From an uncultured Flavobacteriales bacterium (GTDB lineage Bacteria > Bacteroidota > Bacteroidia > Flavobacteriales_D > Parvicellaceae), in the NCBI GenBank assembly GCA_943787535.1, contig CALSMU010000013.1, forward strand, positions 179,370 to 243,369: a DNA stretch of 64,000 nucleotides, read 5' to 3'. The notes under the pieces are model-generated. The model was given only the letters and a program-made list of their open reading frames with translations. It was not told where the DNA came from and searched no databases. The position numbers and the translations under genes were made by a program. Below, one piece after another: positions 1 through 64,000 of the stretch (the first letter of the stretch is position 1; each line of letters opens with the position of its first letter).

Positions 1-912
1 TATAAAAATTGGAAAATGTATATTTCTGCCGGAGCTGATGCTCATGGTTCTTTTAATTTTTCAAATACAGATGATTTTTGGGGAGTTGGTGTAGTTGGAT
101 CTATTAGTAGCAATGCTGTAGGGAAATTGGCAACAATGGCTTATTCTGAAAATGGAATGGGGGCAAATGGAGAAAATGTATTGAAAGCTATGTATGAAGG
201 GAATACAACCTTGTCAGATGGACCGATTTTGTCGATAGGTATTAGTGATGATGGAGAAAATACTTCCAATGAAATCTTGATGGGTGCGGATGCTATAGTC
301 AATACGCTTTCGATTGATGATTACTATTTTAATATGCATTATACCACAACTGCAGAGTTTGGTGAGGTTACTAAGGTTACAATGATTGTAGGAACTGAAA
401 CAGGAGAAACTAGAAAAACTATTTCACTGGGCTCAACTTCAGGAGATAATGAAGTTAGTTATACATTGACAGATATATTAGATATGGTGCTCGGTTCAGG
501 AAACACTCCGCAAGAAGAGTATTTTTATGTTAGAGCTGAAATGCAAACATTTATTGATTACACAGGGCAAGAATTAATTCGAAGAACGGATTTTGATTTC
601 TTTCACTCTTTCACAAATCCAATTTGGCTTAAATTAAGTGAAGTAACCACAGCAGCGATAGAAGATGTTGCAGTCATTGGACCAAGTCCGTTTCGCGAAT
701 CGTTTACATTGTATGTGTCTAATCCAGATTTAGAGGAGGTAACAGTTGAAATCTATAATGATATTGGTCAATTAGTTTTTCAAGAGGTTAAGGTAATTAA
801 TGAAGCTGGAGTTCTATATTCAGCGGAAGAAATCGGTTTATCTATCGGAATGTATACGGTTAAAGTATATGTTGGTAATCTGAATAAGGTAATAAAAGTC
901 GTTAAGGACTAG
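1..912 (+). CDS. C-terminal part of a T9SS type A sorting domain protein, possibly with a PHP/CehA-like metallohydrolase domain (5' end outside window)
   Basis: Frame is open upstream of the listed ATG (YKNWK-MYISAGADAHGSFNF); GADAHG resembles the PHP-type 'GSDAHG' motif; C-terminus IGPSPFRESFTLYV...VEIYNDIGQLVF...GMYTVKVYVGNLNKVIKVVKD is a type A CTD. Confidence 0.7.
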   Translation, partial: YKNWKMYISAGADAHGSFNFSNTDDFWGVGVVGSISSNAVGKLATMAYSENGMGANGENVLKAMYEGNTTLSDGPILSIGISDDGENTSNEILMGADAIVNTLSIDDYYFNMHYTTTAEFGEVTKVTMIVGTETGETRKTISLGSTSGDNEVSYTLTDILDMVLGSGNTPQEEYFYVRAEMQTFIDYTGQELIRRTDFDFFHSFTNPIWLKLSEVTTAAIEDVAVIGPSPFRESFTLYVSNPDLEEVTVEIYNDIGQLVFQEVKVINEAGVLYSAEEIGLSIGMYTVKVYVGNLNKVIKVVKD

Positions 913-953
913 TTGAGAATCCATTCTTAAAAGAGTTCTAACACACTTTTTTG

Positions 954-1694
954 CTATTGGACGTATCTTTTAAAGTCTTTGTTTTTATCATACTTAAACG
1001 TACAGTTTTTTTGCATTTTTGTTGCTATTTCATCTGTAATTCTGTATACTTCAATTGGGTCCCAGTTATACAAAAGATCTTCTTCTTGGGCACCACTTCC
1101 AATATTGTGAATAACCATAAAACCTCCGTGATTTGGAGATTTTTTGTTACTTACAATACCCACATGTCCTGCAGCAATATCCCAAAATACTATATCACCT
1201 GGTTTGTAGTTACATACTTTTTCAGGAGTTGATATGTTAGCCCCCATTCTTGTCAAATAAGTTTGAATATTTTGCGTTCTTCGATGATCTATGTTATTGT
1301 CCAGTTTTTTGGTAGTATACTTTTTGTTATAAGCATCATGAGCAATCTTCATATCCTTGTGAATCAATTCTTGTAAATCAATATCAATAAATCTTAAGGC
1401 TCTAATAACAACATCTGTGCAAACACCTTGTTGGTAGCCAGGATCTCCACCAGGATAACCAATATTGACCCAACTGCCGTCATATACGGTGTTTTCCTTT
1501 AATTGAAAACTTGCATGATGCGCAGTTTTTGCAGCTTCGGTTTGGAAATTACTGGTGTCACTTAATTTTATTGGTCCATTTGTGTCCCCTGATTCCAGCC
1601 ACTGACCTGGTGTAGGTTTCCATAGTGTTTGTTCATCACATGCTACTATAAGAAGATTTAGTGATAGGAATAAAATTGAAATTATATTTTTCAT
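954..1694 (-). CDS. DUF1287 family lipoprotein (NlpC/P60/CHAP-like amidase fold)
   Basis: Lipoprotein signal ending in C; GVCTDVVIRALR...DHRRTQN...PGDIVFWDIAAGHVGIVS motifs. Confidence 0.8.
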   Translation of the reverse strand: MKNIISILFLSLNLLIVACDEQTLWKPTPGQWLESGDTNGPIKLSDTSNFQTEAAKTAHHASFQLKENTVYDGSWVNIGYPGGDPGYQQGVCTDVVIRALRFIDIDLQELIHKDMKIAHDAYNKKYTTKKLDNNIDHRRTQNIQTYLTRMGANISTPEKVCNYKPGDIVFWDIAAGHVGIVSNKKSPNHGGFMVIHNIGSGAQEEDLLYNWDPIEVYRITDEIATKMQKNCTFKYDKNKDFKRYVQ

Positions 1695-1788
1695 ATTACT
1701 TGAATTTGTTCATTTATAGAGTCTCTTGAATTTTAAAATTTTAGGTATATACAAATGCCGAAAACGTAAATATCGTGCAAAGTATATG

Positions 1789-2427
1789 CTAATTATAAAT
1801 CCACATAAGAGTGGGTTTTTCTTGATTTTTTAATAATTTGTCTACCGCCAAAAATGCGTTATCCGAGATAGCTGGACAGCCCCAACCTTCTGGAGCGCCG
1901 GCAGGATATACTTCTGCATCTGCAATCTCTTTCCAAGAATGAAAGACAATATCTCTTTTATTAGCATTAGAATTGGTTTCATCTAACCCATGTAATCTGT
2001 AGTTAATATTAACGCCAAAACTACTCCAACCCCGTTCGCCTATTTTATATTTGCCAAGTGATGAAAGATGTGAGTCTTCCGTGTTGCTAAACTGTGGATT
2101 GGTTTTACTATGGTCAAGTGTCCAGGGATTATTGCCGCAACCATGGGCTACTAGGTATTCGGCTATTGGTCCTTGTTCTATAAAACTCCAAACATAAAAC
2201 CTATTTTTACCAGAATGCTTGCTCATATCTATGAGAATGCAAAAATCCTGGTTCATACCATTATCTAAACAAAACTTTTTAGCTTGTTGCGCTTTTAAGC
2301 CTAAATCTTTTTCTTGTTTTAATTCGGTTTTTGCATTTTGTTCTACTTTGGAAGGTGTACATAGAATAAAAACATAACTCAATCCAATTATCAGAAAAAA
2401 TAATACGGTTATTTTTAAATTTTTCAT
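1789..2427 (-). CDS. murein L,D-transpeptidase catalytic domain family protein
   Basis: LIDMSKHSGKNRFYVW..., HGLDETNSNANKRDIVFHSW, EGWGCPAISD motif with catalytic-type Cys. Confidence 0.8.
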   Translation of the reverse strand: MKNLKITVLFFLIIGLSYVFILCTPSKVEQNAKTELKQEKDLGLKAQQAKKFCLDNGMNQDFCILIDMSKHSGKNRFYVWSFIEQGPIAEYLVAHGCGNNPWTLDHSKTNPQFSNTEDSHLSSLGKYKIGERGWSSFGVNINYRLHGLDETNSNANKRDIVFHSWKEIADAEVYPAGAPEGWGCPAISDNAFLAVDKLLKNQEKPTLMWIYN

Positions 2428-2646
2428 ACTTTCAATTTTTATCTTAAAGCTATTTGGCTTTTTTGTTAAGTAAATCCTTGACAGGTAAATTCATTTTGAA
2501 AAAAAAGGTACAACAATAGGATGTGTTTTTTGTTGAATAATTTTATTCGCTACGTTCTACTTATTATGTGAATACAAATAAAAATGTAATGTATCTGCTA
2601 TTATTTTCAATATTAATAACCTACTTTAGAGAAAAAGCATGGAAAA

Positions 2647-3264
2647 ATGAAATGGGTATTAATTATAACAATTATTTTTGGCTGTTCAAATCCACAGATT
2701 AGTGAAAAGAATACAAGTATAAATAAACCATTAAATATGGATACAATAACATTGGGTGCAGGATGCTTTTGGTGCGTAGAAGCCGTTTTTAGTGAGTTAA
2801 AAGGTGTTGAGTCTGTTGTGTCTGGGTATGCAGGAGGAACAGTTGAAAACCCTTCTTATTCAGAGGTGTGTAAAGGTAAAACTGGTCATGCGGAAGTAGC
2901 GCAAATAACTTATGACCCTTCTAAAATATCATTAGCCGATATATTGCAAGTGTTCTGGCAAACGCATGATCCAACTACTTTAAATCGACAAGGTGCCGAC
3001 GTAGGTACGCAGTATAGATCAGTAATCTTTTATCATTCAGAAGAACAGGGGAAACTTGCGTTACAATTAAAAAAGGAACTTTCAGAATCTGGCGCTTGGG
3101 AAAATCCTTTGGTTACAGAGGTGTTGCCTATCCCTCAATTTTATAAAGCAGAAAATTACCATCAAGACTATTATTTGCAAAATGGTGATCAACAATATTG
3201 TAAGTATGTTATTCAGCCCAAGTTGGATAAGTTCAGGAAAGTATTCGCTTCAAAAATTAAGTAG
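2647..3264 (+). CDS. msrA: peptide-methionine (S)-S-oxide reductase MsrA, likely lipoprotein-exported
   Basis: GAGCFWCVEAVF, GYAGGTVENPSYSEVCKGKTGHAEVAQ, QYRSVIFYH; short lipoprotein-like leader MKWVLIITIIFGCS. Confidence 0.93.
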   Translation: MKWVLIITIIFGCSNPQISEKNTSINKPLNMDTITLGAGCFWCVEAVFSELKGVESVVSGYAGGTVENPSYSEVCKGKTGHAEVAQITYDPSKISLADILQVFWQTHDPTTLNRQGADVGTQYRSVIFYHSEEQGKLALQLKKELSESGAWENPLVTEVLPIPQFYKAENYHQDYYLQNGDQQYCKYVIQPKLDKFRKVFASKIK

Positions 3265-3360
3265 TATTTTAAACAGTAGCGGAATAAGCCTTTTTTTTAT
3301 ACTTTCGAAATATACTTTGGCAAGCATTTTGAATTAGTCAAGGTAAATAAAATTAATTAT

Positions 3361-4569
3361 ATGAAAAAAATATTATTACCAATAGCAATATTAATAGGTG
3401 GATTGACTTTTGGTCAAAATGTTCAAGACCAGAAAGTTTCATTTAAGTATGTCCAATTACCAACGAATCCAATACCAAAGGACATTTCAAATTATAATTT
3501 GGTTGTAGATATTTCTGGCTATGCAAAAAGTAATGAAGATTCCATGTCTGTATATCAAAACAGGCTATCTACTTTTGAAGCAGAATTCGAAACGTGGTTA
3601 GAAGATAAAAAGCGAGTAGATAAGCTGTACCTAATGGAGTTAGCTAAGTGGGAAAGGGCAGTAAATGCAACTGTTTCACCTGCTGTGGCACCAGTTATGC
3701 CGATAAAACCTCCATATTCTAAGCAACCTATTAAAGAAGATATAAAACTTCCTTTATTAACAGAGGATGTTACTGAAGCGCAAACAAATGGATTAATTAA
3801 CCTTGAGGGATATACAAAAGGTGAGGGTGGAGCTGTTGTAACATTAGAAATATTAGGTTTTCAAAATGCGAGCATTTCTGTGAAAAAAACTGGTACGGGT
3901 GCAGCAACTAAGTATACATATACAAGTTCTTGCAAAATGCCAGTCAAGGTAACTATAGAAGCTCCAGGATCAGGTATAATTCTTTCAGAAACGGTTAATG
4001 ATAATCTACAAACATCAGTAATTAAGTCATATGATAACCAATATGAGCACAAACTATGGTTGATTGATAACTACGACACTTTTTGGGCTCAGAAACAAAA
4101 ATCAATGTTGACTGCTTCTTTTAAGTCGGTAAATGCAATAATTAATGATAAATGTGGGTATCCGAAGAAAACGCGTTCTACAGAAATCTACACTGTTAAA
4201 AAGCATAAAGGGCATGATTATACAGATTTGATTGATGCTTATACAAATGTAAAATCTGGATACGATTTACTTTTTAAGGATGTTGACAGAACAAGTGCAA
4301 TTGGTAAAATTCAAACTGGAATAGAAATTTGGGAGGATGCTCTAGAAGAAACTAACCCTTTTTATAATAAAGATAGGGTTAATAAAAAAGTAACTGCATT
4401 ATTATATGCTAATTTAGCTGAAGCTTATATGTGGATAAATGATTTTGATTCTGCGGACAATTATCTTCAAAAGGCGAAGATTGGAGGTGTTTTAAAGTAC
4501 AAGAACTTTGCTAAGAGATTGCAGGGTGTATTAAATGGATTGAAAGCTAGATATGAAGTAAACAACTAA
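3361..4569 (+). CDS. secreted hypothetical protein with C-terminal TPR-like helices
   Basis: Signal peptide MKKILLPIAILIGGLTFGQ; no family recognised. Confidence 0.6.
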   Translation: MKKILLPIAILIGGLTFGQNVQDQKVSFKYVQLPTNPIPKDISNYNLVVDISGYAKSNEDSMSVYQNRLSTFEAEFETWLEDKKRVDKLYLMELAKWERAVNATVSPAVAPVMPIKPPYSKQPIKEDIKLPLLTEDVTEAQTNGLINLEGYTKGEGGAVVTLEILGFQNASISVKKTGTGAATKYTYTSSCKMPVKVTIEAPGSGIILSETVNDNLQTSVIKSYDNQYEHKLWLIDNYDTFWAQKQKSMLTASFKSVNAIINDKCGYPKKTRSTEIYTVKKHKGHDYTDLIDAYTNVKSGYDLLFKDVDRTSAIGKIQTGIEIWEDALEETNPFYNKDRVNKKVTALLYANLAEAYMWINDFDSADNYLQKAKIGGVLKYKNFAKRLQGVLNGLKARYEVNN

Positions 4570-4591
4570 AAAACAATAATATCCCATAACT

Positions 4592-4628
4592 AAAGCACTT
4601 ATTTTAACCCAAATAAGTGCTTTTTTTG
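4592..4628 (+). terminator. Rho-independent terminator
   Basis: aaagcacttatttt-aacc-caaataagtgcttttttt hairpin with T-tract just 3' of 3361..4569. Confidence 0.8.
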
Positions 4629-4696
4629 TTGTTATATCCCTTATAAACATTGTAATTCAAACAATTTTCAGTAAACTCGCAGTTCGCTAGGATGAA

Positions 4697-5671
4697 ATGT
4701 CAATATTTACAAATATGAGTCGGGTAGTTTTAATCGAAAATAATTCAGAAATTGGTGCTGGTACTAGAGGTGCAAGTCTTGGTGTAGATGCATTAAGGAT
4801 AGCCGCTTTTAATAGTAATAGTGATTATTTTAACAGATATACACTTGAAAAAATTGAAAATGAAAATCATCGATTATTTGAGGAGATAGACTTCCCAAGT
4901 GCAAAGAGAATGGAAGATGTATTTAAAGTCTTTAATAGGATTTGTAATAAGGTTGATGAAACACTTCAAAAGAATAGATTTCCATTGATATTAGCAGGAG
5001 ATCATTCAAGTGCTGGAGGAACTATTGCTGGGATCAAAAAATCGAATCCCGATAAACGCCTAGGAGTAATATGGATTGATGCACATGCAGATTTACACTC
5101 TCCATACACTTCTCCCTCTGGTAACATGCATGGTATGCCTTTGGCTACTGCCTTAAATTTTGATAATATAGATCATAAAATAAAAGAATTAGAACCAGAA
5201 GTAATTGAAACTTGGAAGAAATTGAAAAATGTTGGCGGCGTAGCACCCAAAATTAATCCAGAAGATTTGGTTTTTATAGGAGTAAGAGATACAGAAGAAT
5301 CAGAAGATTATTTTATTGCCAATAATTCTATTCATAGCGTTAGTGTAGAGTATGTTAGAAGGAATGGTGTCGAAAAAGTATCTGCCGAAGTACTTGATTA
5401 CCTTAGAGAATGCGATATTCTTTATCTTTCGTTCGATGTTGATAGTATGGACTGCGATTTAGTTTCTTATGGAACAGGCACACCCGTGTCGAATGGAATT
5501 ACGGAACAGGAGGCGAGTGGATTAATCAATCATTTTCTTATTGACAAAAGAGTAGGTTGTTTTGAAGTTGTTGAAATTAATCCTTGTTTGGATAACAAAC
5601 AAAATAAAATGGCTGAGACAGCTTTCCGGATTTTAGAGAATGCTACCTCAATCATTGAAAAAAGAGGATAA
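4697..5671 (+). CDS. arginase/formimidoylglutamase-family hydrolase
   Basis: LAGDHSSAGG, IWIDAHADLHSP, SFDVDSMDC: binuclear Mn ureohydrolase motifs. Confidence 0.9.
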   Translation: MSIFTNMSRVVLIENNSEIGAGTRGASLGVDALRIAAFNSNSDYFNRYTLEKIENENHRLFEEIDFPSAKRMEDVFKVFNRICNKVDETLQKNRFPLILAGDHSSAGGTIAGIKKSNPDKRLGVIWIDAHADLHSPYTSPSGNMHGMPLATALNFDNIDHKIKELEPEVIETWKKLKNVGGVAPKINPEDLVFIGVRDTEESEDYFIANNSIHSVSVEYVRRNGVEKVSAEVLDYLRECDILYLSFDVDSMDCDLVSYGTGTPVSNGITEQEASGLINHFLIDKRVGCFEVVEINPCLDNKQNKMAETAFRILENATSIIEKRG

Positions 5672-5725
5672 TACGCATTCCTTTATTAGTTGCAATAAAA
5701 TTATTTATTAGAGAACAATATCTAA

Positions 5726-7507
5726 ATGAGAGTAGTAGATAATATCATTCGAAATGTGGTAAGAGCTATTGAAGCTTTATACTCCCAAGAATTGCCAATA
5801 CAGCAAATACAGATTCAAAAAACAAAAAAAGAATTCGAAGGAGATTTAACCTTGGTTGTTTTTCCTTTACTAAAAGTTACAAAAAAATCGCCTGAACAAT
5901 CAGCTGAAGAAATAGGGAATTGGCTTATAGATAATGCTGAAATTACTGATTCTTACAATGTTGTAAAAGGATTTTTAAATCTTTCGATAAAAGATGAAGT
6001 TTGGTTAGCTCAGTTCAATGTATGGGCAAAAAATGAAAATTTTGGTAAATCTGCTTCTTCTACAGGAAAAACTTTTATGGTGGAGTATTCTTCTCCAAAC
6101 ACCAATAAGCCGCTGCATTTAGGGCATTTGCGAAATAACTTTTTAGGCTATTCAGTAGCTGAAATATTAAAGGCAAATGGCCATGAAGTTTATAAAACAC
6201 AAATAATTAACGACAGGGGAATACACATTTGTAAAAGTATGTTGGCATGGCAAATATTTGGCAATAATGAAACACCTGAGTCTACGGAAATGAAAGGTGA
6301 TCATCTTATTGGGAAATACTATGTTGCATTTGATAAGGAGTACAAAAAGCAAATAGCAGCTTTGGTAAAAGATGGAATGGATTCGAAGGATGCTGAGAGA
6401 GAAGCTCAAATATTTAAAGATGCACAAGCCATGCTTCTTAAATGGGAGGCACGAGATCCCGATGTATATGCGCTTTGGGAAACTATGAACGCATGGGTAT
6501 ATGAAGGTTTTGAAACTACTTACAAGGAAATGGGGGTTGATTTTGATAAACTTTATTATGAATCTAATACGTATATTTTAGGCAAAGATTTAGTAGAGAA
6601 AGGTTTAGCGGATAATAATTTTTACAAAAAAGAAGATGGTTCAGTTTGGTGCGACTTAAGTGATCATAAAATGGATGATAAATTATTACTCCGTGCGGAT
6701 GGTACATCTGTTTACATGACACAAGACCTAGGTACAGCTATAGAACGTTATAAAGATTATCCAAATTTATCAGGTCTTATCTATACAGTAGGTAACGAAC
6801 AAAATCACCATTTTAATGTTCTTTTCACAATTCTAAATAAATTAGGTTATTCTTGGGCTGAAGGGTGTTATCATCTTTCTTATGGTATGGTAGACTTACC
6901 TACTGGTAGAATGAAGTCGAGAGAAGGAACTGTTGTAGATGCCGATGATTTGATGAAAAGTGTAATTGAGGATGCCAAAAAAATCACCCAAGAAAGAGGG
7001 CATTTAGATGGTCTTTCTGATTCAATTAAAAATGATTTGTATAAAACAATTGGTCTTGGCGGCTTAAAATATTACTTACTAAAAGTTGACCCTAAAAAAG
7101 GAATGCAATTTAATCCTGCAGAGTCAGTTGATTTAAACGGAAATACCGGTCCTTTTATTCAATATACATATGCGAGAATCCAATCCATATTGCGAAAAGT
7201 TGGAACCTTTGCTAAGGTAGCTGAGATAGATTTATTGCTGGAACCTGCGGAAAAGACATTGTTGAAAGATCTTTCAGAATTCCCTAGCGCGATTGAAGAA
7301 GCTGGCAAAAGCTATAGTCCCGCAATAATAGCTAATTACACTTATGAATTGGTGAAGAATTATAATTCATTTTATCAATCCCTATCCATTATAAAGGAGG
7401 AGGATGCGAACAAAAAAGCATTTAGAATAGCAATTAGCTATAAGGTAGGTACGGTAATTAAATTATCGATGAAATTACTAGGAGTAGACGTTCCTGACAG
7501 AATGTAA
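5726..7507 (+). CDS. argS: arginine--tRNA ligase
   Basis: SSPNTNKPLHLGHLRNN (HIGH), GRMKSREGTVV (KMSK-like), C-terminal DALR domain. Confidence 0.97.
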   Translation: MRVVDNIIRNVVRAIEALYSQELPIQQIQIQKTKKEFEGDLTLVVFPLLKVTKKSPEQSAEEIGNWLIDNAEITDSYNVVKGFLNLSIKDEVWLAQFNVWAKNENFGKSASSTGKTFMVEYSSPNTNKPLHLGHLRNNFLGYSVAEILKANGHEVYKTQIINDRGIHICKSMLAWQIFGNNETPESTEMKGDHLIGKYYVAFDKEYKKQIAALVKDGMDSKDAEREAQIFKDAQAMLLKWEARDPDVYALWETMNAWVYEGFETTYKEMGVDFDKLYYESNTYILGKDLVEKGLADNNFYKKEDGSVWCDLSDHKMDDKLLLRADGTSVYMTQDLGTAIERYKDYPNLSGLIYTVGNEQNHHFNVLFTILNKLGYSWAEGCYHLSYGMVDLPTGRMKSREGTVVDADDLMKSVIEDAKKITQERGHLDGLSDSIKNDLYKTIGLGGLKYYLLKVDPKKGMQFNPAESVDLNGNTGPFIQYTYARIQSILRKVGTFAKVAEIDLLLEPAEKTLLKDLSEFPSAIEEAGKSYSPAIIANYTYELVKNYNSFYQSLSIIKEEDANKKAFRIAISYKVGTVIKLSMKLLGVDVPDRM

Positions 7508-7533
7508 TTTAGAAACTTGTACTCGTTTTTCTT

Positions 7534-8463
7534 TCAGTTGGCTCTTCTTCCGGTAAATCTTCCTTCTTCTTCTGGAACTTCAGGTGCTTTATTAAGGTTT
7601 AAAGAAAGCATAATTTCATGCGTTCCAGATGTATTTGAACCAACACCCGAACTGCTAAATTCGAAGGCATAAGTCAGAGATAATTTGTCCTTCAATTGCA
7701 TGCCCATATTTAAAATGAATACCGAATTGGATCTATGTCCTATTCCTCCCCAGAGCTTATTGTTATATTTGACATTTCCAAAAACTTCGACTTGCGAATT
7801 TTTCTTTTGTGCGTTTCGTATCATAACTAATGGTATAAATTCAAATTGCTCATCAACTTTCAACTTGTAAGAAATATATACATTACTATGGCGTACTAGG
7901 TTATATTTACTTCCATCAATAATGTCGACAGTAGCCTTTGTTCCTAGTAATTGAGGAAGTGCTATTCCAATATTTAAATCTCTATCAAAAGTGTATGCCA
8001 TGCCAAAGGCTGCATCAAAAGTCATTTTTAATGGAGCGCTTGTGAGAACAATGTCACTCATATCATCTGCTTGAATAGTACTTAAATCCAAAGTTCCTTT
8101 CATAATCCCAGCCGAAAGCCCAAATCGAATTTTACTCTTGTTATCAATGTGTAATTTGTAGGAATAACTTGCATTAGCATTTATTCTTTGAATGAAAGCA
8201 ATTTTATCTAAGGAGACGTTTCCACCAATGCCCATTTTAGAATTTAGCTGACGTTGCGCTGATAAAAAGGTGGTATTTGGACTACCTACAAAACCCACCC
8301 ACTGCTGTCTGTGTCCTAATTGTACTTGAGTTCCTTTTTTCGTTCCAACCTCTGCAGGATTAATAAAAGAAGTATTGTAAGGGTACATAGCACTAATTGG
8401 TACCTGTTGGGAAAATGCACTAAACGATATTAATATTATTATACCTAAAAATAGATTCTTCAT
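7534..8463 (-). CDS. PorP/SprF family type IX secretion system membrane protein
   Basis: YPYNTSFINPAEVGT...GHRQQWVGFVGSPNTTFLSAQ motif and beta-barrel pattern. Confidence 0.9.
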   Translation of the reverse strand: MKNLFLGIIILISFSAFSQQVPISAMYPYNTSFINPAEVGTKKGTQVQLGHRQQWVGFVGSPNTTFLSAQRQLNSKMGIGGNVSLDKIAFIQRINANASYSYKLHIDNKSKIRFGLSAGIMKGTLDLSTIQADDMSDIVLTSAPLKMTFDAAFGMAYTFDRDLNIGIALPQLLGTKATVDIIDGSKYNLVRHSNVYISYKLKVDEQFEFIPLVMIRNAQKKNSQVEVFGNVKYNNKLWGGIGHRSNSVFILNMGMQLKDKLSLTYAFEFSSSGVGSNTSGTHEIMLSLNLNKAPEVPEEEGRFTGRRAN

Positions 8464-8476
8464 AAAAATAAATTTA

Positions 8477-11400
8477 TTATCTCATCAATAAAATACTGCC
8501 TTTGTATTCTTGTTGAGCACATTTAATTAAATAAAAATAAGTTCCTTCTGGTAAAGGCTCTCCTGATTCGTTCGTTCCGTCAAAGTTATTTTCATACGAA
8601 GTGGATTCCCAAACTATTTTCCCCCATCTGTTGTAGATAGCCAATGGACAGCCTGAGATTAAGGAAGGTTTATTTACAGTCCATGTATTATTTGATAAAT
8701 CACCATTTGGAGAAAGAAAGTTATTTATTTCCAATGAGTCAATTGTATTTACTAATATTAAAACAGAATCAGTAGCAGAACAACCGTCTGCACTTGTGGA
8801 GTAAATAGTATAATAAGTTGCAGGTTCTGTTGGAGCTACGCTAGGGTTTAATATGGTGTCATTATCCATATTGTAAAATGGAGTCCATAAAATATTTCCA
8901 CCATTACTAACAGTAGCATCAAGCACTGCACTATCTCCTTCTTCAATTAAAACGCTAGTCCCTGCAAATAAAACAACAGGAGCAAATACTTTTAAATCAA
9001 ACGTACATGTAGTTGTATTTCCTACTAAGTCTGTTACAGTGTATTCCAAGAGTTGTAATTCCTACGGGAAAAGAATCTCCAGATGTAAAGCCCGTAGCAT
9101 CCGTTTGTGTTGTAATGGAACTTCCGCAATCATCTGTTCCGATTGGAGCAGTATATGCAATTACATCATTACATGTGGAATCGTCATTGGGACAAACAAT
9201 AGTCGGAGGAACAGTATCATTTGGAATAACGTTAAAAGTACAAGTGGCAACATTTCCAGACGAGTCTTGAACCGTCATTGTTATTGCATTAATACTGTCC
9301 ATGGTTACGCCTACCCCAATGCTCTGCGAAATCAATGGTGTGGCATCACAAAAATCGTTTGCTACCACTATTCCGGAGAAATCGGGTAAGGTGTATTGGC
9401 AAAGTCCGTTAATGTCAAGTGTTTGATCTCCAGGACAAGTTATAGTTGGTGCCAAAGTATCTACAACTGTTATTGTAAAGGTGCAAGAGTTTGAATTTCC
9501 TGAAGTATCTTCCACAAAAATCGATATAACTTGTGTTGAAGAAATGCCTGATAATATTGTTCCAGAAGCAATGGATTGAGAATAGGTGAAACTTGAACAG
9601 TCATCTGTGATATTTAAAGTTGTGTCATACGATGGAATTAAATAATCACAATTAATATCTGCAGCAACACTTGAATTATTCGGGCAATTTATTGCCGGAG
9701 CTGTATTGTCAACAACCAAAATGTTAAAAGTACACGTTGATGTATTACTAGAATCATCCATTATAGATAATACTACTGGATAAGGTCCTCCAGCCGCTAG
9801 TGCAGTTCCAATAGCAATATCTTGCGATTCACCAGCTGCAGTGGAGCAATTGTCAATCGCTGAAATAAACCCTGTGAAATCTTCCATAATATATTCACAG
9901 TTAGCATCAGCCGATACTGCAGTATCAGGAGCACATCCTGAAATGATTGGAGTAATAGTATCTGAAATATTTACATTAAAGCTACATGAAGAGGTATTCC
10001 CTAATGCATCTTCCGCTAGGTAAGTAATAACAATAGGAGAGTTTGTGCCAGTAAATAGGGTGTTGACAGAAGGAGTTTGTGTAAAAAAGACAGAACCTCC
10101 ACAATTATCAATACCAGTTACTAAAGTAGAGTAATCCAAAGCCCTAAACTCACAGATGGCATCTAAAAAATCAGTTTGATCAGCAGGGCAAGTTACTACT
10201 GGAGCAATAGTGTCAACAAAGGTTAAGGAGAAAGAACATACAGACGCGTTTGAAGAAATATCTGTTACACTAAATGATACAAAAGATGGCGCTCCTCCGG
10301 GTACTGTTGTTCCGGGTGCTGGAGCTTGTATAATACTAGGGTTGTTGTCGCAATTATCAACTATAACTACAGAGCCGGTATAATCAGGAAGAACGTATTC
10401 ACAATTCCCATCAACGAAAACAGTTTCATCAGAAGGACATGTTATTGTTGGTGCTGTTGCGTCATCAACAGTCACGAGAAAAGCACAAGTAGCTGTATTT
10501 CCACTTGCGTCTGTTGCGGTTAATGTTACTACTTGAGATGTTGTAATAGTTGTGCCAGAAACTGGGCTTTGCGTGGCAACGGGACTGGGGTCACAATTAT
10601 CTGTCATTATTGCTAAACCTGTATAGTCTCCTAATATTGCTGTGCAAGCTGTTGTAGCAGAAACATTTTGATCAGGAGGGCAAGTTATAGTGGGAGAAAT
10701 TGTATCTACAATGTTAACTGTGAAAAGACAGTCAGAAGAGTTTCCACTCACATCCGTAGCTGTTAATGTAACCGTAGTATTTGCAGTTATAATAGTTCCG
10801 GGTGCAGGCAATTGGGTAACTATTGGATTTAAATCGCAATTGTCATCAACAACTGCAGCTGACGTATAGTCACCTACAACCGCATCACAGTTTACATCAG
10901 CAAATTCACTTTGTGTTCCAGCGCATGTAAGTCCTGGAGCTTCATTGTCAACTACAATTATTTCTATTATACAAGAAGATGCTCCTGGGTTTCCAGTATC
11001 ATCCGTTACAGTAAATTCTTGAAACGTAGACCCGAGCGGAAAAGTGTCGCCATTTACAAATCCCGTTGCATCAATTTGCGTTAGTGTAGTATTCGCGCAG
11101 TTATCAGCTGCAACGGGCATTGCATATGATACAACCGCATCACATAGTCCATTGTCGTTGTTAAATGTTTGTGGAGTAACACAACTAGAAAAAGTAGGTA
11201 ATTCCACGTCAGCAACTGTTACTGTGAAATTGCAAGTTGCTGTATTTCCTGCGGTATCTGTAGTTATCCAAATTTGATTCGTAACCCCAACTGGGAAAAA
11301 ACTTCCTGCAGTCAAGCCCGTTCCATCGGTCTGAATAGTTTGTGGAATACCACAATTATCAATTCCTTTTGGTCTTGTATATGATGTAGAAGAACCACAT

Positions 11401-11771
11401 AAGCCTAAATCAGAATTTACCGAAATATTTCCTGGACAAGGCGGCGAGAATGTTGGGTTTTCAGCGTCTACGACTATTATCATAAATGAACAAGTAGATG
11501 ATCCGCCTGCACTGGTAATAGTATATTCTAAAAGAGTTGTGTCTAAAGGGAAAACATCTCCTGAAGTTAGTCCGGTACCATCGGTTTGAGTTATTGTTTC
11601 TCCACCACAATTAGTAGCACAAGTAGGAATGGTGTAAACCACGGTTTCTCCACAGATTCCAATTGCATTATCGACGATAATATCTCCAGGACAATTCAAT
11701 GTCGGCACTTGTCCATAATATGATTGGCTCATTACGAGCAAAGAAAAAATAAAAAAATAGAATGATTTCAT
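8477..11771 (-). pseudogene. HYR-repeat surface protein with T9SS type B (gliding-motility-associated) C-terminal domain, interrupted by an apparent +1 frameshift near 9046-9047
   Basis: Fragment 8997..11771 (MKSFYFFIFSLL signal, about 11 HYR-like repeats) runs out of frame at GDSFPVGITTL|GIHCNRL; fragment 8477..9049 continues the exact repeat pattern EYTVTDLVGNTTTCTF and ends with NNFLSPNGDLSNN...IYNRWGKIVWES...FDGT...GTYFYLIK. Confidence 0.85.
9040..11720 (-). repeat. about 11 tandem HYR-like domain repeats (coding)
   Basis: Recurring [I/V]xCPxDxxVxADxxC...xDNCxxxxxxTQxxxxGTxxxxxxxxxVTxTxxDxSGNxxxCxFxVxVxDxxxPxI. Confidence 0.8.
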
Positions 11772-11947
11772 AATAATTTTGAATAACAATCCCCAAATAT
11801 AATAAAATAGAATGCAAAAAGAGAGGAGTTTCCCCCAAGGTAATTTTTGCTAATAAAAAAAGCTTCTAGTAAAGTTATTACCAAAAGCTTCGATTTGTTG
11901 CTCACTGCAAGGCGAAACCAATATATTCACTTTGTATAAACTATATC

Positions 11948-12403
11948 CTATATGCCTTTTATTGATTTTAATCTTTTCACATAATTAGGGTCCGTAGCGA
12001 AACCTACTTTTTTTAAAAAAACGTAATAATCTCCACCAGAATAATGTCTGTCTTGCCATCTTTTATAGTAGGCAACACAATCTTTCCAATTATCGAACTG
12101 AATGTATTTTTTCTTATACCAAAAACCAAAGATATTGTTTCTGCTAAGTGAGCACTTTGTACATTTAAACCACCCTGTTTCCAAAATGGCTTGCCTTAAA
12201 ACAATATCAGCATGTTGCACACCCGCATTTTCTAAAGCAATTTTTAGATTCTTCACAGATAATGTAAATGGGGGATATTCAGCAGAAGGGTCCGTGTGCT
12301 TGTTCGAACTTGAAAATATGCACATTGGGTTAAGGTGCATAAAAACAATAAGAAGTAAAATTTTACATGAAAACGTACTTATAATGTTAGTTAATTTTTT
12401 CAT
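11948..12403 (-). CDS. glucosaminidase domain-containing protein
   Basis: ADIVLRQAILETGWFKC...SRNNIFGFWYKKKYIQFDNWKDCVAYYKRWQDRHY. Confidence 0.8.
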   Translation of the reverse strand: MKKLTNIISTFSCKILLLIVFMHLNPMCIFSSSNKHTDPSAEYPPFTLSVKNLKIALENAGVQHADIVLRQAILETGWFKCTKCSLSRNNIFGFWYKKKYIQFDNWKDCVAYYKRWQDRHYSGGDYYVFLKKVGFATDPNYVKRLKSIKGI

Positions 12404-12562
12404 AATTCTCTAGTTTAAAGATTTTTAGAAAAGCCGTGCAAAGGTAAAGCTAAATATTACCTCGCTTAAGATAATTAAGACAAACTGCTGATAACTGCAG
12501 ACGAAAAGCGAGTAATCTGCTTTCATTCAACTGTTTTTATTGATGAAACATTACTCTTTTTT

Positions 12563-12593
12563 ATTGTAAATGTCGCTGAAATTAGTAGATTTG
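12563..12593 (+). promoter_or_regulatory. Bacteroidota-type promoter (-33 ATTG, -7 TAGATTTG)
   Basis: ATTG at 12563-12566, 19-nt spacer, TAGATTTG (TAnnTTTG) at 12586-12593, upstream of 12637 ORF. Confidence 0.55.
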
Positions 12594-12636
12594 ATTCAGT
12601 TCTGTTTAGATTTGATAGCTACTACAATTTGGTAAA

Positions 12637-13584
12637 ATGGACAAAAAAAGATCGTACAATGATTTTCCACAATGGAAAGATTTTCAAATGTATTATCCGG
12701 AAGAGTTCAGGATAATCGACGGAGAAGAACCCTCTGAAGAGTATTGGGAATGGAGAGATTATTCTGTTCACCTAGATCGCTATATTCCCAAAGAAAATAA
12801 TAAGCCATTAAAAATTATACTTGTCCATGGTGGTGGAGGCAATGGAAGGCTTTTAGCGCCAATGGGATCTTATTTAAGAGCAGAAGGGTACGAATGTGTA
12901 GCTGCTGATATGCCTGGTTTTGGATTGACAGAAATTAGAAAGCCAAATAGTTATTCAACTTGGGTAGAGCTCTTAAATGACATGCTGGATAGGGAGAAGG
13001 GAATGTGTGGACGAAAAGTTTTGCTTTGTGGTATTAGCCTTGGGGGTATGTTGTCTTATCATGTTGCCTGCTTGAATGACAATGTTGCGGGTCTAATGGT
13101 TTCTAGTTTAGCCGATACTTCTCAAAAAGAAGTGCAAGTGCAACTGGCTAAAAACGATATAATGGGTAAATTGGGAGCGAAAGGTTTGTCTTTATTTAAG
13201 GGGATTACCGATAACATGAAGGTGCCAATAAAGATGACCACAAAAATGTGGGCCATGGCGAATGATCCATCATTTGTGAAAAAATTAAAGAAAGACAAAG
13301 TAGGTTCAGGAAGCTGGGTTTATTTAAAGTTTTTAAGGACACTATTTGAAGCAAAAGCAGCTATTGAGCCTGAAGATTTTACAAAGTGCCCTTTGTTGTT
13401 TTTTCAGCCGAAAGAAGATTACATAATTCCATGGATTATCTCCGAGTCATTCTATAACAGGTTAGCCTGCAAGAAAGAGGTTGTTTTTCTAGATAATTGT
13501 GGTCATATTCCGATGGAGGAACCCGGGATATTTCAGTTAAAAGAGCATGCTTTAAAATTTATTTCCGATTTAGAAAATACCTAG
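12637..13584 (+). CDS. alpha/beta hydrolase
   Basis: ILVHGGGGNGR, CGISLGGMLSYH (GxSxG), C-terminal DNCGHIPMEEP. Confidence 0.88.
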   Translation: MDKKRSYNDFPQWKDFQMYYPEEFRIIDGEEPSEEYWEWRDYSVHLDRYIPKENNKPLKIILVHGGGGNGRLLAPMGSYLRAEGYECVAADMPGFGLTEIRKPNSYSTWVELLNDMLDREKGMCGRKVLLCGISLGGMLSYHVACLNDNVAGLMVSSLADTSQKEVQVQLAKNDIMGKLGAKGLSLFKGITDNMKVPIKMTTKMWAMANDPSFVKKLKKDKVGSGSWVYLKFLRTLFEAKAAIEPEDFTKCPLLFFQPKEDYIIPWIISESFYNRLACKKEVVFLDNCGHIPMEEPGIFQLKEHALKFISDLENT

Positions 13585-13585
13585 A

Positions 13586-14185
13586 CTAACTATTTTTGTT
13601 AATCTCATCTTGCAGTTTTCTCATTAGTTCCTGCTGTTTAATTCTAGCTTTCTTTTTTGTTTCCTCAAGTTCAAATTCAATTTCTTTAAGTTTTTCTATA
13701 GCACCTTTTGTTACCCTGGTGCTATTTTTGAATTTAATTAGAAAGAATAATAAGAATGAAATTAAGCTAAAAATAATAATCCAAACTAAGGACTTGTACG
13801 AGCTTTTCGAGGTAAGCGATCCAAAAAGGGTAATGTTATCTTTTTCAACATTTACAGTTGCTAGCTCTTTCTTTAATGCCGTAATTGACGTTAATGCATT
13901 CTTTGATACTTTTATTTCTTCTGAGTAGGCTTTCTCAAAATTAGAGCTTTCATATTTAGCTGATTCTAAAGAGTCTTTTACGTTGGAGTAAAACTTTTCA
14001 ATCCATTCAATTTTAACTACTTTATTGTTGACATAAGTTCTGGATCGCTCCATGATAAATTTATGTTGACTATAAAGAGTAGATTTCTTACTGTTTAATG
14101 GGTTATCAAGGGTAAATTCAGGGGTTTGTCCTAGAAAAGATAATGAACAGCAAAGTAATAAGCTAATTGATAAAACTTTAAACAT
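13586..14185 (-). CDS. hypothetical protein with coiled coil and one TM segment
   Basis: N-terminal signal, LVWIIIFSLISFLLFFLIKF TM segment, C-terminal Lys/Glu-rich coiled coil. Confidence 0.6.
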   Translation of the reverse strand: MFKVLSISLLLCCSLSFLGQTPEFTLDNPLNSKKSTLYSQHKFIMERSRTYVNNKVVKIEWIEKFYSNVKDSLESAKYESSNFEKAYSEEIKVSKNALTSITALKKELATVNVEKDNITLFGSLTSKSSYKSLVWIIIFSLISFLLFFLIKFKNSTRVTKGAIEKLKEIEFELEETKKKARIKQQELMRKLQDEINKNS

Positions 14186-14237
14186 GATGAAATATTTACA
14201 AATAATATTCCCTTACTACGTTATTTATCACTAAAAG

Positions 14238-15569
14238 TTATAGCATTTCATTAGCCAGATTTGCTAACTCGGACCTTTCACCTTTTTCTAATCGAATGTG
14301 AGCAAATAAATTACTTCCTTTTAGCCTATCAATTAAATAGGACATCCCATTACTTTGTTCATCTAGATAAGGGGTGTCAATTTGAAAAACATCTCCGGTA
14401 AATACAATTTTAGTGTTTTCTCCTGCTCGCGTGATAATTGTTTTTACTTCATGGGGAGTAAGATTTTGCGCTTCATCAACAATGAAAAGCATGTTAGAAA
14501 AACTTCTGCCTCGAATAAAAGCTAAAGCTGTAATTGATAGCTTTCCTACTTCTTCCATTTCTTCAATCTTTTTGTGTTTCTTTTCATTTGGACCAAATTG
14601 GTTTTTAATGAATTTTAAATTGTCAAAAAGAGGTTGCATGTAAGGGTTTATTTTGTCCTCTGCATTTCCAGGTAAATATCCGATATCATTATTGCTTAAT
14701 GGGACAATAGGTCTGGCTAACACAATTTGATTGTACGAATTGTGTTGCTCAATTGCACTGGCTAGTGCAAGTAAAGTCTTACCTGTTCCTGCTACACCTT
14801 GCAATGTTACAAGCTTTATGTTTGGATCCATTAAAGCTCTAATGGCCAATGTTTGCTCTGCATTCTTTGGTTTTATACCGTATATATATTCTTTCTCAAC
14901 TCTTTCTAGAACTTGCGAGCCTCCATCAAAGAAAGAAAGAATTGAAGTTTTTCCATTTTTCAATATGTAAAAACCATTATTAATAGGAGGGGTAGGCATG
15001 AAGCTGGTATCTTCCAAGCTACCTTCTTTGTAGAGTTTATTAATTACTTCTGTATCTACATTTTCTAAAATAACTTTACCAGTATATCCAGCACTTTCTT
15101 TATCAACCTTGTCAGTTGTATAGTCTTCAGCATGCATGCCTAAAGCTTTTGCTTTTAATCGAAGATTAATATCCTTAGATACAATAATTATTGATCTGTC
15201 TGGTTCTTGTATTTTTAGAGTCAGAGCGGCATTCAATATTTTATTGTCATTTGTTTTACCAAACACTTTTACAGCATCAACTTCTAGTTCAGCATTAACC
15301 ATTACGAGTTTAAATCGTCCAGATTTGCCTCCATTAATTGGATTCCAGTCCTGAATAGTTTTGTCCTTACTTATACTATCAAGGAGTCTTATGAACTCCC
15401 TAGCAGCAAAATTTTTGGAATCATTCCCCCTTTTAAAGGTGTCAATTTCTTCCATAACCGTAATCGGAATAGCAACATCATGCTCATCAAAACAGTTTAT
15501 AGCATTATGATCATGCAGAATTACAGACGTGTCAAGGACAAATATTTTAGATTGCATTTTTTTGGTCAT
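14238..15569 (-). CDS. PhoH family protein (PIN domain plus PhoH-like ATPase)
   Basis: KIFVLDTSVILHD PIN start; LQGVAGTGKTLLALA Walker A; NMLFIVDEAQNLTPHEVKTIITRAGENTKIVFTGD. Confidence 0.93.
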   Translation of the reverse strand: MTKKMQSKIFVLDTSVILHDHNAINCFDEHDVAIPITVMEEIDTFKRGNDSKNFAAREFIRLLDSISKDKTIQDWNPINGGKSGRFKLVMVNAELEVDAVKVFGKTNDNKILNAALTLKIQEPDRSIIIVSKDINLRLKAKALGMHAEDYTTDKVDKESAGYTGKVILENVDTEVINKLYKEGSLEDTSFMPTPPINNGFYILKNGKTSILSFFDGGSQVLERVEKEYIYGIKPKNAEQTLAIRALMDPNIKLVTLQGVAGTGKTLLALASAIEQHNSYNQIVLARPIVPLSNNDIGYLPGNAEDKINPYMQPLFDNLKFIKNQFGPNEKKHKKIEEMEEVGKLSITALAFIRGRSFSNMLFIVDEAQNLTPHEVKTIITRAGENTKIVFTGDVFQIDTPYLDEQSNGMSYLIDRLKGSNLFAHIRLEKGERSELANLANEML

Positions 15570-15674
15570 AGGACGTAATATTTTCGTGGATAAAAGAACG
15601 AAAAATGGAGGCGGTTTTCACAAAATCATTTTTAACTTATTAACAATTCTAATGTTGCTTATTGGTAATTGAAA

Positions 15675-15971
15675 TTATTCCGTTCTGCTCTTGTTTATTT
15701 TTTGTTTTATCGCGATTACTATGTAGGCAAAAAAGGCAAATGGAATAAGTAATCCAGTCCAGAAATTCAGGTAGTTCATATCCCACCAACTTTCTTTTAT
15801 TTCGCATTTTCCATTTACAAAATTATCAACATGACAAGTAGTGCCATCTTTAACAAATACGGAGTCTCCAATAATTAGATAAGGTTCTTTGTTAGGGCTA
15901 TCTTCAGGAGCACTATTTCCTATTGAATATATAGTAAACAAGAATAATAACAAAATGAAGCGCATATTCAA
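15675..15971 (-). CDS. hypothetical membrane protein
   Basis: Short ORF with signal peptide and C-terminal TM segment; fits the intergenic slot. Confidence 0.5.
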   Translation of the reverse strand: MNMRFILLLFLFTIYSIGNSAPEDSPNKEPYLIIGDSVFVKDGTTCHVDNFVNGKCEIKESWWDMNYLNFWTGLLIPFAFFAYIVIAIKQKINKSRTE

Positions 15972-15981
15972 AGATTAGAAA

Positions 15982-16446
15982 TTATGCAATAATAGGAATT
16001 GCAGTTGTATCTTTTAATGAACTCATGACAAAAGAACTTTGAACATTAGCAATGTTATTGATTGATGACAATTTGTTTTTGATGAAGGATTGATATTCTT
16101 CCATGTCTGAAACAACTACTTTTAATTGGTAATCATAACTTCCAGTAACATGAAAACATTCAATAATTTCTGGATACTCGATGACAGATTTTTCAAATTC
16201 AATTTGCATATCTCTTGAATGCAATATCAATGAAACAAATGATATTACCATCAAATTTTTATTGATTAATTTTCTATCTAAAATCGCAATATATTGTTTA
16301 ATATATCCTTCCTTTTCCAGTCGTTTTATTCTTTCATAGGTAGGAGTAATGGATAACCCAACTTTTTGAGCTAGTTCTTTTGTATTAAGTTTTGTGTTGC
16401 TCTGCAACAAATTTAGAAGGGATACGTCAATTTTGTCAATTACCAT
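15982..16446 (-). CDS. Lrp/AsnC family transcriptional regulator
   Basis: IDVSLLNLLQSNTKLNTKELAQKVGLSITPTYERIKRLEKEGYIKQY HTH plus RAM domain. Confidence 0.93.
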   Translation of the reverse strand: MVIDKIDVSLLNLLQSNTKLNTKELAQKVGLSITPTYERIKRLEKEGYIKQYIAILDRKLINKNLMVISFVSLILHSRDMQIEFEKSVIEYPEIIECFHVTGSYDYQLKVVVSDMEEYQSFIKNKLSSINNIANVQSSFVMSSLKDTTAIPIIA

Positions 16447-16574
16447 AATAGTTTATGTTTCTGTTCTATTTTCAAAATATAGTGTCAATACAATTAAATA
16501 GTCTATAAATATACACTTTTAAAGTATAATTTTCTAATTTAATCTTTTAAATTAAATAAATAATCTTTAATATG

Positions 16575-16582
16575 TAATTTTG
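16575..16582 (+). promoter_or_regulatory. -7 promoter element TAATTTTG in the Lrp/PLP-enzyme divergent intergenic region
   Basis: TAnnTTTG match 27 nt before the 16610 start; no good -33 seen. Confidence 0.45.
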
Positions 16583-16609
16583 CTACTTGGAAAAACTAAA
16601 AATTAAGTT

Positions 16610-17860
16610 ATGGATTACAAAAATATGAGCCCAGAAAGTTTAATGATGAGTCACGGTTATAAACCAGAATTATCCGAAGGGGCAATTAAGTGTCCTATTT
16701 TTCAAACTTCAACATTCGTATTCAAAAATGCAGAAGAAGGTAAAGCTTTCTTCGAAGTTGCATATGGAATAAGAGAAAAAGAAAAAGAAGAGGAATTGGG
16801 GCTAATCTATAGTCGTTTAAATAACCCAGATTTAGAGATTCTAGAAAACCGATTGTGCTTATGGGATAAAGCAGAAGATTGTGCAGTGTTTGAAAGTGGA
16901 ATGTCTGCAATTTCAACGGCAATGATGGAATTTTTAAAACCAGGAGATTTAATTTTATGCGGAAGACCTTTATACGGTGGAACCGATCACTTTGTGAATC
17001 ATTTTCTAGAGAAAATGGGAATTCATTCAATCGGATTTAATTCTGATATGAGTAAGGATGAAATTATTAAACTGGTAAAGGAATCTGGTCATAAATTAGC
17101 AATGATTCACATTGAAACTCCCGCAAATCCGACCAATGCACTTTTCGATATTGAAATGTGTAGTGATATTGCCAAAGAGCTTTCTTCAAAAGAAGAGAAA
17201 GTAATTGTTTCTGTTGATAATACATATATGGGGCCATTATGGCAACATCCCCTGGAGCATGGTGCCGACATCGTGTTGTATTCAGCAACAAAATACATTG
17301 GTGGTCATAGCGATGTAATAGCTGGGGCTTGTCTTGGTTCGAAAGAGTTGATCGGGAGAATAAAAGGTTTGCGCACCTTTTTAGGGAATATGGCGGGACC
17401 ATGGACAGGTTGGCTATTAATGAGGAGTTTAGAAACGTTAAAAGTTCGAATGGATCAACAAGCTGAAAATGCAAAATATGTTGCGGAATTCCTAAAGCAA
17501 CATCCTAAGGTAGAGAAGGTGTATTATTTAGGTTTTATTGAAGACGACAATGACCCAATTAAAACGACTTTGTATAAAAAACAATACAAAGCAGCAGGGG
17601 CTATGATCGCTTTTGACGTGAAAGGTGGAGAAAAAGAAGCTTTTAAATTTTTAAATAGTTTAAAATTAATAAAGCTGGCTGTTAGTTTGGGGAGTACAGA
17701 AAGTTTAGCAGAACACCCTGCAACAATGACGCATGTTGATATAGAGGCTGATGTAAGGAAAAGGTTGTCAATAACGGATAAACTGGTACGTTTATCAGTT
17801 GGGGTTGAAAATTCCAAGGATATTATTTGGGATGTAGAACAAGCTTTGGAAGCTATCTAA
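16610..17860 (+). CDS. cystathionine gamma-synthase / methionine gamma-lyase family PLP-dependent enzyme
   Basis: FESGMSAISTAMM, HIETPANPTN, YSATKYIGGHSDVIAG (PLP-Lys), SLGSTESLAEHPATMTH. Confidence 0.92.
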   Translation: MDYKNMSPESLMMSHGYKPELSEGAIKCPIFQTSTFVFKNAEEGKAFFEVAYGIREKEKEEELGLIYSRLNNPDLEILENRLCLWDKAEDCAVFESGMSAISTAMMEFLKPGDLILCGRPLYGGTDHFVNHFLEKMGIHSIGFNSDMSKDEIIKLVKESGHKLAMIHIETPANPTNALFDIEMCSDIAKELSSKEEKVIVSVDNTYMGPLWQHPLEHGADIVLYSATKYIGGHSDVIAGACLGSKELIGRIKGLRTFLGNMAGPWTGWLLMRSLETLKVRMDQQAENAKYVAEFLKQHPKVEKVYYLGFIEDDNDPIKTTLYKKQYKAAGAMIAFDVKGGEKEAFKFLNSLKLIKLAVSLGSTESLAEHPATMTHVDIEADVRKRLSITDKLVRLSVGVENSKDIIWDVEQALEAI

Positions 17861-17991
17861 GCAGTGTCATTTGTTTTCTGATTTATTTTAGTGGTAATAT
17901 AACCTATTTTGAAAGAATAAGCATTGATCAAATTCGTCCAAAATGACTAAAAAAAGGGTTTGAAAACAACCAATTTTCTATCTTCGCATTC

Positions 17992-19383
17992 GTGAGTCTA
18001 AGATATCAAGATATAATAGAAAAAACATACGACTTTCCACAAGATGAGTTTGAAGTCAAAAACAACGAACTGTTTTTTCATGGTATTGATTTGAAGCAAA
18101 TAATCAAAGAACATGGTTCTCCTTTGAAGATTTGGTATTTGCCTAAAATTTCAGAGAATATAAACCGGGCCAAGGAGTTCTTCAGATTAGCAATGGAGAA
18201 GGTTAATTATAAAGGAAACTATACCTATTGCTATTGCACCAAAAGTTCTCATTTTAAGTTTGTACTTGAAACAGTAATTGATTCAGGAAGTCATTTAGAA
18301 ACTTCTTCCGCATATGACCTAGAGATTATTAAGAATTTGACTAATGCAGGTAAGTATTCAAGAGATAAGTTTATTTTATTTAACGGTTATAAAACGGATC
18401 CCTATATTCAAAATATAGCAGACCTTTTTAATCAAGGGTTTAACAACGGGGTAATGATTATCGATAGCACCTCAGAGCTAAAAAAGGTGGATAAGCTTGT
18501 AGATCGGCCATTTAAAATTGGAATGCGTATAGCAACAGAAGAAGAGCCTAAATTTGGGTTTTACACTTCTCGCTTGGGGATTGGCTACCAAGAAGCAGTT
18601 AAGTATTACACGGAACACCTTCAAGGAAATAAAAAGCATGAGCTTAAACTATTGCATTTTTTTGTGAATTCAGGGTTTACCGATACCACCTATTTCTGGA
18701 ATGAATTGACTAAAGTAGTTAACCTTTACTGTGAGTTGAAAAAAGTTTGTACTGAGTTAGATACTCTTGATTTAGGAGGGGGGTTGCCAATTAAAAACTC
18801 CTTATCGTTTGACTTCAATTATCAAAAAATGATTGATGATACAATTTTATATATAAAGTCTATATGTGAGGAAAAAGGAGTAGTCGAGCCTAATATAATT
18901 ACGGAATTTGGGTCCTTTACAGTGGGCGAAAGTGCAATTAACACGTATCAGGTAATTGATCAAAAAAAGCAGAATGATCGTGAAAAATGGGATATTATTG
19001 ATAGTTCGTTTATGACGACATTACCGGATACATGGGCTATCAATAAAAAGTTCATTATGCTTCCTATTAACCATTGGAAAGAACCTTTTGAACGTGTTTT
19101 TCTAGGTGGAATATCTTGCGATAGCGAAGATTTTTATAATTCAGAACAACACGTAAGTGCTATTTACTTGCCGCAATACAATAAGAATACGCCTTTGTAT
19201 ATTGGGTTTTTCAATACAGGAGCCTACCAAGAAGCTTTAAGTGGATATGGGGGAATCAAACATTGTTTAACCCCATCTCCAAAAACCTTAGTGCTGAGCG
19301 AAGTTAAAGGTGGTAAATTAAAAGTGCAAGTTTTTTGTGATCCGCAAAGTTCTGATAGTATGCTCTCTGTGCTAGGTTATTAA
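17992..19383 (+). CDS. arginine decarboxylase-like alanine-racemase-fold decarboxylase (GTG start)
   Basis: YCYCTKSSHFKFVLETVIDSGSHLETSSAYDLEI, LDLGGGLPI, ITEFGSFTVGESA. Confidence 0.8.
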   Translation: MSLRYQDIIEKTYDFPQDEFEVKNNELFFHGIDLKQIIKEHGSPLKIWYLPKISENINRAKEFFRLAMEKVNYKGNYTYCYCTKSSHFKFVLETVIDSGSHLETSSAYDLEIIKNLTNAGKYSRDKFILFNGYKTDPYIQNIADLFNQGFNNGVMIIDSTSELKKVDKLVDRPFKIGMRIATEEEPKFGFYTSRLGIGYQEAVKYYTEHLQGNKKHELKLLHFFVNSGFTDTTYFWNELTKVVNLYCELKKVCTELDTLDLGGGLPIKNSLSFDFNYQKMIDDTILYIKSICEEKGVVEPNIITEFGSFTVGESAINTYQVIDQKKQNDREKWDIIDSSFMTTLPDTWAINKKFIMLPINHWKEPFERVFLGGISCDSEDFYNSEQHVSAIYLPQYNKNTPLYIGFFNTGAYQEALSGYGGIKHCLTPSPKTLVLSEVKGGKLKVQVFCDPQSSDSMLSVLGY

Positions 19384-19491
19384 TTCGATAAAATTGGAAT
19401 CTTAACAAATATAGTTATTGCCTGAAACCCTGGTATAGAATATAGTTATCCTAAATACTTTTATTACATTTGAAGTCATTATTATATTCCT

Positions 19492-20631
19492 ATGAACGTA
19501 TACCTCGATAACGCAGCTACAACGCCATTAGATCCTTTAGTACTTGATGCTATGATGCCCTATATGACAGAACATTTTGGGAACCCATCATCTACGCATG
19601 CTTTTGGTAGAAAAACAAAAAATGCCATAGAAATATCTAGAAAAAAAGTAGCTGATTATTTAAATGCTGAACCTTCAGAAATTATTTTCACATCAGGTGG
19701 TACGGAAGCTGATAATATGGCTTTGCGCTGCGGTGTTATGGATTTAGGGGTTAAAAGAATAATAACTTCTTGTGTAGAGCATCATGCTGTTGGCCATACA
19801 GCAGAGCATCTTAGGGACCATTTTAATGTTCAGGTTGAGTATGTTAATTTGAATCAGGATGGTCATGTAAATGTTCAGCATCTTGAAGAGTTATTATCTG
19901 ATGATTCTTTAAAAACAATGGTTTCTCTGATGCATGGAAATAACGAAATAGGAAATCTAATTTCATTGGAAGCAATAAGTAATTTGTGTAAAAAATACAA
20001 AGCTTATTTTCATTCAGATACTGTTCAGACAATGGGACATTATCGTTTTGATATGAAAGTGCTTGATATAGATTTTATTACATGTGCTGCTCATAAGTTT
20101 CATGGACCAAAGGGAGTTGGGTTTTTGTACATAAATAAAAACACGCCAATAGAATACATGATGTCGGGTGGTTCTCAAGAACGCGGACATAGAGGTGGAA
20201 CAGAAAACCTTTATGGAATTGTAGGTCTAGCCAAAGCGATGGAAATTGCGCACGATCACATGGAAGAGCATCAAGTTTCAATACAAGGTCTTAAGACTTA
20301 CATGAAGGAGCAATTGCAAGAAATGATTCCTACCATTATTATTAACGGAGAGGAGAACTCAGAAAGGAGTTTATACACGGTGTTAAGTGTTTGCTTTCCA
20401 TTGTCAGAGAGAAGTAGTATGTTTCTGTTTAATTTAGATATAAATGGTGTCTGTGTTTCTGGGGGAAGCGCTTGCACTGCAGGAAGTAGTGTGGGGTCTC
20501 ATGTACTAGCTGCGTTACCAAATTCTCAAAATTGCCAACCTGTTCGTTTTTCTTTTGGACGTTTTACGACCAAAGAAGAGATTGATTATGCTTTGGAGAA
20601 GGTTAGGGAGATGGTAGCTATTCCAGTTTGA
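19492..20631 (+). CDS. cysteine desulfurase (NifS/IscS family)
   Basis: VYLDNAATTPLDP, FTSGGTEADNMAL, TCAAHKFHGPKGVGFLY, SGGSACTAGSSVGSHVL. Confidence 0.95.
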   Translation: MNVYLDNAATTPLDPLVLDAMMPYMTEHFGNPSSTHAFGRKTKNAIEISRKKVADYLNAEPSEIIFTSGGTEADNMALRCGVMDLGVKRIITSCVEHHAVGHTAEHLRDHFNVQVEYVNLNQDGHVNVQHLEELLSDDSLKTMVSLMHGNNEIGNLISLEAISNLCKKYKAYFHSDTVQTMGHYRFDMKVLDIDFITCAAHKFHGPKGVGFLYINKNTPIEYMMSGGSQERGHRGGTENLYGIVGLAKAMEIAHDHMEEHQVSIQGLKTYMKEQLQEMIPTIIINGEENSERSLYTVLSVCFPLSERSSMFLFNLDINGVCVSGGSACTAGSSVGSHVLAALPNSQNCQPVRFSFGRFTTKEEIDYALEKVREMVAIPV

Positions 20632-20668
20632 GTTAACTAAACTGCGTTTTTTCAGTGTTATTTTAGTG

Positions 20669-21895
20669 TCACTTCTTTTTCTTCTTTTTTTCAAAACGCT
20701 CATCCATGTCTAGAAGTGATTGCCAATCATCAGTGCTATCACTGGATAAGTCTTTCGTTTGTTCGTACTCTAGATTAGAAACAGCCATTATTTCAATGTT
20801 ATTTCCCAAAAATCCTTCAATATTATCGAGAATAATTTTTTCGTCTTTGCTGCAAAAAGATATTGCTTGCCCTTTTTGAGTGCCTCTACCTGTACGTCCT
20901 ACCCGATGAACATAGTTTTCTGATTTGTCTGGCAAGTCATAATTTATTACAAAATCCACATTAGGCACGTCAATACCTCTAGCACTGATATCTGTAGCTA
21001 TTAAGACTTTTGTTTTACCTGTCTTAAAATCACCTAGCAAGGTTGCTCTTTCATGTTGTTCCTTGTCTCCATGCAAAGTACTAGAACTTAACCCAACTCT
21101 TTTCATTGCTTTTAAAACGCGTTCAGCTCGTACTTTTGTTCGAACAAATACCAGTACTTTGCTGTCGGGATTGTCTTTTAGGAAGCGTTCAAGGAAGAAA
21201 CGTTTGTCGTCCATTTCTACAAAAACAACAGAGTGACTAACATTTTCAGAAACAGGGTCTTTAGGTGATACTTGTATTCGTATAGCGTTTGAGACTAGCG
21301 AATAAGCCAACCTTTTGATATCTTTATTAATTGTTGCTGAAAAGAACAATGTTTGATGCCTTTGTAAAAGTTTTGATTTTATATCTGTTATGTCTTCAAT
21401 AAAACCTAGGTCTAGCATGTGATCTGCTTCGTCTAAAATTAAGGTGTTGATTCTATGCAGTCGCAAGTATCCTTGGCTAATCAGGTCAAACATTCTTCCT
21501 GGGGTAGCCACTAAAATATCAACACCATGTTCTAGCTTCTCAATTTGGCTTTGTTGTTCAACACCACCGTAAATACAGAAAGTAGTAACATCTGTAAAGC
21601 GCGCTATCTCAGTAAAAACCTCAGCTACTTGAATAGCCAATTCGCGCGTTGGAACCATTACCAAACACTTTACACCGTCTCTTCTATTTTTTATTTTAGA
21701 AGCTTGGATGTTGTTAATAATCGGAATAGCAAATGCTGCTGTTTTTCCCGTTCCAGTTTGCGCGATTGCTAAAACGTCCTCACCTTTAAGAATTGATGGG
21801 ATTGATTTAAACTGAATATCCGTAGGTTTTTTAAATCCTAGTAATGCTAAATTCTTTTTAATTTGCGGTGCTATGTAATAGTCGTCAAACTTCAT
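20669..21895 (-). CDS. DEAD/DEAH-box RNA helicase
   Basis: AQTGTGKTAAFAIP, PTRELAIQ, LDEADHMLDLGF, FSATIN, HRVGRTGRG; Lys-rich C-terminus. Confidence 0.96.
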   Translation of the reverse strand: MKFDDYYIAPQIKKNLALLGFKKPTDIQFKSIPSILKGEDVLAIAQTGTGKTAAFAIPIINNIQASKIKNRRDGVKCLVMVPTRELAIQVAEVFTEIARFTDVTTFCIYGGVEQQSQIEKLEHGVDILVATPGRMFDLISQGYLRLHRINTLILDEADHMLDLGFIEDITDIKSKLLQRHQTLFFSATINKDIKRLAYSLVSNAIRIQVSPKDPVSENVSHSVVFVEMDDKRFFLERFLKDNPDSKVLVFVRTKVRAERVLKAMKRVGLSSSTLHGDKEQHERATLLGDFKTGKTKVLIATDISARGIDVPNVDFVINYDLPDKSENYVHRVGRTGRGTQKGQAISFCSKDEKIILDNIEGFLGNNIEIMAVSNLEYEQTKDLSSDSTDDWQSLLDMDERFEKKKKKK

Positions 21896-21986
21896 GGTGG
21901 TAAATTGTTCTGCAAAAGTAAGGAATCGAGATTAACAACAGTAAGTTTTGATTATATTTAGAACTTAAATAGTAATTGATAAAAAA

Positions 21987-22769
21987 GTGTCATCTAAGAA
22001 TTCCATAAAACTCACATTTCTGGGAACCGGAACATCACAAGGTGTTCCGGTAATAGCTTGTAATTGCGAGGTTTGCTTGTCAGATGACAGTAAAGACAAT
22101 CGTCTTCGTAGTTCAGTTTTGATCGAAACGCAAGGAGTAGCATTTGCGATAGACTCGGGTCCTGATTTCCGACAACAAATGTTAAGAGAAAATATACAAC
22201 ATTTGGATGCAATTGTATTTACCCATGAACACAAGGACCATGTCGCGGGATTGGATGATGTTCGTGCTTTTAATTTCAAGTCAAAAGTTTCAATGAATAT
22301 TTATTGTACTGAGCACGTTTTTCAAAACTTATCTAGAGAATTTCATTATGTGTTTGATCCAAAGTTTTTGTATCCTGGAATTCCAAAAATAGAACCGCAT
22401 ATTATTACAAATAAGCCATTTAAAGTAAGTGGAGTAGAGGTGTTGCCAGTCGAAGTTTTTCATTATAAATTACCCGTTTTTGGTTATCGAATAGGAGACG
22501 TAACTTATATAACGGATGCGAATAAAATCGCCCCAGAAGAGTTCGAGAAAATGAGAGGTTCTAAAACTCTTATCCTTAATGCGCTTAGAAAGACAGAACA
22601 TATCTCACATTTCACATTAGAGGAAGCCTTAGCAATCATTAAAGAAATTAAACCAGAAAAAGCTTATTTAACACATATCAGCCATTTAATGGGCAGGCAT
22701 AATGATGTTAGTAAGGAATTACCTGATAATGTTGCGATTGCTTATGATGGTTTGCAGATCGAACTATGA
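21987..22769 (+). CDS. MBL-fold metallohydrolase (PhnP/lipoate-protein-ligase-associated type), GTG start
   Basis: FLGTGTSQGVPVIACNCEVC, FTHEHKDHVAGLDDVR, YLTHISHLMGRHNDV. Confidence 0.9.
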   Translation: MSSKNSIKLTFLGTGTSQGVPVIACNCEVCLSDDSKDNRLRSSVLIETQGVAFAIDSGPDFRQQMLRENIQHLDAIVFTHEHKDHVAGLDDVRAFNFKSKVSMNIYCTEHVFQNLSREFHYVFDPKFLYPGIPKIEPHIITNKPFKVSGVEVLPVEVFHYKLPVFGYRIGDVTYITDANKIAPEEFEKMRGSKTLILNALRKTEHISHFTLEEALAIIKEIKPEKAYLTHISHLMGRHNDVSKELPDNVAIAYDGLQIEL

Positions 22770-22821
22770 TTTAAGCAGTTGATTAATCTTATTTAAGAAA
22801 AAGTGATGAGGTATCAGTTTT

Positions 22822-24459
22822 TTATTGCTTATAAACCAACTCACCGTTTACATAAGTGGCTTTAATCTGTGTTTCTAGTATTTCATCCTCAGGTACAGCT
22901 AGTATATTTCGGTCTAGAATTATGAAATCAGCTAATTTATTAACTTCCAAGGATCCTTTATCTTGTTCTTCAAAATTGGAAAGTGCTGCCCAAATTGTCA
23001 TTCCTTTTAATGTCTCCCAACGAGATAACGCATTCTCTATTTGAAATCCATTTTTAGGCATTCCATTCTTGTTTTTTCTAGATACAGCTGCATAGAAAGT
23101 TTCAATTGGGCTGATGTTTTCAATTGGGAAATCTGTCCCCAAAGCAATAAATTCATTTTGATATAACAGCTTTTGATAAGCATATCCAAACCTTGTTCTC
23201 GTTTTTCCCAATCGGAGCCTAGCCCATCGCATATCACTTGTAGCGTGTGTTGGCTGGACAGAAGGAATTATAGTAAATTCTTTAAACAATTTGAAGTCAG
23301 TGGAATCGACAACCTGCGCATGTTCAATTCTCCATCTTTTGTCATTCTTTCCTCCTAAAATATCTCCATATATGTTTAAAATTAGTCGGGAAGTTGAATC
23401 ACCAATAGAATGGGTACACATTTGGAAGCCTTTATCATAAATTAGTTGCGCTTTTTCTCTGAAGTAATTGGGGTTGTTTAATAACATTCCGTAATGCACG
23501 CTATCTACATCGGAGTAAGGGCGTAATAAACAAGCACCTCTTGATCCGAGAGCACCATCCCCATAGAATTTAAATGCCGCAACGTGTACCCGGTCAGTTT
23601 TGTAAGGCCCTCCAACAGTATCTAAATAGTAATCGAAATTCTCTTTGGTGTCACTTAACATTATATACATTCTCATTTTTAACTCTTCCGATTTTTCCAA
23701 GTTTTCAATTAATTGAACATCACTCTTGCTAAGTCCAGCGTCATCTACTGTTGTTAAACCAACAGCAAAGCAATTACGTTGTGCATCTAGCAAAGCTTTT
23801 TTCTTTTGTTGTTCGTTAGGTTTGGGGATGAATTGACGAATGTGATCAACTGCGTTATCAGAAATAACTCCGGTAAGTTCGCCGTTTAGAACTTCTATAA
23901 ACCCTCCTAATATTTCTGTTTCAGTTGTAATGCCAGCAATATTTAAAGCGGACTGATTAGCAATTGCCATATGACCATCTACACGTCTCAATAAAACGGG
24001 AGTGTTTGGGAATTTATCATCGAGTTCTTTTTTATTTGGGTTATCTGGGTTTTCCCAAATAGTTTGGTCCCATCCCCTCCCTTCAATCCAGGTTGATATT
24101 CTGTTCTTATCGAAATTTACACATCTTTCAACTACTTCTTTAAATGACTTTGCTCCCTTTAAATCTAGCTGTTGCAAACTAAGACCATAACCTAAAAAAT
24201 GACAATGTGCATCTATGAAACCTGGGTAAACCCAATCCAATTGCAAGTCAATGCTTTTGAGGGCACTGTATTTATTCAAAATTTGTTGTTCTTTTCCAAT
24301 GGCTATAATTTTACCGTCTTTTATCGCCATTGCTTCAAATATGAGACTGTCTTCCGTTACAGAAACAATATTTCCATTGTGGATAATTAAGTCCACTTCT
24401 TTTGTTTTCATGCAAGAACTTAACATTAGAGTAAACGATAAAATGTATAGTAGTTTCAT
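22822..24459 (-). CDS. amidohydrolase family lipoprotein (YtcJ-like)
   Basis: VYPGFIDAHCHFLGYG, GRGWDQTIW, DGALGSRGA, RWRIEHAQVV, ALGTDFPIENI. Confidence 0.92.
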   Translation of the reverse strand: MKLLYILSFTLMLSSCMKTKEVDLIIHNGNIVSVTEDSLIFEAMAIKDGKIIAIGKEQQILNKYSALKSIDLQLDWVYPGFIDAHCHFLGYGLSLQQLDLKGAKSFKEVVERCVNFDKNRISTWIEGRGWDQTIWENPDNPNKKELDDKFPNTPVLLRRVDGHMAIANQSALNIAGITTETEILGGFIEVLNGELTGVISDNAVDHIRQFIPKPNEQQKKKALLDAQRNCFAVGLTTVDDAGLSKSDVQLIENLEKSEELKMRMYIMLSDTKENFDYYLDTVGGPYKTDRVHVAAFKFYGDGALGSRGACLLRPYSDVDSVHYGMLLNNPNYFREKAQLIYDKGFQMCTHSIGDSTSRLILNIYGDILGGKNDKRWRIEHAQVVDSTDFKLFKEFTIIPSVQPTHATSDMRWARLRLGKTRTRFGYAYQKLLYQNEFIALGTDFPIENISPIETFYAAVSRKNKNGMPKNGFQIENALSRWETLKGMTIWAALSNFEEQDKGSLEVNKLADFIILDRNILAVPEDEILETQIKATYVNGELVYKQ

Positions 24460-25784
24460 TATTTCAAAAATTTAAAAAATGGAATTTTTCCACATAGGTA
24501 ATCGATATTAAGAAATGTAAGAATAGCTATTCCTAAAAAGGGTAGGGCAGGAATTTTATAACGAACCAAAGCTCCTGCAACGGGAGTGGTAAGTCCAATT
24601 ATACTAAATAAGATAAGGGTGAAAAAAACACTAAACCATAATATGTTTTTTGTTTCTGTAGTGAGTTTTACCTTTCGTTTTAACCCTGAAAAAAATGAAA
24701 GAAATATTAGAGCAACAAGCAATGTGTTTTCAATTATTGAAGGGAGGAATATAAATTGATTCCCTTTATTAATCAAAGGTCTTATAAAACAATTTGCTAA
24801 GGCTTCCGGCACTACTCTTACTACTCCAAAAAATGTAGGTTCTAAATTAGTGAGTTCAAACCTACTACCTGGATCTGTTACTTCAGCGAGACGTATAAAA
24901 TTTTTTTGCTTTGTAATCAAGGTATCTACAAAATCAAAATGAGGAGGAATTTCTCTTGAATTAAAAGCTAAAACACTAAAAACTATAGCTACGGAAGAAT
25001 AGACTAAAAAGGGATGTTTTATCTGAAATTTCACAGAAATAAAATAGCCTATTACACATGGGAGCAATGCAAGTAAAACATAAAACTTTATAAAGAATAA
25101 AAGAATAAAAGAAAGAAAGAATAGTGTCAAAAGTTTAATGTTGATTTTCTGTTCAGTTAATTGCTTTAATGCGTGGATAAGAATTCCCATACCAAAGATT
25201 AGAATACTTTCCTTTAAAGCTCCTGAACTCCAAAATATTACCGATGGAATTAGGAAAACTACAATAATTAGAGCACCCTGTTTGTTGCTGAAAAAATCCT
25301 TGAAAGATCTAAATATACACGTGAATCCAATCATACTTAAAGCTGTGAAAAAAATCGTATGAATATGAAAATTCCCCATAGAAAATAAGCGAATCACGGC
25401 ATTGAATCTAATTATGGTACGTGAGTCATTGTAGGTGCTAGATTCATAAACACGGACCCAGTTATTCATTTCTACATAATAGCTGTTAAAGAAATATTCG
25501 TTTTCATTTCCATACCCAAAAAGCATTTTAAAAAAATCTACAGGATTGGAATACAGTGCATTATACATTACTTTACTATCGTCAAAGTACTTATATATGT
25601 CAGCATCTAAGCGATTAGTGTAGTATGCAGTGTACATCCCAGTTAAGCCAAATCCAATAATAAGTTTAATAGAAAATAATAACCATAATTGCGTTGTCGT
25701 AATCCCAGAATCACCAAAAAATTTCCATCTTTTTAAAACCCAAAAAAATAGTAGGATATAGAATATAAGAAGGACTGTGCTCAA
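24459..25784 (-). CDS. polytopic membrane protein of unknown function (EpsG/glycosyltransferase-like topology)
   Basis: About ten hydrophobic segments; no diagnostic motif recognised. Confidence 0.6.
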   Translation of the reverse strand: MSTVLLIFYILLFFWVLKRWKFFGDSGITTTQLWLLFSIKLIIGFGLTGMYTAYYTNRLDADIYKYFDDSKVMYNALYSNPVDFFKMLFGYGNENEYFFNSYYVEMNNWVRVYESSTYNDSRTIIRFNAVIRLFSMGNFHIHTIFFTALSMIGFTCIFRSFKDFFSNKQGALIIVVFLIPSVIFWSSGALKESILIFGMGILIHALKQLTEQKINIKLLTLFFLSFILLFFIKFYVLLALLPCVIGYFISVKFQIKHPFLVYSSVAIVFSVLAFNSREIPPHFDFVDTLITKQKNFIRLAEVTDPGSRFELTNLEPTFFGVVRVVPEALANCFIRPLINKGNQFIFLPSIIENTLLVALIFLSFFSGLKRKVKLTTETKNILWFSVFFTLILFSIIGLTTPVAGALVRYKIPALPFLGIAILTFLNIDYLCGKIPFFKFLK

Positions 25785-25956
25785 TTGGTTATGTTTATGG
25801 GTAAAGACAAATGTAACACCAATGCAATGAAAGTTCTCTTTGTTTAAACAAATTTTTACTTCTTGTTAATAAATAAAGCTTTTTGGAATGGTATAAAAGC
25901 GTGATGTTATGTGTACTTTTGCAGAGTAAAATTAAAATTCATAACCCTACAAGAAC

Positions 25957-28191
25957 ATGAGTGTTGCCGCAACAAAAGAAGCTACTTTAGAACAAGCAAA
26001 AGAATTAGGCTTATTAGAATCTGAATTCGAACAGATAAAAGAGATAATGGGGCGTACGCCTAACTTTACAGAGATGAGTGTTTACTCAGTAATGTGGAGT
26101 GAACATTGTTCTTATAAAAATTCAATCCTTTGGCTAAAAACAATGCCAAAAGATGGTCCAAATATGTTGGTTAAGGCGGGTGAAGAAAATGCTGGGTTAG
26201 TAGATATTGGAGATGGTTTGGCTTGTTGCTTTAAAATTGAGTCACACAACCATCCGAGTGCATTAGAGCCTTATCAAGGAGCTGCAACCGGAGTTGGTGG
26301 TATTAATAGAGATATATTTACAATGGGAGCTAGACCTGTTGCACAATTAAACTCTTTGCGTTTTGGAGAGATTGATAGAGATCATACTAAATGGTTGGTG
26401 AAAGGCGTTACAAAAGGAATTGGGGATTACGGAAATGCTTTTGGTATTCCAATCGTAGGAGGCGAAGTTTTCTTTGACGAGAGCTATAATCAAAATCCAT
26501 TGGTAAATGCATTTTCAGCAGGAATTATGAATACTGGAGAAATGATATCAGCCACTGCATCTGGTGTTGGGAATCCTGTTTTTATTGTTGGTTCTGCTAC
26601 TGGAAAAGATGGTATTCACGGTGCTGCATTTGCTTCAAAAGATATTACTGAAGATTCGATGGATGATTTACCAGCTGTTCAGGTTGGAGATCCATTTCAA
26701 GAAAAATTATTATTAGAAGCTTCTTTAGAATTGGCAAAAACCGATGTTCTTAGAGGAATGCAAGACATGGGCGCAGCAGGAATTACTTGTTCTACTTGTG
26801 AAATGAGTGCTGCGGGAAAAGTAGGAATGAAAATCAATTTAGATTTGGTTCCAACGCGCCAGTCTGATATGAAAGATTGGGAGATTTTACTTTCTGAATC
26901 GCAAGAAAGAATGTTGGTTGTTGTTGAAAAAGGAAAAGAGGCTATAGTTAACGGTATTTTTGAAAAATGGGATTTGAATTGTGCCGAAATAGGTGTTGTC
27001 ACTGATGACGGAATGGTGGAGTTCTCAATGGGTGGAGAAGTTGTTGCGCATGTTAATGCTGATTCTTTAGTATTAGGGGGTGGAGCTCCACAGTATAAAA
27101 GAGATTATAAAGAACCAGCCTATTATGCAGAGTATCAAAAATTTAAAATGGAGGATGTTAAGCAACCTGAAGATTTGAAAGAGGTAGCACATTTTTTATT
27201 AACGCATCCAAATATTGCTTCTAAGCGCTGGGTTTACGAGCAATATGACAGTATGGTAGGAACTGCTAATATGAGTACTAACGCACCTTCTGATGCTGGT
27301 ATTGTAAACATTAAGGGAACGAATAAGGCTTTAGCAATGACAGTAGACTGTAATTCACGCTATGTGAACGCTGATCCTGAAGTTGGTTGTGCAATTGCTG
27401 TGTCTGAAGCAGCAAGGAATATTGTTTGTTCTGGTGGAGAACCATCAGCAATTACAAATTGTTTGAATTTTGGAAATCCATACAATCCCGAATCATACTG
27501 GCAATTTGTTGGGTCTGTTAAAGGAATGACAGCTGCGTGTAAGAAGTTTCAAACTCCGGTGACAGGAGGAAACGTCAGCTTTTATAATCAATCTATTATT
27601 GATGGGAAAGAAGTTCCTGTATTTCCAACACCAACAATCGGAATGTTAGGAATTTTGAATGACAAGTCAAAGAAGATGTCTTTGGATTTTAAACAAAAAG
27701 GAGATTTAATTTTCTTAATTGGAAATGTAACCGAAGATATTGCTAGTTCAGAATATGTATATAGTTATCATGGTATAAAGGCATCCCCAGCTCCTTATTT
27801 CAATTTACAAGAAGAATATGAAATGCAAGCAGCTGTTAAAGGATTGATAAGCGACAAGTTAATTTCGGCTGCGCATGATTGCGCTGATGGGGGGTTGTTT
27901 ATTACATTAACTGAAATGGGAATGCCAAATGGATTAGGCTTTGATATTGTATCTGATTCTGAAATCAGAGAGGATGCATATCTATTTGGTGAATCTCAAG
28001 GAAGGGTAGTGGTAACAGTTGATAATACAACTGAAGATGAGTTTTTGGATTACATGATCGAATGTGGTGTGCCTTTTACTTTAATAGGTCACGTAACTAA
28101 AGGTAAAATGGTGGTTGATGATACACATTTTGGATTTATTAACGAGGCTAAAGAACACTTTGACAATGCTTTAGAAGCAAGGTTGAGTTAG
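25957..28191 (+). CDS. purL: phosphoribosylformylglycinamidine synthase subunit PurL
   Basis: MSVYSVMWSEHCSYKNS, KIESHNHPSALEPYQGAATGVGGI, TGGNVSFYN, HDCADGGL. Confidence 0.96.
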   Translation: MSVAATKEATLEQAKELGLLESEFEQIKEIMGRTPNFTEMSVYSVMWSEHCSYKNSILWLKTMPKDGPNMLVKAGEENAGLVDIGDGLACCFKIESHNHPSALEPYQGAATGVGGINRDIFTMGARPVAQLNSLRFGEIDRDHTKWLVKGVTKGIGDYGNAFGIPIVGGEVFFDESYNQNPLVNAFSAGIMNTGEMISATASGVGNPVFIVGSATGKDGIHGAAFASKDITEDSMDDLPAVQVGDPFQEKLLLEASLELAKTDVLRGMQDMGAAGITCSTCEMSAAGKVGMKINLDLVPTRQSDMKDWEILLSESQERMLVVVEKGKEAIVNGIFEKWDLNCAEIGVVTDDGMVEFSMGGEVVAHVNADSLVLGGGAPQYKRDYKEPAYYAEYQKFKMEDVKQPEDLKEVAHFLLTHPNIASKRWVYEQYDSMVGTANMSTNAPSDAGIVNIKGTNKALAMTVDCNSRYVNADPEVGCAIAVSEAARNIVCSGGEPSAITNCLNFGNPYNPESYWQFVGSVKGMTAACKKFQTPVTGGNVSFYNQSIIDGKEVPVFPTPTIGMLGILNDKSKKMSLDFKQKGDLIFLIGNVTEDIASSEYVYSYHGIKASPAPYFNLQEEYEMQAAVKGLISDKLISAAHDCADGGLFITLTEMGMPNGLGFDIVSDSEIREDAYLFGESQGRVVVTVDNTTEDEFLDYMIECGVPFTLIGHVTKGKMVVDDTHFGFINEAKEHFDNALEARLS

Positions 28192-28212
28192 TGTTGTAAT
28201 AAACCTATATGG

Positions 28213-28248
28213 AAAAAAGGCTGATTCAATTGAATCAGCCTTTTTTTC
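28213..28248 (+). terminator. Rho-independent terminator of purL
   Basis: Perfect palindrome aaaaaaggctgattcaa/ttgaatcagcctttttt followed by T-tract; likely bidirectional. Confidence 0.9.
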
Positions 28249-28284
28249 TATCTTGTCATTAGCGAGCAAGTGTTGTATTATCCG

Positions 28285-29436
28285 CTAATCGAAATAACGC
28301 GGTTTTTTCCAAAGAATTCCATACCCAATAAAACTTGTTAAAATGAAAATAGTGGAAATAATCTGAGCCTGCGTAATTACTAAACCAAATAAGTTATACG
28401 TTTCATTGACACGAATTAATTCGATAGTGAAACGTTCTATTCCATTAAAGAAGAGGTAGCTAATAAAAATAAACCCCGTTAGTTTTATTTTCTTTCTTAA
28501 GTACATCAATAATCCAAAAATACCGAGGCAAAGGACGAACTCATAAATGGGGGTAGGGAAAACAGGAGTAGCTAATTTGTAGCAATAATCCGAATACATA
28601 CAATCTTGTATTCTAATTCCCTCGTTTATTACATTATTCGGGTAATCATAGCTCCAAATCCAATCAGGGAAAATTGACATTAAGTTGGGTTTAGCTGCAG
28701 TATTGTCAATTCCCCAATCTCCATCACCGCTAAAATGACAACCTAATCTTCCAATTCCATATGCAACTATTAATGCAGGTGAAACAGCATCTAACATATG
28801 AAATACATGCAGTTTTTGCTTACGGATGTAGATTATACAAGCCACGGAAGCAGCTATTAAGCCACCGTAAATTGTTAGTCCACTAAATGGATCATGAAGA
28901 AAGTCTGAAAGTGGAACAGGATCTTCCAGCCAAGCGAAAACTTTAGCTCCTAAAAAACCAAAAACTAATGCTAATAATGTAATGCTACTAACATGTTGGT
29001 GGGGTTTTACTTCTTTCTCAAGTTTTATTGGTTCTGGTAATTTTTGTTTTTCAGATTGGTAATAATTCTGGCCTGCAATTCCCAAACCCAATACAATTCC
29101 ACCAAAAAGACTTCCTTCCCAGGAGAGGATATAATGTTGGAAATCATTCAAAACAGTTGAATTGTAGAAGGGGTAAAGGAATTTAAACCCAATAATAAAC
29201 CCAACCACAAATAGGATCAGTAATTCTAGTATGGAAGCTTTTTTACCTGCAATATCTATGCATAATTTGCCATGAAGTAATCCTTCTTTTTCTTTACGAA
29301 TTATCTCTTTCCTGAATAGGAATGCAGCGCATAAAAAAGCAAGTGCTACAAGAAAACCAAAGGAGTTGATAGGCTTCAAAAATATCCAATCTACTCCGAA
29401 TAAGTCTTTAAACAAATGAAATAGAGTAGGGTACAT
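28285..29436 (-). CDS. lgt: prolipoprotein diacylglyceryl transferase
   Basis: SGLTIYGGLIAA, DAVSPALIVAYGIGRLGCHFSGDGDWG, TPIYEF. Confidence 0.88.
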   Translation of the reverse strand: MYPTLFHLFKDLFGVDWIFLKPINSFGFLVALAFLCAAFLFRKEIIRKEKEGLLHGKLCIDIAGKKASILELLILFVVGFIIGFKFLYPFYNSTVLNDFQHYILSWEGSLFGGIVLGLGIAGQNYYQSEKQKLPEPIKLEKEVKPHQHVSSITLLALVFGFLGAKVFAWLEDPVPLSDFLHDPFSGLTIYGGLIAASVACIIYIRKQKLHVFHMLDAVSPALIVAYGIGRLGCHFSGDGDWGIDNTAAKPNLMSIFPDWIWSYDYPNNVINEGIRIQDCMYSDYCYKLATPVFPTPIYEFVLCLGIFGLLMYLRKKIKLTGFIFISYLFFNGIERFTIELIRVNETYNLFGLVITQAQIISTIFILTSFIGYGILWKKPRYFD

Positions 29437-30770
29437 TAGCCGTTTATTCTGGTAACGGTTTCTAATTTTTCTTCAACAAATTCAATTTTCATTGTTCCAT
29501 CTTTATCCAATTCGGTCATCTTAACCTTTGCAGATTGATTTACCATTAGAGGATTGAACACTGTTTTAACCTTTACATAGTTGTTGGTGAATCCGAACAT
29601 TAGTCCATTGTCTTCAGAACCTTCAAATACAACTTTTTCTTCAAGGCTAACATTCGCTTCGTAAAATGCTCTTTTCTTTTTCTCACTCAAAATTCGAAGC
29701 ATGTTACTTCTTGCTTTTCTCACATCTTTTGGTACCACTCCTTCCATTCGTAGAGCAGTGGTATTGTCTCTTTCTGAGTAAGTAAATACATGTAAATACG
29801 AAACTGGGAGTTCGTTTAAAAAGTTATATGTTTTCATGAACTCTTCATCCGTCTCACCCGGGTAACCTACAATTACATCAACACCAATGCAAGCATCTGG
29901 CATTAGTTCTTTTATTTTTTCTACGCGCGAAACATATAAAGATGATGCATATCTTCTTCGCATGCTTTTCAGTAAAACATCCGAACCACTCTGAAGAGGA
30001 ATGTGGAAATGGGGTGCAAAACGTTTAGATTGAGAGACGAACTCTATTATTTCGTTACTCAATAAATTAGGCTCGATGGATGATATTCGGAATCGTTCTA
30101 CATCCTCAAGCTTATCCAATTCTTGGATTAAGGCAAAAAAGTTCTCATCCGTTCCATAGCCAAAATCACCTATGTTCACTCCAGTTAAAACAATTTCTTT
30201 AACATCTGTTTTAGCCAATTCTTTTGCTTTTGCAATAGTATCTTCTATGGATGCATTACGACCTCTACCTCTTGCTAGCGGTATAGTGCAAAACGAACAG
30301 AAGTAATTGCAGCCATCTTGTATCTTTAAAAAAGAGCGTGTTCTATCGGTTGTACTAAATCCTGGAACAAACTCTTTGGTTTCTTTAATTTCGTTGGATA
30401 GTATTTGCGTGTCTTGACGCTTGTGCAAGTCATTCAGGTAGTCTCCAACTTTAAATTTCTCATTGGCTCCTAATACCAAGTCAACACCTTTAATGTTCGC
30501 AATTTCTTGCGGTTTTAACTGAGCGTAACACCCTATTACAACTACAAATGCTTCGGGGTTGTAGTTCAGTGCTTTTCGGACAATGTTTCTACATTTCTTA
30601 TTAGCACTTTCCGTAACGGAGCACGTGTTGATTACATAAACATCTGCGCCAGAATCAAATTCTACTTTCGCATAACCACTATTTGTAAGTGATTGGGCAA
30701 TTGTGCTCGTTTCGGAAAAGTTGAGTTTACAACCTAGAGTGTAATATGCAGCGGTACCGTATTGATTCAC
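29436..30770 (-). CDS. mtaB: tRNA (N6-L-threonylcarbamoyladenosine(37)-C2)-methylthiotransferase MtaB
   Basis: YTLGCKLNFSE, radical-SAM CNYFCSFCTIPLARGRGR, TRAM-like C-terminus. Confidence 0.92.
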   Translation of the reverse strand: MNQYGTAAYYTLGCKLNFSETSTIAQSLTNSGYAKVEFDSGADVYVINTCSVTESANKKCRNIVRKALNYNPEAFVVVIGCYAQLKPQEIANIKGVDLVLGANEKFKVGDYLNDLHKRQDTQILSNEIKETKEFVPGFSTTDRTRSFLKIQDGCNYFCSFCTIPLARGRGRNASIEDTIAKAKELAKTDVKEIVLTGVNIGDFGYGTDENFFALIQELDKLEDVERFRISSIEPNLLSNEIIEFVSQSKRFAPHFHIPLQSGSDVLLKSMRRRYASSLYVSRVEKIKELMPDACIGVDVIVGYPGETDEEFMKTYNFLNELPVSYLHVFTYSERDNTTALRMEGVVPKDVRKARSNMLRILSEKKKRAFYEANVSLEEKVVFEGSEDNGLMFGFTNNYVKVKTVFNPLMVNQSAKVKMTELDKDGTMKIEFVEEKLETVTRING

Positions 30771-31053
30771 GGTACAAAGGTAATTGATTTTTTTGTTTTA
30801 AGGATTAGAATTTAATTGTCCGCCGTGTGAGTAGGTAAAAACTATCTACCAAAAAAAGTCTTTTATAACACAACCATTTTTTGATATTTACGTTCTTTTA
30901 TCATGGGATTTACAATTACCTACATACCATAAAGTCACTACATGGGCTTATATATGTAAGTTAGTCTATCCTAAAAGTTTGCTGCGATATTTTTGGAGGT
31001 CTCACGGGGTCTGTAAACCGCAGTGATACAGAGATATTAGCTATGACAAGAAA

Positions 31054-34000
31054 ATGAATAGGAGTTGTATTTTATTTTTGATTCTATTATCGAGCTTTTC
31101 TAGCTTCGTGCATTCTCAGACTCTTATAATAAACGAAGTCTCTAACGGTCCCTCTGGTAGTCAAGAATACGTAGAGTTTGTGGTGGTTGATACAAGTGCA
31201 ATATATGATTGTACTGGTTCAGCGCCTCCGTGTGTTGATATTCGTGGTTGGATATACGATGATAACAGTGGTTACCATGGAACATCTGGAATTGCATCTG
31301 GTTGTGCTCGTTTTACAAATGATCCTTTATGGTCTTGCGTTCCTGTTGGAACAATCATTTTACTTTACAACGGATTAGATCCAAACCCTGATATTCCAGC
31401 TGATGATGTTAGTTTATTGGATGGAAATTGTGTGCTTTCAGTTTCTTTAGAAAACCCACAGTTTTTTGAGTTTACAGAAACAACTCCGGGTGACATTGTT
31501 TGCAGTTACCCCGCAACTGGATGGGGAACGGATCCATCTCCGAATTGGTCGAATGTTGCAATGGCAAATGGTGGAGATTGTGCAAGGCTTGTTGATTTAA
31601 ATGGATGTGAAGTGTTTTCACTTTGCTATGGTGCTGCGAATCTGAATACAATGATTTATTTTACAGGAGTTGGAAATGATGATGTATGGTTTTTTAATGG
31701 CGGCGATCCAGCTGTGCAAGCAAACTGGAGTGAAGGGTGTGCTGGAGATATTGCTGTTTGTGGGTCGAATGATCAAACTCCGGGAGCGCCGAATAATATT
31801 GCAAATGCTGACTTTATTGGGCAGTTTAATAATAATTGTTCGGCAATACCTCCTCTAGTTGTTACTTCAACATCAATTGATGCTGGTTGTGGTTGTACAG
31901 GAACTGCTAGTATTACAGCGAGTGGTTCCATACCTGGATATACATACGAATGGTATGATATTGCTTGGCTGACTACTGGACAAACTAACGATATAGCGAC
32001 TAACTTATGTGCTGGAACTTATTACGGTATTGCTACTTCATCTATTGGTTGTGAAGATACAGTAACAGTTGTAATAAATTCTTCAGGAAGCATGACTTCT
32101 AGTAACGTTAATACTAATCCTTTGTGCTTTGGGTCATGTAATGGGACTGCCACAATCACACCCGCAGGAGGTGCAATACCTTATACTTATATTTGGAGCG
32201 GAAGTGCTAGTACTTCTGATTTTGCCAATGATTTGTGTACAGGATTTCATTCGGTTACTATTACCGATAATTTAGGGTGTGTTATTACGGATACCTTCTC
32301 GCTTTTTGAACCACCGGAACTTACTTTGGCAACAACTTTTGCAAGTCCTTTGTGTTTTGAAAGCTCAGATGGAAGTATTACGCTCACAGTTACTGGAGGT
32401 TCCGCAAATTACTCGTATTTATGGGACGATATTGGAGCTTCAATAACGCAGGATATATCAGGAATTCCAAGTGGAACTTATACTGTAGATGTAACTGATG
32501 CTAATAATTGTGTAGAAACTATTCAGACCGTTGTAACAGCTCCATTGCAGTTGACTCTCAATACTTTAACGGATTCAGTCTCGTGCAGTGGGTTGTGTGA
32601 TGGAGAAATTTCCGCGGCAATAACCGGTGGGGGCACTAGTCCTTTTCAATTTAGTTTAGATAATGTAAATTTTAATGGTTCCGGAAATTTTGGATCACTA
32701 TGCGAAGGTGTTTACTCCGTTTATATTTTGGATAATCAAGCATGTTTGGATTCGATTATTGTTGAAGTATTTGCTCAATCTGTTCTTGCTGATGCTTCTA
32801 TTGGCCCGGTTGTTAATCTATGCGAAAACATCTCTCCGGTGCAATTATTTGCTGCTGATCCCGGAGGTACTTGGTCCGGAACGGGTATTTCTAATAGTGC
32901 TTTAGGTATTTTCGACCCTGCGCTTGCTTCTTCAGGAATTCATCAAATTATCTATACTATTCCGGGTGTTTGCGGCGATGCTGACACTGTTTTAATTGAA
33001 GTTATACCAGCTGACAACGTTTTAATTACTGCAGTGGCTGATGTTTGTGAAGATGCCCCTAGTTTTAATCTCTCTGTGCAAAGTGGTGGAGGTTCATGGT
33101 TTGGAACTGGCATTACAAATAGTTTAACAGGTGAATTTTCTCCAGCGGTTTCTGGAGTTGGTTCTTTCATGGTTTATTATTCTACGAATGGAGTTTGTCC
33201 GCAAACTGATTCTGTAGAACAAGTGGTATGGTCTAATGATATTCCTATTATAGGTGTTGTTGAATCAATGTGTTTAAACGATGCACCTATTAATTTATCA
33301 GCCAATTTACAGGGAGGTACTTGGTCTGGATTGGGAATAACAGATCCAATTTTAGGAACATTCGATCCTTCGGTTGCTGGCTCAGGAAGCCATATAGTGA
33401 CGTACAGTTTAAATTCATTATGTGGTGGAAGTGATGTTATAATAATAATTGTAAATGGATCTCAGCCAGGCAATATTGTTCTTAGCAACGTAGTCGGATG
33501 TGTACCTTTAACAGTAAATTTTTCCAGTACCATTGCTGGAAATAATCAGAGCTGTTTGTGGGATTTAGGGAATGGAACTCAATTGAGTAATTGTAATCCC
33601 TTTGATTATACGTTTACAGAGCAAGGTTGTTATGATGTTTCTTTAACGATAGTAGATTCTATGGGCTGTGTTTCTATTATTTCGGCAGCATCACAAGTTT
33701 GTACTAATCAAAGTCCTGCTGCGGATTTTTCTTATTTGCCTTCAGAAGTTCTAGTTTATGATGCATTTGTGCAGTTTACAAATGAGAGTTCAAATGCAAG
33801 CAATTATGAATGGTTTTTTGATGATAACTTGATTGGCTCAGATGTAGATTTTTCCTATGATTTTGAAAATAATGGTGTTGGTGTATATCCTATTTGTTTG
33901 GTTGCCGAAAATACTTTAGGTTGTCAGGATACAATTTGTCAAGAAGTTAATGTGATAGCAGATTTTTCAATATATGTTCCCAATGCCTTTTCTCCGGATG

Positions 34001-34245
34001 GAGATGGAAATAATGAATATTTTTTCCCTGTACTTAATGGACCATTTCCTGAGGATTTCACGTTGTATGTTTTTGATAGATGGGGTGCGCTTATTTTTGT
34101 TACAAATGATCACCTTGCCAAATGGGATGGTTCTTTTCGCGGTAGGGCAGTACAACAAGATGTTTATGTTTGGAAAATTTCATACAGAGAAGCCGGTAAT
34201 GATGAGGAAAATGTTATTGGAGGTCACGTAAGCTTGATAAGGTAA
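31054..34245 (+). CDS. large secreted protein with lamin-tail-like N-terminus, SprB-type repeats, PKD-like domains and T9SS type B C-terminal domain
   Basis: LIINEVSNGPSGSQEYVEFVV; repeated CFGSCNGTATITPAGG...Y.Y.WS / VTDNLGC; GGTWSGTGIS repeats; C-term VPNAFSPDGDGNNEYF...VFDRWGALIFVTND...WDGSFRG...DVYVWKI. Confidence 0.9.
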   Translation: MNRSCILFLILLSSFSSFVHSQTLIINEVSNGPSGSQEYVEFVVVDTSAIYDCTGSAPPCVDIRGWIYDDNSGYHGTSGIASGCARFTNDPLWSCVPVGTIILLYNGLDPNPDIPADDVSLLDGNCVLSVSLENPQFFEFTETTPGDIVCSYPATGWGTDPSPNWSNVAMANGGDCARLVDLNGCEVFSLCYGAANLNTMIYFTGVGNDDVWFFNGGDPAVQANWSEGCAGDIAVCGSNDQTPGAPNNIANADFIGQFNNNCSAIPPLVVTSTSIDAGCGCTGTASITASGSIPGYTYEWYDIAWLTTGQTNDIATNLCAGTYYGIATSSIGCEDTVTVVINSSGSMTSSNVNTNPLCFGSCNGTATITPAGGAIPYTYIWSGSASTSDFANDLCTGFHSVTITDNLGCVITDTFSLFEPPELTLATTFASPLCFESSDGSITLTVTGGSANYSYLWDDIGASITQDISGIPSGTYTVDVTDANNCVETIQTVVTAPLQLTLNTLTDSVSCSGLCDGEISAAITGGGTSPFQFSLDNVNFNGSGNFGSLCEGVYSVYILDNQACLDSIIVEVFAQSVLADASIGPVVNLCENISPVQLFAADPGGTWSGTGISNSALGIFDPALASSGIHQIIYTIPGVCGDADTVLIEVIPADNVLITAVADVCEDAPSFNLSVQSGGGSWFGTGITNSLTGEFSPAVSGVGSFMVYYSTNGVCPQTDSVEQVVWSNDIPIIGVVESMCLNDAPINLSANLQGGTWSGLGITDPILGTFDPSVAGSGSHIVTYSLNSLCGGSDVIIIIVNGSQPGNIVLSNVVGCVPLTVNFSSTIAGNNQSCLWDLGNGTQLSNCNPFDYTFTEQGCYDVSLTIVDSMGCVSIISAASQVCTNQSPAADFSYLPSEVLVYDAFVQFTNESSNASNYEWFFDDNLIGSDVDFSYDFENNGVGVYPICLVAENTLGCQDTICQEVNVIADFSIYVPNAFSPDGDGNNEYFFPVLNGPFPEDFTLYVFDRWGALIFVTNDHLAKWDGSFRGRAVQQDVYVWKISYREAGNDEENVIGGHVSLIR

Positions 34246-34270
34246 TTAGGTTAACATTGTATTTATAGTT

Positions 34271-34278
34271 TATCTTTG
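34271..34278 (+). promoter_or_regulatory. -7 element TATCTTTG immediately upstream of trmD
   Basis: TAnnTTTG ending 4 nt before the ATG at 34283. Confidence 0.5.
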
Positions 34279-34282
34279 CACT

Positions 34283-34957
34283 ATGAGAATTGATATTATC
34301 AGCGCTGTTCCATCCTTATTAACAAGCCCATTTTCGGATTCAATTTTGAAAAGAGCCCAAAACAAAGGTTTAGTTGAAGTAGTTGTTCATGATTTGAGGG
34401 ATTATACGACTAATAAACATAAAAAAATAGATGATTATGCTTTTGGCGGAGGTGCCGGAATGGTAATGACTATTCAGCCAATTGATGCATGTATTACTGA
34501 ATTGAAAAGCCAAAGAGTTTATGATGAAGTAATTTATATGACACCAGATGGCGAAAAATTAAATCAACAGATTTGTAATAAATTATCATCCTTAACAAAC
34601 ATAATTGTTTTGTGTGGTCATTACAAAGGGATCGATGAGAGGGTACGGGAAATGTTTATTACAAGAGAGATTTCTATTGGGGACTATGTTCTTTCGGGAG
34701 GAGAGTTAGGTGCAGCAGTTCTTGCAGATAGCATTATTCGTTTGATCCCAGGGGTTTTAAATGATGAAACTTCAGCCTTAACAGATTCATTTCAAGATGA
34801 TTTATTATCCCCTCCAATATATACTAGACCAGCAGATTATAATGGAGAGAAAGTGCCAGAAATACTTACTTCTGGAAATGAGAGAGCTATTGAAGAATGG
34901 AGAATGCAACAAGCTATTGAACGAACAAAAAAACGCAGGCCTGATTTATTAGATTAA
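34283..34957 (+). CDS. trmD: tRNA (guanine(37)-N1)-methyltransferase
   Basis: [52 protein letters not shown]. Confidence 0.97.
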
Positions 34958-35039
34958 ATAATCTTGCATATGGTGTTGTATATAAATAATTATTCGTAAC
35001 ATTGCAGCCCGAAATTGAGGAAGAACAAACACATAAGTA

Positions 35040-35396
35040 ATGGATATTATTAAAGAAATAGAGAACGAAATTAACGAAATGAAAGATTGGCCAAAGTTTA
35101 GTGCTGGTGATACGTTAGTCGTTACATATAAGATTAAAGAGGGAGATAAAGAAAGATTACAGTCTTTTCAAGGTGTAGTTCTTCAAAGAAGAGGTGAAGG
35201 TGTTAACGAGACATTTACAATTCGTAAAATGTCAGGTAATACTGCAGTTGAAAGAATTTTCCCAATTGCTTCTCCATTTTTGGAAGAAATTAAAATTGTC
35301 AAGAAAGGTGCTGTTCGTAGATCACGTATCTTTTATCTGAGAAATAGAAGAGGTAAGTCTGCTAGAATTAAAGAAAAGAGAGTTTTTTCATCGTAA
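35040..35396 (+). CDS. rplS: 50S ribosomal protein L19
   Basis: FSAGDTLVVTYKIKEGDKERLQSFQGVVLQRRGEG...YLRNRRGKSARIKE. Confidence 0.97.
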   Translation: MDIIKEIENEINEMKDWPKFSAGDTLVVTYKIKEGDKERLQSFQGVVLQRRGEGVNETFTIRKMSGNTAVERIFPIASPFLEEIKIVKKGAVRRSRIFYLRNRRGKSARIKEKRVFSS

Positions 35397-35417
35397 GAAA
35401 TTTTTATTGGAATATTT

Positions 35418-35447
35418 TAAAAGCACCAATTAGTGGTGCTTTTTTTG
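35418..35447 (+). terminator. Rho-independent terminator of trmD-rplS
   Basis: aaagcaccaattagtggtgctttttttg hairpin plus T-tract. Confidence 0.88.
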
Positions 35448-35502
35448 TTATGAATAATAAACAAATATTTTACCTAAAAAGTTTTTGGTTGTTTATTACT
35501 TC

Positions 35503-35510
35503 TATTTTTG
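35503..35510 (+). promoter_or_regulatory. -7 element TATTTTTG for the MbnP/MbnH-containing operon
   Basis: TAnnTTTG match with TTTG at 35484-35487 upstream; lies 4 nt before in-frame GTG 35515. Confidence 0.5.
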
Positions 35511-35514
35511 TAGC

Positions 35515-35901
35515 GTGAGATACCCCTTTTTTATAAGTATTTACTTTTTTATAACTGTGTTGTTTTCGGGTACATTTTGGCAAACTTTTATTGTCTTTGA
35601 TTTTCTATTTCATCAAGAAGAGATTATTAGTGAAAAGTGCATTAATAAGGATAGACCAGAAATGCATTGTCATGGAGCATGTTATTTGAATAAACAATTA
35701 GCTATAGTTGAGATTTCGGTACCTCCTGGTGAGAAAGTTTCAACTGTATCGCTTGACTTTTGGTTACTTTCTTACCAAGATAAATATCAAGTCAGGTTCA
35801 TGGGAGATCTTGAAGTGAATTTACAGGTTATGAATAATTCAAAAAAAGACTTGGCTTTGGGCCAGTTATCCGATATTTTCCATCCACCGCAATTTATTTA
35901 A
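35515..35901 (+). CDS. small membrane-anchored protein with CxHCHGACYLNKQL motif, possible metal-related function
   Basis: ORF given as 35485..35901 (TTG start); GTG at 35515 better placed relative to the -7 element; N-terminal TM then CINKDRPEMHCHGACYLNKQLA. Confidence 0.65.
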   Translation: MRYPFFISIYFFITVLFSGTFWQTFIVFDFLFHQEEIISEKCINKDRPEMHCHGACYLNKQLAIVEISVPPGEKVSTVSLDFWLLSYQDKYQVRFMGDLEVNLQVMNNSKKDLALGQLSDIFHPPQFI

Positions 35902-35933
35902 GTACCTAAATATTAATTAAATAAATTTGATAA

Positions 35934-36869
35934 ATGAGAAAGTTATTGTTATTGACTTTTCTCTTGATCAGTCTTGTCGGGTTGGCATGTGAACATTGTA
36001 ATGTTTACTTAAATATTTCACCAGGAGATTATAAAAATTCATTTGGAATTTTTATGCGGTCTCGCACTATGCTGGGGGATTATAATTTAAGTGGACAGAA
36101 TTATTTAAAACACACAAGCCATAATTCGCAATCTGGATTTTTAGGGAATCAAGTCAGAGAAGAATACAACATATATGAAGTAAGAGGGAATTTTTACTTT
36201 AAAGAAAGGTGGAACACTATTATTGTGTTGCCATTTGTTCAAAATGTCCAATACATTAATGATATTGCTAAATATAATGTTAGCGGTGTAGGTGATCCTA
36301 TCCTTTTGCAACGTTTCCAGCTTTACAGCACAAAACTTACAGAGGACACTTCTAAATTTGTGCATAGAGTAACTGTTGGAATTGGCATAAAAATACCATT
36401 AGGAAGTATTGAGAGAGAATATCTTTATGGAAAACCAAATCTTGACCTTCAACCTGGTACGGGAAGTTGGGATGCATTGGGCTCTTTTTCTTATGTTGTA
36501 AGAAAACAAAAAGTTGGATTAATTTTTAATTCAAATATTAAATTAAATTCTGCTAATGAAAATAAATACCAATATGGAAATACTACAAACGTAACGGCTA
36601 ACGTTTTTTATATGTTTCGTATAAGAAAAGCTACTTTTGTTCCTTTTTATGGTACTTATTATGAAAAAGCAAATTATGATAGAAACTCGGATATTTATAC
36701 TGATACAGGAGGGAGTTCCTGGTATAGCGATATAGGGTTTAAGTTAAATGTGAAAAATTTATTATTAACCTCTAATGTGCAATTTGCTTTTGAAAATAAT
36801 TTAAATGGAATAAATCAACTTGTTCCAAAAGCAAGATTAATCATTGGATTAAATTACTTATTGAAATGA
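35934..36869 (+). CDS. outer-membrane beta-barrel-like hypothetical protein in operon with MbnP-like gene
   Basis: Signal peptide; CEHCNVYLNISPGDYKNSFGIFMRSR; alternating beta-strand pattern; stop overlaps the next ATG (ATGA at 36866). Confidence 0.7.
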   Translation: MRKLLLLTFLLISLVGLACEHCNVYLNISPGDYKNSFGIFMRSRTMLGDYNLSGQNYLKHTSHNSQSGFLGNQVREEYNIYEVRGNFYFKERWNTIIVLPFVQNVQYINDIAKYNVSGVGDPILLQRFQLYSTKLTEDTSKFVHRVTVGIGIKIPLGSIEREYLYGKPNLDLQPGTGSWDALGSFSYVVRKQKVGLIFNSNIKLNSANENKYQYGNTTNVTANVFYMFRIRKATFVPFYGTYYEKANYDRNSDIYTDTGGSSWYSDIGFKLNVKNLLLTSNVQFAFENNLNGINQLVPKARLIIGLNYLLK

Positions 36870-37711
36870 AAAAATTAAACTTTATAGTTTTAATGTTAGC
36901 TGTTTTACCTCTGGTAATTGCCAGCTGTAAAAAGAAAGGGTGCACAGATGCAACGGCTTCAAATTATGATGTCAATGCTAAAAGAGACGATGGCACTTGT
37001 ACATATGACCCACATGTAGATCCGCACATTACGCTCAATTTTGAGCATAATTTTGATGGTTCAATTGTTTCTAGTTCGAGTTTTAATCAGTTAATTTATT
37101 CAAACCAAGCTGGAAACACCCTCAGTGTTGAGCATCTAGAATATTTAGTTTCGAATATAAAATTGTACAAGTCAAATGGAGATAGTTTAGTCTTTTCGGA
37201 TTATAACTTGTTTAACTTGTCGGATGTTAATTCTCTTTCTTTTGATTTGTCTAACCATGTTGAAGAAGGGAGTTATACAGGAATCGGTTTTGACTTTGGA
37301 TTTAATTCTTCGAATAATATTTCTGGCAGCTATACTGATTTGAATGCTGTAAACTGGAGTTGGCCAGATATGTTAGGAGGTGGATACCATAACATGAAAC
37401 TTGAAGGTAAATTTATAGATACTAATACAGATACAATATCTTATGCTTATCATATGGGAAAAGCTAGAGAAATAACTGCTACTGATACTACTTTTCACGA
37501 TAACCATGCGTTTATCAAATTGAATACTTCTTTCAATATTGAAAATGATGCTTCAATTTCAATTGATATGAATATTGCTGAATGGTTTAAAAACCCAAAT
37601 ACATGGGACTTAAATGCATATAACAACATGTTGATGCCAAATTACACGGCGCAAATGATGATGAAAGATAATTCAAGTAATGTGTTTTCTTGGGGTGGAA
37701 TTGTACAATAA
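36866..37711 (+). CDS. MbnP family lipoprotein (copper-binding-protein-like)
   Basis: Lipobox IASC; GCTDATASNYDVNAKRDDGTC module; LNFEHNFDGS...LVSNIKLYKSNGD...GIGFDFGFN...VNWSWPDMLGGGYHNMKLEGKF. Confidence 0.85.
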   Translation: MKKLNFIVLMLAVLPLVIASCKKKGCTDATASNYDVNAKRDDGTCTYDPHVDPHITLNFEHNFDGSIVSSSSFNQLIYSNQAGNTLSVEHLEYLVSNIKLYKSNGDSLVFSDYNLFNLSDVNSLSFDLSNHVEEGSYTGIGFDFGFNSSNNISGSYTDLNAVNWSWPDMLGGGYHNMKLEGKFIDTNTDTISYAYHMGKAREITATDTTFHDNHAFIKLNTSFNIENDASISIDMNIAEWFKNPNTWDLNAYNNMLMPNYTAQMMMKDNSSNVFSWGGIVQ

Positions 37712-37718
37712 AAATAAT

Positions 37719-37742
37719 AAAGCGTCCAGAAATGGGCGCTTT
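37719..37742 (+). terminator. terminator/attenuator-like hairpin between the MbnP-like and di-haem peroxidase genes
   Basis: aaagcgtcc-agaaat-gggcgcttt stem (one G-U pair); poor T-tract. Confidence 0.5.
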
Positions 37743-37774
37743 ATGTTGTGATTTTATCAGATTCATATTATAAT

Positions 37775-37782
37775 TAACTTTG
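37775..37782 (+). promoter_or_regulatory. -7 element TAACTTTG upstream of the di-haem peroxidase gene
   Basis: TAnnTTTG match 22 nt before the ATG at 37804; no well-spaced -33 seen. Confidence 0.4.
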
Positions 37783-37803
37783 CCCTGTTTAATAAACTAG
37801 GCC

Positions 37804-38931
37804 ATGAGATTTAACTATTTCATAATAATAATTGCTTTTTCTCTTGCTTCATGTAAAAAATATGAAGGATGCACAGATCCTGCGGCCTTAAATTATGATG
37901 CGGCAGCAAATAGGGATAATGGATCTTGTAAATATGTTGGGGTAAATTACCCTTATGAATTAGATATTCCGAGTCAATTTGAACAACTTTTACCGGCACC
38001 AAGTATACCTGCAAATAATCCTCTGACAGAGGCTGGTGTATTGTTGGGAAGAAAATTGTTTTATGATCCGATCTTGTCTGGTAATAATACTCAGAGTTGT
38101 GCAGATTGTCACAAACAAGCCAACGGCTTTACGGATAATGGTTATCAGTTTAGTACCGGAATTGACTTGTTGGAAGGAGATCGAAATGCAATGCCTTTAT
38201 TTAATATGGCATGGAATTACAATGATACATACTTTTGGGATGGAAAGGCTTATGGTCTGGAAAATCAGGTGTTTGAGCCAGTTGCTAACCCCGTAGAAAT
38301 GCATGAAACCTGGCCCAATGCTGTTGCTAAATTGCAGTCAGATGACGAATATCCTTCTATGTTTAATACTGCTTTTGGAACGGAGACAATAGATTCCAAT
38401 TTGGTCACAATGGCAATTGCTCAATTTGAAAGAACGCTAATTTCTGGCGACTCTAGGTTTGATCAATACATACGAGGTGAGATTTCTTTAACTCCCTCTG
38501 AGTTTGCTGGTTATAATGTTTTTATGGATGAAGCAGGAGGAGATTGCTTTCACTGTCATGGAGATATAAATAATCCACTTTGGACCGATAATATATATCA
38601 TAACAATGCACTGGATGCTACATTTTCAGATTTGGGTAGAGGTGCAGTAACCGGTAATGCTGCAGATAATGGAAAGTTTAAAACCCCCTCACTTCGAAAT
38701 TTATCTTATACTGCTCCCTATATGCATGATGGAAGGTTTGCAACATTAGACGAAGTCATTAATCACTATGCTGTTGGTTTGCAAAATTCTGCAACCGTAG
38801 ATCCATTAATGAAAAATGTATTGTCAGGAGGTAATCAACTTAATCCCCAGGATAGAATTGATTTAAAAGCATTTTTATTGTCGCTTAATGATCCCAGTTT
38901 TATAACAAACCCTGATTACCAAGCTCCTTAG
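37804..38931 (+). CDS. di-haem cytochrome-c peroxidase / MbnH-MauG-like lipoprotein
   Basis: Lipobox LASC; GCTDPAALNYDAAANRDNGSC module; CADCH and CFHCH haem motifs; FKTPSLRNLSYTAPYMHDGRFATLDEVINHY. Confidence 0.9.
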   Translation: MRFNYFIIIIAFSLASCKKYEGCTDPAALNYDAAANRDNGSCKYVGVNYPYELDIPSQFEQLLPAPSIPANNPLTEAGVLLGRKLFYDPILSGNNTQSCADCHKQANGFTDNGYQFSTGIDLLEGDRNAMPLFNMAWNYNDTYFWDGKAYGLENQVFEPVANPVEMHETWPNAVAKLQSDDEYPSMFNTAFGTETIDSNLVTMAIAQFERTLISGDSRFDQYIRGEISLTPSEFAGYNVFMDEAGGDCFHCHGDINNPLWTDNIYHNNALDATFSDLGRGAVTGNAADNGKFKTPSLRNLSYTAPYMHDGRFATLDEVINHYAVGLQNSATVDPLMKNVLSGGNQLNPQDRIDLKAFLLSLNDPSFITNPDYQAP

Positions 38932-38932
38932 A

Positions 38933-39577
38933 TTATCTTAATTTTTTAATTTCACTTTTCCTACCAATTGAAGCAGTAATATAATCTGTTTTTATTGAGG
39001 CTCCTCTCGCTGGAGAATATTCCCTACCATAAAAAATAATTTGTAAATGCAGCTTATTCCAAATTTCCCGAGGAAACAATCTTTTGGCGTCTTTTTCAGT
39101 TTGGTCTACATTTTTTCCATTGGTTAAATTCCAACGATACATTAATCTATGAATATGTGTATCCACAGGAAAAGCAGGAACACCAAATGCTTGACTCATA
39201 ACAACTGAAGCAGTTTTATGTCCGACACCAGGCAGTTCTTCCAACTGTTCGAAAGATTTAGGTACCCTACCATTGTACTTGTCTAAAAGGATGTGTGATA
39301 AATCATATATAGCCTTCGATTTTCGAGGAGACAAACCACATGGTCTAATAATTTCCTTTATTTCTTCTGCAGAATGTTTAATCATTTCAGATGGAGTATT
39401 TGCCATCTTGAATAGGGCAGGAGTAACTTTATTTACACGTACATCAGTGCATTGCGCAGATAGTAAAACGGCTATTAATAATGTATATTCATCTGTGTGG
39501 TCTAGCGGAATAGGAGTCTCTGGGTAGAGTTTCTCTAATTCGTCAATGATGAATTGAACTTTTTCTTGTTTATTCAT
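38933..39577 (-). CDS. nth: endonuclease III
   Basis: LLSAQCTDVRVNKVTPALF, LEELPGVGHKTASVVMSQAFGVPAFPVDTHIHRL; 4Fe-4S Cys pattern of classical Nth not visible at C-terminus. Confidence 0.9.
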   Translation of the reverse strand: MNKQEKVQFIIDELEKLYPETPIPLDHTDEYTLLIAVLLSAQCTDVRVNKVTPALFKMANTPSEMIKHSAEEIKEIIRPCGLSPRKSKAIYDLSHILLDKYNGRVPKSFEQLEELPGVGHKTASVVMSQAFGVPAFPVDTHIHRLMYRWNLTNGKNVDQTEKDAKRLFPREIWNKLHLQIIFYGREYSPARGASIKTDYITASIGRKSEIKKLR

Positions 39578-40345
39578 CTATATCGTTTTTACAAACTCTT
39601 TCTGTAACCAACCAATTTTACCATCGCCGAATCGGATTTCATACCATAGTTCGGTTTGGTCTAATATTTTAACCTTTGTTCCTTCGTGCAGCACAAATGA
39701 AACACTTGAGTTTGCTGATGGTTGAGACATTAATTCAATGGATGGTTTGAAAATAATGGCATCTTCATTTGACATTAATCTGCTTTTATGGAGGCCAGAA
39801 AAAATAATGGAGAATATTCCAAATATCATAGAGAGAACAGCAGTATAGAAGGTTAGTTTTTTCAGTTTTCTTGATTTAGAAAATAGGTACAGAATCAACA
39901 GCAGACTACCAATGATAAATAGGTAAATTGAATTGTATGACCAGTAATTGGGGGCATTACTAACCCAGGTAAAAAACCAGTCGCTCAATTGTATCGAGTC
40001 ATTAATTTTATTTTTATCCGAAACTCTTTTGTTTGCTAACGTTAAGTTATGCAAGATATTTGGATTGCCGGGAGATAGTTTTAAAGCCTTTTCGTAATAA
40101 AGAATGGTGTTAGGAATGTCATCTATCTTATAGTAAGAATTCCCAAGGTTTAAGAAAAGCTCTGGAGAATAGTACTCTGCGCAAAGTTGCTTATATGAGT
40201 TAATTGCGGCCTCATAATTATGCTCTTCATATTGCTTGTTTCCCTCATTAAAAACACCTGTAGGGTCAGAGATATTCGCCTTGATAGAAACCGATGCAAA
40301 TAAAATAAAAATGAATATAATCCTACCTCTTAACATGTTTTTCAA
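39578..40345 (-). CDS. BatE-like TPR plus SH3 domain protein
   Basis: TPR NLGNSYYKIDDIPNTILYYEKALKLSPGNPNILHNL, TM segments, C-terminal SH3-like; position in Bat operon. Confidence 0.85.
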   Translation of the reverse strand: MKNMLRGRIIFIFILFASVSIKANISDPTGVFNEGNKQYEEHNYEAAINSYKQLCAEYYSPELFLNLGNSYYKIDDIPNTILYYEKALKLSPGNPNILHNLTLANKRVSDKNKINDSIQLSDWFFTWVSNAPNYWSYNSIYLFIIGSLLLILYLFSKSRKLKKLTFYTAVLSMIFGIFSIIFSGLHKSRLMSNEDAIIFKPSIELMSQPSANSSVSFVLHEGTKVKILDQTELWYEIRFGDGKIGWLQKEFVKTI

Positions 40346-42068
40346 TTTTGTTAATCAGCGTTTTGGTCGTTGTTAAAGTTGTCTCAGCATCACTATGCGA
40401 AATAGGAGCAAAACGAGCCATTTCGCAATCGTTCAATACTTTTAGCAATGAGGCAATGGTTGCAGAATCTATACTTATTTTAGTTAGTTCTTCTTCAATT
40501 CTTTTTTTATTCAATTCAGAAACGGGTATTTTAAATTTATGCGATAAATATCCATCAATTGCATTATGAAGTTCTTCGAAATATGCTAAATCATTTTTCT
40601 CTTTTAGATGTTTTTCTGCATTGGCTAATCTGGCTAATGCAGATTTTGATGCGTTTTTATGCGTTAGTTCAACTTGATTTTTTTCTTGTCCCGTTATTCT
40701 TTTCGCAAAGAAGAAAAGAAAAAAGAGAAGAAAGGGACTCCCTAGTGCCAAAAAATAATTCGTCGTTCCAAAAAAGAAAGCGTTTACGGGGGTTAATTCC
40801 GTTTCATGCTCTATATGCCTTATCTCATTACTTAACAATTCTACATCTTGCTTATTTCCGGAAGAAGTATTGGTTAAGTCTTCGCTTACCCCTTTTAAAA
40901 CATTAATTTTTACCGCATCAGAAGTAAGTGTTTTATATTTTCCTGTGGCTGTATTAAAATAACTGAATTCAATTGCGTCGATATCAAAAATGCCATGGTG
41001 CCTTGGAATAATTAGATAGGTAAATTCTTTACTCCCACTTAATCCTGATGAACTTACTTTAACATTGTTTTTTATTTCGGGGTCAAAGACTTCAAAGTCT
41101 GTTGGGAAGTTAATTTCTGGTGCATTCAATTGTTTTAAATTTCCTTTTCCAGAAATTTTAATTTTTAAATCTATTGGCTCATTTGTTTTAAGTTCCGTTG
41201 TAGAGTACGTAACATCGAGTTTGTAGCCTTTACCTACTTGTGATTCGAAGCTTGGTGGCGAATTGTTTGGCAGTACTTTTACGGTTAACTCTTGGTTATT
41301 GCTTTTTACATCTATAACCGATCCTTGATTGAAAAAACTTCTGTTTACACGGGCGGTAATATCGAATTCTGGAATTGTAATTTTACCGGTTTTTTGAGGA
41401 AATACAATTTCCTTTTTTAAGGTGTAGATATTGTATCTTACCCCATTTATGGCTTCTTGTTTAGTTGGCCAACCATTGCTTCCTGCGGTAATTTCCTCCG
41501 TCCACACACCATCAATCATGGCGAAATCATAATTATCTAATGCTATATTTCCATAACGTGAGTATATTTTATACGTTACCAAAACAACTTCTCCTTTATA
41601 TGGAGCTTTATTGCTTACAGAAATTCTCGTAAAAAGATTTGTGTTTTTTGGTGGAGCGATATTTAATTTAGGGTCACTAGCACCTACCTGCACAGTGAAA
41701 TAAGAACTTTTTGTTTCTATGTCTCCTGCAATAAAAGTTGCTGGAGTCAATTTGAAAGTACCTTTTTTGTTTGCTTTTAAATTAATTGAATATTCAAAAG
41801 AATGCGTGGCTCTTCCGTTTATATATTGATGTGATTCTCCGTTAGATTCACGAACAAAAGAAAATCCTTCATAAGTAGGTCGCTGAATTCCTGTGATACT
41901 AAAATTATCTTGCGAGGAAATAGAGTAGGTTAATTTGAAGACATCCCCAACCTGAACGGATTTGTTCGATGTGTTAATACTGGTCGTAAATTTTTGCGCA
42001 CTTCCTTGAGTAACAATAAATATATTTGCTACAAAAAACAATAAGCTTATTTTGAAATTAATCTTCAT
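40323..42068 (-). CDS. BatD family protein
   Basis: Oxygen-tolerance-type N-terminal domain (VQVGDVFKLTYSIS...F...SHQYINGRATHSFEYSINLKANKKGTFKLTPA), C-terminal TM, operon context. Confidence 0.9.
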   Translation of the reverse strand: MKINFKISLLFFVANIFIVTQGSAQKFTTSINTSNKSVQVGDVFKLTYSISSQDNFSITGIQRPTYEGFSFVRESNGESHQYINGRATHSFEYSINLKANKKGTFKLTPATFIAGDIETKSSYFTVQVGASDPKLNIAPPKNTNLFTRISVSNKAPYKGEVVLVTYKIYSRYGNIALDNYDFAMIDGVWTEEITAGSNGWPTKQEAINGVRYNIYTLKKEIVFPQKTGKITIPEFDITARVNRSFFNQGSVIDVKSNNQELTVKVLPNNSPPSFESQVGKGYKLDVTYSTTELKTNEPIDLKIKISGKGNLKQLNAPEINFPTDFEVFDPEIKNNVKVSSSGLSGSKEFTYLIIPRHHGIFDIDAIEFSYFNTATGKYKTLTSDAVKINVLKGVSEDLTNTSSGNKQDVELLSNEIRHIEHETELTPVNAFFFGTTNYFLALGSPFLLFFLFFFAKRITGQEKNQVELTHKNASKSALARLANAEKHLKEKNDLAYFEELHNAIDGYLSHKFKIPVSELNKKRIEEELTKISIDSATIASLLKVLNDCEMARFAPISHSDAETTLTTTKTLINKIEKHVKR

Positions 42069-42078
42069 TCTAAGTTAA

Positions 42079-42975
42079 CTACCAGTCTTTCGTGTTGTTA
42101 TCTCCTTTCTTTTTTCCTTTTTGTTTTGCGATTTTAAGCAAAATATTCTTTTCGTCCTCGTTTACTGCGTCTAAATCTTTTTTAATTTGCCCCTTAGACA
42201 TTTTTCCTTCTATTTCTTTTTCTTCCCCTTTGTTTTTATCTCCAGGTTTTGGCTTATTTTCTTTCTCCTCTTTGTCTTCATTTTTCTCATCCTCTTTGTC
42301 TCCTTCTCCTTCTCCTTCTCCTTCTTTTTTCTCCTTATTTCCTTCTTTTTCCTCTTCCGATTTATCTCCGTCTTTATTGTCCTCGTTCTCTTTCTTGTTC
42401 TTGTTTTCTTCCTTTTTATCCTCGTTTTTCTTTTCGTCTTCGTCTTTACCTTCTTTTTGATTTTTATTTTCTTGTTGCTGTTGTTGTTTTAATTTACTCA
42501 ATGCATAAGACAAATTATAGCGAGTGTCTTCATCCTTTGGATTGTTTCTAAGTGAATTTTTATAGGCTTCAATACTGTTTTTTAAGTAGTCGGAACTTTT
42601 CTTTTGCTCTTCAGGATTTTGATTTTGTGAACTCCCAGCAAACCTCTTTAGGAATACATTTCCTAGGTTATGATATGCTTTTGCTTTGTCATTTTTGTTT
42701 TCTAGCGTTCCAGCATATTGCTCATAGTATTCCGCTGCTTTTTCAAAATCACCACTTCTATAGGCAGAGTTTGCTGCATTGTATAAGGCTCCGTTGTATT
42801 GGTTATTTGCTTCGAAAGCTTGTTCAAATTTATCTTGCGCCGTTCCGTAGTCTCCATTGTTGTAGGCATCAACTCCTCGATTTAGATCTAGTTTTTCTGT
42901 GGTTTGTCCAATGCTAATTGAAAATGTCATGAAGAGACAAATGGATAGGGTAATATGTTTAATGTTCCAATTCAT
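42079..42975 (-). CDS. BatC-like TPR protein with a long Lys/Glu/Asp low-complexity tail
   Basis: ALYNAANSAYRSGDFEKAAEYYEQ; operon context; KKEENKNKKENEDNKDGDKSEEEKEGNKEKKEGEGEGEGDKEDEKNEDKEEKENK tail. Confidence 0.88.
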   Translation of the reverse strand: MNWNIKHITLSICLFMTFSISIGQTTEKLDLNRGVDAYNNGDYGTAQDKFEQAFEANNQYNGALYNAANSAYRSGDFEKAAEYYEQYAGTLENKNDKAKAYHNLGNVFLKRFAGSSQNQNPEEQKKSSDYLKNSIEAYKNSLRNNPKDEDTRYNLSYALSKLKQQQQQENKNQKEGKDEDEKKNEDKKEENKNKKENEDNKDGDKSEEEKEGNKEKKEGEGEGEGDKEDEKNEDKEEKENKPKPGDKNKGEEKEIEGKMSKGQIKKDLDAVNEDEKNILLKIAKQKGKKKGDNNTKDW

Positions 42976-44135
42976 ATTTCTTCGAATAATTTAAGTTTAT
43001 CTACTATTTTAGTTCTCTTTTCATTCATGAAAAGCTCAATTAATAGAAGTAATAAACCTACTGCTAGAAAAGGTTGAAATTGATCTTCGTATCCAGTGTA
43101 TTTCTCGCTACTTAAAGTCGATTTTTCTATCGTATTTATTTGGTTGATTAATCCTTCTAACCCAATACTCATTCCATTTGCTCGTGTATAAGAACCTTGG
43201 CCAGCATTGGATATATTGATTAAATTCTCTTCATTTAATTTTGTTAAAACAGTATTTTCGTTTTCATCTTTTTTGTTTCCTGTTTTTTTGCCTCTTTTAT
43301 AAATTGGAATAGGGACACCTTTTGTGGTTCCCATTCCGATGGTATGAACTACAACTCCTAGGTCGTTTGCTTTTTCAGCAGCAACAATACCTTGTTCTTC
43401 ATGATCTTCGCCATCAGAGAATACAACAATTGTTTTATTGGCTCCATTTTCAAAATTGAAAGAAGTCATGCACTCGTTTATGGCTAATCCTATGTCCGTA
43501 CCTTGAGCCGACATCATTCTTGTAGTAATATTTTGGGTGAATGTTTTCGCAACATGGTAGTCAGGAGTTATGGGCAGATGCTTGTAGGCACTCCCAGCAA
43601 AAACAACAATTCCAATATGATCACCGTGCAGTTTGTCTATTAGTTTTTCTATCGAAAGTTTCGAGATTTTTAATCGACTATATCCAGCAGATAAATCTTC
43701 TGCTAGCATAGAGTTACTGACATCAATCGCAAGCATAATATCAATTCCTTTACTTTCTATATTTTTTTCATTTTTACCGTATTGTGGATTTGCCATAGCA
43801 ATTATTAAAAAAGACACACCCAAGCGGAACAGTATAAATTTAATTAATGACTTGCCAGTGGAGTATCCGCTAAATAAAGAGGGTAGTAACTGTTTATCGG
43901 CATATCTCTTTATAGCTTTGTTTTTCCAGGATATTACTCGGAAAAAGAGAAGGAGCATAAACGGAATCATGATAAAGAAATAGAGCGCCCATTGATTTTC
44001 GAATCGAAATTCGGGCACTTCTTCTGTTACATAATAATACGTTGCATAACCAATAGACCAGAAGAGAATTTCGACTATTGCAATTACAATTATTGCAGTG
44101 GTTGTGCTGTAGCGATATTTATATAATTGACTCAA
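42972..44135 (-). CDS. BatB VWA domain membrane protein
   Basis: GIDIMLAIDVSNSMLAEDL (MIDAS DxSxS), VVFSDGEDHEEQG. Confidence 0.92.
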   Translation of the reverse strand: MSQLYKYRYSTTTAIIVIAIVEILFWSIGYATYYYVTEEVPEFRFENQWALYFFIMIPFMLLLFFRVISWKNKAIKRYADKQLLPSLFSGYSTGKSLIKFILFRLGVSFLIIAMANPQYGKNEKNIESKGIDIMLAIDVSNSMLAEDLSAGYSRLKISKLSIEKLIDKLHGDHIGIVVFAGSAYKHLPITPDYHVAKTFTQNITTRMMSAQGTDIGLAINECMTSFNFENGANKTIVVFSDGEDHEEQGIVAAEKANDLGVVVHTIGMGTTKGVPIPIYKRGKKTGNKKDENENTVLTKLNEENLINISNAGQGSYTRANGMSIGLEGLINQINTIEKSTLSSEKYTGYEDQFQPFLAVGLLLLLIELFMNEKRTKIVDKLKLFEEI

Positions 44136-45154
44136 GAAATACCTTTTAAAATAGTTGATTTAGTAAGAAATTCCAATAATATGAGACCCAAACCTAAGAG
44201 TAAAAAATGTAGGTTTTTTTCAGGCAAGTCTACTTCGTACTCGATTGATTTAATTTTTTCCGTTTCTAATAAATCTATTTCATCGTAAATTGCTTTTAAC
44301 TTTTCGTTATCTGTAGCACGAAAATATTTACCTCCTGTCATAGAGGAGATCTCAGTCAGTGTTTTTTCATCGATTTCGACATCTACCATGTCGTAAACAT
44401 ATTTATTGGTAATTGGATTAATTCCAACGGGCATTCTAGCTTTTCCGTTAGTTCCAACTCCAATGGTATAAACGCGAATTCCAAATTCTTTCGCCATTTC
44501 TGCAGCAGTCAATGGATGTATTTTTCCATTTCGATTTACCCCATCTGTTAACAAAATAATTACCCTGCTTGGTGCGGTGCTCTCTCTTAGTCGATTTACG
44601 GCTGTTGCGAGTCCCATCCCAACGGCAGTTCCATCTGGAACAACATCTCTTTGCATTTCTTCTAATAACTCCAGAACAATTCGGTTGTCAGTAGTCAATG
44701 GACATTGTGTGTAGCTTTCAGCTTGAAAAACTACTAGTCCAATTCTGTCATTTTTTCTTTTAGCAATAAAATCCTTTGCTACGCTTTTAGAAGCTTCAAA
44801 CCTATCGGGTTTAAAGTCAGTAGCCAACATACTCCCTGATGCATCCATAGCTACAACTATGTCTATTCCTTCACTAAACTGTTCTATATAAGAATCAGAA
44901 TTTACATTTATTTGTGGTCTAGCTAAGGCGATAATAAAAAGACCAATTGCAATTGTTTTTGTGCCAAAAAATAGATGATGTAGCTTGGGTAAAAACCCAC
45001 TACTAATATCGCTTATTTGCTTGTAGCTTGAAGTAGCTAGAGTAGCCGCTTTATTTTTTTGAGTTATGATATACCAAAATACAATGAAAGGAATTGACAG
45101 CAAGCCCCATAGGATTTCTGGATTAGCAAATTGATATGTGTTAAAAAGTCCCAA
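44132..45154 (-). CDS. BatA VWA domain membrane protein
   Basis: GIDIVVAMDASGSMLATDFKPDR (MIDAS), ILLTDGVNRNG. Confidence 0.93.
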   Translation of the reverse strand: MGLFNTYQFANPEILWGLLSIPFIVFWYIITQKNKAATLATSSYKQISDISSGFLPKLHHLFFGTKTIAIGLFIIALARPQINVNSDSYIEQFSEGIDIVVAMDASGSMLATDFKPDRFEASKSVAKDFIAKRKNDRIGLVVFQAESYTQCPLTTDNRIVLELLEEMQRDVVPDGTAVGMGLATAVNRLRESTAPSRVIILLTDGVNRNGKIHPLTAAEMAKEFGIRVYTIGVGTNGKARMPVGINPITNKYVYDMVDVEIDEKTLTEISSMTGGKYFRATDNEKLKAIYDEIDLLETEKIKSIEYEVDLPEKNLHFLLLGLGLILLEFLTKSTILKGIS

Positions 45155-45155
45155 T

Positions 45156-46124
45156 TTAAGTTTGCTCTTTTTTGGAGGTGTTTTTCAAGTCATTCCTTGT
45201 TTCTTGAATTGTATTTCGGACAATAATTATTGCTTCTTCATTCTCTTGAGGAGAAGGAAGCGTCTTTGCAAATTTCACCATATCTGCTAATCTGAATAAC
45301 TTGCTAATTAAGATGTGATGATCTCCTGAAATTGCTTTTAACTTTAATTTAGAAAGAATTTCATTACTTGTTTTTTCGAAAGTTGCTACTCCGTAGCGGT
45401 ATTCGATATACTGCCATATAATATCGGTCAGTTTTGAATAATATAATTTGTTCTTATTTTTCTGCCAGAGTTCTTCTTTTTCAATCAATTCTAACTGTTC
45501 AAGAAGCGCTACTGGTAATGGGATTTGAGGTACATCAACTGTCTTTTTTGGTTTGCTTTTCCTTATTCGAATAATGATAATTGTGGCAAGAATGGCTGCA
45601 ATTATAGCAGTTACCCAAGGCCAGTTACTTCCAAACCACATCTTAATTCTTTCCCAAGTGGTTAGCGGATCTTCTACAAGTGCTTTTATGTCTTTAAAAT
45701 CAAGAGTAGTGTCTATAGCAACAGGAAGAAATAGAATAGAAACAACATTCGATTGAATTGAATCATCGCCAATCAATGCGCTTATTGGTCCAATTTCTAC
45801 CATTCCGCTATCAAAACTAGTAATTGTGAAATCTTGTTCGAAGTACATTTGAACATCATTTAAGTTGTCCGAGGAAGATCGTTGCTGAGGCGGTCTAATA
45901 TCCCAAATTTCAACTGTTTCGCCTAAATCGGTCGAATCAGATATTACCGGCAGTCCAATTTTACTTTGATCAATATCTGCAGAATATTGAAATAACAAAC
46001 TTACTTGAACAGGTTCGCCAATTAGTAGCTTATTTTTACTTGATACCAGGCTAAAGTTAGTTTGGCTCTGGGAATACCCTAAAACAGCAATAAACAAGCA
46101 TAGTATGTTTAGAAAATGTTTCAT
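45156..46124 (-). CDS. Bat-operon membrane protein (DUF4381-like position)
   Basis: Signal peptide, central TM WVTAIIAAILATIIIIRI, location between DUF58 and BatA. Confidence 0.7.
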   Translation of the reverse strand: MKHFLNILCLFIAVLGYSQSQTNFSLVSSKNKLLIGEPVQVSLLFQYSADIDQSKIGLPVISDSTDLGETVEIWDIRPPQQRSSSDNLNDVQMYFEQDFTITSFDSGMVEIGPISALIGDDSIQSNVVSILFLPVAIDTTLDFKDIKALVEDPLTTWERIKMWFGSNWPWVTAIIAAILATIIIIRIRKSKPKKTVDVPQIPLPVALLEQLELIEKEELWQKNKNKLYYSKLTDIIWQYIEYRYGVATFEKTSNEILSKLKLKAISGDHHILISKLFRLADMVKFAKTLPSPQENEEAIIIVRNTIQETRNDLKNTSKKEQT

Positions 46125-46984
46125 CTTTGTTTAAACAAATTCATTAATGGTATAATATAAGGGCGATTTGTAGTTATCGTAGTATAATCAACACCTGATT
46201 TCCTGAAAGTTTCTTTTAGTTCTCTGTTTCGTTTAATAGCGTTTGCTTTGTATTTTGTTCTTGTCTTTTTGCTAGAAGTATTAATCCATTTGGTTTGCCC
46301 TGTTTCATTATCTTTTAATTGAATTAACCCTACATTGGGAATTTCATTTTCAATTTCATCTTCAATTTTTAGGGCCACAATATCATGCTTTTTGTTCGCT
46401 ACTTTCAAAGCGTCTTCAAAATTATCATCGATAAAATCAGAAACTATAAATGCAATACTTCTCTTTTTTACCATATTGGTAAAATAACGGAGTGCCTCTT
46501 TTATATCTGTCTTTTTTCCGGTTGGTTGAAACTCAATTAACTCTCGAATTATTCGCAAAATATGTTTCTTTCCTTTTTTCGGAGGAACATATAGTTCTAT
46601 TTGGTTGGTAAAAAGTGTTAATCCAATTTTATCATTGTTCTGAGTTGCGGAAAATGCTAATACCGCACATAGTTCCGCAATTATCTCGCGCTTTAACCTT
46701 TCTTTTGTTCCAAAAGATTCCGATGCTGAAATATCAACAATTAACATTACAGTTAATTCTCTTTCCTCTTCAAATACTTTAACATATGGACGGTTAAAAC
46801 GAGCAGTTACATTCCAATCGATGGTTCGAATTTCGTCACCAGGCATATATTCTCGAACTTCAGAAAAAGCCATACCTCTTCCCTTAAATGCTGAGTGATA
46901 CTCACCAGAGAAAACTTGAGAAGAAAGCCCTTTTGTCTTAATCTCAATTTTACGTACTTTTTTTAAAAGTTCTTTTGTATCCAT
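46121..46984 (-). CDS. DUF58 domain-containing protein
   Basis: GEYHSAFKGRGMAFSEVREYMPGDEIRTIDWNVTARFNRPYVKVFEEERELTVMLIVDIS. Confidence 0.95.
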   Translation of the reverse strand: MDTKELLKKVRKIEIKTKGLSSQVFSGEYHSAFKGRGMAFSEVREYMPGDEIRTIDWNVTARFNRPYVKVFEEERELTVMLIVDISASESFGTKERLKREIIAELCAVLAFSATQNNDKIGLTLFTNQIELYVPPKKGKKHILRIIRELIEFQPTGKKTDIKEALRYFTNMVKKRSIAFIVSDFIDDNFEDALKVANKKHDIVALKIEDEIENEIPNVGLIQLKDNETGQTKWINTSSKKTRTKYKANAIKRNRELKETFRKSGVDYTTITTNRPYIIPLMNLFKQR

Positions 46985-47107
46985 TTAAATCATGTTGCTC
47001 GCAGATTCTACTATTATATCCTTTATTTAAAGGGTATATGAATTTTAATAAACTCTTTTGTCTAGTGTATATAGTAATGTTAAAACCTTAATCCCTTGGA
47101 AGACTCT

Positions 47108-48160
47108 CTATGGAACTTCAACTTTATTTAAAATAGTATTAATAATTGTTTCTGTATTAACGTTTTCAGCTTCCGCTTCATAACTTAATCCAATTCTGTG
47201 TCTTAGGACATCGTGGCAAACTCTCCTTACATCTTCAGGAATTACATATCCTCTTTTATTAATAAAAGCGTATGCTTTTGAAGCCATTGCCAAGGCAATA
47301 CTTGCTCTTGGAGATCCTCCAAATTCAATAAGTGCACCTAAATCATCAAGGTTGTAGTCTTTGGGAGTGCGAGTTGCGTAAACTATATCTACAATGTATT
47401 TTTCAATTTTCTCGTCCATGTAAACTTGTTTCACAATCTCACGAGCTTTTATTATTGCATTGGTGTCAATAACTACGTTTGGAGTTGGGAAACCTTCTTT
47501 AGAAACGGTACTTCTAATAATCCTTTGCTCCTCCTCCTTTTTTGGGTAGTCTAATACAATTTTTAACATAAAACGATCAACCTGAGCTTCAGGAAGAGGA
47601 TAAGTACCTTCTTGTTCAATTGGGTTTTGTGTCGCCATTACTAGGAATGGCTCATCCAGTTTAAAAGTGTTGTCACCAATCGTAACTTGTCGCTCTTGCA
47701 TAGCTTCCAGTAATGCACTTTGAACTTTAGCAGGAGCTCTGTTAATTTCATCCGCTAAAATAAAGTTCGCGAAAATTGGACCTTTTTTAGAAATGAACTC
47801 CTCCTTATTGTGGTTATATACCATTGTGCCTAATAAATCTGCGGGTAATAAATCCGGTGTAAATTGGATACGACTAAAGTCAGCGTTAATCGTTTTGGCT
47901 AATGTTGTAATCGCTAATGTTTTTGCTAAGCCTGGCACCCCTTCTAGCAGAATGTGTCCATTCGCTAATAAAGCAATCAAAAGGCTTTCAATCATATGGG
48001 GTTGCCCAACGATTACTTTTTTCATTTCTGAAGTTACTAAGTCAAGAAAAGCACTTTCTTTTTGTATCAATTCGTTTAACGCTTGTATATCTGTTTTAAC
48101 AGAAGTTGCGTTTGGCTCTATAGATGTTGGGGCCGACGGTGTGATATCATTATTTTCCAT
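47108..48160 (-). CDS. MoxR family AAA ATPase
   Basis: LLEGVPGLAKTLAITTLA, RIQFTPDLLPADLLGT, ILADEINRAPAKVQSALLEAMQERQVTIG. Confidence 0.96.
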   Translation of the reverse strand: MENNDITPSAPTSIEPNATSVKTDIQALNELIQKESAFLDLVTSEMKKVIVGQPHMIESLLIALLANGHILLEGVPGLAKTLAITTLAKTINADFSRIQFTPDLLPADLLGTMVYNHNKEEFISKKGPIFANFILADEINRAPAKVQSALLEAMQERQVTIGDNTFKLDEPFLVMATQNPIEQEGTYPLPEAQVDRFMLKIVLDYPKKEEEQRIIRSTVSKEGFPTPNVVIDTNAIIKAREIVKQVYMDEKIEKYIVDIVYATRTPKDYNLDDLGALIEFGGSPRASIALAMASKAYAFINKRGYVIPEDVRRVCHDVLRHRIGLSYEAEAENVNTETIINTILNKVEVP

Positions 48161-48299
48161 TAATTATTGTTTTATTTTAAACGTTCGTAAAAATAGGTTT
48201 TTTATCGAGCTGTAAATTTCAGAAATAATCTTATTTTCAAAGCAATTTTGCTTGTTAAAGAGTGTTAAATTTTTCGTAAATAAAGTTTAGTAGATCTAT

Positions 48300-48806
48300 T
48301 TAATCCAAGAACACTTTTATTCCACTTTCTTTGAAGTCAACAGCTATATGTTCTTGCAGTGTGGTAGAAAGCGTAAGTCCCACAAAATTAGCTTTGATTG
48401 GGAATTTTCTATGTTTTCTATCTACCAGCACAACGGTAGTAAGATATTTCAAGTTAGATTCTAAAATATAACGTGTAGCATAAATTAGGGTTCTGCCAGA
48501 ATTCAACACATCATCAATAAGAATGATTGATTTATTGTTTAAATATTCCAAATCTGTAGAGAAATCTACATCGTTTTCAAGCGGTTTATCTTTGTGCAGT
48601 TTTAACTTGTGTAATGTTACTTTTATTTCGGTAATATTTTGAAGTGCGGCATTTATTTTTTCAGCTAGTAAATAGCCGCGGTTAGCTATTCCAATTAAAA
48701 CAATTTCCTGTTCATCATAATTTTTTTCTAAAATTTGATGTGCAATTCTTTCAATTTTTTGCTCTACTTGAATAGCTGATAGAATTAATGTTTTTACATT
48801 CTCCAT
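48300..48806 (-). CDS. phosphoribosyltransferase (PyrR-like)
   Basis: LIGIANRGYLLAEKI, IILIDDVLNSGRTLIYA PRPP loop. Confidence 0.88.
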   Translation of the reverse strand: MENVKTLILSAIQVEQKIERIAHQILEKNYDEQEIVLIGIANRGYLLAEKINAALQNITEIKVTLHKLKLHKDKPLENDVDFSTDLEYLNNKSIILIDDVLNSGRTLIYATRYILESNLKYLTTVVLVDRKHRKFPIKANFVGLTLSTTLQEHIAVDFKESGIKVFLD

Positions 48807-48807
48807 G

Positions 48808-48936
48808 TTATTTCTTGTATTTTAAATAAACACTAATTGCAACTGCATAGGTTTTTTCCATTTCTTTCGAAACATAAATTTCTTCGAAGTTTCCTTTTTC
48901 TGTTAAAGTGTTTTTAGAAATGGTAGTTTCTTGCAT
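48808..48936 (-). CDS. 42-aa conserved-looking small protein (not in supplied ORF track)
   Basis: Manual translation: MQETTISKNTLTEKGNFEEIYVSKEMEKTYAVAISVYLKYKK*; stop ends 1 nt from the PRT start, same strand. Confidence 0.5.
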   Translation of the reverse strand: MQETTISKNTLTEKGNFEEIYVSKEMEKTYAVAISVYLKYKK

Positions 48937-49037
48937 AAGAAATATTAGTAGGGCTTAAAGATAAGGAATAAAATAAAATGGTCTCCCATATTTTTAGTGT
49001 TTTCATTTTTTTCTCACTTCATTCTAAATGACGAATT

Positions 49038-49059
49038 AATCGATGTTTATTCATCGATT
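49038..49059. repeat. 8-bp perfect inverted repeat aatcgatg-tttatt-catcgatt
   Basis: Read directly, 3' of the TonB-dependent receptor gene; no T-tract. Confidence 0.5.
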
Positions 49060-49089
49060 CAGGTAGTTTGATTCCATTATACTAGTGCG

Positions 49090-51750
49090 TTAAAATTGCG
49101 CAACTAATTTTAAGTTCAATCTTCTGGAAGTCAGAAAACTTGGAATAGCATATTGCCTTCCGGATACATCTTTGACCCAATTATAGTTTATAGTATTGGA
49201 AATATCAAGAAGATTGAACACCTCAAATGAGAGCCACATTTTATCAATTTTCTTCCATAGCGAACCCTCTTTGTATTTTGTTTTGTCTGTCAAAAGTTCT
49301 TTGCTAAAACCAATGTCAACTCTTTTGTAAAGAGATGACCGTAAGGTGTCTTTGTATCTGTCTTTACCTGGGGGCCCATAGGGTAAAGCCGTTCCGAATA
49401 CAACAGTTAGGTTAACTTTGAAGGTGCTCCATTTTACCTTTTCCGTATTCCACTCTTCTGGCATTCTGTCTTGAAAAAATAGAGCAAACGATACACGCTG
49501 GTCTGAAGGTCTTGGAATATAGCCTGGTTCTATTCGAATACTATCCGTTGCAATATCGTTAGCAGTATATCCAGTAATTATTTCTTCTCCATCAGAATTA
49601 TAATATTCATAAAAATAATCATCCAAAATATCCTCTTGTGTTTTCATATAGGATAAGGAAGCGTAGGACTCAATTCCTTTGACAAATTCTCCGTTAATTT
49701 TTAAGTCAATCCCGGTAGCATATCCTTTAGCGTTGTTTTCGCCATAATAACGAATTCTAACATTGTCGATTTCATAAGGAATAATGTCGGTTAAATGCTT
49801 GTAGTATGTTTCGGCACCAAATTTAAAGGGCCTTTTCCACATAAAGAAGGTATAGTCACTTCCTAAAACAAAGTGTATAGATTTCTGCGCTCTTATTTCA
49901 GGATTGATTACTCCTTGAAGATTTCGGGTTTCTCTATAAAAAGGAGGTTGATAATAAAAACCAGTAGCAAAACGAAAACTTACATTACGTCTATAAATTT
50001 CATCTTCACGAACATAAAACCATGCCGGACGAAAATTAAAGCTAATTCTTGGCGAAATGACCAATTGGTTGTTGTAATCCCAGTAATTGGCTCTTACACC
50101 ACCTGTCATACTGAAATAACTGCTTGTTTCAATTGTGTCTTTTATAATGTATGCACTGTCTTTGGTTCTTACTGAGTCTTCGAAATAAATAGTTTTTGGA
50201 ATTGCTATCCGGTACATATCTTGAATGTATCCAGAAAGACGATTAGACTGTAAATCATTTTTGGACTTAACAACGCTGCTTAATCTAAGATACTGATACG
50301 GTTGCGCTGTTGGATCAATATAACCAACAGAATCTTGTGGATGTGGTATATTAAAACGAGAAGAGTCAACCTGATTCCATTCACTAATTTTATCATTTAT
50401 TATTTCATGCTGGTACTTTGCTCCCCATTGAAATTTATGTTTTCCTGATTTAAAAGTACCTTTATGGTAAGCATTGGCTACTGTTGCGTTTAATTCATTT
50501 CTCGCATGATTTAAAAATGCGCCAACTCCTCTATTAAAAGCAACTTCACCGAGGTCGTCATTACCTAAATCTCTTTCTAGTTCATCTAACTTATACTCAC
50601 CCAATAAATCAAAACTTTCTGTTTCGTGCGTTTGGTAAATAGAGGAAATAAATTTTAAAGTGAGCAAATCATTTGGTTTATGCGTCAAAGAAGCTGCGGC
50701 CATATAGGTTTCAAATTGGGTAATTTCTTGCCCCTCGTAAAAAACGGTAAACCGTAGCGCCTCATTGATACTTCCAAAATTTGTTTCTCTACTTTCTGGA
50801 ACAACTCTAAATTTATTTTTAGAATACGTTCCAAAGATGGAAAGCTTTGTCTTTTCTGTTAACAGGAAGTTGAACATACCTTGGTAATCCACAAATATAG
50901 GTTTGTATTCTCCTTTCGTGTCTAATGCTCCTAATAGGTAGGAGTTAGTTCTGTATCGAATCCCAGTAATATAGTTAAATCGAGAAGATACGTTTTGTTC
51001 AACATGGGCAGCAGCTCCTAGCAAACTAGAAGTAAAAGTGCCTTTAAATTCATCTGGAGTAGTGGCTTCAGAATAAGTAATGTCCAAAACCGAAGAAAGT
51101 TTATCTCCGTATTTTGCATCAAATCCACCTGCAGAAAAAAGGATGTCACTGACCATGTAAGGATTAATGAAGCTCAACCCTTCTTGTTGCCCGGAACGCG
51201 CTAAAAAAGGACGGTAGACTTGAATGTCGTTAACGTAAATTAGATTTTCATTAAAATTTCCTCCACGAACATTATATCCAGCAGAAAGTTCATTGTTTTG
51301 CGAAACGCCAAAATTTCCAAATTTTAATGTTTGTTCTATATTTTCACCGATTCCAGTTATTTCTGAAGGAGGTATTGGCTTGAAGTATCCGATGGCTCCG
51401 GTTCCGGGGTCTTTGAACGTTACTGTATGTTCTGAGAAAGTTCGTGAACTTAGAGTAATTCTTACCTCTTTCGTCTCATTTGCAAACAATGTATATGATG
51501 ATTTCTTATTCCAGTATTGAGCACTACTATATTTTATGGTAATTTTTTCATTCGCAGGAACTTTGATGCTGAACTTTCCGTTTTTGTCGGTAATGGTACC
51601 TTTTGATGTTCCAGTCAATACAATATTTGCATCCACTACAGGTTCTTCGAATTGATTGTAAAGAGTTCCCTTTATTATGCCAGTGCTTTGTGCACCAATT
51701 TGAAAAGTGCAAAACAGTAGTAGAATAAAAATGGATAATTGAATTTTCAT
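49090..51750 (-). CDS. TonB-dependent receptor with carboxypeptidase-like regulatory (CnaB-type) N-terminal domain
   Basis: GIIKGTLYNQFEEPVVDANIVLTGTSKGTITDKNGKFSIKVP, plug-like region YNVRGGNFNENLIYVNDIQVYRPFL, C-terminal barrel ending in F. Confidence 0.92.
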   Translation of the reverse strand: MKIQLSIFILLLFCTFQIGAQSTGIIKGTLYNQFEEPVVDANIVLTGTSKGTITDKNGKFSIKVPANEKITIKYSSAQYWNKKSSYTLFANETKEVRITLSSRTFSEHTVTFKDPGTGAIGYFKPIPPSEITGIGENIEQTLKFGNFGVSQNNELSAGYNVRGGNFNENLIYVNDIQVYRPFLARSGQQEGLSFINPYMVSDILFSAGGFDAKYGDKLSSVLDITYSEATTPDEFKGTFTSSLLGAAAHVEQNVSSRFNYITGIRYRTNSYLLGALDTKGEYKPIFVDYQGMFNFLLTEKTKLSIFGTYSKNKFRVVPESRETNFGSINEALRFTVFYEGQEITQFETYMAAASLTHKPNDLLTLKFISSIYQTHETESFDLLGEYKLDELERDLGNDDLGEVAFNRGVGAFLNHARNELNATVANAYHKGTFKSGKHKFQWGAKYQHEIINDKISEWNQVDSSRFNIPHPQDSVGYIDPTAQPYQYLRLSSVVKSKNDLQSNRLSGYIQDMYRIAIPKTIYFEDSVRTKDSAYIIKDTIETSSYFSMTGGVRANYWDYNNQLVISPRISFNFRPAWFYVREDEIYRRNVSFRFATGFYYQPPFYRETRNLQGVINPEIRAQKSIHFVLGSDYTFFMWKRPFKFGAETYYKHLTDIIPYEIDNVRIRYYGENNAKGYATGIDLKINGEFVKGIESYASLSYMKTQEDILDDYFYEYYNSDGEEIITGYTANDIATDSIRIEPGYIPRPSDQRVSFALFFQDRMPEEWNTEKVKWSTFKVNLTVVFGTALPYGPPGKDRYKDTLRSSLYKRVDIGFSKELLTDKTKYKEGSLWKKIDKMWLSFEVFNLLDISNTINYNWVKDVSGRQYAIPSFLTSRRLNLKLVAQF

Positions 51751-51762
51751 GTATTTGATTGG

Positions 51763-52401
51763 CTAATCTTTTCGTTTAAAATCGCCATTTTTCCATGCCT
51801 TAATAAATTTAGACCATGCAATTGGATTTAGCAAATTGATAGGAGGAGCTTGTCCGGCATAATATAATTTACTCTGGTACTGTTGCATTTGCCATTTGTA
51901 ATTCATATCCCCATCCATAGGAGTAGCATCCGCTCTTTCCTTTAAAGATGCTCTTTCCAAGTTAGCTTTGGCTCTTTTGTAATCGTCATTTGGTATATCA
52001 GCATTTACAAATACTTCAGCAAATTGTTCCTTAGAAGGCCATGGATAAATATGCGCAGCTTTCAGAAGTATAGTGTCTTTATACATTACTTGGATTAGGG
52101 AATATTTACTGGTGTTGAGAGTGTCTGGAATAATAAAGTTTGCTTTTTTGTATCCTACAGAAGAGAAAATAATTGTATCTCCCTTGTTAGCAACAAATGA
52201 AAAATATCCAAAATAGTCAGAGGTGGTACCTCTTCTAACTGATTTGTCAATAATGTGGCAAAAGGCAACAGCTTCAAGGCTGTCACCTGAAACGACAACT
52301 CCACTAAATTGAATTAACGAATTTTTAGTTGTGTCTTTTTGTCCAAAACTAAAAACTGTTGAAAAGCAAATAAGTAGGCTTAAGAATAAATTTTTCATCA
52401 T
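51763..52401 (-). CDS. carboxypeptidase-like regulatory domain-containing protein
   Basis: IQFSGVVVSGDSLEAVAFCHIIDKSVRRGTTSDYFGYFSFVANKGDTIIFSSVGYKK. Confidence 0.82.
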   Translation of the reverse strand: MMKNLFLSLLICFSTVFSFGQKDTTKNSLIQFSGVVVSGDSLEAVAFCHIIDKSVRRGTTSDYFGYFSFVANKGDTIIFSSVGYKKANFIIPDTLNTSKYSLIQVMYKDTILLKAAHIYPWPSKEQFAEVFVNADIPNDDYKRAKANLERASLKERADATPMDGDMNYKWQMQQYQSKLYYAGQAPPINLLNPIAWSKFIKAWKNGDFKRKD

Positions 52402-52474
52402 GGTTAAAGCTATTAAAACTCTTTAATTTTTCTTTTATTATCCAAAGCTACAAAATGAATTACGAATGAATCTC

Positions 52475-52482
52475 TATATTTG
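52475..52482 (+). promoter_or_regulatory. -7 element TATATTTG upstream of 52511 ORF
   Basis: TAnnTTTG match, 28 nt before ATG. Confidence 0.4.
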
Positions 52483-52510
52483 AAAGGATTTCTAATAATA
52501 AAGATCAAGT

Positions 52511-53557
52511 ATGTGTAGAATATTATCTCTAGTTTTTCTTTTTCCTTTTTTTTATTCAGCACAAATAACTATTTCTGATACTGATATGCTTCAAAGTGGT
52601 GAAATGTATTTTTATAGTTCAAGTCCTGACTTTTTATCGGTAGATGTGTCTTTGACAGGAGCAAATTACTCTTGGGATAATTCTGCACTAACTGTTTTAA
52701 ATCAAGATACATTGAATGCCGTTAACGTTACCTCAACTCCATTTCTATATCAATTGTATTTTAATAATATTGCTCAATATCCTGAACATAAGGCAGATTA
52801 TGCAGTGGTAGGACAAACAATAGACGCCTTTGGGCAAATCACAATTTCGAACGTGTATGATTATTTTAAGGTTGATTCAAATTCTCTACAAAAAGTAGGG
52901 TTTGGAGCTAATATAAATGGACTTCCAGCATCCGTTAAATATGATACAATAGATCAAGTTTATCCATTATCTATGACATTTGGTACAACTGATTCGACAT
53001 CTGCATATTACATTTTAGCTATTCCAACTCTGGGGACATATGGGCAATGGATTAGACGGAAAGTTGAGGTTGATGGTTGGGGTAATATTACAACTCCTTA
53101 TGCTACTTATTCAAATACAATTAGAGTTAGGACTACTTTATATCAAAGGGATACTTTATACGTTGACCAGTTTGGGTTTGGAACCAACATCGATAGACCG
53201 ATAGAAAATATTTACGAATGGTTTGAGCCAGGGAGTGGGGCGCCAGTATTTAAAGCTGTAGAAAGTTCGGGTGCATTAACTGAAATCAAATATTTGGATA
53301 CGATCAATACTACCTCGGTAGAAAGTCAATTTTACGGCGATTGGAAAGTTTATCCTAATCCTGTTGTAAATATTTTGAACGTTGAAATTGGAAGTGAGTT
53401 TACGTATGAAATTTATGACATTGAGGGTAGGTTAATCAAAAAAATAGATAATTGTTTTTCCGAAACGATTGACCTAAGTTGTTTGTCAAGAGGTGTTTAT
53501 ACTTTGTTAGTCAAGACAATAGATAAACGCAAAAGTTATAAGCTTGTCAGAAAATAA
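52511..53557 (+). CDS. T9SS type A sorting domain-containing secreted protein
   Basis: Signal peptide; C-term DWKVYPNPVVNILNVEIGSEFTYEIYDIEGRLIKK...LSRGVYTLLVKTIDKRKSYKLVRK. Confidence 0.88.
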   Translation: MCRILSLVFLFPFFYSAQITISDTDMLQSGEMYFYSSSPDFLSVDVSLTGANYSWDNSALTVLNQDTLNAVNVTSTPFLYQLYFNNIAQYPEHKADYAVVGQTIDAFGQITISNVYDYFKVDSNSLQKVGFGANINGLPASVKYDTIDQVYPLSMTFGTTDSTSAYYILAIPTLGTYGQWIRRKVEVDGWGNITTPYATYSNTIRVRTTLYQRDTLYVDQFGFGTNIDRPIENIYEWFEPGSGAPVFKAVESSGALTEIKYLDTINTTSVESQFYGDWKVYPNPVVNILNVEIGSEFTYEIYDIEGRLIKKIDNCFSETIDLSCLSRGVYTLLVKTIDKRKSYKLVRK

Positions 53558-53575
53558 TTATGAGCTTTACATGTT

Positions 53576-53745
53576 TTATTTGCAAATGCGTTTAACCCCA
53601 TTTTCAAAAAGTGCTAAAGCGTAGGTTTGCATATCCGCATTAGCCAAAGATTCTCTTTCCAGATATTGCTACTTTTCAAAAGGGGGTGATTTTTATTCTC
53701 ATTAAAAATGTCGATGGAATGGTTTCTGGAATTAGGGAGTAATTT
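53576..53745 (-). pseudogene. decayed 3' remnant of a TIGR02117/DUF2459 family gene
   Basis: Frameshifted conceptual translation SIDIFNENKNHPLLKSSNIWKE/SLANADMQTYALALFENGVKRICK* aligns to KSTDNFYEAKGSYYLFRTCNTWTNDALTTAGVRTSVLALFENGILRHL* of the 59187..59900 gene. Confidence 0.6.
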
Positions 53746-53865
53746 CAATACGATTTCTATAAATATTTAGCTACATGAGATTTATTGGGTAAGGTTTTGT
53801 GAAATATAAACTATTTTTAGTAAGTTAGTATAAATTTTTTTATTACAGATTAAACTATTATTGTC

Positions 53866-54342
53866 ATGAACAAACTTCGGCTTATTGGGTGTGTTTTCTA
53901 TGTTCTTTTAACAAGTAATTTACTTTCTCAGCAAGTTATTGCGACACAAGGCAATTCGAGTTCAAATTCTACAGCTACTTTGGATTATACGATTGGGGAG
54001 GTTGTAATTATGACTGGAACAGATAATCAAAATCATATTACTCAGGGATTTCACCAGCCAATATTTGAAATTACCACTATAGACAATACCGAAATTTGCT
54101 GTGAGGTTAATATTTATCCAAACCCAACTATAGATCAGCTTAACATACAGGTTAAAGAAATTGATCAATTTTCTAGGTTCGATATTTTTGATGTAAATGG
54201 AAAACTTCTAAACACAAGGTTAATAGATCAAAATAACATGCAACTTTCTTTTTATAAATATGCAACGGGAGTGTATTTTATTAGTTTCATCTCGACCGAA
54301 AACCAACTAATCAGAACATTTAAAGTTCAAAAATCATATTAA
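53866..54342 (+). CDS. small T9SS type A sorting domain protein
   Basis: ATQGNSSSNSTATLDYTIGEVVIMTGTDNQNHITQGFHQPIFEI module then CEVNIYPNPTIDQLNIQV...FDIFDVNGKLLN...YATGVYFISF CTD. Confidence 0.88.
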   Translation: MNKLRLIGCVFYVLLTSNLLSQQVIATQGNSSSNSTATLDYTIGEVVIMTGTDNQNHITQGFHQPIFEITTIDNTEICCEVNIYPNPTIDQLNIQVKEIDQFSRFDIFDVNGKLLNTRLIDQNNMQLSFYKYATGVYFISFISTENQLIRTFKVQKSY

Positions 54343-54344
54343 TT

Positions 54345-57300
54345 ATGAAAAAACATATACTATTATTTTTATTTACTGTTTTATTGGCAGTGCCTTCATT
54401 TTTTTCTCAATCTCCGCCAGAAGCGTTTAAATATCAATCAATTGTAAGAGATTCATCGGGAAGCATGTTGCAAAATCAAGCGGTTGGTTTTCAGTTTACG
54501 ATTATTCAGGGTAGTATAAATGGTAACGCAGTCTATCAAGAATCATTCAGTTTAAATACGAATTCTTATGGACTAGTAAATTTAGACATTGGATTAGGAA
54601 CTGTTATAAGTGGAAGTTTTTCAAACATAGATTGGAGCCAAGGACCTTATTTTATAGAAACTGGACTTGATATAACTGGAGGAACAGATTATTCAATTAT
54701 GTCAACTAATGAGTTGATGAGTGTTCCTTATGCTCTTTATGCTAAAACTTCAGGAGGTGGCCCAGCTGGACCGCCAGGAGCTACTGGTGCCCAAGGTCCT
54801 CAAGGTATTTCATCAATTTTCCAACAAACAGTTTTAAATGTTGGTGATGCTAATTGTCCTAATGGTGGTTTATTAATAGAGAGCGGTGCTGATGTAGACA
54901 CGAACAATATTTTATCCCCGAGTGAGATAACTTCCTCTAGTTATGTTTGCAATGGAGTTGATGCTGCGGATGATCAAAATTTGATAGGAGCTACTTTATC
55001 AGGAACGATTTTACAAATCGATATTGAAAATGGAAATTCAACGACTGTTGATTTGGCTTTATTGCAAGATGGCATAGGAACAGATGATCAAATTATTCAG
55101 CAATTAACATTTGATTCTCTAACGAATAATTTAACAATAGGAATTGAAAATGGTAATGTGGTTTCAGTAGATATGACTGGCCAAACCGGACCGCAAGGCC
55201 CAGATGGAGCACAAGGCCCAGATGGTAATGCTGGCCCTGACGGAGCGCAAGGCCCCGATGGAAACGCTGGCCCAGACGGAGCACAAGGCCCCGATGGAAA
55301 CGCTGGTCCTGACGGAATTCAAGGCCCCGATGGCAACCAAGGAGCAGATGGAATACAAGGACCAGATGGAATTCAAGGACCAGATGGTAACCAAGGACCT
55401 AATGGTAACCAAGGTCCCGACGGAATTCAAGGCCCCGATGGCAACCAAGGAGCAGATGGAATACAAGGCCCCGATGGCAACCAAGGAGCAGATGGAATAC
55501 AAGGACCAGATGGTGTACAAGGACCAGATGGTGTCCAAGGACCCGATGGTAACCAAGGCCTCGACGGAATTCAAGGTCCCGACGGAATTCAAGGCCCCGA
55601 TGGCAACCAAGGACCAGATGGAATTCAAGGACCAGATGGTAACCAAGGCCCAGATGGTATCCAAGGACCTAATGGTAACCAAGGTCCCGACGGAATTCAA
55701 GGCCCCGATGGCAACCAAGGACCCGACGGAATTCAAGGCCCCGATGGCAACCAAGGAGCAGATGGAATACAAGGACCAGATGGTGTACAAGGACCCGATG
55801 GTAACCAAGGCCCCGACGGAATTCAAGGTCCCGACGGAATTCAAGGCCCCGATGGCAACCAAGGACCAGATGGAATTCAAGGCCCCGATGGCAACCAAGG
55901 TCCCGACGGAATTCAAGGTCCCGATGGTAACCAAGGCCCCGACGGAATTCAAGGTCCCGACGGAATTCAAGGCCCCGATGGCAACCAAGGACCAGATGGA
56001 ATTCAAGGACCAGATGGTGTACAAGGACCAGATGGAATTCAAGGCCCCGATGGCAACCAAGGTCCCGACGGAATTCAAGGCCCCGATGGCAACCAAGGAG
56101 CAGATGGAATACAAGGACCAGATGGTGTACAAGGACCCGATGGTAACCAAGGCCCCGACGGAATTCAAGGTCCCGACGGAATTCAAGGCCCCGATGGCAA
56201 CCAAGGACCCGACGGAATTCAAGGACCCGATGGTAACCAAGGCCCCGACGGAATTCAAGGTCCCGACGGAATTCAAGGCCCCGATGGCAACCAAGGACCA
56301 GATGGAATTCAAGGACCAGATGGTAACCAAGGACCTAATGGTAACCAAGGTCCCGACGGAATTCAAGGCCCAGATGGCAACCAAGGAGCAGATGGAATAC
56401 AAGGACCAGATGGTGTACAAGGACCCGACGGTAACCAAGGACCCGACGGTAACCAAGGACCCGACGGTAATCAAGGCCCCGATGGAATTCAAGGCCCCGA
56501 TGGCAACCAAGGACCAGATGGAATTCAAGGCCCCGATGGCAACCAAGGTCCCGACGGAATTCAAGGCCCCGATGGCAACCAAGGAGCAGATGGAATACAA
56601 GGACCAGATGGTGTTCAAGGCCCTAACGGAATACAAGGCCCTGACGGTAACCCAGGGGCTGACCTACCCGGAACATCTGGCCAAACCATTCGGCATAATG
56701 GTACAGATTGGATTGCTAATAGTTTCTTATTTAACAATGGAACTAATATTGGTGTTGGATCTACTTCGCCTGGCAGGCGACTTGAAATTGAGGAGGATGC
56801 TCAGTATACAGGTTTAAGATTAAACAACACGAGTATAGGAGGAAGTTATTGGGATATCTTATCCAATGGAAATGCAAGTGTTAATTCAGCGGCTTTATCA
56901 TTTTGGAATGGTAGTCACAGATTATTGATTGATGACAATGGGAATATTGGTATTGGAACAACAAATCCTAATACCAAATTAGAAATTGTATCATCCTCAA
57001 GTCCAACTTTGAGAATTAATGAAAATAATCAAGCGGGGTATCTTGAATTAATAGGACATGCTGATTCGCAGTCTCAAATAATACATTTTAATGGTACAAC
57101 GAATGAAAGTACGATGTTGGATATAGATGCCGTATCAACTGGCGGCGGAGCTCAAACTATACGATTATTTAGAAATGCAAATAGTTCTGGGCTTGGATAT
57201 TTTAAAATTTATAATCCAGGAACAACAACAGAGAATTTAAGAATTGACGCTGCTACTGGAAATTCTTATTTTGGAAATTCAATAAATAATTCAGGTGATA

Positions 57301-59006
57301 TTAATGCATATGGAGGTAATATTAATCTTTACAACGATATAGTTGGAAATGTTGGTTATTCTTCGCTCCTACTAAGTTTGGACAATACTACGGCTAATGC
57401 TACTGCTGAAATAAGATTAGCTAGAACATCTGGGACAGCTTACTTAGGGTTAGAAATAAACTCAACATCTAGAGACGGTATTCGTTTTCAAACTGGTCAA
57501 TCAACATTAAATGAGGTTGCTAGAATTGATCAAAACGGTAATTTTCAACTACAAAATGGAACAAGTATAAATGAGTTTTCTACAGACGGAACTTTGGCAG
57601 GTAACAGTGATGATGCTTTACCAACAGAAAAAGCGGTAAAAACTTATATTGATAACAATAGTGGTGCCGGTAGCATTGATGATTTATCTGATGGTAGTGA
57701 TGGGCTTGGAACAAATAATGTTTTTCTTGGAACTAATACAGGTAACTCAAATGATGCTGGTGGGGGATACAATACTGGTTTGGGTTATAATTCATTAATT
57801 GATTTGACATCAGGAGATCATAATACTGCTGTTGGTTATGCATCCCAATACGAACAAATAGATGGGTCGTACAATACTTCAGTAGGTTCTTATTCAATGA
57901 TCTATGGAAATAACTCAAATGTTGGAAATACAGCGTTTGGTTATGCTGCCATGAGGGGTGCAAGCACTGCAATGTTTAATAATGCCAACTATAATAATGC
58001 GATAGGTTTCGCTTCATTATATTCCATCGTTAGTGGGGATAATAATAATGCATTTGGAACTAACGCACTTAGGTCCACAACAACTGGTATAGGTAACGAT
58101 GCATTTGGTCAAAGAGCTCTTTACAGTAATGTTGATGGCGATTATAATGTGGCAATGGGTTATTATGCTGGTTATTTAGGTAATGGGGATAAGAATGTAT
58201 TCATTGGCTATCAAGCAGGCTATAACGAAACAGGGTCGAATACTCTTTACATATCAAATTCATCTACCGCAACACCTCTGATAAAAGGTGATTTTTCAGC
58301 TAAAGAATTAGAGTTAAAAGCTAAAACTAAAATTATTAGGCAAGATGGAGCCAATTACATTGAATTTAGTGCTGATGCATCAGGAAATTATATTACTTCT
58401 GATGATCCAGGAGCAAATCAAAAACCTTTATACATTTCTGCTAACCCTTCTTCATCCGCAACAAAGCCTATTTATTTAAGAACAAATAATAGTGCGCGAA
58501 TGACAATACATGGAGATGGAAATGTAGGGGTAGGAACAACATCTCCTGACTATAAATTAGATGTAAATGGTGACTCTAGAATAGGTTGGAATGGTTATTC
58601 TGATAAAATACTAATAAGTCCTTTCGATTTTCTATGTAATATGGGTGGGTTCTCTACTGAAGCTGATGGTTTTGGGAATATTTTTGAAACAGATGATGGC
58701 AACGGCCAGTGGTACACAGCATTTGCTCCAAGAGGGTATAAAATAGTTGGATTGTATTTAAATATGATAAATGGTCCAGCTAATGTAATTGTCACAAAAT
58801 CGGATTATTCAACAAATGGAGAAACAACCCTTCATACATTTTCAACAAGTGATCATAATAGCTCTGGTGCGGTAATTTACAATGTTTCTTCATTCAACTC
58901 AGGTTTATCGGTGTCAGGTGATGAATACATATATATTGAATTAACAAATATTAATACAGATGTTATTAAGAATAAAGGAGGGTATTTAATTATTGAGCCT
59001 TTGTAG
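54345..59006 (+). CDS. collagen-like Gly-X-Y repeat fibre protein with tail-fibre/adhesin-like C-terminal region
   Basis: Signal peptide; [13 protein letters not shown]-terminal domain; Gly-X-Y array; [16 protein letters not shown] and [17 protein letters not shown] motifs. Confidence 0.9.
55188..56663 (+). repeat. 18-bp-period coding repeat encoding a (GPD-G[I/N/V]Q)n collagen-like array, about 1476 bp / 164 triplets
   Basis: Gly at every third codon from GPQ (55188) to GAD (56663); embedded higher-order exact repeats. Confidence 0.9.
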
Positions 59007-59186
59007 TTATTCAAATTTTATCTAATAAATTTATGCTACGTAATTACAATGTTTCAAAATTACATGGGTAAAGTCAATAACTGGAATAACCTATGGACTC
59101 TATTTTTAAATTTTAATCAAGCTTTCAAAAAAAAAATTTCTGTAAAATGAATATTAAACCGTAAATTTCATTTCCAAATAATTGAA

Positions 59187-59900
59187 TTACAAGTGCCGTA
59201 AAATCCCATTTTCAAAAAGCGCTAAAACTGAGGTTCTAACGCCTGCAGTTGTTAAAGCATCATTTGTCCAAGTATTGCAAGTCCTGAATAGGTAGTAACT
59301 CCCTTTAGCTTCATAAAAATTGTCCGTAGATTTGTATCCAACATTGGGGATTAATTGTGGCCTCGTGTCTGGATTTATCACAAATGATTGCTTAATAAAT
59401 CCAGTCAATGCAGCGTATTTTTCTTTTGTAATTACACATCTTTTAATGCTTTGGCTTTCAATAGGTTTTCTGAGAAAATAAGTAACATGCATGGCGGTTG
59501 AACTGGGCAGAAAAGCCGCATTAATAGCTGTTGAAGTTTTGAGGTCACTCCATGATGGAGTGTCTAGAAAGAAGCCTTTATCACCCCATCCAATGGAGAT
59601 GAATTGAGGATTTTGATGGATTCCACTGAAGGTTTTAGTATCAATAAACTCAGTCCAATTAATTAAAGTAGTTTCAACCGGAAGACATACATCTGTATGA
59701 ACGCCGTTGGAAATGATGAATATTTCAATTTCCCCATTTTCAGGGTTATAGTCTTTATTAATTGGTAAGGATGCTCCTATAAGTGCAATTGTCAAATAGG
59801 AACATAGAAACAGGATCAAAATCTCCAAAGAGTAGAGTAAAAATATAGCAACTTTAGTTATATACTTCATACGTTCAATATATACAAAATACATATTCAT
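59187..59900 (-). CDS. TIGR02117 / DUF2459 family protein
   Basis: IEIFIISNGVHTDVCLPVE, FISIGWGDKGFFLDTPSWSDLK, YLFRTCNTWTNDAL. Confidence 0.85.
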   Translation of the reverse strand: MNMYFVYIERMKYITKVAIFLLYSLEILILFLCSYLTIALIGASLPINKDYNPENGEIEIFIISNGVHTDVCLPVETTLINWTEFIDTKTFSGIHQNPQFISIGWGDKGFFLDTPSWSDLKTSTAINAAFLPSSTAMHVTYFLRKPIESQSIKRCVITKEKYAALTGFIKQSFVINPDTRPQLIPNVGYKSTDNFYEAKGSYYLFRTCNTWTNDALTTAGVRTSVLALFENGILRHL

Positions 59901-60135
59901 GAATGTTAAACCTTGTTAATAATTTGTTGTCTAGAGGCGTACGGGTGAAATAATAATTTAGGAATAAGCGTTTCCCGGTTTTTTATATAATTTTCCAACA
60001 AATAATAGTTTAGATCCATTGAGGGTTGGGTAGATGTAACCGTGTTTTTTTATATCCGTATTTTTCGAATATGTTTTTCCTTTATTTATCTTTATAAAAA
60101 ATGCTTATATGTGTTAAAATACGTACTTTACAGGA

Positions 60136-61656
60136 ATGTACGTAGATAATGTAAAAGATATCATTCATTTATTGAATAACGATGATAAAAAAGAGTTTAG
60201 ATCTTTTATTAATCGTCAGAGAAGTAGAAAGAATCGAAAGGATTTAGAGCTATTTGAAATTTTGTGTGAAACGGAATCTTATCCAGCAAAAGAAATAGTA
60301 AAGCGACTCTATGACGATTTAAAAATGAATGCATATCACTCTGTTCGAAAACGCTTGTTGAAGCATTTAACAGATTTTATTATTGTTAAACGAATTGATG
60401 AGGATACAACATCATCATCTTCAATAATGGGGTTGCTAACATTGTCTAGGTTTTTATTTGAAAATGATAACGATAGGTTAGGTTGGATATACTTAATTAA
60501 AAGTGAACAATTGGCCATTAATAATGAGCAATTTGATTTATTGGATAATATTTTGAATGTTCAAATAGAAAATGCAAATAGTGATTATGCTCCTAAGATT
60601 GATCAAATTATTGAAAAATGGAAGACTAATAAAAGCTTGGCGGATGAAGACGAACGTGCAAATATTGCTAATGCAATATTACAAATTAAATTAGATGAGT
60701 ATCGTTTGCAAGGTAAACCTATTGAAATACAGAAAGAGGTAACGAAAGTGATGTATGAATATGATTTGTACAATGCAGCATTAGAAAGACCGAAAATCAT
60801 CCATAATTTATTAGCAATTGTCAGAGGTTCTGTTCTCGCGAAAAAAGAATATTATAAATTCGAGCCTCTGGTTATAGAGAGCTTTAATCAAATTGAAAAT
60901 AGTGTTGGTTTTAAGAAAAAAGATCATTTCTATAAACTAAATATATTGTACATGATAGCACATATCTTGTATCGAAATAAAAAATTTAAGGAGTCTTTAG
61001 AGTATTTGATGTTATTTAAAAAGGATATAGCAAAGTATGCTAAATCTTATTCTCGTAAATTTTACCCTAGGTATTTATTGCTATACGCTACTGTTCAGAA
61101 TATAGAAGGTAACGTTGAAGAATCTATACGTATTATAGAAAAAGCACTTACTGAGCATCAAAATATTCTTTCAATCCAAGATGTCTTGAATATGAAAATC
61201 AATTTGGGAGTCTATTATTTTGAGCTTGAAAAATATAAAGAATCAAATAAGATTATTTATTCGATTGAAAATAGTGATAAATGGTTGGAGAAAAAAATAG
61301 GTAAAGAATGGATTTTACGTAAGAATTTAGGAGAGATATTAAATTTGTATGAAAGAGGCAATGTCGAAATTGCAATGAGTCGAATAAAGTCATTTGAGAA
61401 ACAACATGAGTCATTGCTCAAAATGCCTATTTACAATAGAGTAGGTTCGTTTATTGACTTTATTAAAGTATGCATAGACAAACCTTATTGGGTATCTTCC
61501 AAAGAGTTTAATGCGCATGTCGATCGCACTTTGAAGCGCTGGCCTATAGATCAAGAAGATTTGATAGCCTCTTCTTTTTATTGTTGGCTTAAAGCTAAAA
61601 TGCTGAAGAAGCCTTTTTATTATGTAATGGTAGAAACTTTACAGGGAAGATTGTAA
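60136..61656 (+). CDS. hypothetical protein with TPR-like helical repeats
   Basis: Long ORF with coherent codon usage; helical repeat pattern; no family recognised. Confidence 0.7.
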   Translation: MYVDNVKDIIHLLNNDDKKEFRSFINRQRSRKNRKDLELFEILCETESYPAKEIVKRLYDDLKMNAYHSVRKRLLKHLTDFIIVKRIDEDTTSSSSIMGLLTLSRFLFENDNDRLGWIYLIKSEQLAINNEQFDLLDNILNVQIENANSDYAPKIDQIIEKWKTNKSLADEDERANIANAILQIKLDEYRLQGKPIEIQKEVTKVMYEYDLYNAALERPKIIHNLLAIVRGSVLAKKEYYKFEPLVIESFNQIENSVGFKKKDHFYKLNILYMIAHILYRNKKFKESLEYLMLFKKDIAKYAKSYSRKFYPRYLLLYATVQNIEGNVEESIRIIEKALTEHQNILSIQDVLNMKINLGVYYFELEKYKESNKIIYSIENSDKWLEKKIGKEWILRKNLGEILNLYERGNVEIAMSRIKSFEKQHESLLKMPIYNRVGSFIDFIKVCIDKPYWVSSKEFNAHVDRTLKRWPIDQEDLIASSFYCWLKAKMLKKPFYYVMVETLQGRL

Positions 61657-61659
61657 TGA

Positions 61660-62367
61660 TTAACCCATTGAGTGATAAACGCTTTGAACGTCTTCATCAT
61701 CTTCAAATTTTTCCAGTAATTTTTCAACTTCAGCTTCTTGTTCTTCTGATAGTTTGGTAGTATTATTTGGTATTCTTTCAAACCCTGATGACAGAATTTC
61801 ATATTTTTTATTTTCAAGCTCTTTCTGGAGTGATCCGAAATTTTCGAAAGAACCATAAATCATTATATTTTCATCATCTTCAAATACATCTTCAGCACCA
61901 TAATCAATCAATTCAAATTCTAATTCTTCCAAATCGATTTCACCTTTAGGAATGCTAAAGTGACAATTTTTTTCAAACATGAATTCCACAGATCCCGATG
62001 TACCCATACTACCTCCGTTATGCGTGAAATAATTGCGCATACTTGCTACTGTCCTGTTGTTGTTATCTGTTGCTGTTTCTATTAAAATAGCAATTCCATA
62101 GGGACCGTAACCTTCAAATAAAATTTCTTTATAGTCGGAAGTGTCTTTATCGGTAGCCTTTTTTATGGCTCTTTCAACATTTTCCTTTGGCATGTTGGCA
62201 GTCTTTGCATTTTGCATCACTGCTCGCAATCTGGCGTTTGTTTCGGGATCCGATCCACCTTCTTTAACGGCAATTACGATGTCTTTTCCGATTTTAGTAA
62301 ACGTTTTGGCCATTTTAGACCACCTTTTCATTTTTCTTGCTTTTCTAAACTCAAACGCTCTTCCCAT
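61660..62367 (-). CDS. YebC/PmpR family DNA-binding regulatory protein
   Basis: MGRAFEFRKARKMKRWSKMAKTFTKIGKDIVIAVKEGGSDPETNARLRAVMQNAKTANMPKENVERAIKKA. Confidence 0.95.
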   Translation of the reverse strand: MGRAFEFRKARKMKRWSKMAKTFTKIGKDIVIAVKEGGSDPETNARLRAVMQNAKTANMPKENVERAIKKATDKDTSDYKEILFEGYGPYGIAILIETATDNNNRTVASMRNYFTHNGGSMGTSGSVEFMFEKNCHFSIPKGEIDLEELEFELIDYGAEDVFEDDENIMIYGSFENFGSLQKELENKKYEILSSGFERIPNNTTKLSEEQEAEVEKLLEKFEDDEDVQSVYHSMG

Positions 62368-62420
62368 TTCTAAATTCTTGAATAAACTTAAATTTGATAT
62401 GAGACAAATATAAAAAAATG

Positions 62421-63200
62421 CTAGCTAAAAATGATAAGGCCTAAAAGAATTCCTCCAATAATGAGAAATATATTTTTAACCTTATCTTTATTGTTATGGT
62501 ACTCCTCGAAAATAAGTAATGTAGTAATGTGTAGTAACATTCCTGATGTAATTGCCAGTAAGTTCACACTTAAAAAATTAAACCAGTTTTGGTCTTGTAA
62601 AAAGATGCCTGCAAGGCCTCCAAGAGGGCTCATAAAAGCAAAAGTGAAAAATAATATCAGCGCGGTAGATTTTTTAATTTTTGCTGAAATAAAGAAAAGC
62701 ATCAAAACAATTGCAACTGGTATTTTATGTGAAACTATTGCCCAGAAAAAAATAGAAGAGAATGCACCTTGAGAAGCATGAGCATGTGTATGACCATGGT
62801 GCTGAAAGTCATCAATAATGAATAGAGGTATTCCTTCGATAAATGCATGCGCGCACAATCCAAAGAAAAGCGTGTAAATAACCTTATTAGAAACATCGAA
62901 CCCTTCTTTATGGCTATGCTCATGTCCGTGAACGTGTCCATGCTCTACACCCCTTGAGAATAATTCTAATATAATTTGAATTAAAAAACCCACCAATAGA
63001 TATACGCCTAAGTTGGGAGCGGTATTCGCAAATAACTCGGGTAAAATATGAATGCATATTAGACTTAATACAAAAGAAACACCAATAGTTGTTACGTATT
63101 GTTTTATTTTGGAGAAGAAACTATCAAATAGCAGCGTCAGTATTCCAGCTAAAGAAACACTTCCAAATAAAACAATCATTACTAGCCAACTATCCATCAT
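62421..63200 (-). CDS. ZIP family metal transporter
   Basis: Eight-TM pattern, His-rich loop VEHGHVHGHEHSHKEG, FGLCAHAFIEGIPL. Confidence 0.88.
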   Translation of the reverse strand: MMDSWLVMIVLFGSVSLAGILTLLFDSFFSKIKQYVTTIGVSFVLSLICIHILPELFANTAPNLGVYLLVGFLIQIILELFSRGVEHGHVHGHEHSHKEGFDVSNKVIYTLFFGLCAHAFIEGIPLFIIDDFQHHGHTHAHASQGAFSSIFFWAIVSHKIPVAIVLMLFFISAKIKKSTALILFFTFAFMSPLGGLAGIFLQDQNWFNFLSVNLLAITSGMLLHITTLLIFEEYHNNKDKVKNIFLIIGGILLGLIIFS

Positions 63201-63916
63201 TTTCTCCCTACAATTATCAATCTATCAGAAACCTCTCGGTCAAATGGGTTTAAATTGTAATCGCCAAAGATAGAATCTATTTTCAAATTTGTTTGCGAAA
63301 TCAAAGATTGAAAATCTTCCGGAAATAACGCTTGTACTTTTTCGGTAAAATGAAAATCTTTTTCCTTATCGGTAAAATCAATGGTTTTTACAATATTTCC
63401 GTTTTCATAAGCACGTTTTAATCGAAAATTAATCTGGTCGATAAATTTTATTTCTTCATTAACAAGATTACGAATAACTTTATTTGTATTCATGAAGTCG
63501 ATAACAAACACTCCGTTTTTTTTTAACATGTTTTCTATCGCCTTTAGAACTTTTATATTTTCGGTTGATTCGAAATATCCAAAGCTCGTGAATAAATTGA
63601 AAATGGCATCAAATTGATTTTCGCAAAATGATTTCCGCATATCTCTTACTTCAAAGCGAAGGTTGGTATTATTGAATTTTTTCGCAAAAGCAATACTTTT
63701 TGGAGATAAGTCAACCCCCATAGTTTTAAATCCTATTTTATTTAAAAATATTGAATGCCTTCCTTTTCCACATGCCAAATCTAGAATGTTTGACTTCAAA
63801 TCAAGTTGAAGATTAGTAATTAAATTAGTGATAAATTGCTCTGCTTCATCATCATCTCTATTTTTATAAAGCTTATGATAATATTCAGAGTCAAACCAAG
63901 TTTCAAACCATTCCAT
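63197..63916 (-). CDS. class I SAM-dependent methyltransferase
   Basis: NILDLACGKGRHSIFLNKIGFKTMGVDLSP, FDAIFNLFTSFGYF. Confidence 0.93.
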   Translation of the reverse strand: MEWFETWFDSEYYHKLYKNRDDDEAEQFITNLITNLQLDLKSNILDLACGKGRHSIFLNKIGFKTMGVDLSPKSIAFAKKFNNTNLRFEVRDMRKSFCENQFDAIFNLFTSFGYFESTENIKVLKAIENMLKKNGVFVIDFMNTNKVIRNLVNEEIKFIDQINFRLKRAYENGNIVKTIDFTDKEKDFHFTEKVQALFPEDFQSLISQTNLKIDSIFGDYNLNPFDREVSDRLIIVGRK

Positions 63917-64000
63917 CGCAATAATGTTTAAAAGGCAAATATATCTCTTTAAGAATAATAAGTTGAAATTTTGATTTTCAATTTATTTTCTGCCTTCAAA

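Follow-up and report, generated by a model that had tools for sequence, protein, structure and literature searches.

A Bacteroidota MbnP/MbnH locus that most likely handles scarce copper and is headed by a candidate copper-responsive leader ORF

Four same-strand genes in a 64,000-nucleotide stretch of Flavobacteriales DNA, referred to here as the window, raise the question of whether an MbnP-type lipoprotein and a di-haem partner enzyme serve copper handling in Bacteroidota, and what the small ORF and the exported barrel encoded in front of them contribute. An earlier note had proposed a copper acquisition or handling locus of four ORFs on one strand; all four were present in the ORF calls, and the sequence motifs quoted for them were found. 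Its start for the small ORF, 35503, had to be given up, as no start codon is present there. The features of the locus are the following.

35419..35443, + strand: terminator-like hairpin 3' of the upstream ribosomal protein gene, likely upstream border (pattern scan)
35485..35901, + strand: small ORF, candidate copper-responsive leader (CruR/CutF-like); possible starts TTG 35485, GTG 35515 or GTG 35557
35638..35682, + strand: C-x9-C-x-G-x-C codons, candidate copper ligands (C, C, G, C invariant in 74/74 aligned members)
35884..35889, + strand: codons of the Pro-Pro that lies three residues ahead of the stop, putative site of arrest
35902..35933, + strand: 32 bp spacer from the leader ORF to the barrel gene, at the short end of the family range
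35934..36869, + strand: outer-membrane beta-barrel channel gene (AlphaFold2 model, PDB fold matches, family A3)
36866..37711, + strand: MbnP-family lipoprotein gene (PF20243, E 1e-28; fold match 7l6g, E 5e-8)
37355..37363, + strand: W164-S165-W166 codons (WxW motif), W164 being the counterpart of the Trp oxidised in the solved MbnP
37451..37453, + strand: His196 codon, candidate copper ligand, aligned with a His of 7l6g
37717..37744, + strand: putative hairpin of 12 pairs, weak T run, in the interval from the MbnP to the MbnH gene (pattern scan)
37804..38931, + strand: MbnH-family di-haem lipoprotein gene (TIGR04039, E 6e-71; best PDB match 6e1c; alignment and tree)
38098-38112 and 38545-38559, + strand: codons of the two CxxCH haem motifs of MbnH, C99-H103 and C248-H252
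38767-38769, + strand: codon of the axial-ligand Tyr322 of MbnH (alignment)

The start of the MbnP gene overlaps the stop codon of the barrel gene (36866 versus 36869). With the hairpin at 37717-37744 in front of it, the MbnH gene may be partly uncoupled from the operon. The pattern scan found four hairpins versus 1.8 expected by shuffling, a number that alone is not functional evidence. A Bacteroidota-type promoter (TAnnTTTG at 35503-35510) is not claimed because of its short spacing and its clash with the TTG start. The Rfam search of the window gave no match, and none of MbnA, MbnB or MbnC was noticed in the list of ORFs for 30000-45000.

The MbnP identity of the lipoprotein, as proposed in the earlier note, holds on sequence and fold, and the protein would be a candidate for copper binding and kynurenine formation. 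Its match to Pfam MbnP (PF20243) scores 100.9 bits against a cut-off of 27, and six 7l6g chains top the PDB list for its predicted fold (E 5e-8 to 2.5e-7) at TM-scores of only about 0.5. The TIGR04052 (MbnP_like_WxW) profile left the window protein unmatched, though 26 of 29 relatives match it; a profile of MbnP relatives finds 7l6g weakly (E 0.007), with WNW opposite WxW. The family profile was built on the MbnP domain only, omitting the N-terminal GCTD...DDGSC module common to MbnP and MbnH. The Trp whose absence the earlier note had named as a point against its proposal is conserved as W164, the first Trp of WxW, and is invariant across 45 aligned Bacteroidota MbnPs, as is His196 (74/77 in a wider set); Tyr174 is invariant in 77/77. 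Relatives usually carry MxWxW; in the window protein Val takes the place of this Met, two positions ahead of the first Trp. The window subgroup does without the Met and carries His175, Met169 and Met177 as additional residues within a GGGYHxM stretch. The WxW loop is a low-confidence part of the model (pLDDT <50). A plasmid search with MbnP found nothing.

For the di-haem enzyme the MbnH identity also holds, and oxidation of the MbnP Trp is its probable activity. TIGR04039 is its best-matching family, at 239.1 bits, below the curated NCBIfam cut-off of 362.85, and its gene is the genome's only match to that family. Tyr322 aligns with a Met of the peroxidase 3o5c and with a Tyr of 6e1c, and falls at MauG position 294 according to the match coordinates. 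In a quick tree with three bCcPs, from which MauG was left out, the enzyme grouped with 6e1c and apart from the peroxidases (SH-aLRT 100). The family match, the 6e1c match, Tyr322 and this tree uphold the MbnH-like enzyme of the earlier note, which had named a grouping with ordinary peroxidases as the contrary outcome.

The recurrence of MbnP, small ORF and barrel across Bacteroidota exceeds chance. Neighbourhoods were counted in 248 Bacteroidota genomes at a distance of 5 kb, and among 86 MbnP places the small ORF lay within this distance in 37, the barrel in 28 and both in 26, always on the same strand; a survey of this kind had been suggested to see whether the neighbours are conserved, and they are. 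Co-occurrence of the set at genome level gave Fisher p values of about 1e-8 to 1e-11, uncorrected for phylogeny. MbnH was present at 72/80 MbnP loci in the order, the other loci lying near contig ends in all but one case. The barrel alignment offered no conserved stretches for scanning, and MbnH was used for the collection scan instead.

The first ORF, which had been taken for a working surface partner, is best read as a copper-responsive CruR/CutF-like leader that would act through ribosome arrest, a reading preferred on three grounds: the C-terminal Pro-Pro never varies, the ORF comes first, and a long gap follows it. C, C, G, C, P and P are all invariant in the alignment of 74 members. Every one of the 84 unique members has Pro-Pro no more than eight residues from the stop; among aligned members it lies near the stop in 74/74, versus 15/1355 control genes (1.1%), and the tail otherwise varies in sequence. 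The small ORF is the first gene in every set, and the gap to the next gene has a median of 102 bp, compared with about 4 bp otherwise (p 3e-23); the window gap is just 32 bp. The family also shares a conserved C-x9-CxGxC(H/Y)L motif and a hydrophobic N-terminal segment. Pfam and NCBIfam searches with the small ORF gave no match, PF11162 (DUF2946) matched none of 18 leader-family members and nothing in the window's genome, and homology to DUF2946 was undetectable. Members end in F[HR]PP, versus the experimentally tested RAPP/RGPP. The same-genus genome G002 has several indels in its leader ORF, which reflect either a broken gene or an assembly error.

The exported barrel of the earlier note stands as a conserved partner, and its description can now be narrowed to a 12-strand channel fold (AlphaFold2, mean pLDDT 81). 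Its best PDB matches in Foldseek were FapF (5o68) and the COG4313 channel (4rl8), at TM-scores of about 0.7 on target and only 12-14% identity; no Pfam model matched the barrel, and the COG4313 likeness is one of fold only. It differs from both in its CDxC/CxxC near the predicted mature N-terminus and in its copper-operon context.

Two alternatives concern what the individual proteins are. That the locus is an ordinary cytochrome c peroxidase beside unrelated hypothetical genes would agree with the CCP_MauG Pfam match of the enzyme and with the strong bCcP matches found in the PDB search behind 6e1c, but Tyr322 replaces the Met axial ligand of the high-potential haem, the tree places the enzyme with 6e1c, the pairing with MbnP is near-constant and the neighbours are conserved. 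On the Tyr ligand and the tree with three bCcPs we reject an ordinary bCcP identity, and we regard this explanation of the locus as extremely improbable. The small ORF could instead encode a functional protein, either a Cu(I) chaperone anchored in the membrane or a partner of the channel, with the rest of the copper model unchanged. Its conserved Cys motif and hydrophobic segment, the copper-type genes that always accompany its family and the short window gap, which suits an ordinary operon, all fit such a protein. A chaperone would not, however, need a Pro-Pro that persists in every member while the tail varies, and the position at the head of every set, the long gap at most loci and the same layout in CruR (PMC9426467) also speak for a leader; we consider the chaperone somewhat unlikely. 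The two roles are not mutually exclusive.

Two further alternatives concern what the locus does. The other neighbours of the leader family bear on the copper role: a TonB receptor lay within three genes downstream of the leader in 20/20 fetched loci that have no MbnP and barrel, the OprC-type CxxxM-HxM was present in 15/27 leader-downstream receptors versus 0/28 control receptors, and SCO1, PCuAC and DUF411 genes were found downstream at further loci. The genome of the window has no PCuAC match at E 0.001. The copper role proposed in the earlier note gains independent support from these neighbours, copper itself being what we infer, and the locus most likely handles scarce copper. Defence by export or sequestration of excess copper would be favoured by the DUF411 and cation-efflux genes near the leader in some genomes and by CutF-like ORFs heading RND efflux and multicopper oxidase genes (PMC9973294). 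We nevertheless judge it quite unlikely, as the TonB receptor is the leader's commonest non-MbnP neighbour, often with the OprC import site (PMC8610252), SCO1 and PCuAC are delivery proteins, and the MbnP-like CorA and MopE of methanotrophs are copper-repressed (PMC3912023). The target of MbnH is a separate matter. W164 is Phe in 11 named Flavobacteriaceae relatives, through two independent W-to-F changes on the MbnP tree (10 of the 11 Phe rows scorable); MEWP MbnPs were left out of this count, since shifting them by two residues turns their Trp into the first Trp of MxW. FxV-type MbnPs occur in Polaribacter and Winogradskyella. MbnH beside the Phe-type proteins keeps its haem motifs, W145, Q155, E165 and Y322, so that not every member of the subgroup can be presumed to undergo Trp oxidation. 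The subgroup enzyme might modify another MbnP residue or another protein, at a site changed from the methanotroph model, and the missing Met, the GGGYHxM residues and the invariant Tyr174 would be compatible with this. WxW is intact, however, in the window protein as well as in its closest relatives, and the loss may mark site decay in one Flavobacteriaceae clade only; we regard a different target as unlikely, if slightly less so than defence.

Taken together, we favour, at a probability of roughly 0.6, a Bacteroidota copper-scarcity operon with sensing leader, channel, MbnP and MbnH, in which copper, kynurenine and arrest are the presumed elements. When copper is scarce, the nascent leader chain would pause at its C-terminal Pro-Pro and the downstream genes would be expressed, whereas copper on C-x9-CxGxC would end the pause and turn expression off. 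The predicted 12-strand channel would pass copper or a small copper complex across the outer membrane, MbnP, as a putative surface-type protein, would hold Cu(I) at a site including His196 and W164 oxidised to kynurenine, and MbnH, with its MauG/MbnH-type Tyr ligand, would carry out that oxidation. Copper would then pass on to cuproenzymes; at other loci this leader family adjoins SCO1, PCuAC and OprC-motif receptors. Points against the model are the 32 bp gap, the several possible starts, the G002 indels, the unlikeness of the leader to DUF2946 and its F[HR]PP end, the weak stalling by CutF in one assay, the Val before the Trp, the low model confidence of the WxW loop, the Trp-to-Phe MbnPs beside intact MbnH, the sub-cut-off TIGR04039 score and the missing TIGR04052 match.

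Among known systems, MbnP/MbnH of Methylosinus trichosporium OB3b (7l6g, 6e1c) share the MbnP fold, the first WxW Trp, the Tyr-ligand di-haem enzyme and adjacent genes; the window MbnP differs in that it lacks the Met before the Trp and has an N-terminal Cys module as well as the GGGYHxM stretch. Both window proteins are lipoproteins, and the window locus has a leader ORF and a channel in addition. CorA/CorB and MopE/SACCP of methanotrophs likewise combine a surface-associated, copper-repressed kynurenine copper protein with a co-transcribed di-haem enzyme, CorA differing in two His at its copper site (PMC3912023); in a survey of methanobactin, the sequence of MbnP showed no marked similarity to MopE/CorA (PMC3621798). 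CruR (DUF2946) of Bordetella pertussis is also a short exported-type ORF with a Cys motif and Pro-Pro three residues before the stop, and heads OprC-type, SCO, PCuAC and MbnPH operons in Proteobacteria, usually followed by a long gap (PMC9426467); its translation arrest has been demonstrated (PMC12992588). It differs from the window family in its motif (CxxC versus C-x9-CxGxC), the spacing from motif to Pro-Pro (45 versus about 62-74) and its end (RAPP versus F[HR]PP), homology being undetectable. CutF-like proteins resemble the window leader in having fewer than 150 residues, Pro-Pro near the C-terminus, a metal motif and a place upstream of copper genes; PMC9973294 counts 5,334 of them in 29 clusters, 19% from Bacteroidota, reports that the proline-rich end of CutF was not a strong staller in one assay, and in its main text does not mention MbnP. 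Since such proteins were already reported from Bacteroidota, the kind of leader is not new. OprC has its CxxxM-HxM about 180 residues apart, as in the receptors downstream of the leader family elsewhere (PMC8610252); beside the window leader no such receptor gene is found, and channel and MbnPH take its place.

More tentatively, and at somewhat less than even odds, the family may be a copper-sensing arrest peptide of a class peculiar to Bacteroidota (C-x9-CxGxC ... F[HR]PP-stop), without detectable relationship to DUF2946, which controls MbnP/MbnH, channel and OprC-type receptors; in some lineages of the same MbnP subgroup MbnH would no longer be tied to the WxW Trp and would act on a different residue or substrate. 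Copper-related RAPP/RGPP leader ORFs have been reported in a survey from many lineages but not from Bacteroidota (PMC12992588), a gap that the F[HR]PP family would fill, and the family raises the question of whether ends other than RxPP can halt the ribosomes of Bacteroidota depending on copper. The natural Trp-to-Phe MbnPs next to intact MbnH offer a direct test of the purpose of MbnH. Through this locus the presumed occurrence of kynurenine-type copper sites would widen to include a large phylum, together with a defined outer-membrane channel.

All four same-strand ORFs of the locus and the motifs quoted for them in the earlier note were recovered on the plus strand, together with two terminator-like hairpins:

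35419-35443: terminator-like hairpin, 3' of the upstream ribosomal protein gene
35485-35901, plus strand: small ORF with a Cys motif (C-x9-C-x-G-x-C), start uncertain
35934-36869, plus strand: barrel gene
36866-37711, plus strand: MbnP gene, its start overlapping the barrel stop by four bases
37717-37744: second terminator-like hairpin with a weak T run, between MbnP and MbnH
37804-38931, plus strand: MbnH gene

MbnP and MbnH both start with a GCTDxxAxNYDxxAxxDxGxC module after the lipoprotein Cys (36866-37050, 37804-37950), which has no match in Pfam. A large gene encoding SprB repeats, PKD domains and a type IX secretion C-terminal domain (31054-34245) is located 5' of the ribosomal protein gene.

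The identity of the pair as MbnP and MbnH is well supported. The profile search suggested in the earlier note returned PF20243 (100.9 bits) for MbnP and, as the best family for MbnH, TIGR04039 with a score under its cut-off, each matching once in the whole genome. The narrower TIGR04052 did not match the window MbnP, though it did match 26 of 29 relatives. The closest solved relative of the window MbnH was 6e1c (MbnH), and its Tyr322 aligns with Tyr in 6e1c, with Met in the peroxidase 3o5c and, by match coordinates, with residue 294 of MauG, its Tyr ligand; W145, Q155 and E165 were invariant among relatives. In a quick tree including three peroxidases and leaving out MauG, all Bacteroidota MbnHs clustered with 6e1c, separate from the peroxidases (SH-aLRT 100), in agreement with the proposed MbnH/MauG-like enzyme and not with an ordinary BCCP.

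Once MbnH has oxidised the first Trp of its WxW motif, solved MbnP reportedly binds Cu(I). The similar copper sites of CorA and MopE are documented (PMC3912023). A profile of MbnP relatives reached 7l6g (M. trichosporium MbnP) as the sole relevant PDB sequence, placing its WNW opposite their WxW in a weak match (E 0.007), while six 7l6g chains were the best PDB matches of the AlphaFold2 model (mean pLDDT 85.9; E 5e-8 to 2.5e-7, TM ~0.5), bearing out the MbnP-type lipoprotein. The first WxW Trp (W164 in the window), whose absence the earlier note had named as counter-evidence, and His196, a candidate copper ligand, were invariant in the alignment of 45 Bacteroidota MbnPs.

Within named Flavobacteriaceae, window-type MbnPs pass from WxW through WxV to FxV. 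Eleven carry Phe at the W164 column (L242, L252, L254, L259, L263, L265, L269, L271, L272, L273 and L280), and a tree on which ten of these Phe rows were scored (L280 unscored) indicated two independent changes. Since the neighbouring MbnHs keep the haem motifs, W145, Q155, E165 and Y322, these MbnPs represent either a decaying site beside a retained MbnH or partners of an MbnH with another target. In many Flavobacteriaceae (L242-L275), MbnP-MbnH adjoins the suf operon and is preceded by two conserved genes for lipoprotein-like products, neither of them matched by Pfam.

MbnH was present at 72/80 MbnP loci of relatives, and all but one of the remaining eight were close to contig ends. The neighbourhood survey proposed earlier covered 248 genomes of Bacteroidota, each with a completeness of 90% or more, and 86 MbnP places above cut-off, where the small ORF (37), the barrel (28) or both (26) were found within 5 kb, always on the same strand, counts that closely related genomes inflate. 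The genes came in two orders, the window's own small-barrel-MbnP-MbnH and a second one, small-MbnP-MbnH-barrel. Tandem MbnH pairs followed one MbnP at 24/80 order-level loci (e.g. L035, L073, L107). First and second copies mostly sat in separate clades, and the second-copy lineage also included the one MbnH of the window. A short MbnP class (~207-240 residues) accompanied a YHYH-domain secreted protein (L034, L043, L046, L051, L069, L085, L086, L095), and some of these loci also encoded an ECF sigma factor as well as a small membrane protein rich in His.

Neither the barrel nor the small ORF matched any family in Pfam or NCBIfam. The barrel model (mean pLDDT 81, ~12 long strands) best matched FapF and a COG4313 channel (target TM ~0.7), and CDxC or CxxC opens the mature part of most members. 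Distant relatives of the barrel adjoin DUF3179 genes at loci that lack both the small ORF and MbnP (L215-L218).

By analogy with CruR, the small ORF is most likely a leader, sharing with it the Cys motif, Pro-Pro near the stop, the head position and the following gap. CruR, which in Proteobacteria stands at the head of OprC-type, SCO, PCuAC and MbnPH operons, senses copper through its Cys motif and arrests translation at a C-terminal RAPP (PMC9426467); its arrest was later demonstrated in vitro (PMC12992588), and CutF-like proteins with Pro-Pro ends have been reported from sources including Bacteroidota (PMC9973294). All 84 unique small ORF sequences had Pro-Pro at most 8 residues from the stop, and away from there it turned up only five times in 10,562 residues. 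Among 1355 control genes, 15 had it in their last ten residues. C, C, G, C, P and P were the sole invariant residues (74 aligned members), and where the Cys motif had its standard form (77 members), Pro-Pro lay 62-74 from it. The following gene began a median of 102 bp after the small ORF, versus ~4 bp between the other genes (p 3e-23), though in the window this distance is 32 bp. The small ORF showed no detectable homology to DUF2946. Elsewhere in Bacteroidota (genome G300, L351: 1338-1863, 2006-2962), a DUF2946-like ORF ending in RGPP heads an MbnP gene, and thus a second leader type precedes MbnP. In a genome of the window's genus (G002, L032) the small ORF carries several indels, a broken gene or an assembly error, beside three intact genes.

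The copper role of the locus is supported by association. A TonB receptor was encoded at most three genes downstream of the small ORF in 20/20 fetched loci without MbnP and barrel, the best-scoring ones. CxxxM followed by HxM 165-183 residues on occurred in 15 of 27 receptors of these and similar loci and in none of 28 control receptors of the same genomes; OprC has the same pair as Cys143, Met147, His323 and Met325 (PMC8610252). Other loci have SCO1, PCuAC and DUF411 genes downstream of small ORF and barrel. One genome (L237) has, all on one strand, a first small ORF with a YtkA-type gene and a receptor bearing the OprC motif, followed immediately by another small ORF with MbnP and MbnH. We favour import, not defence, as the role of the locus.
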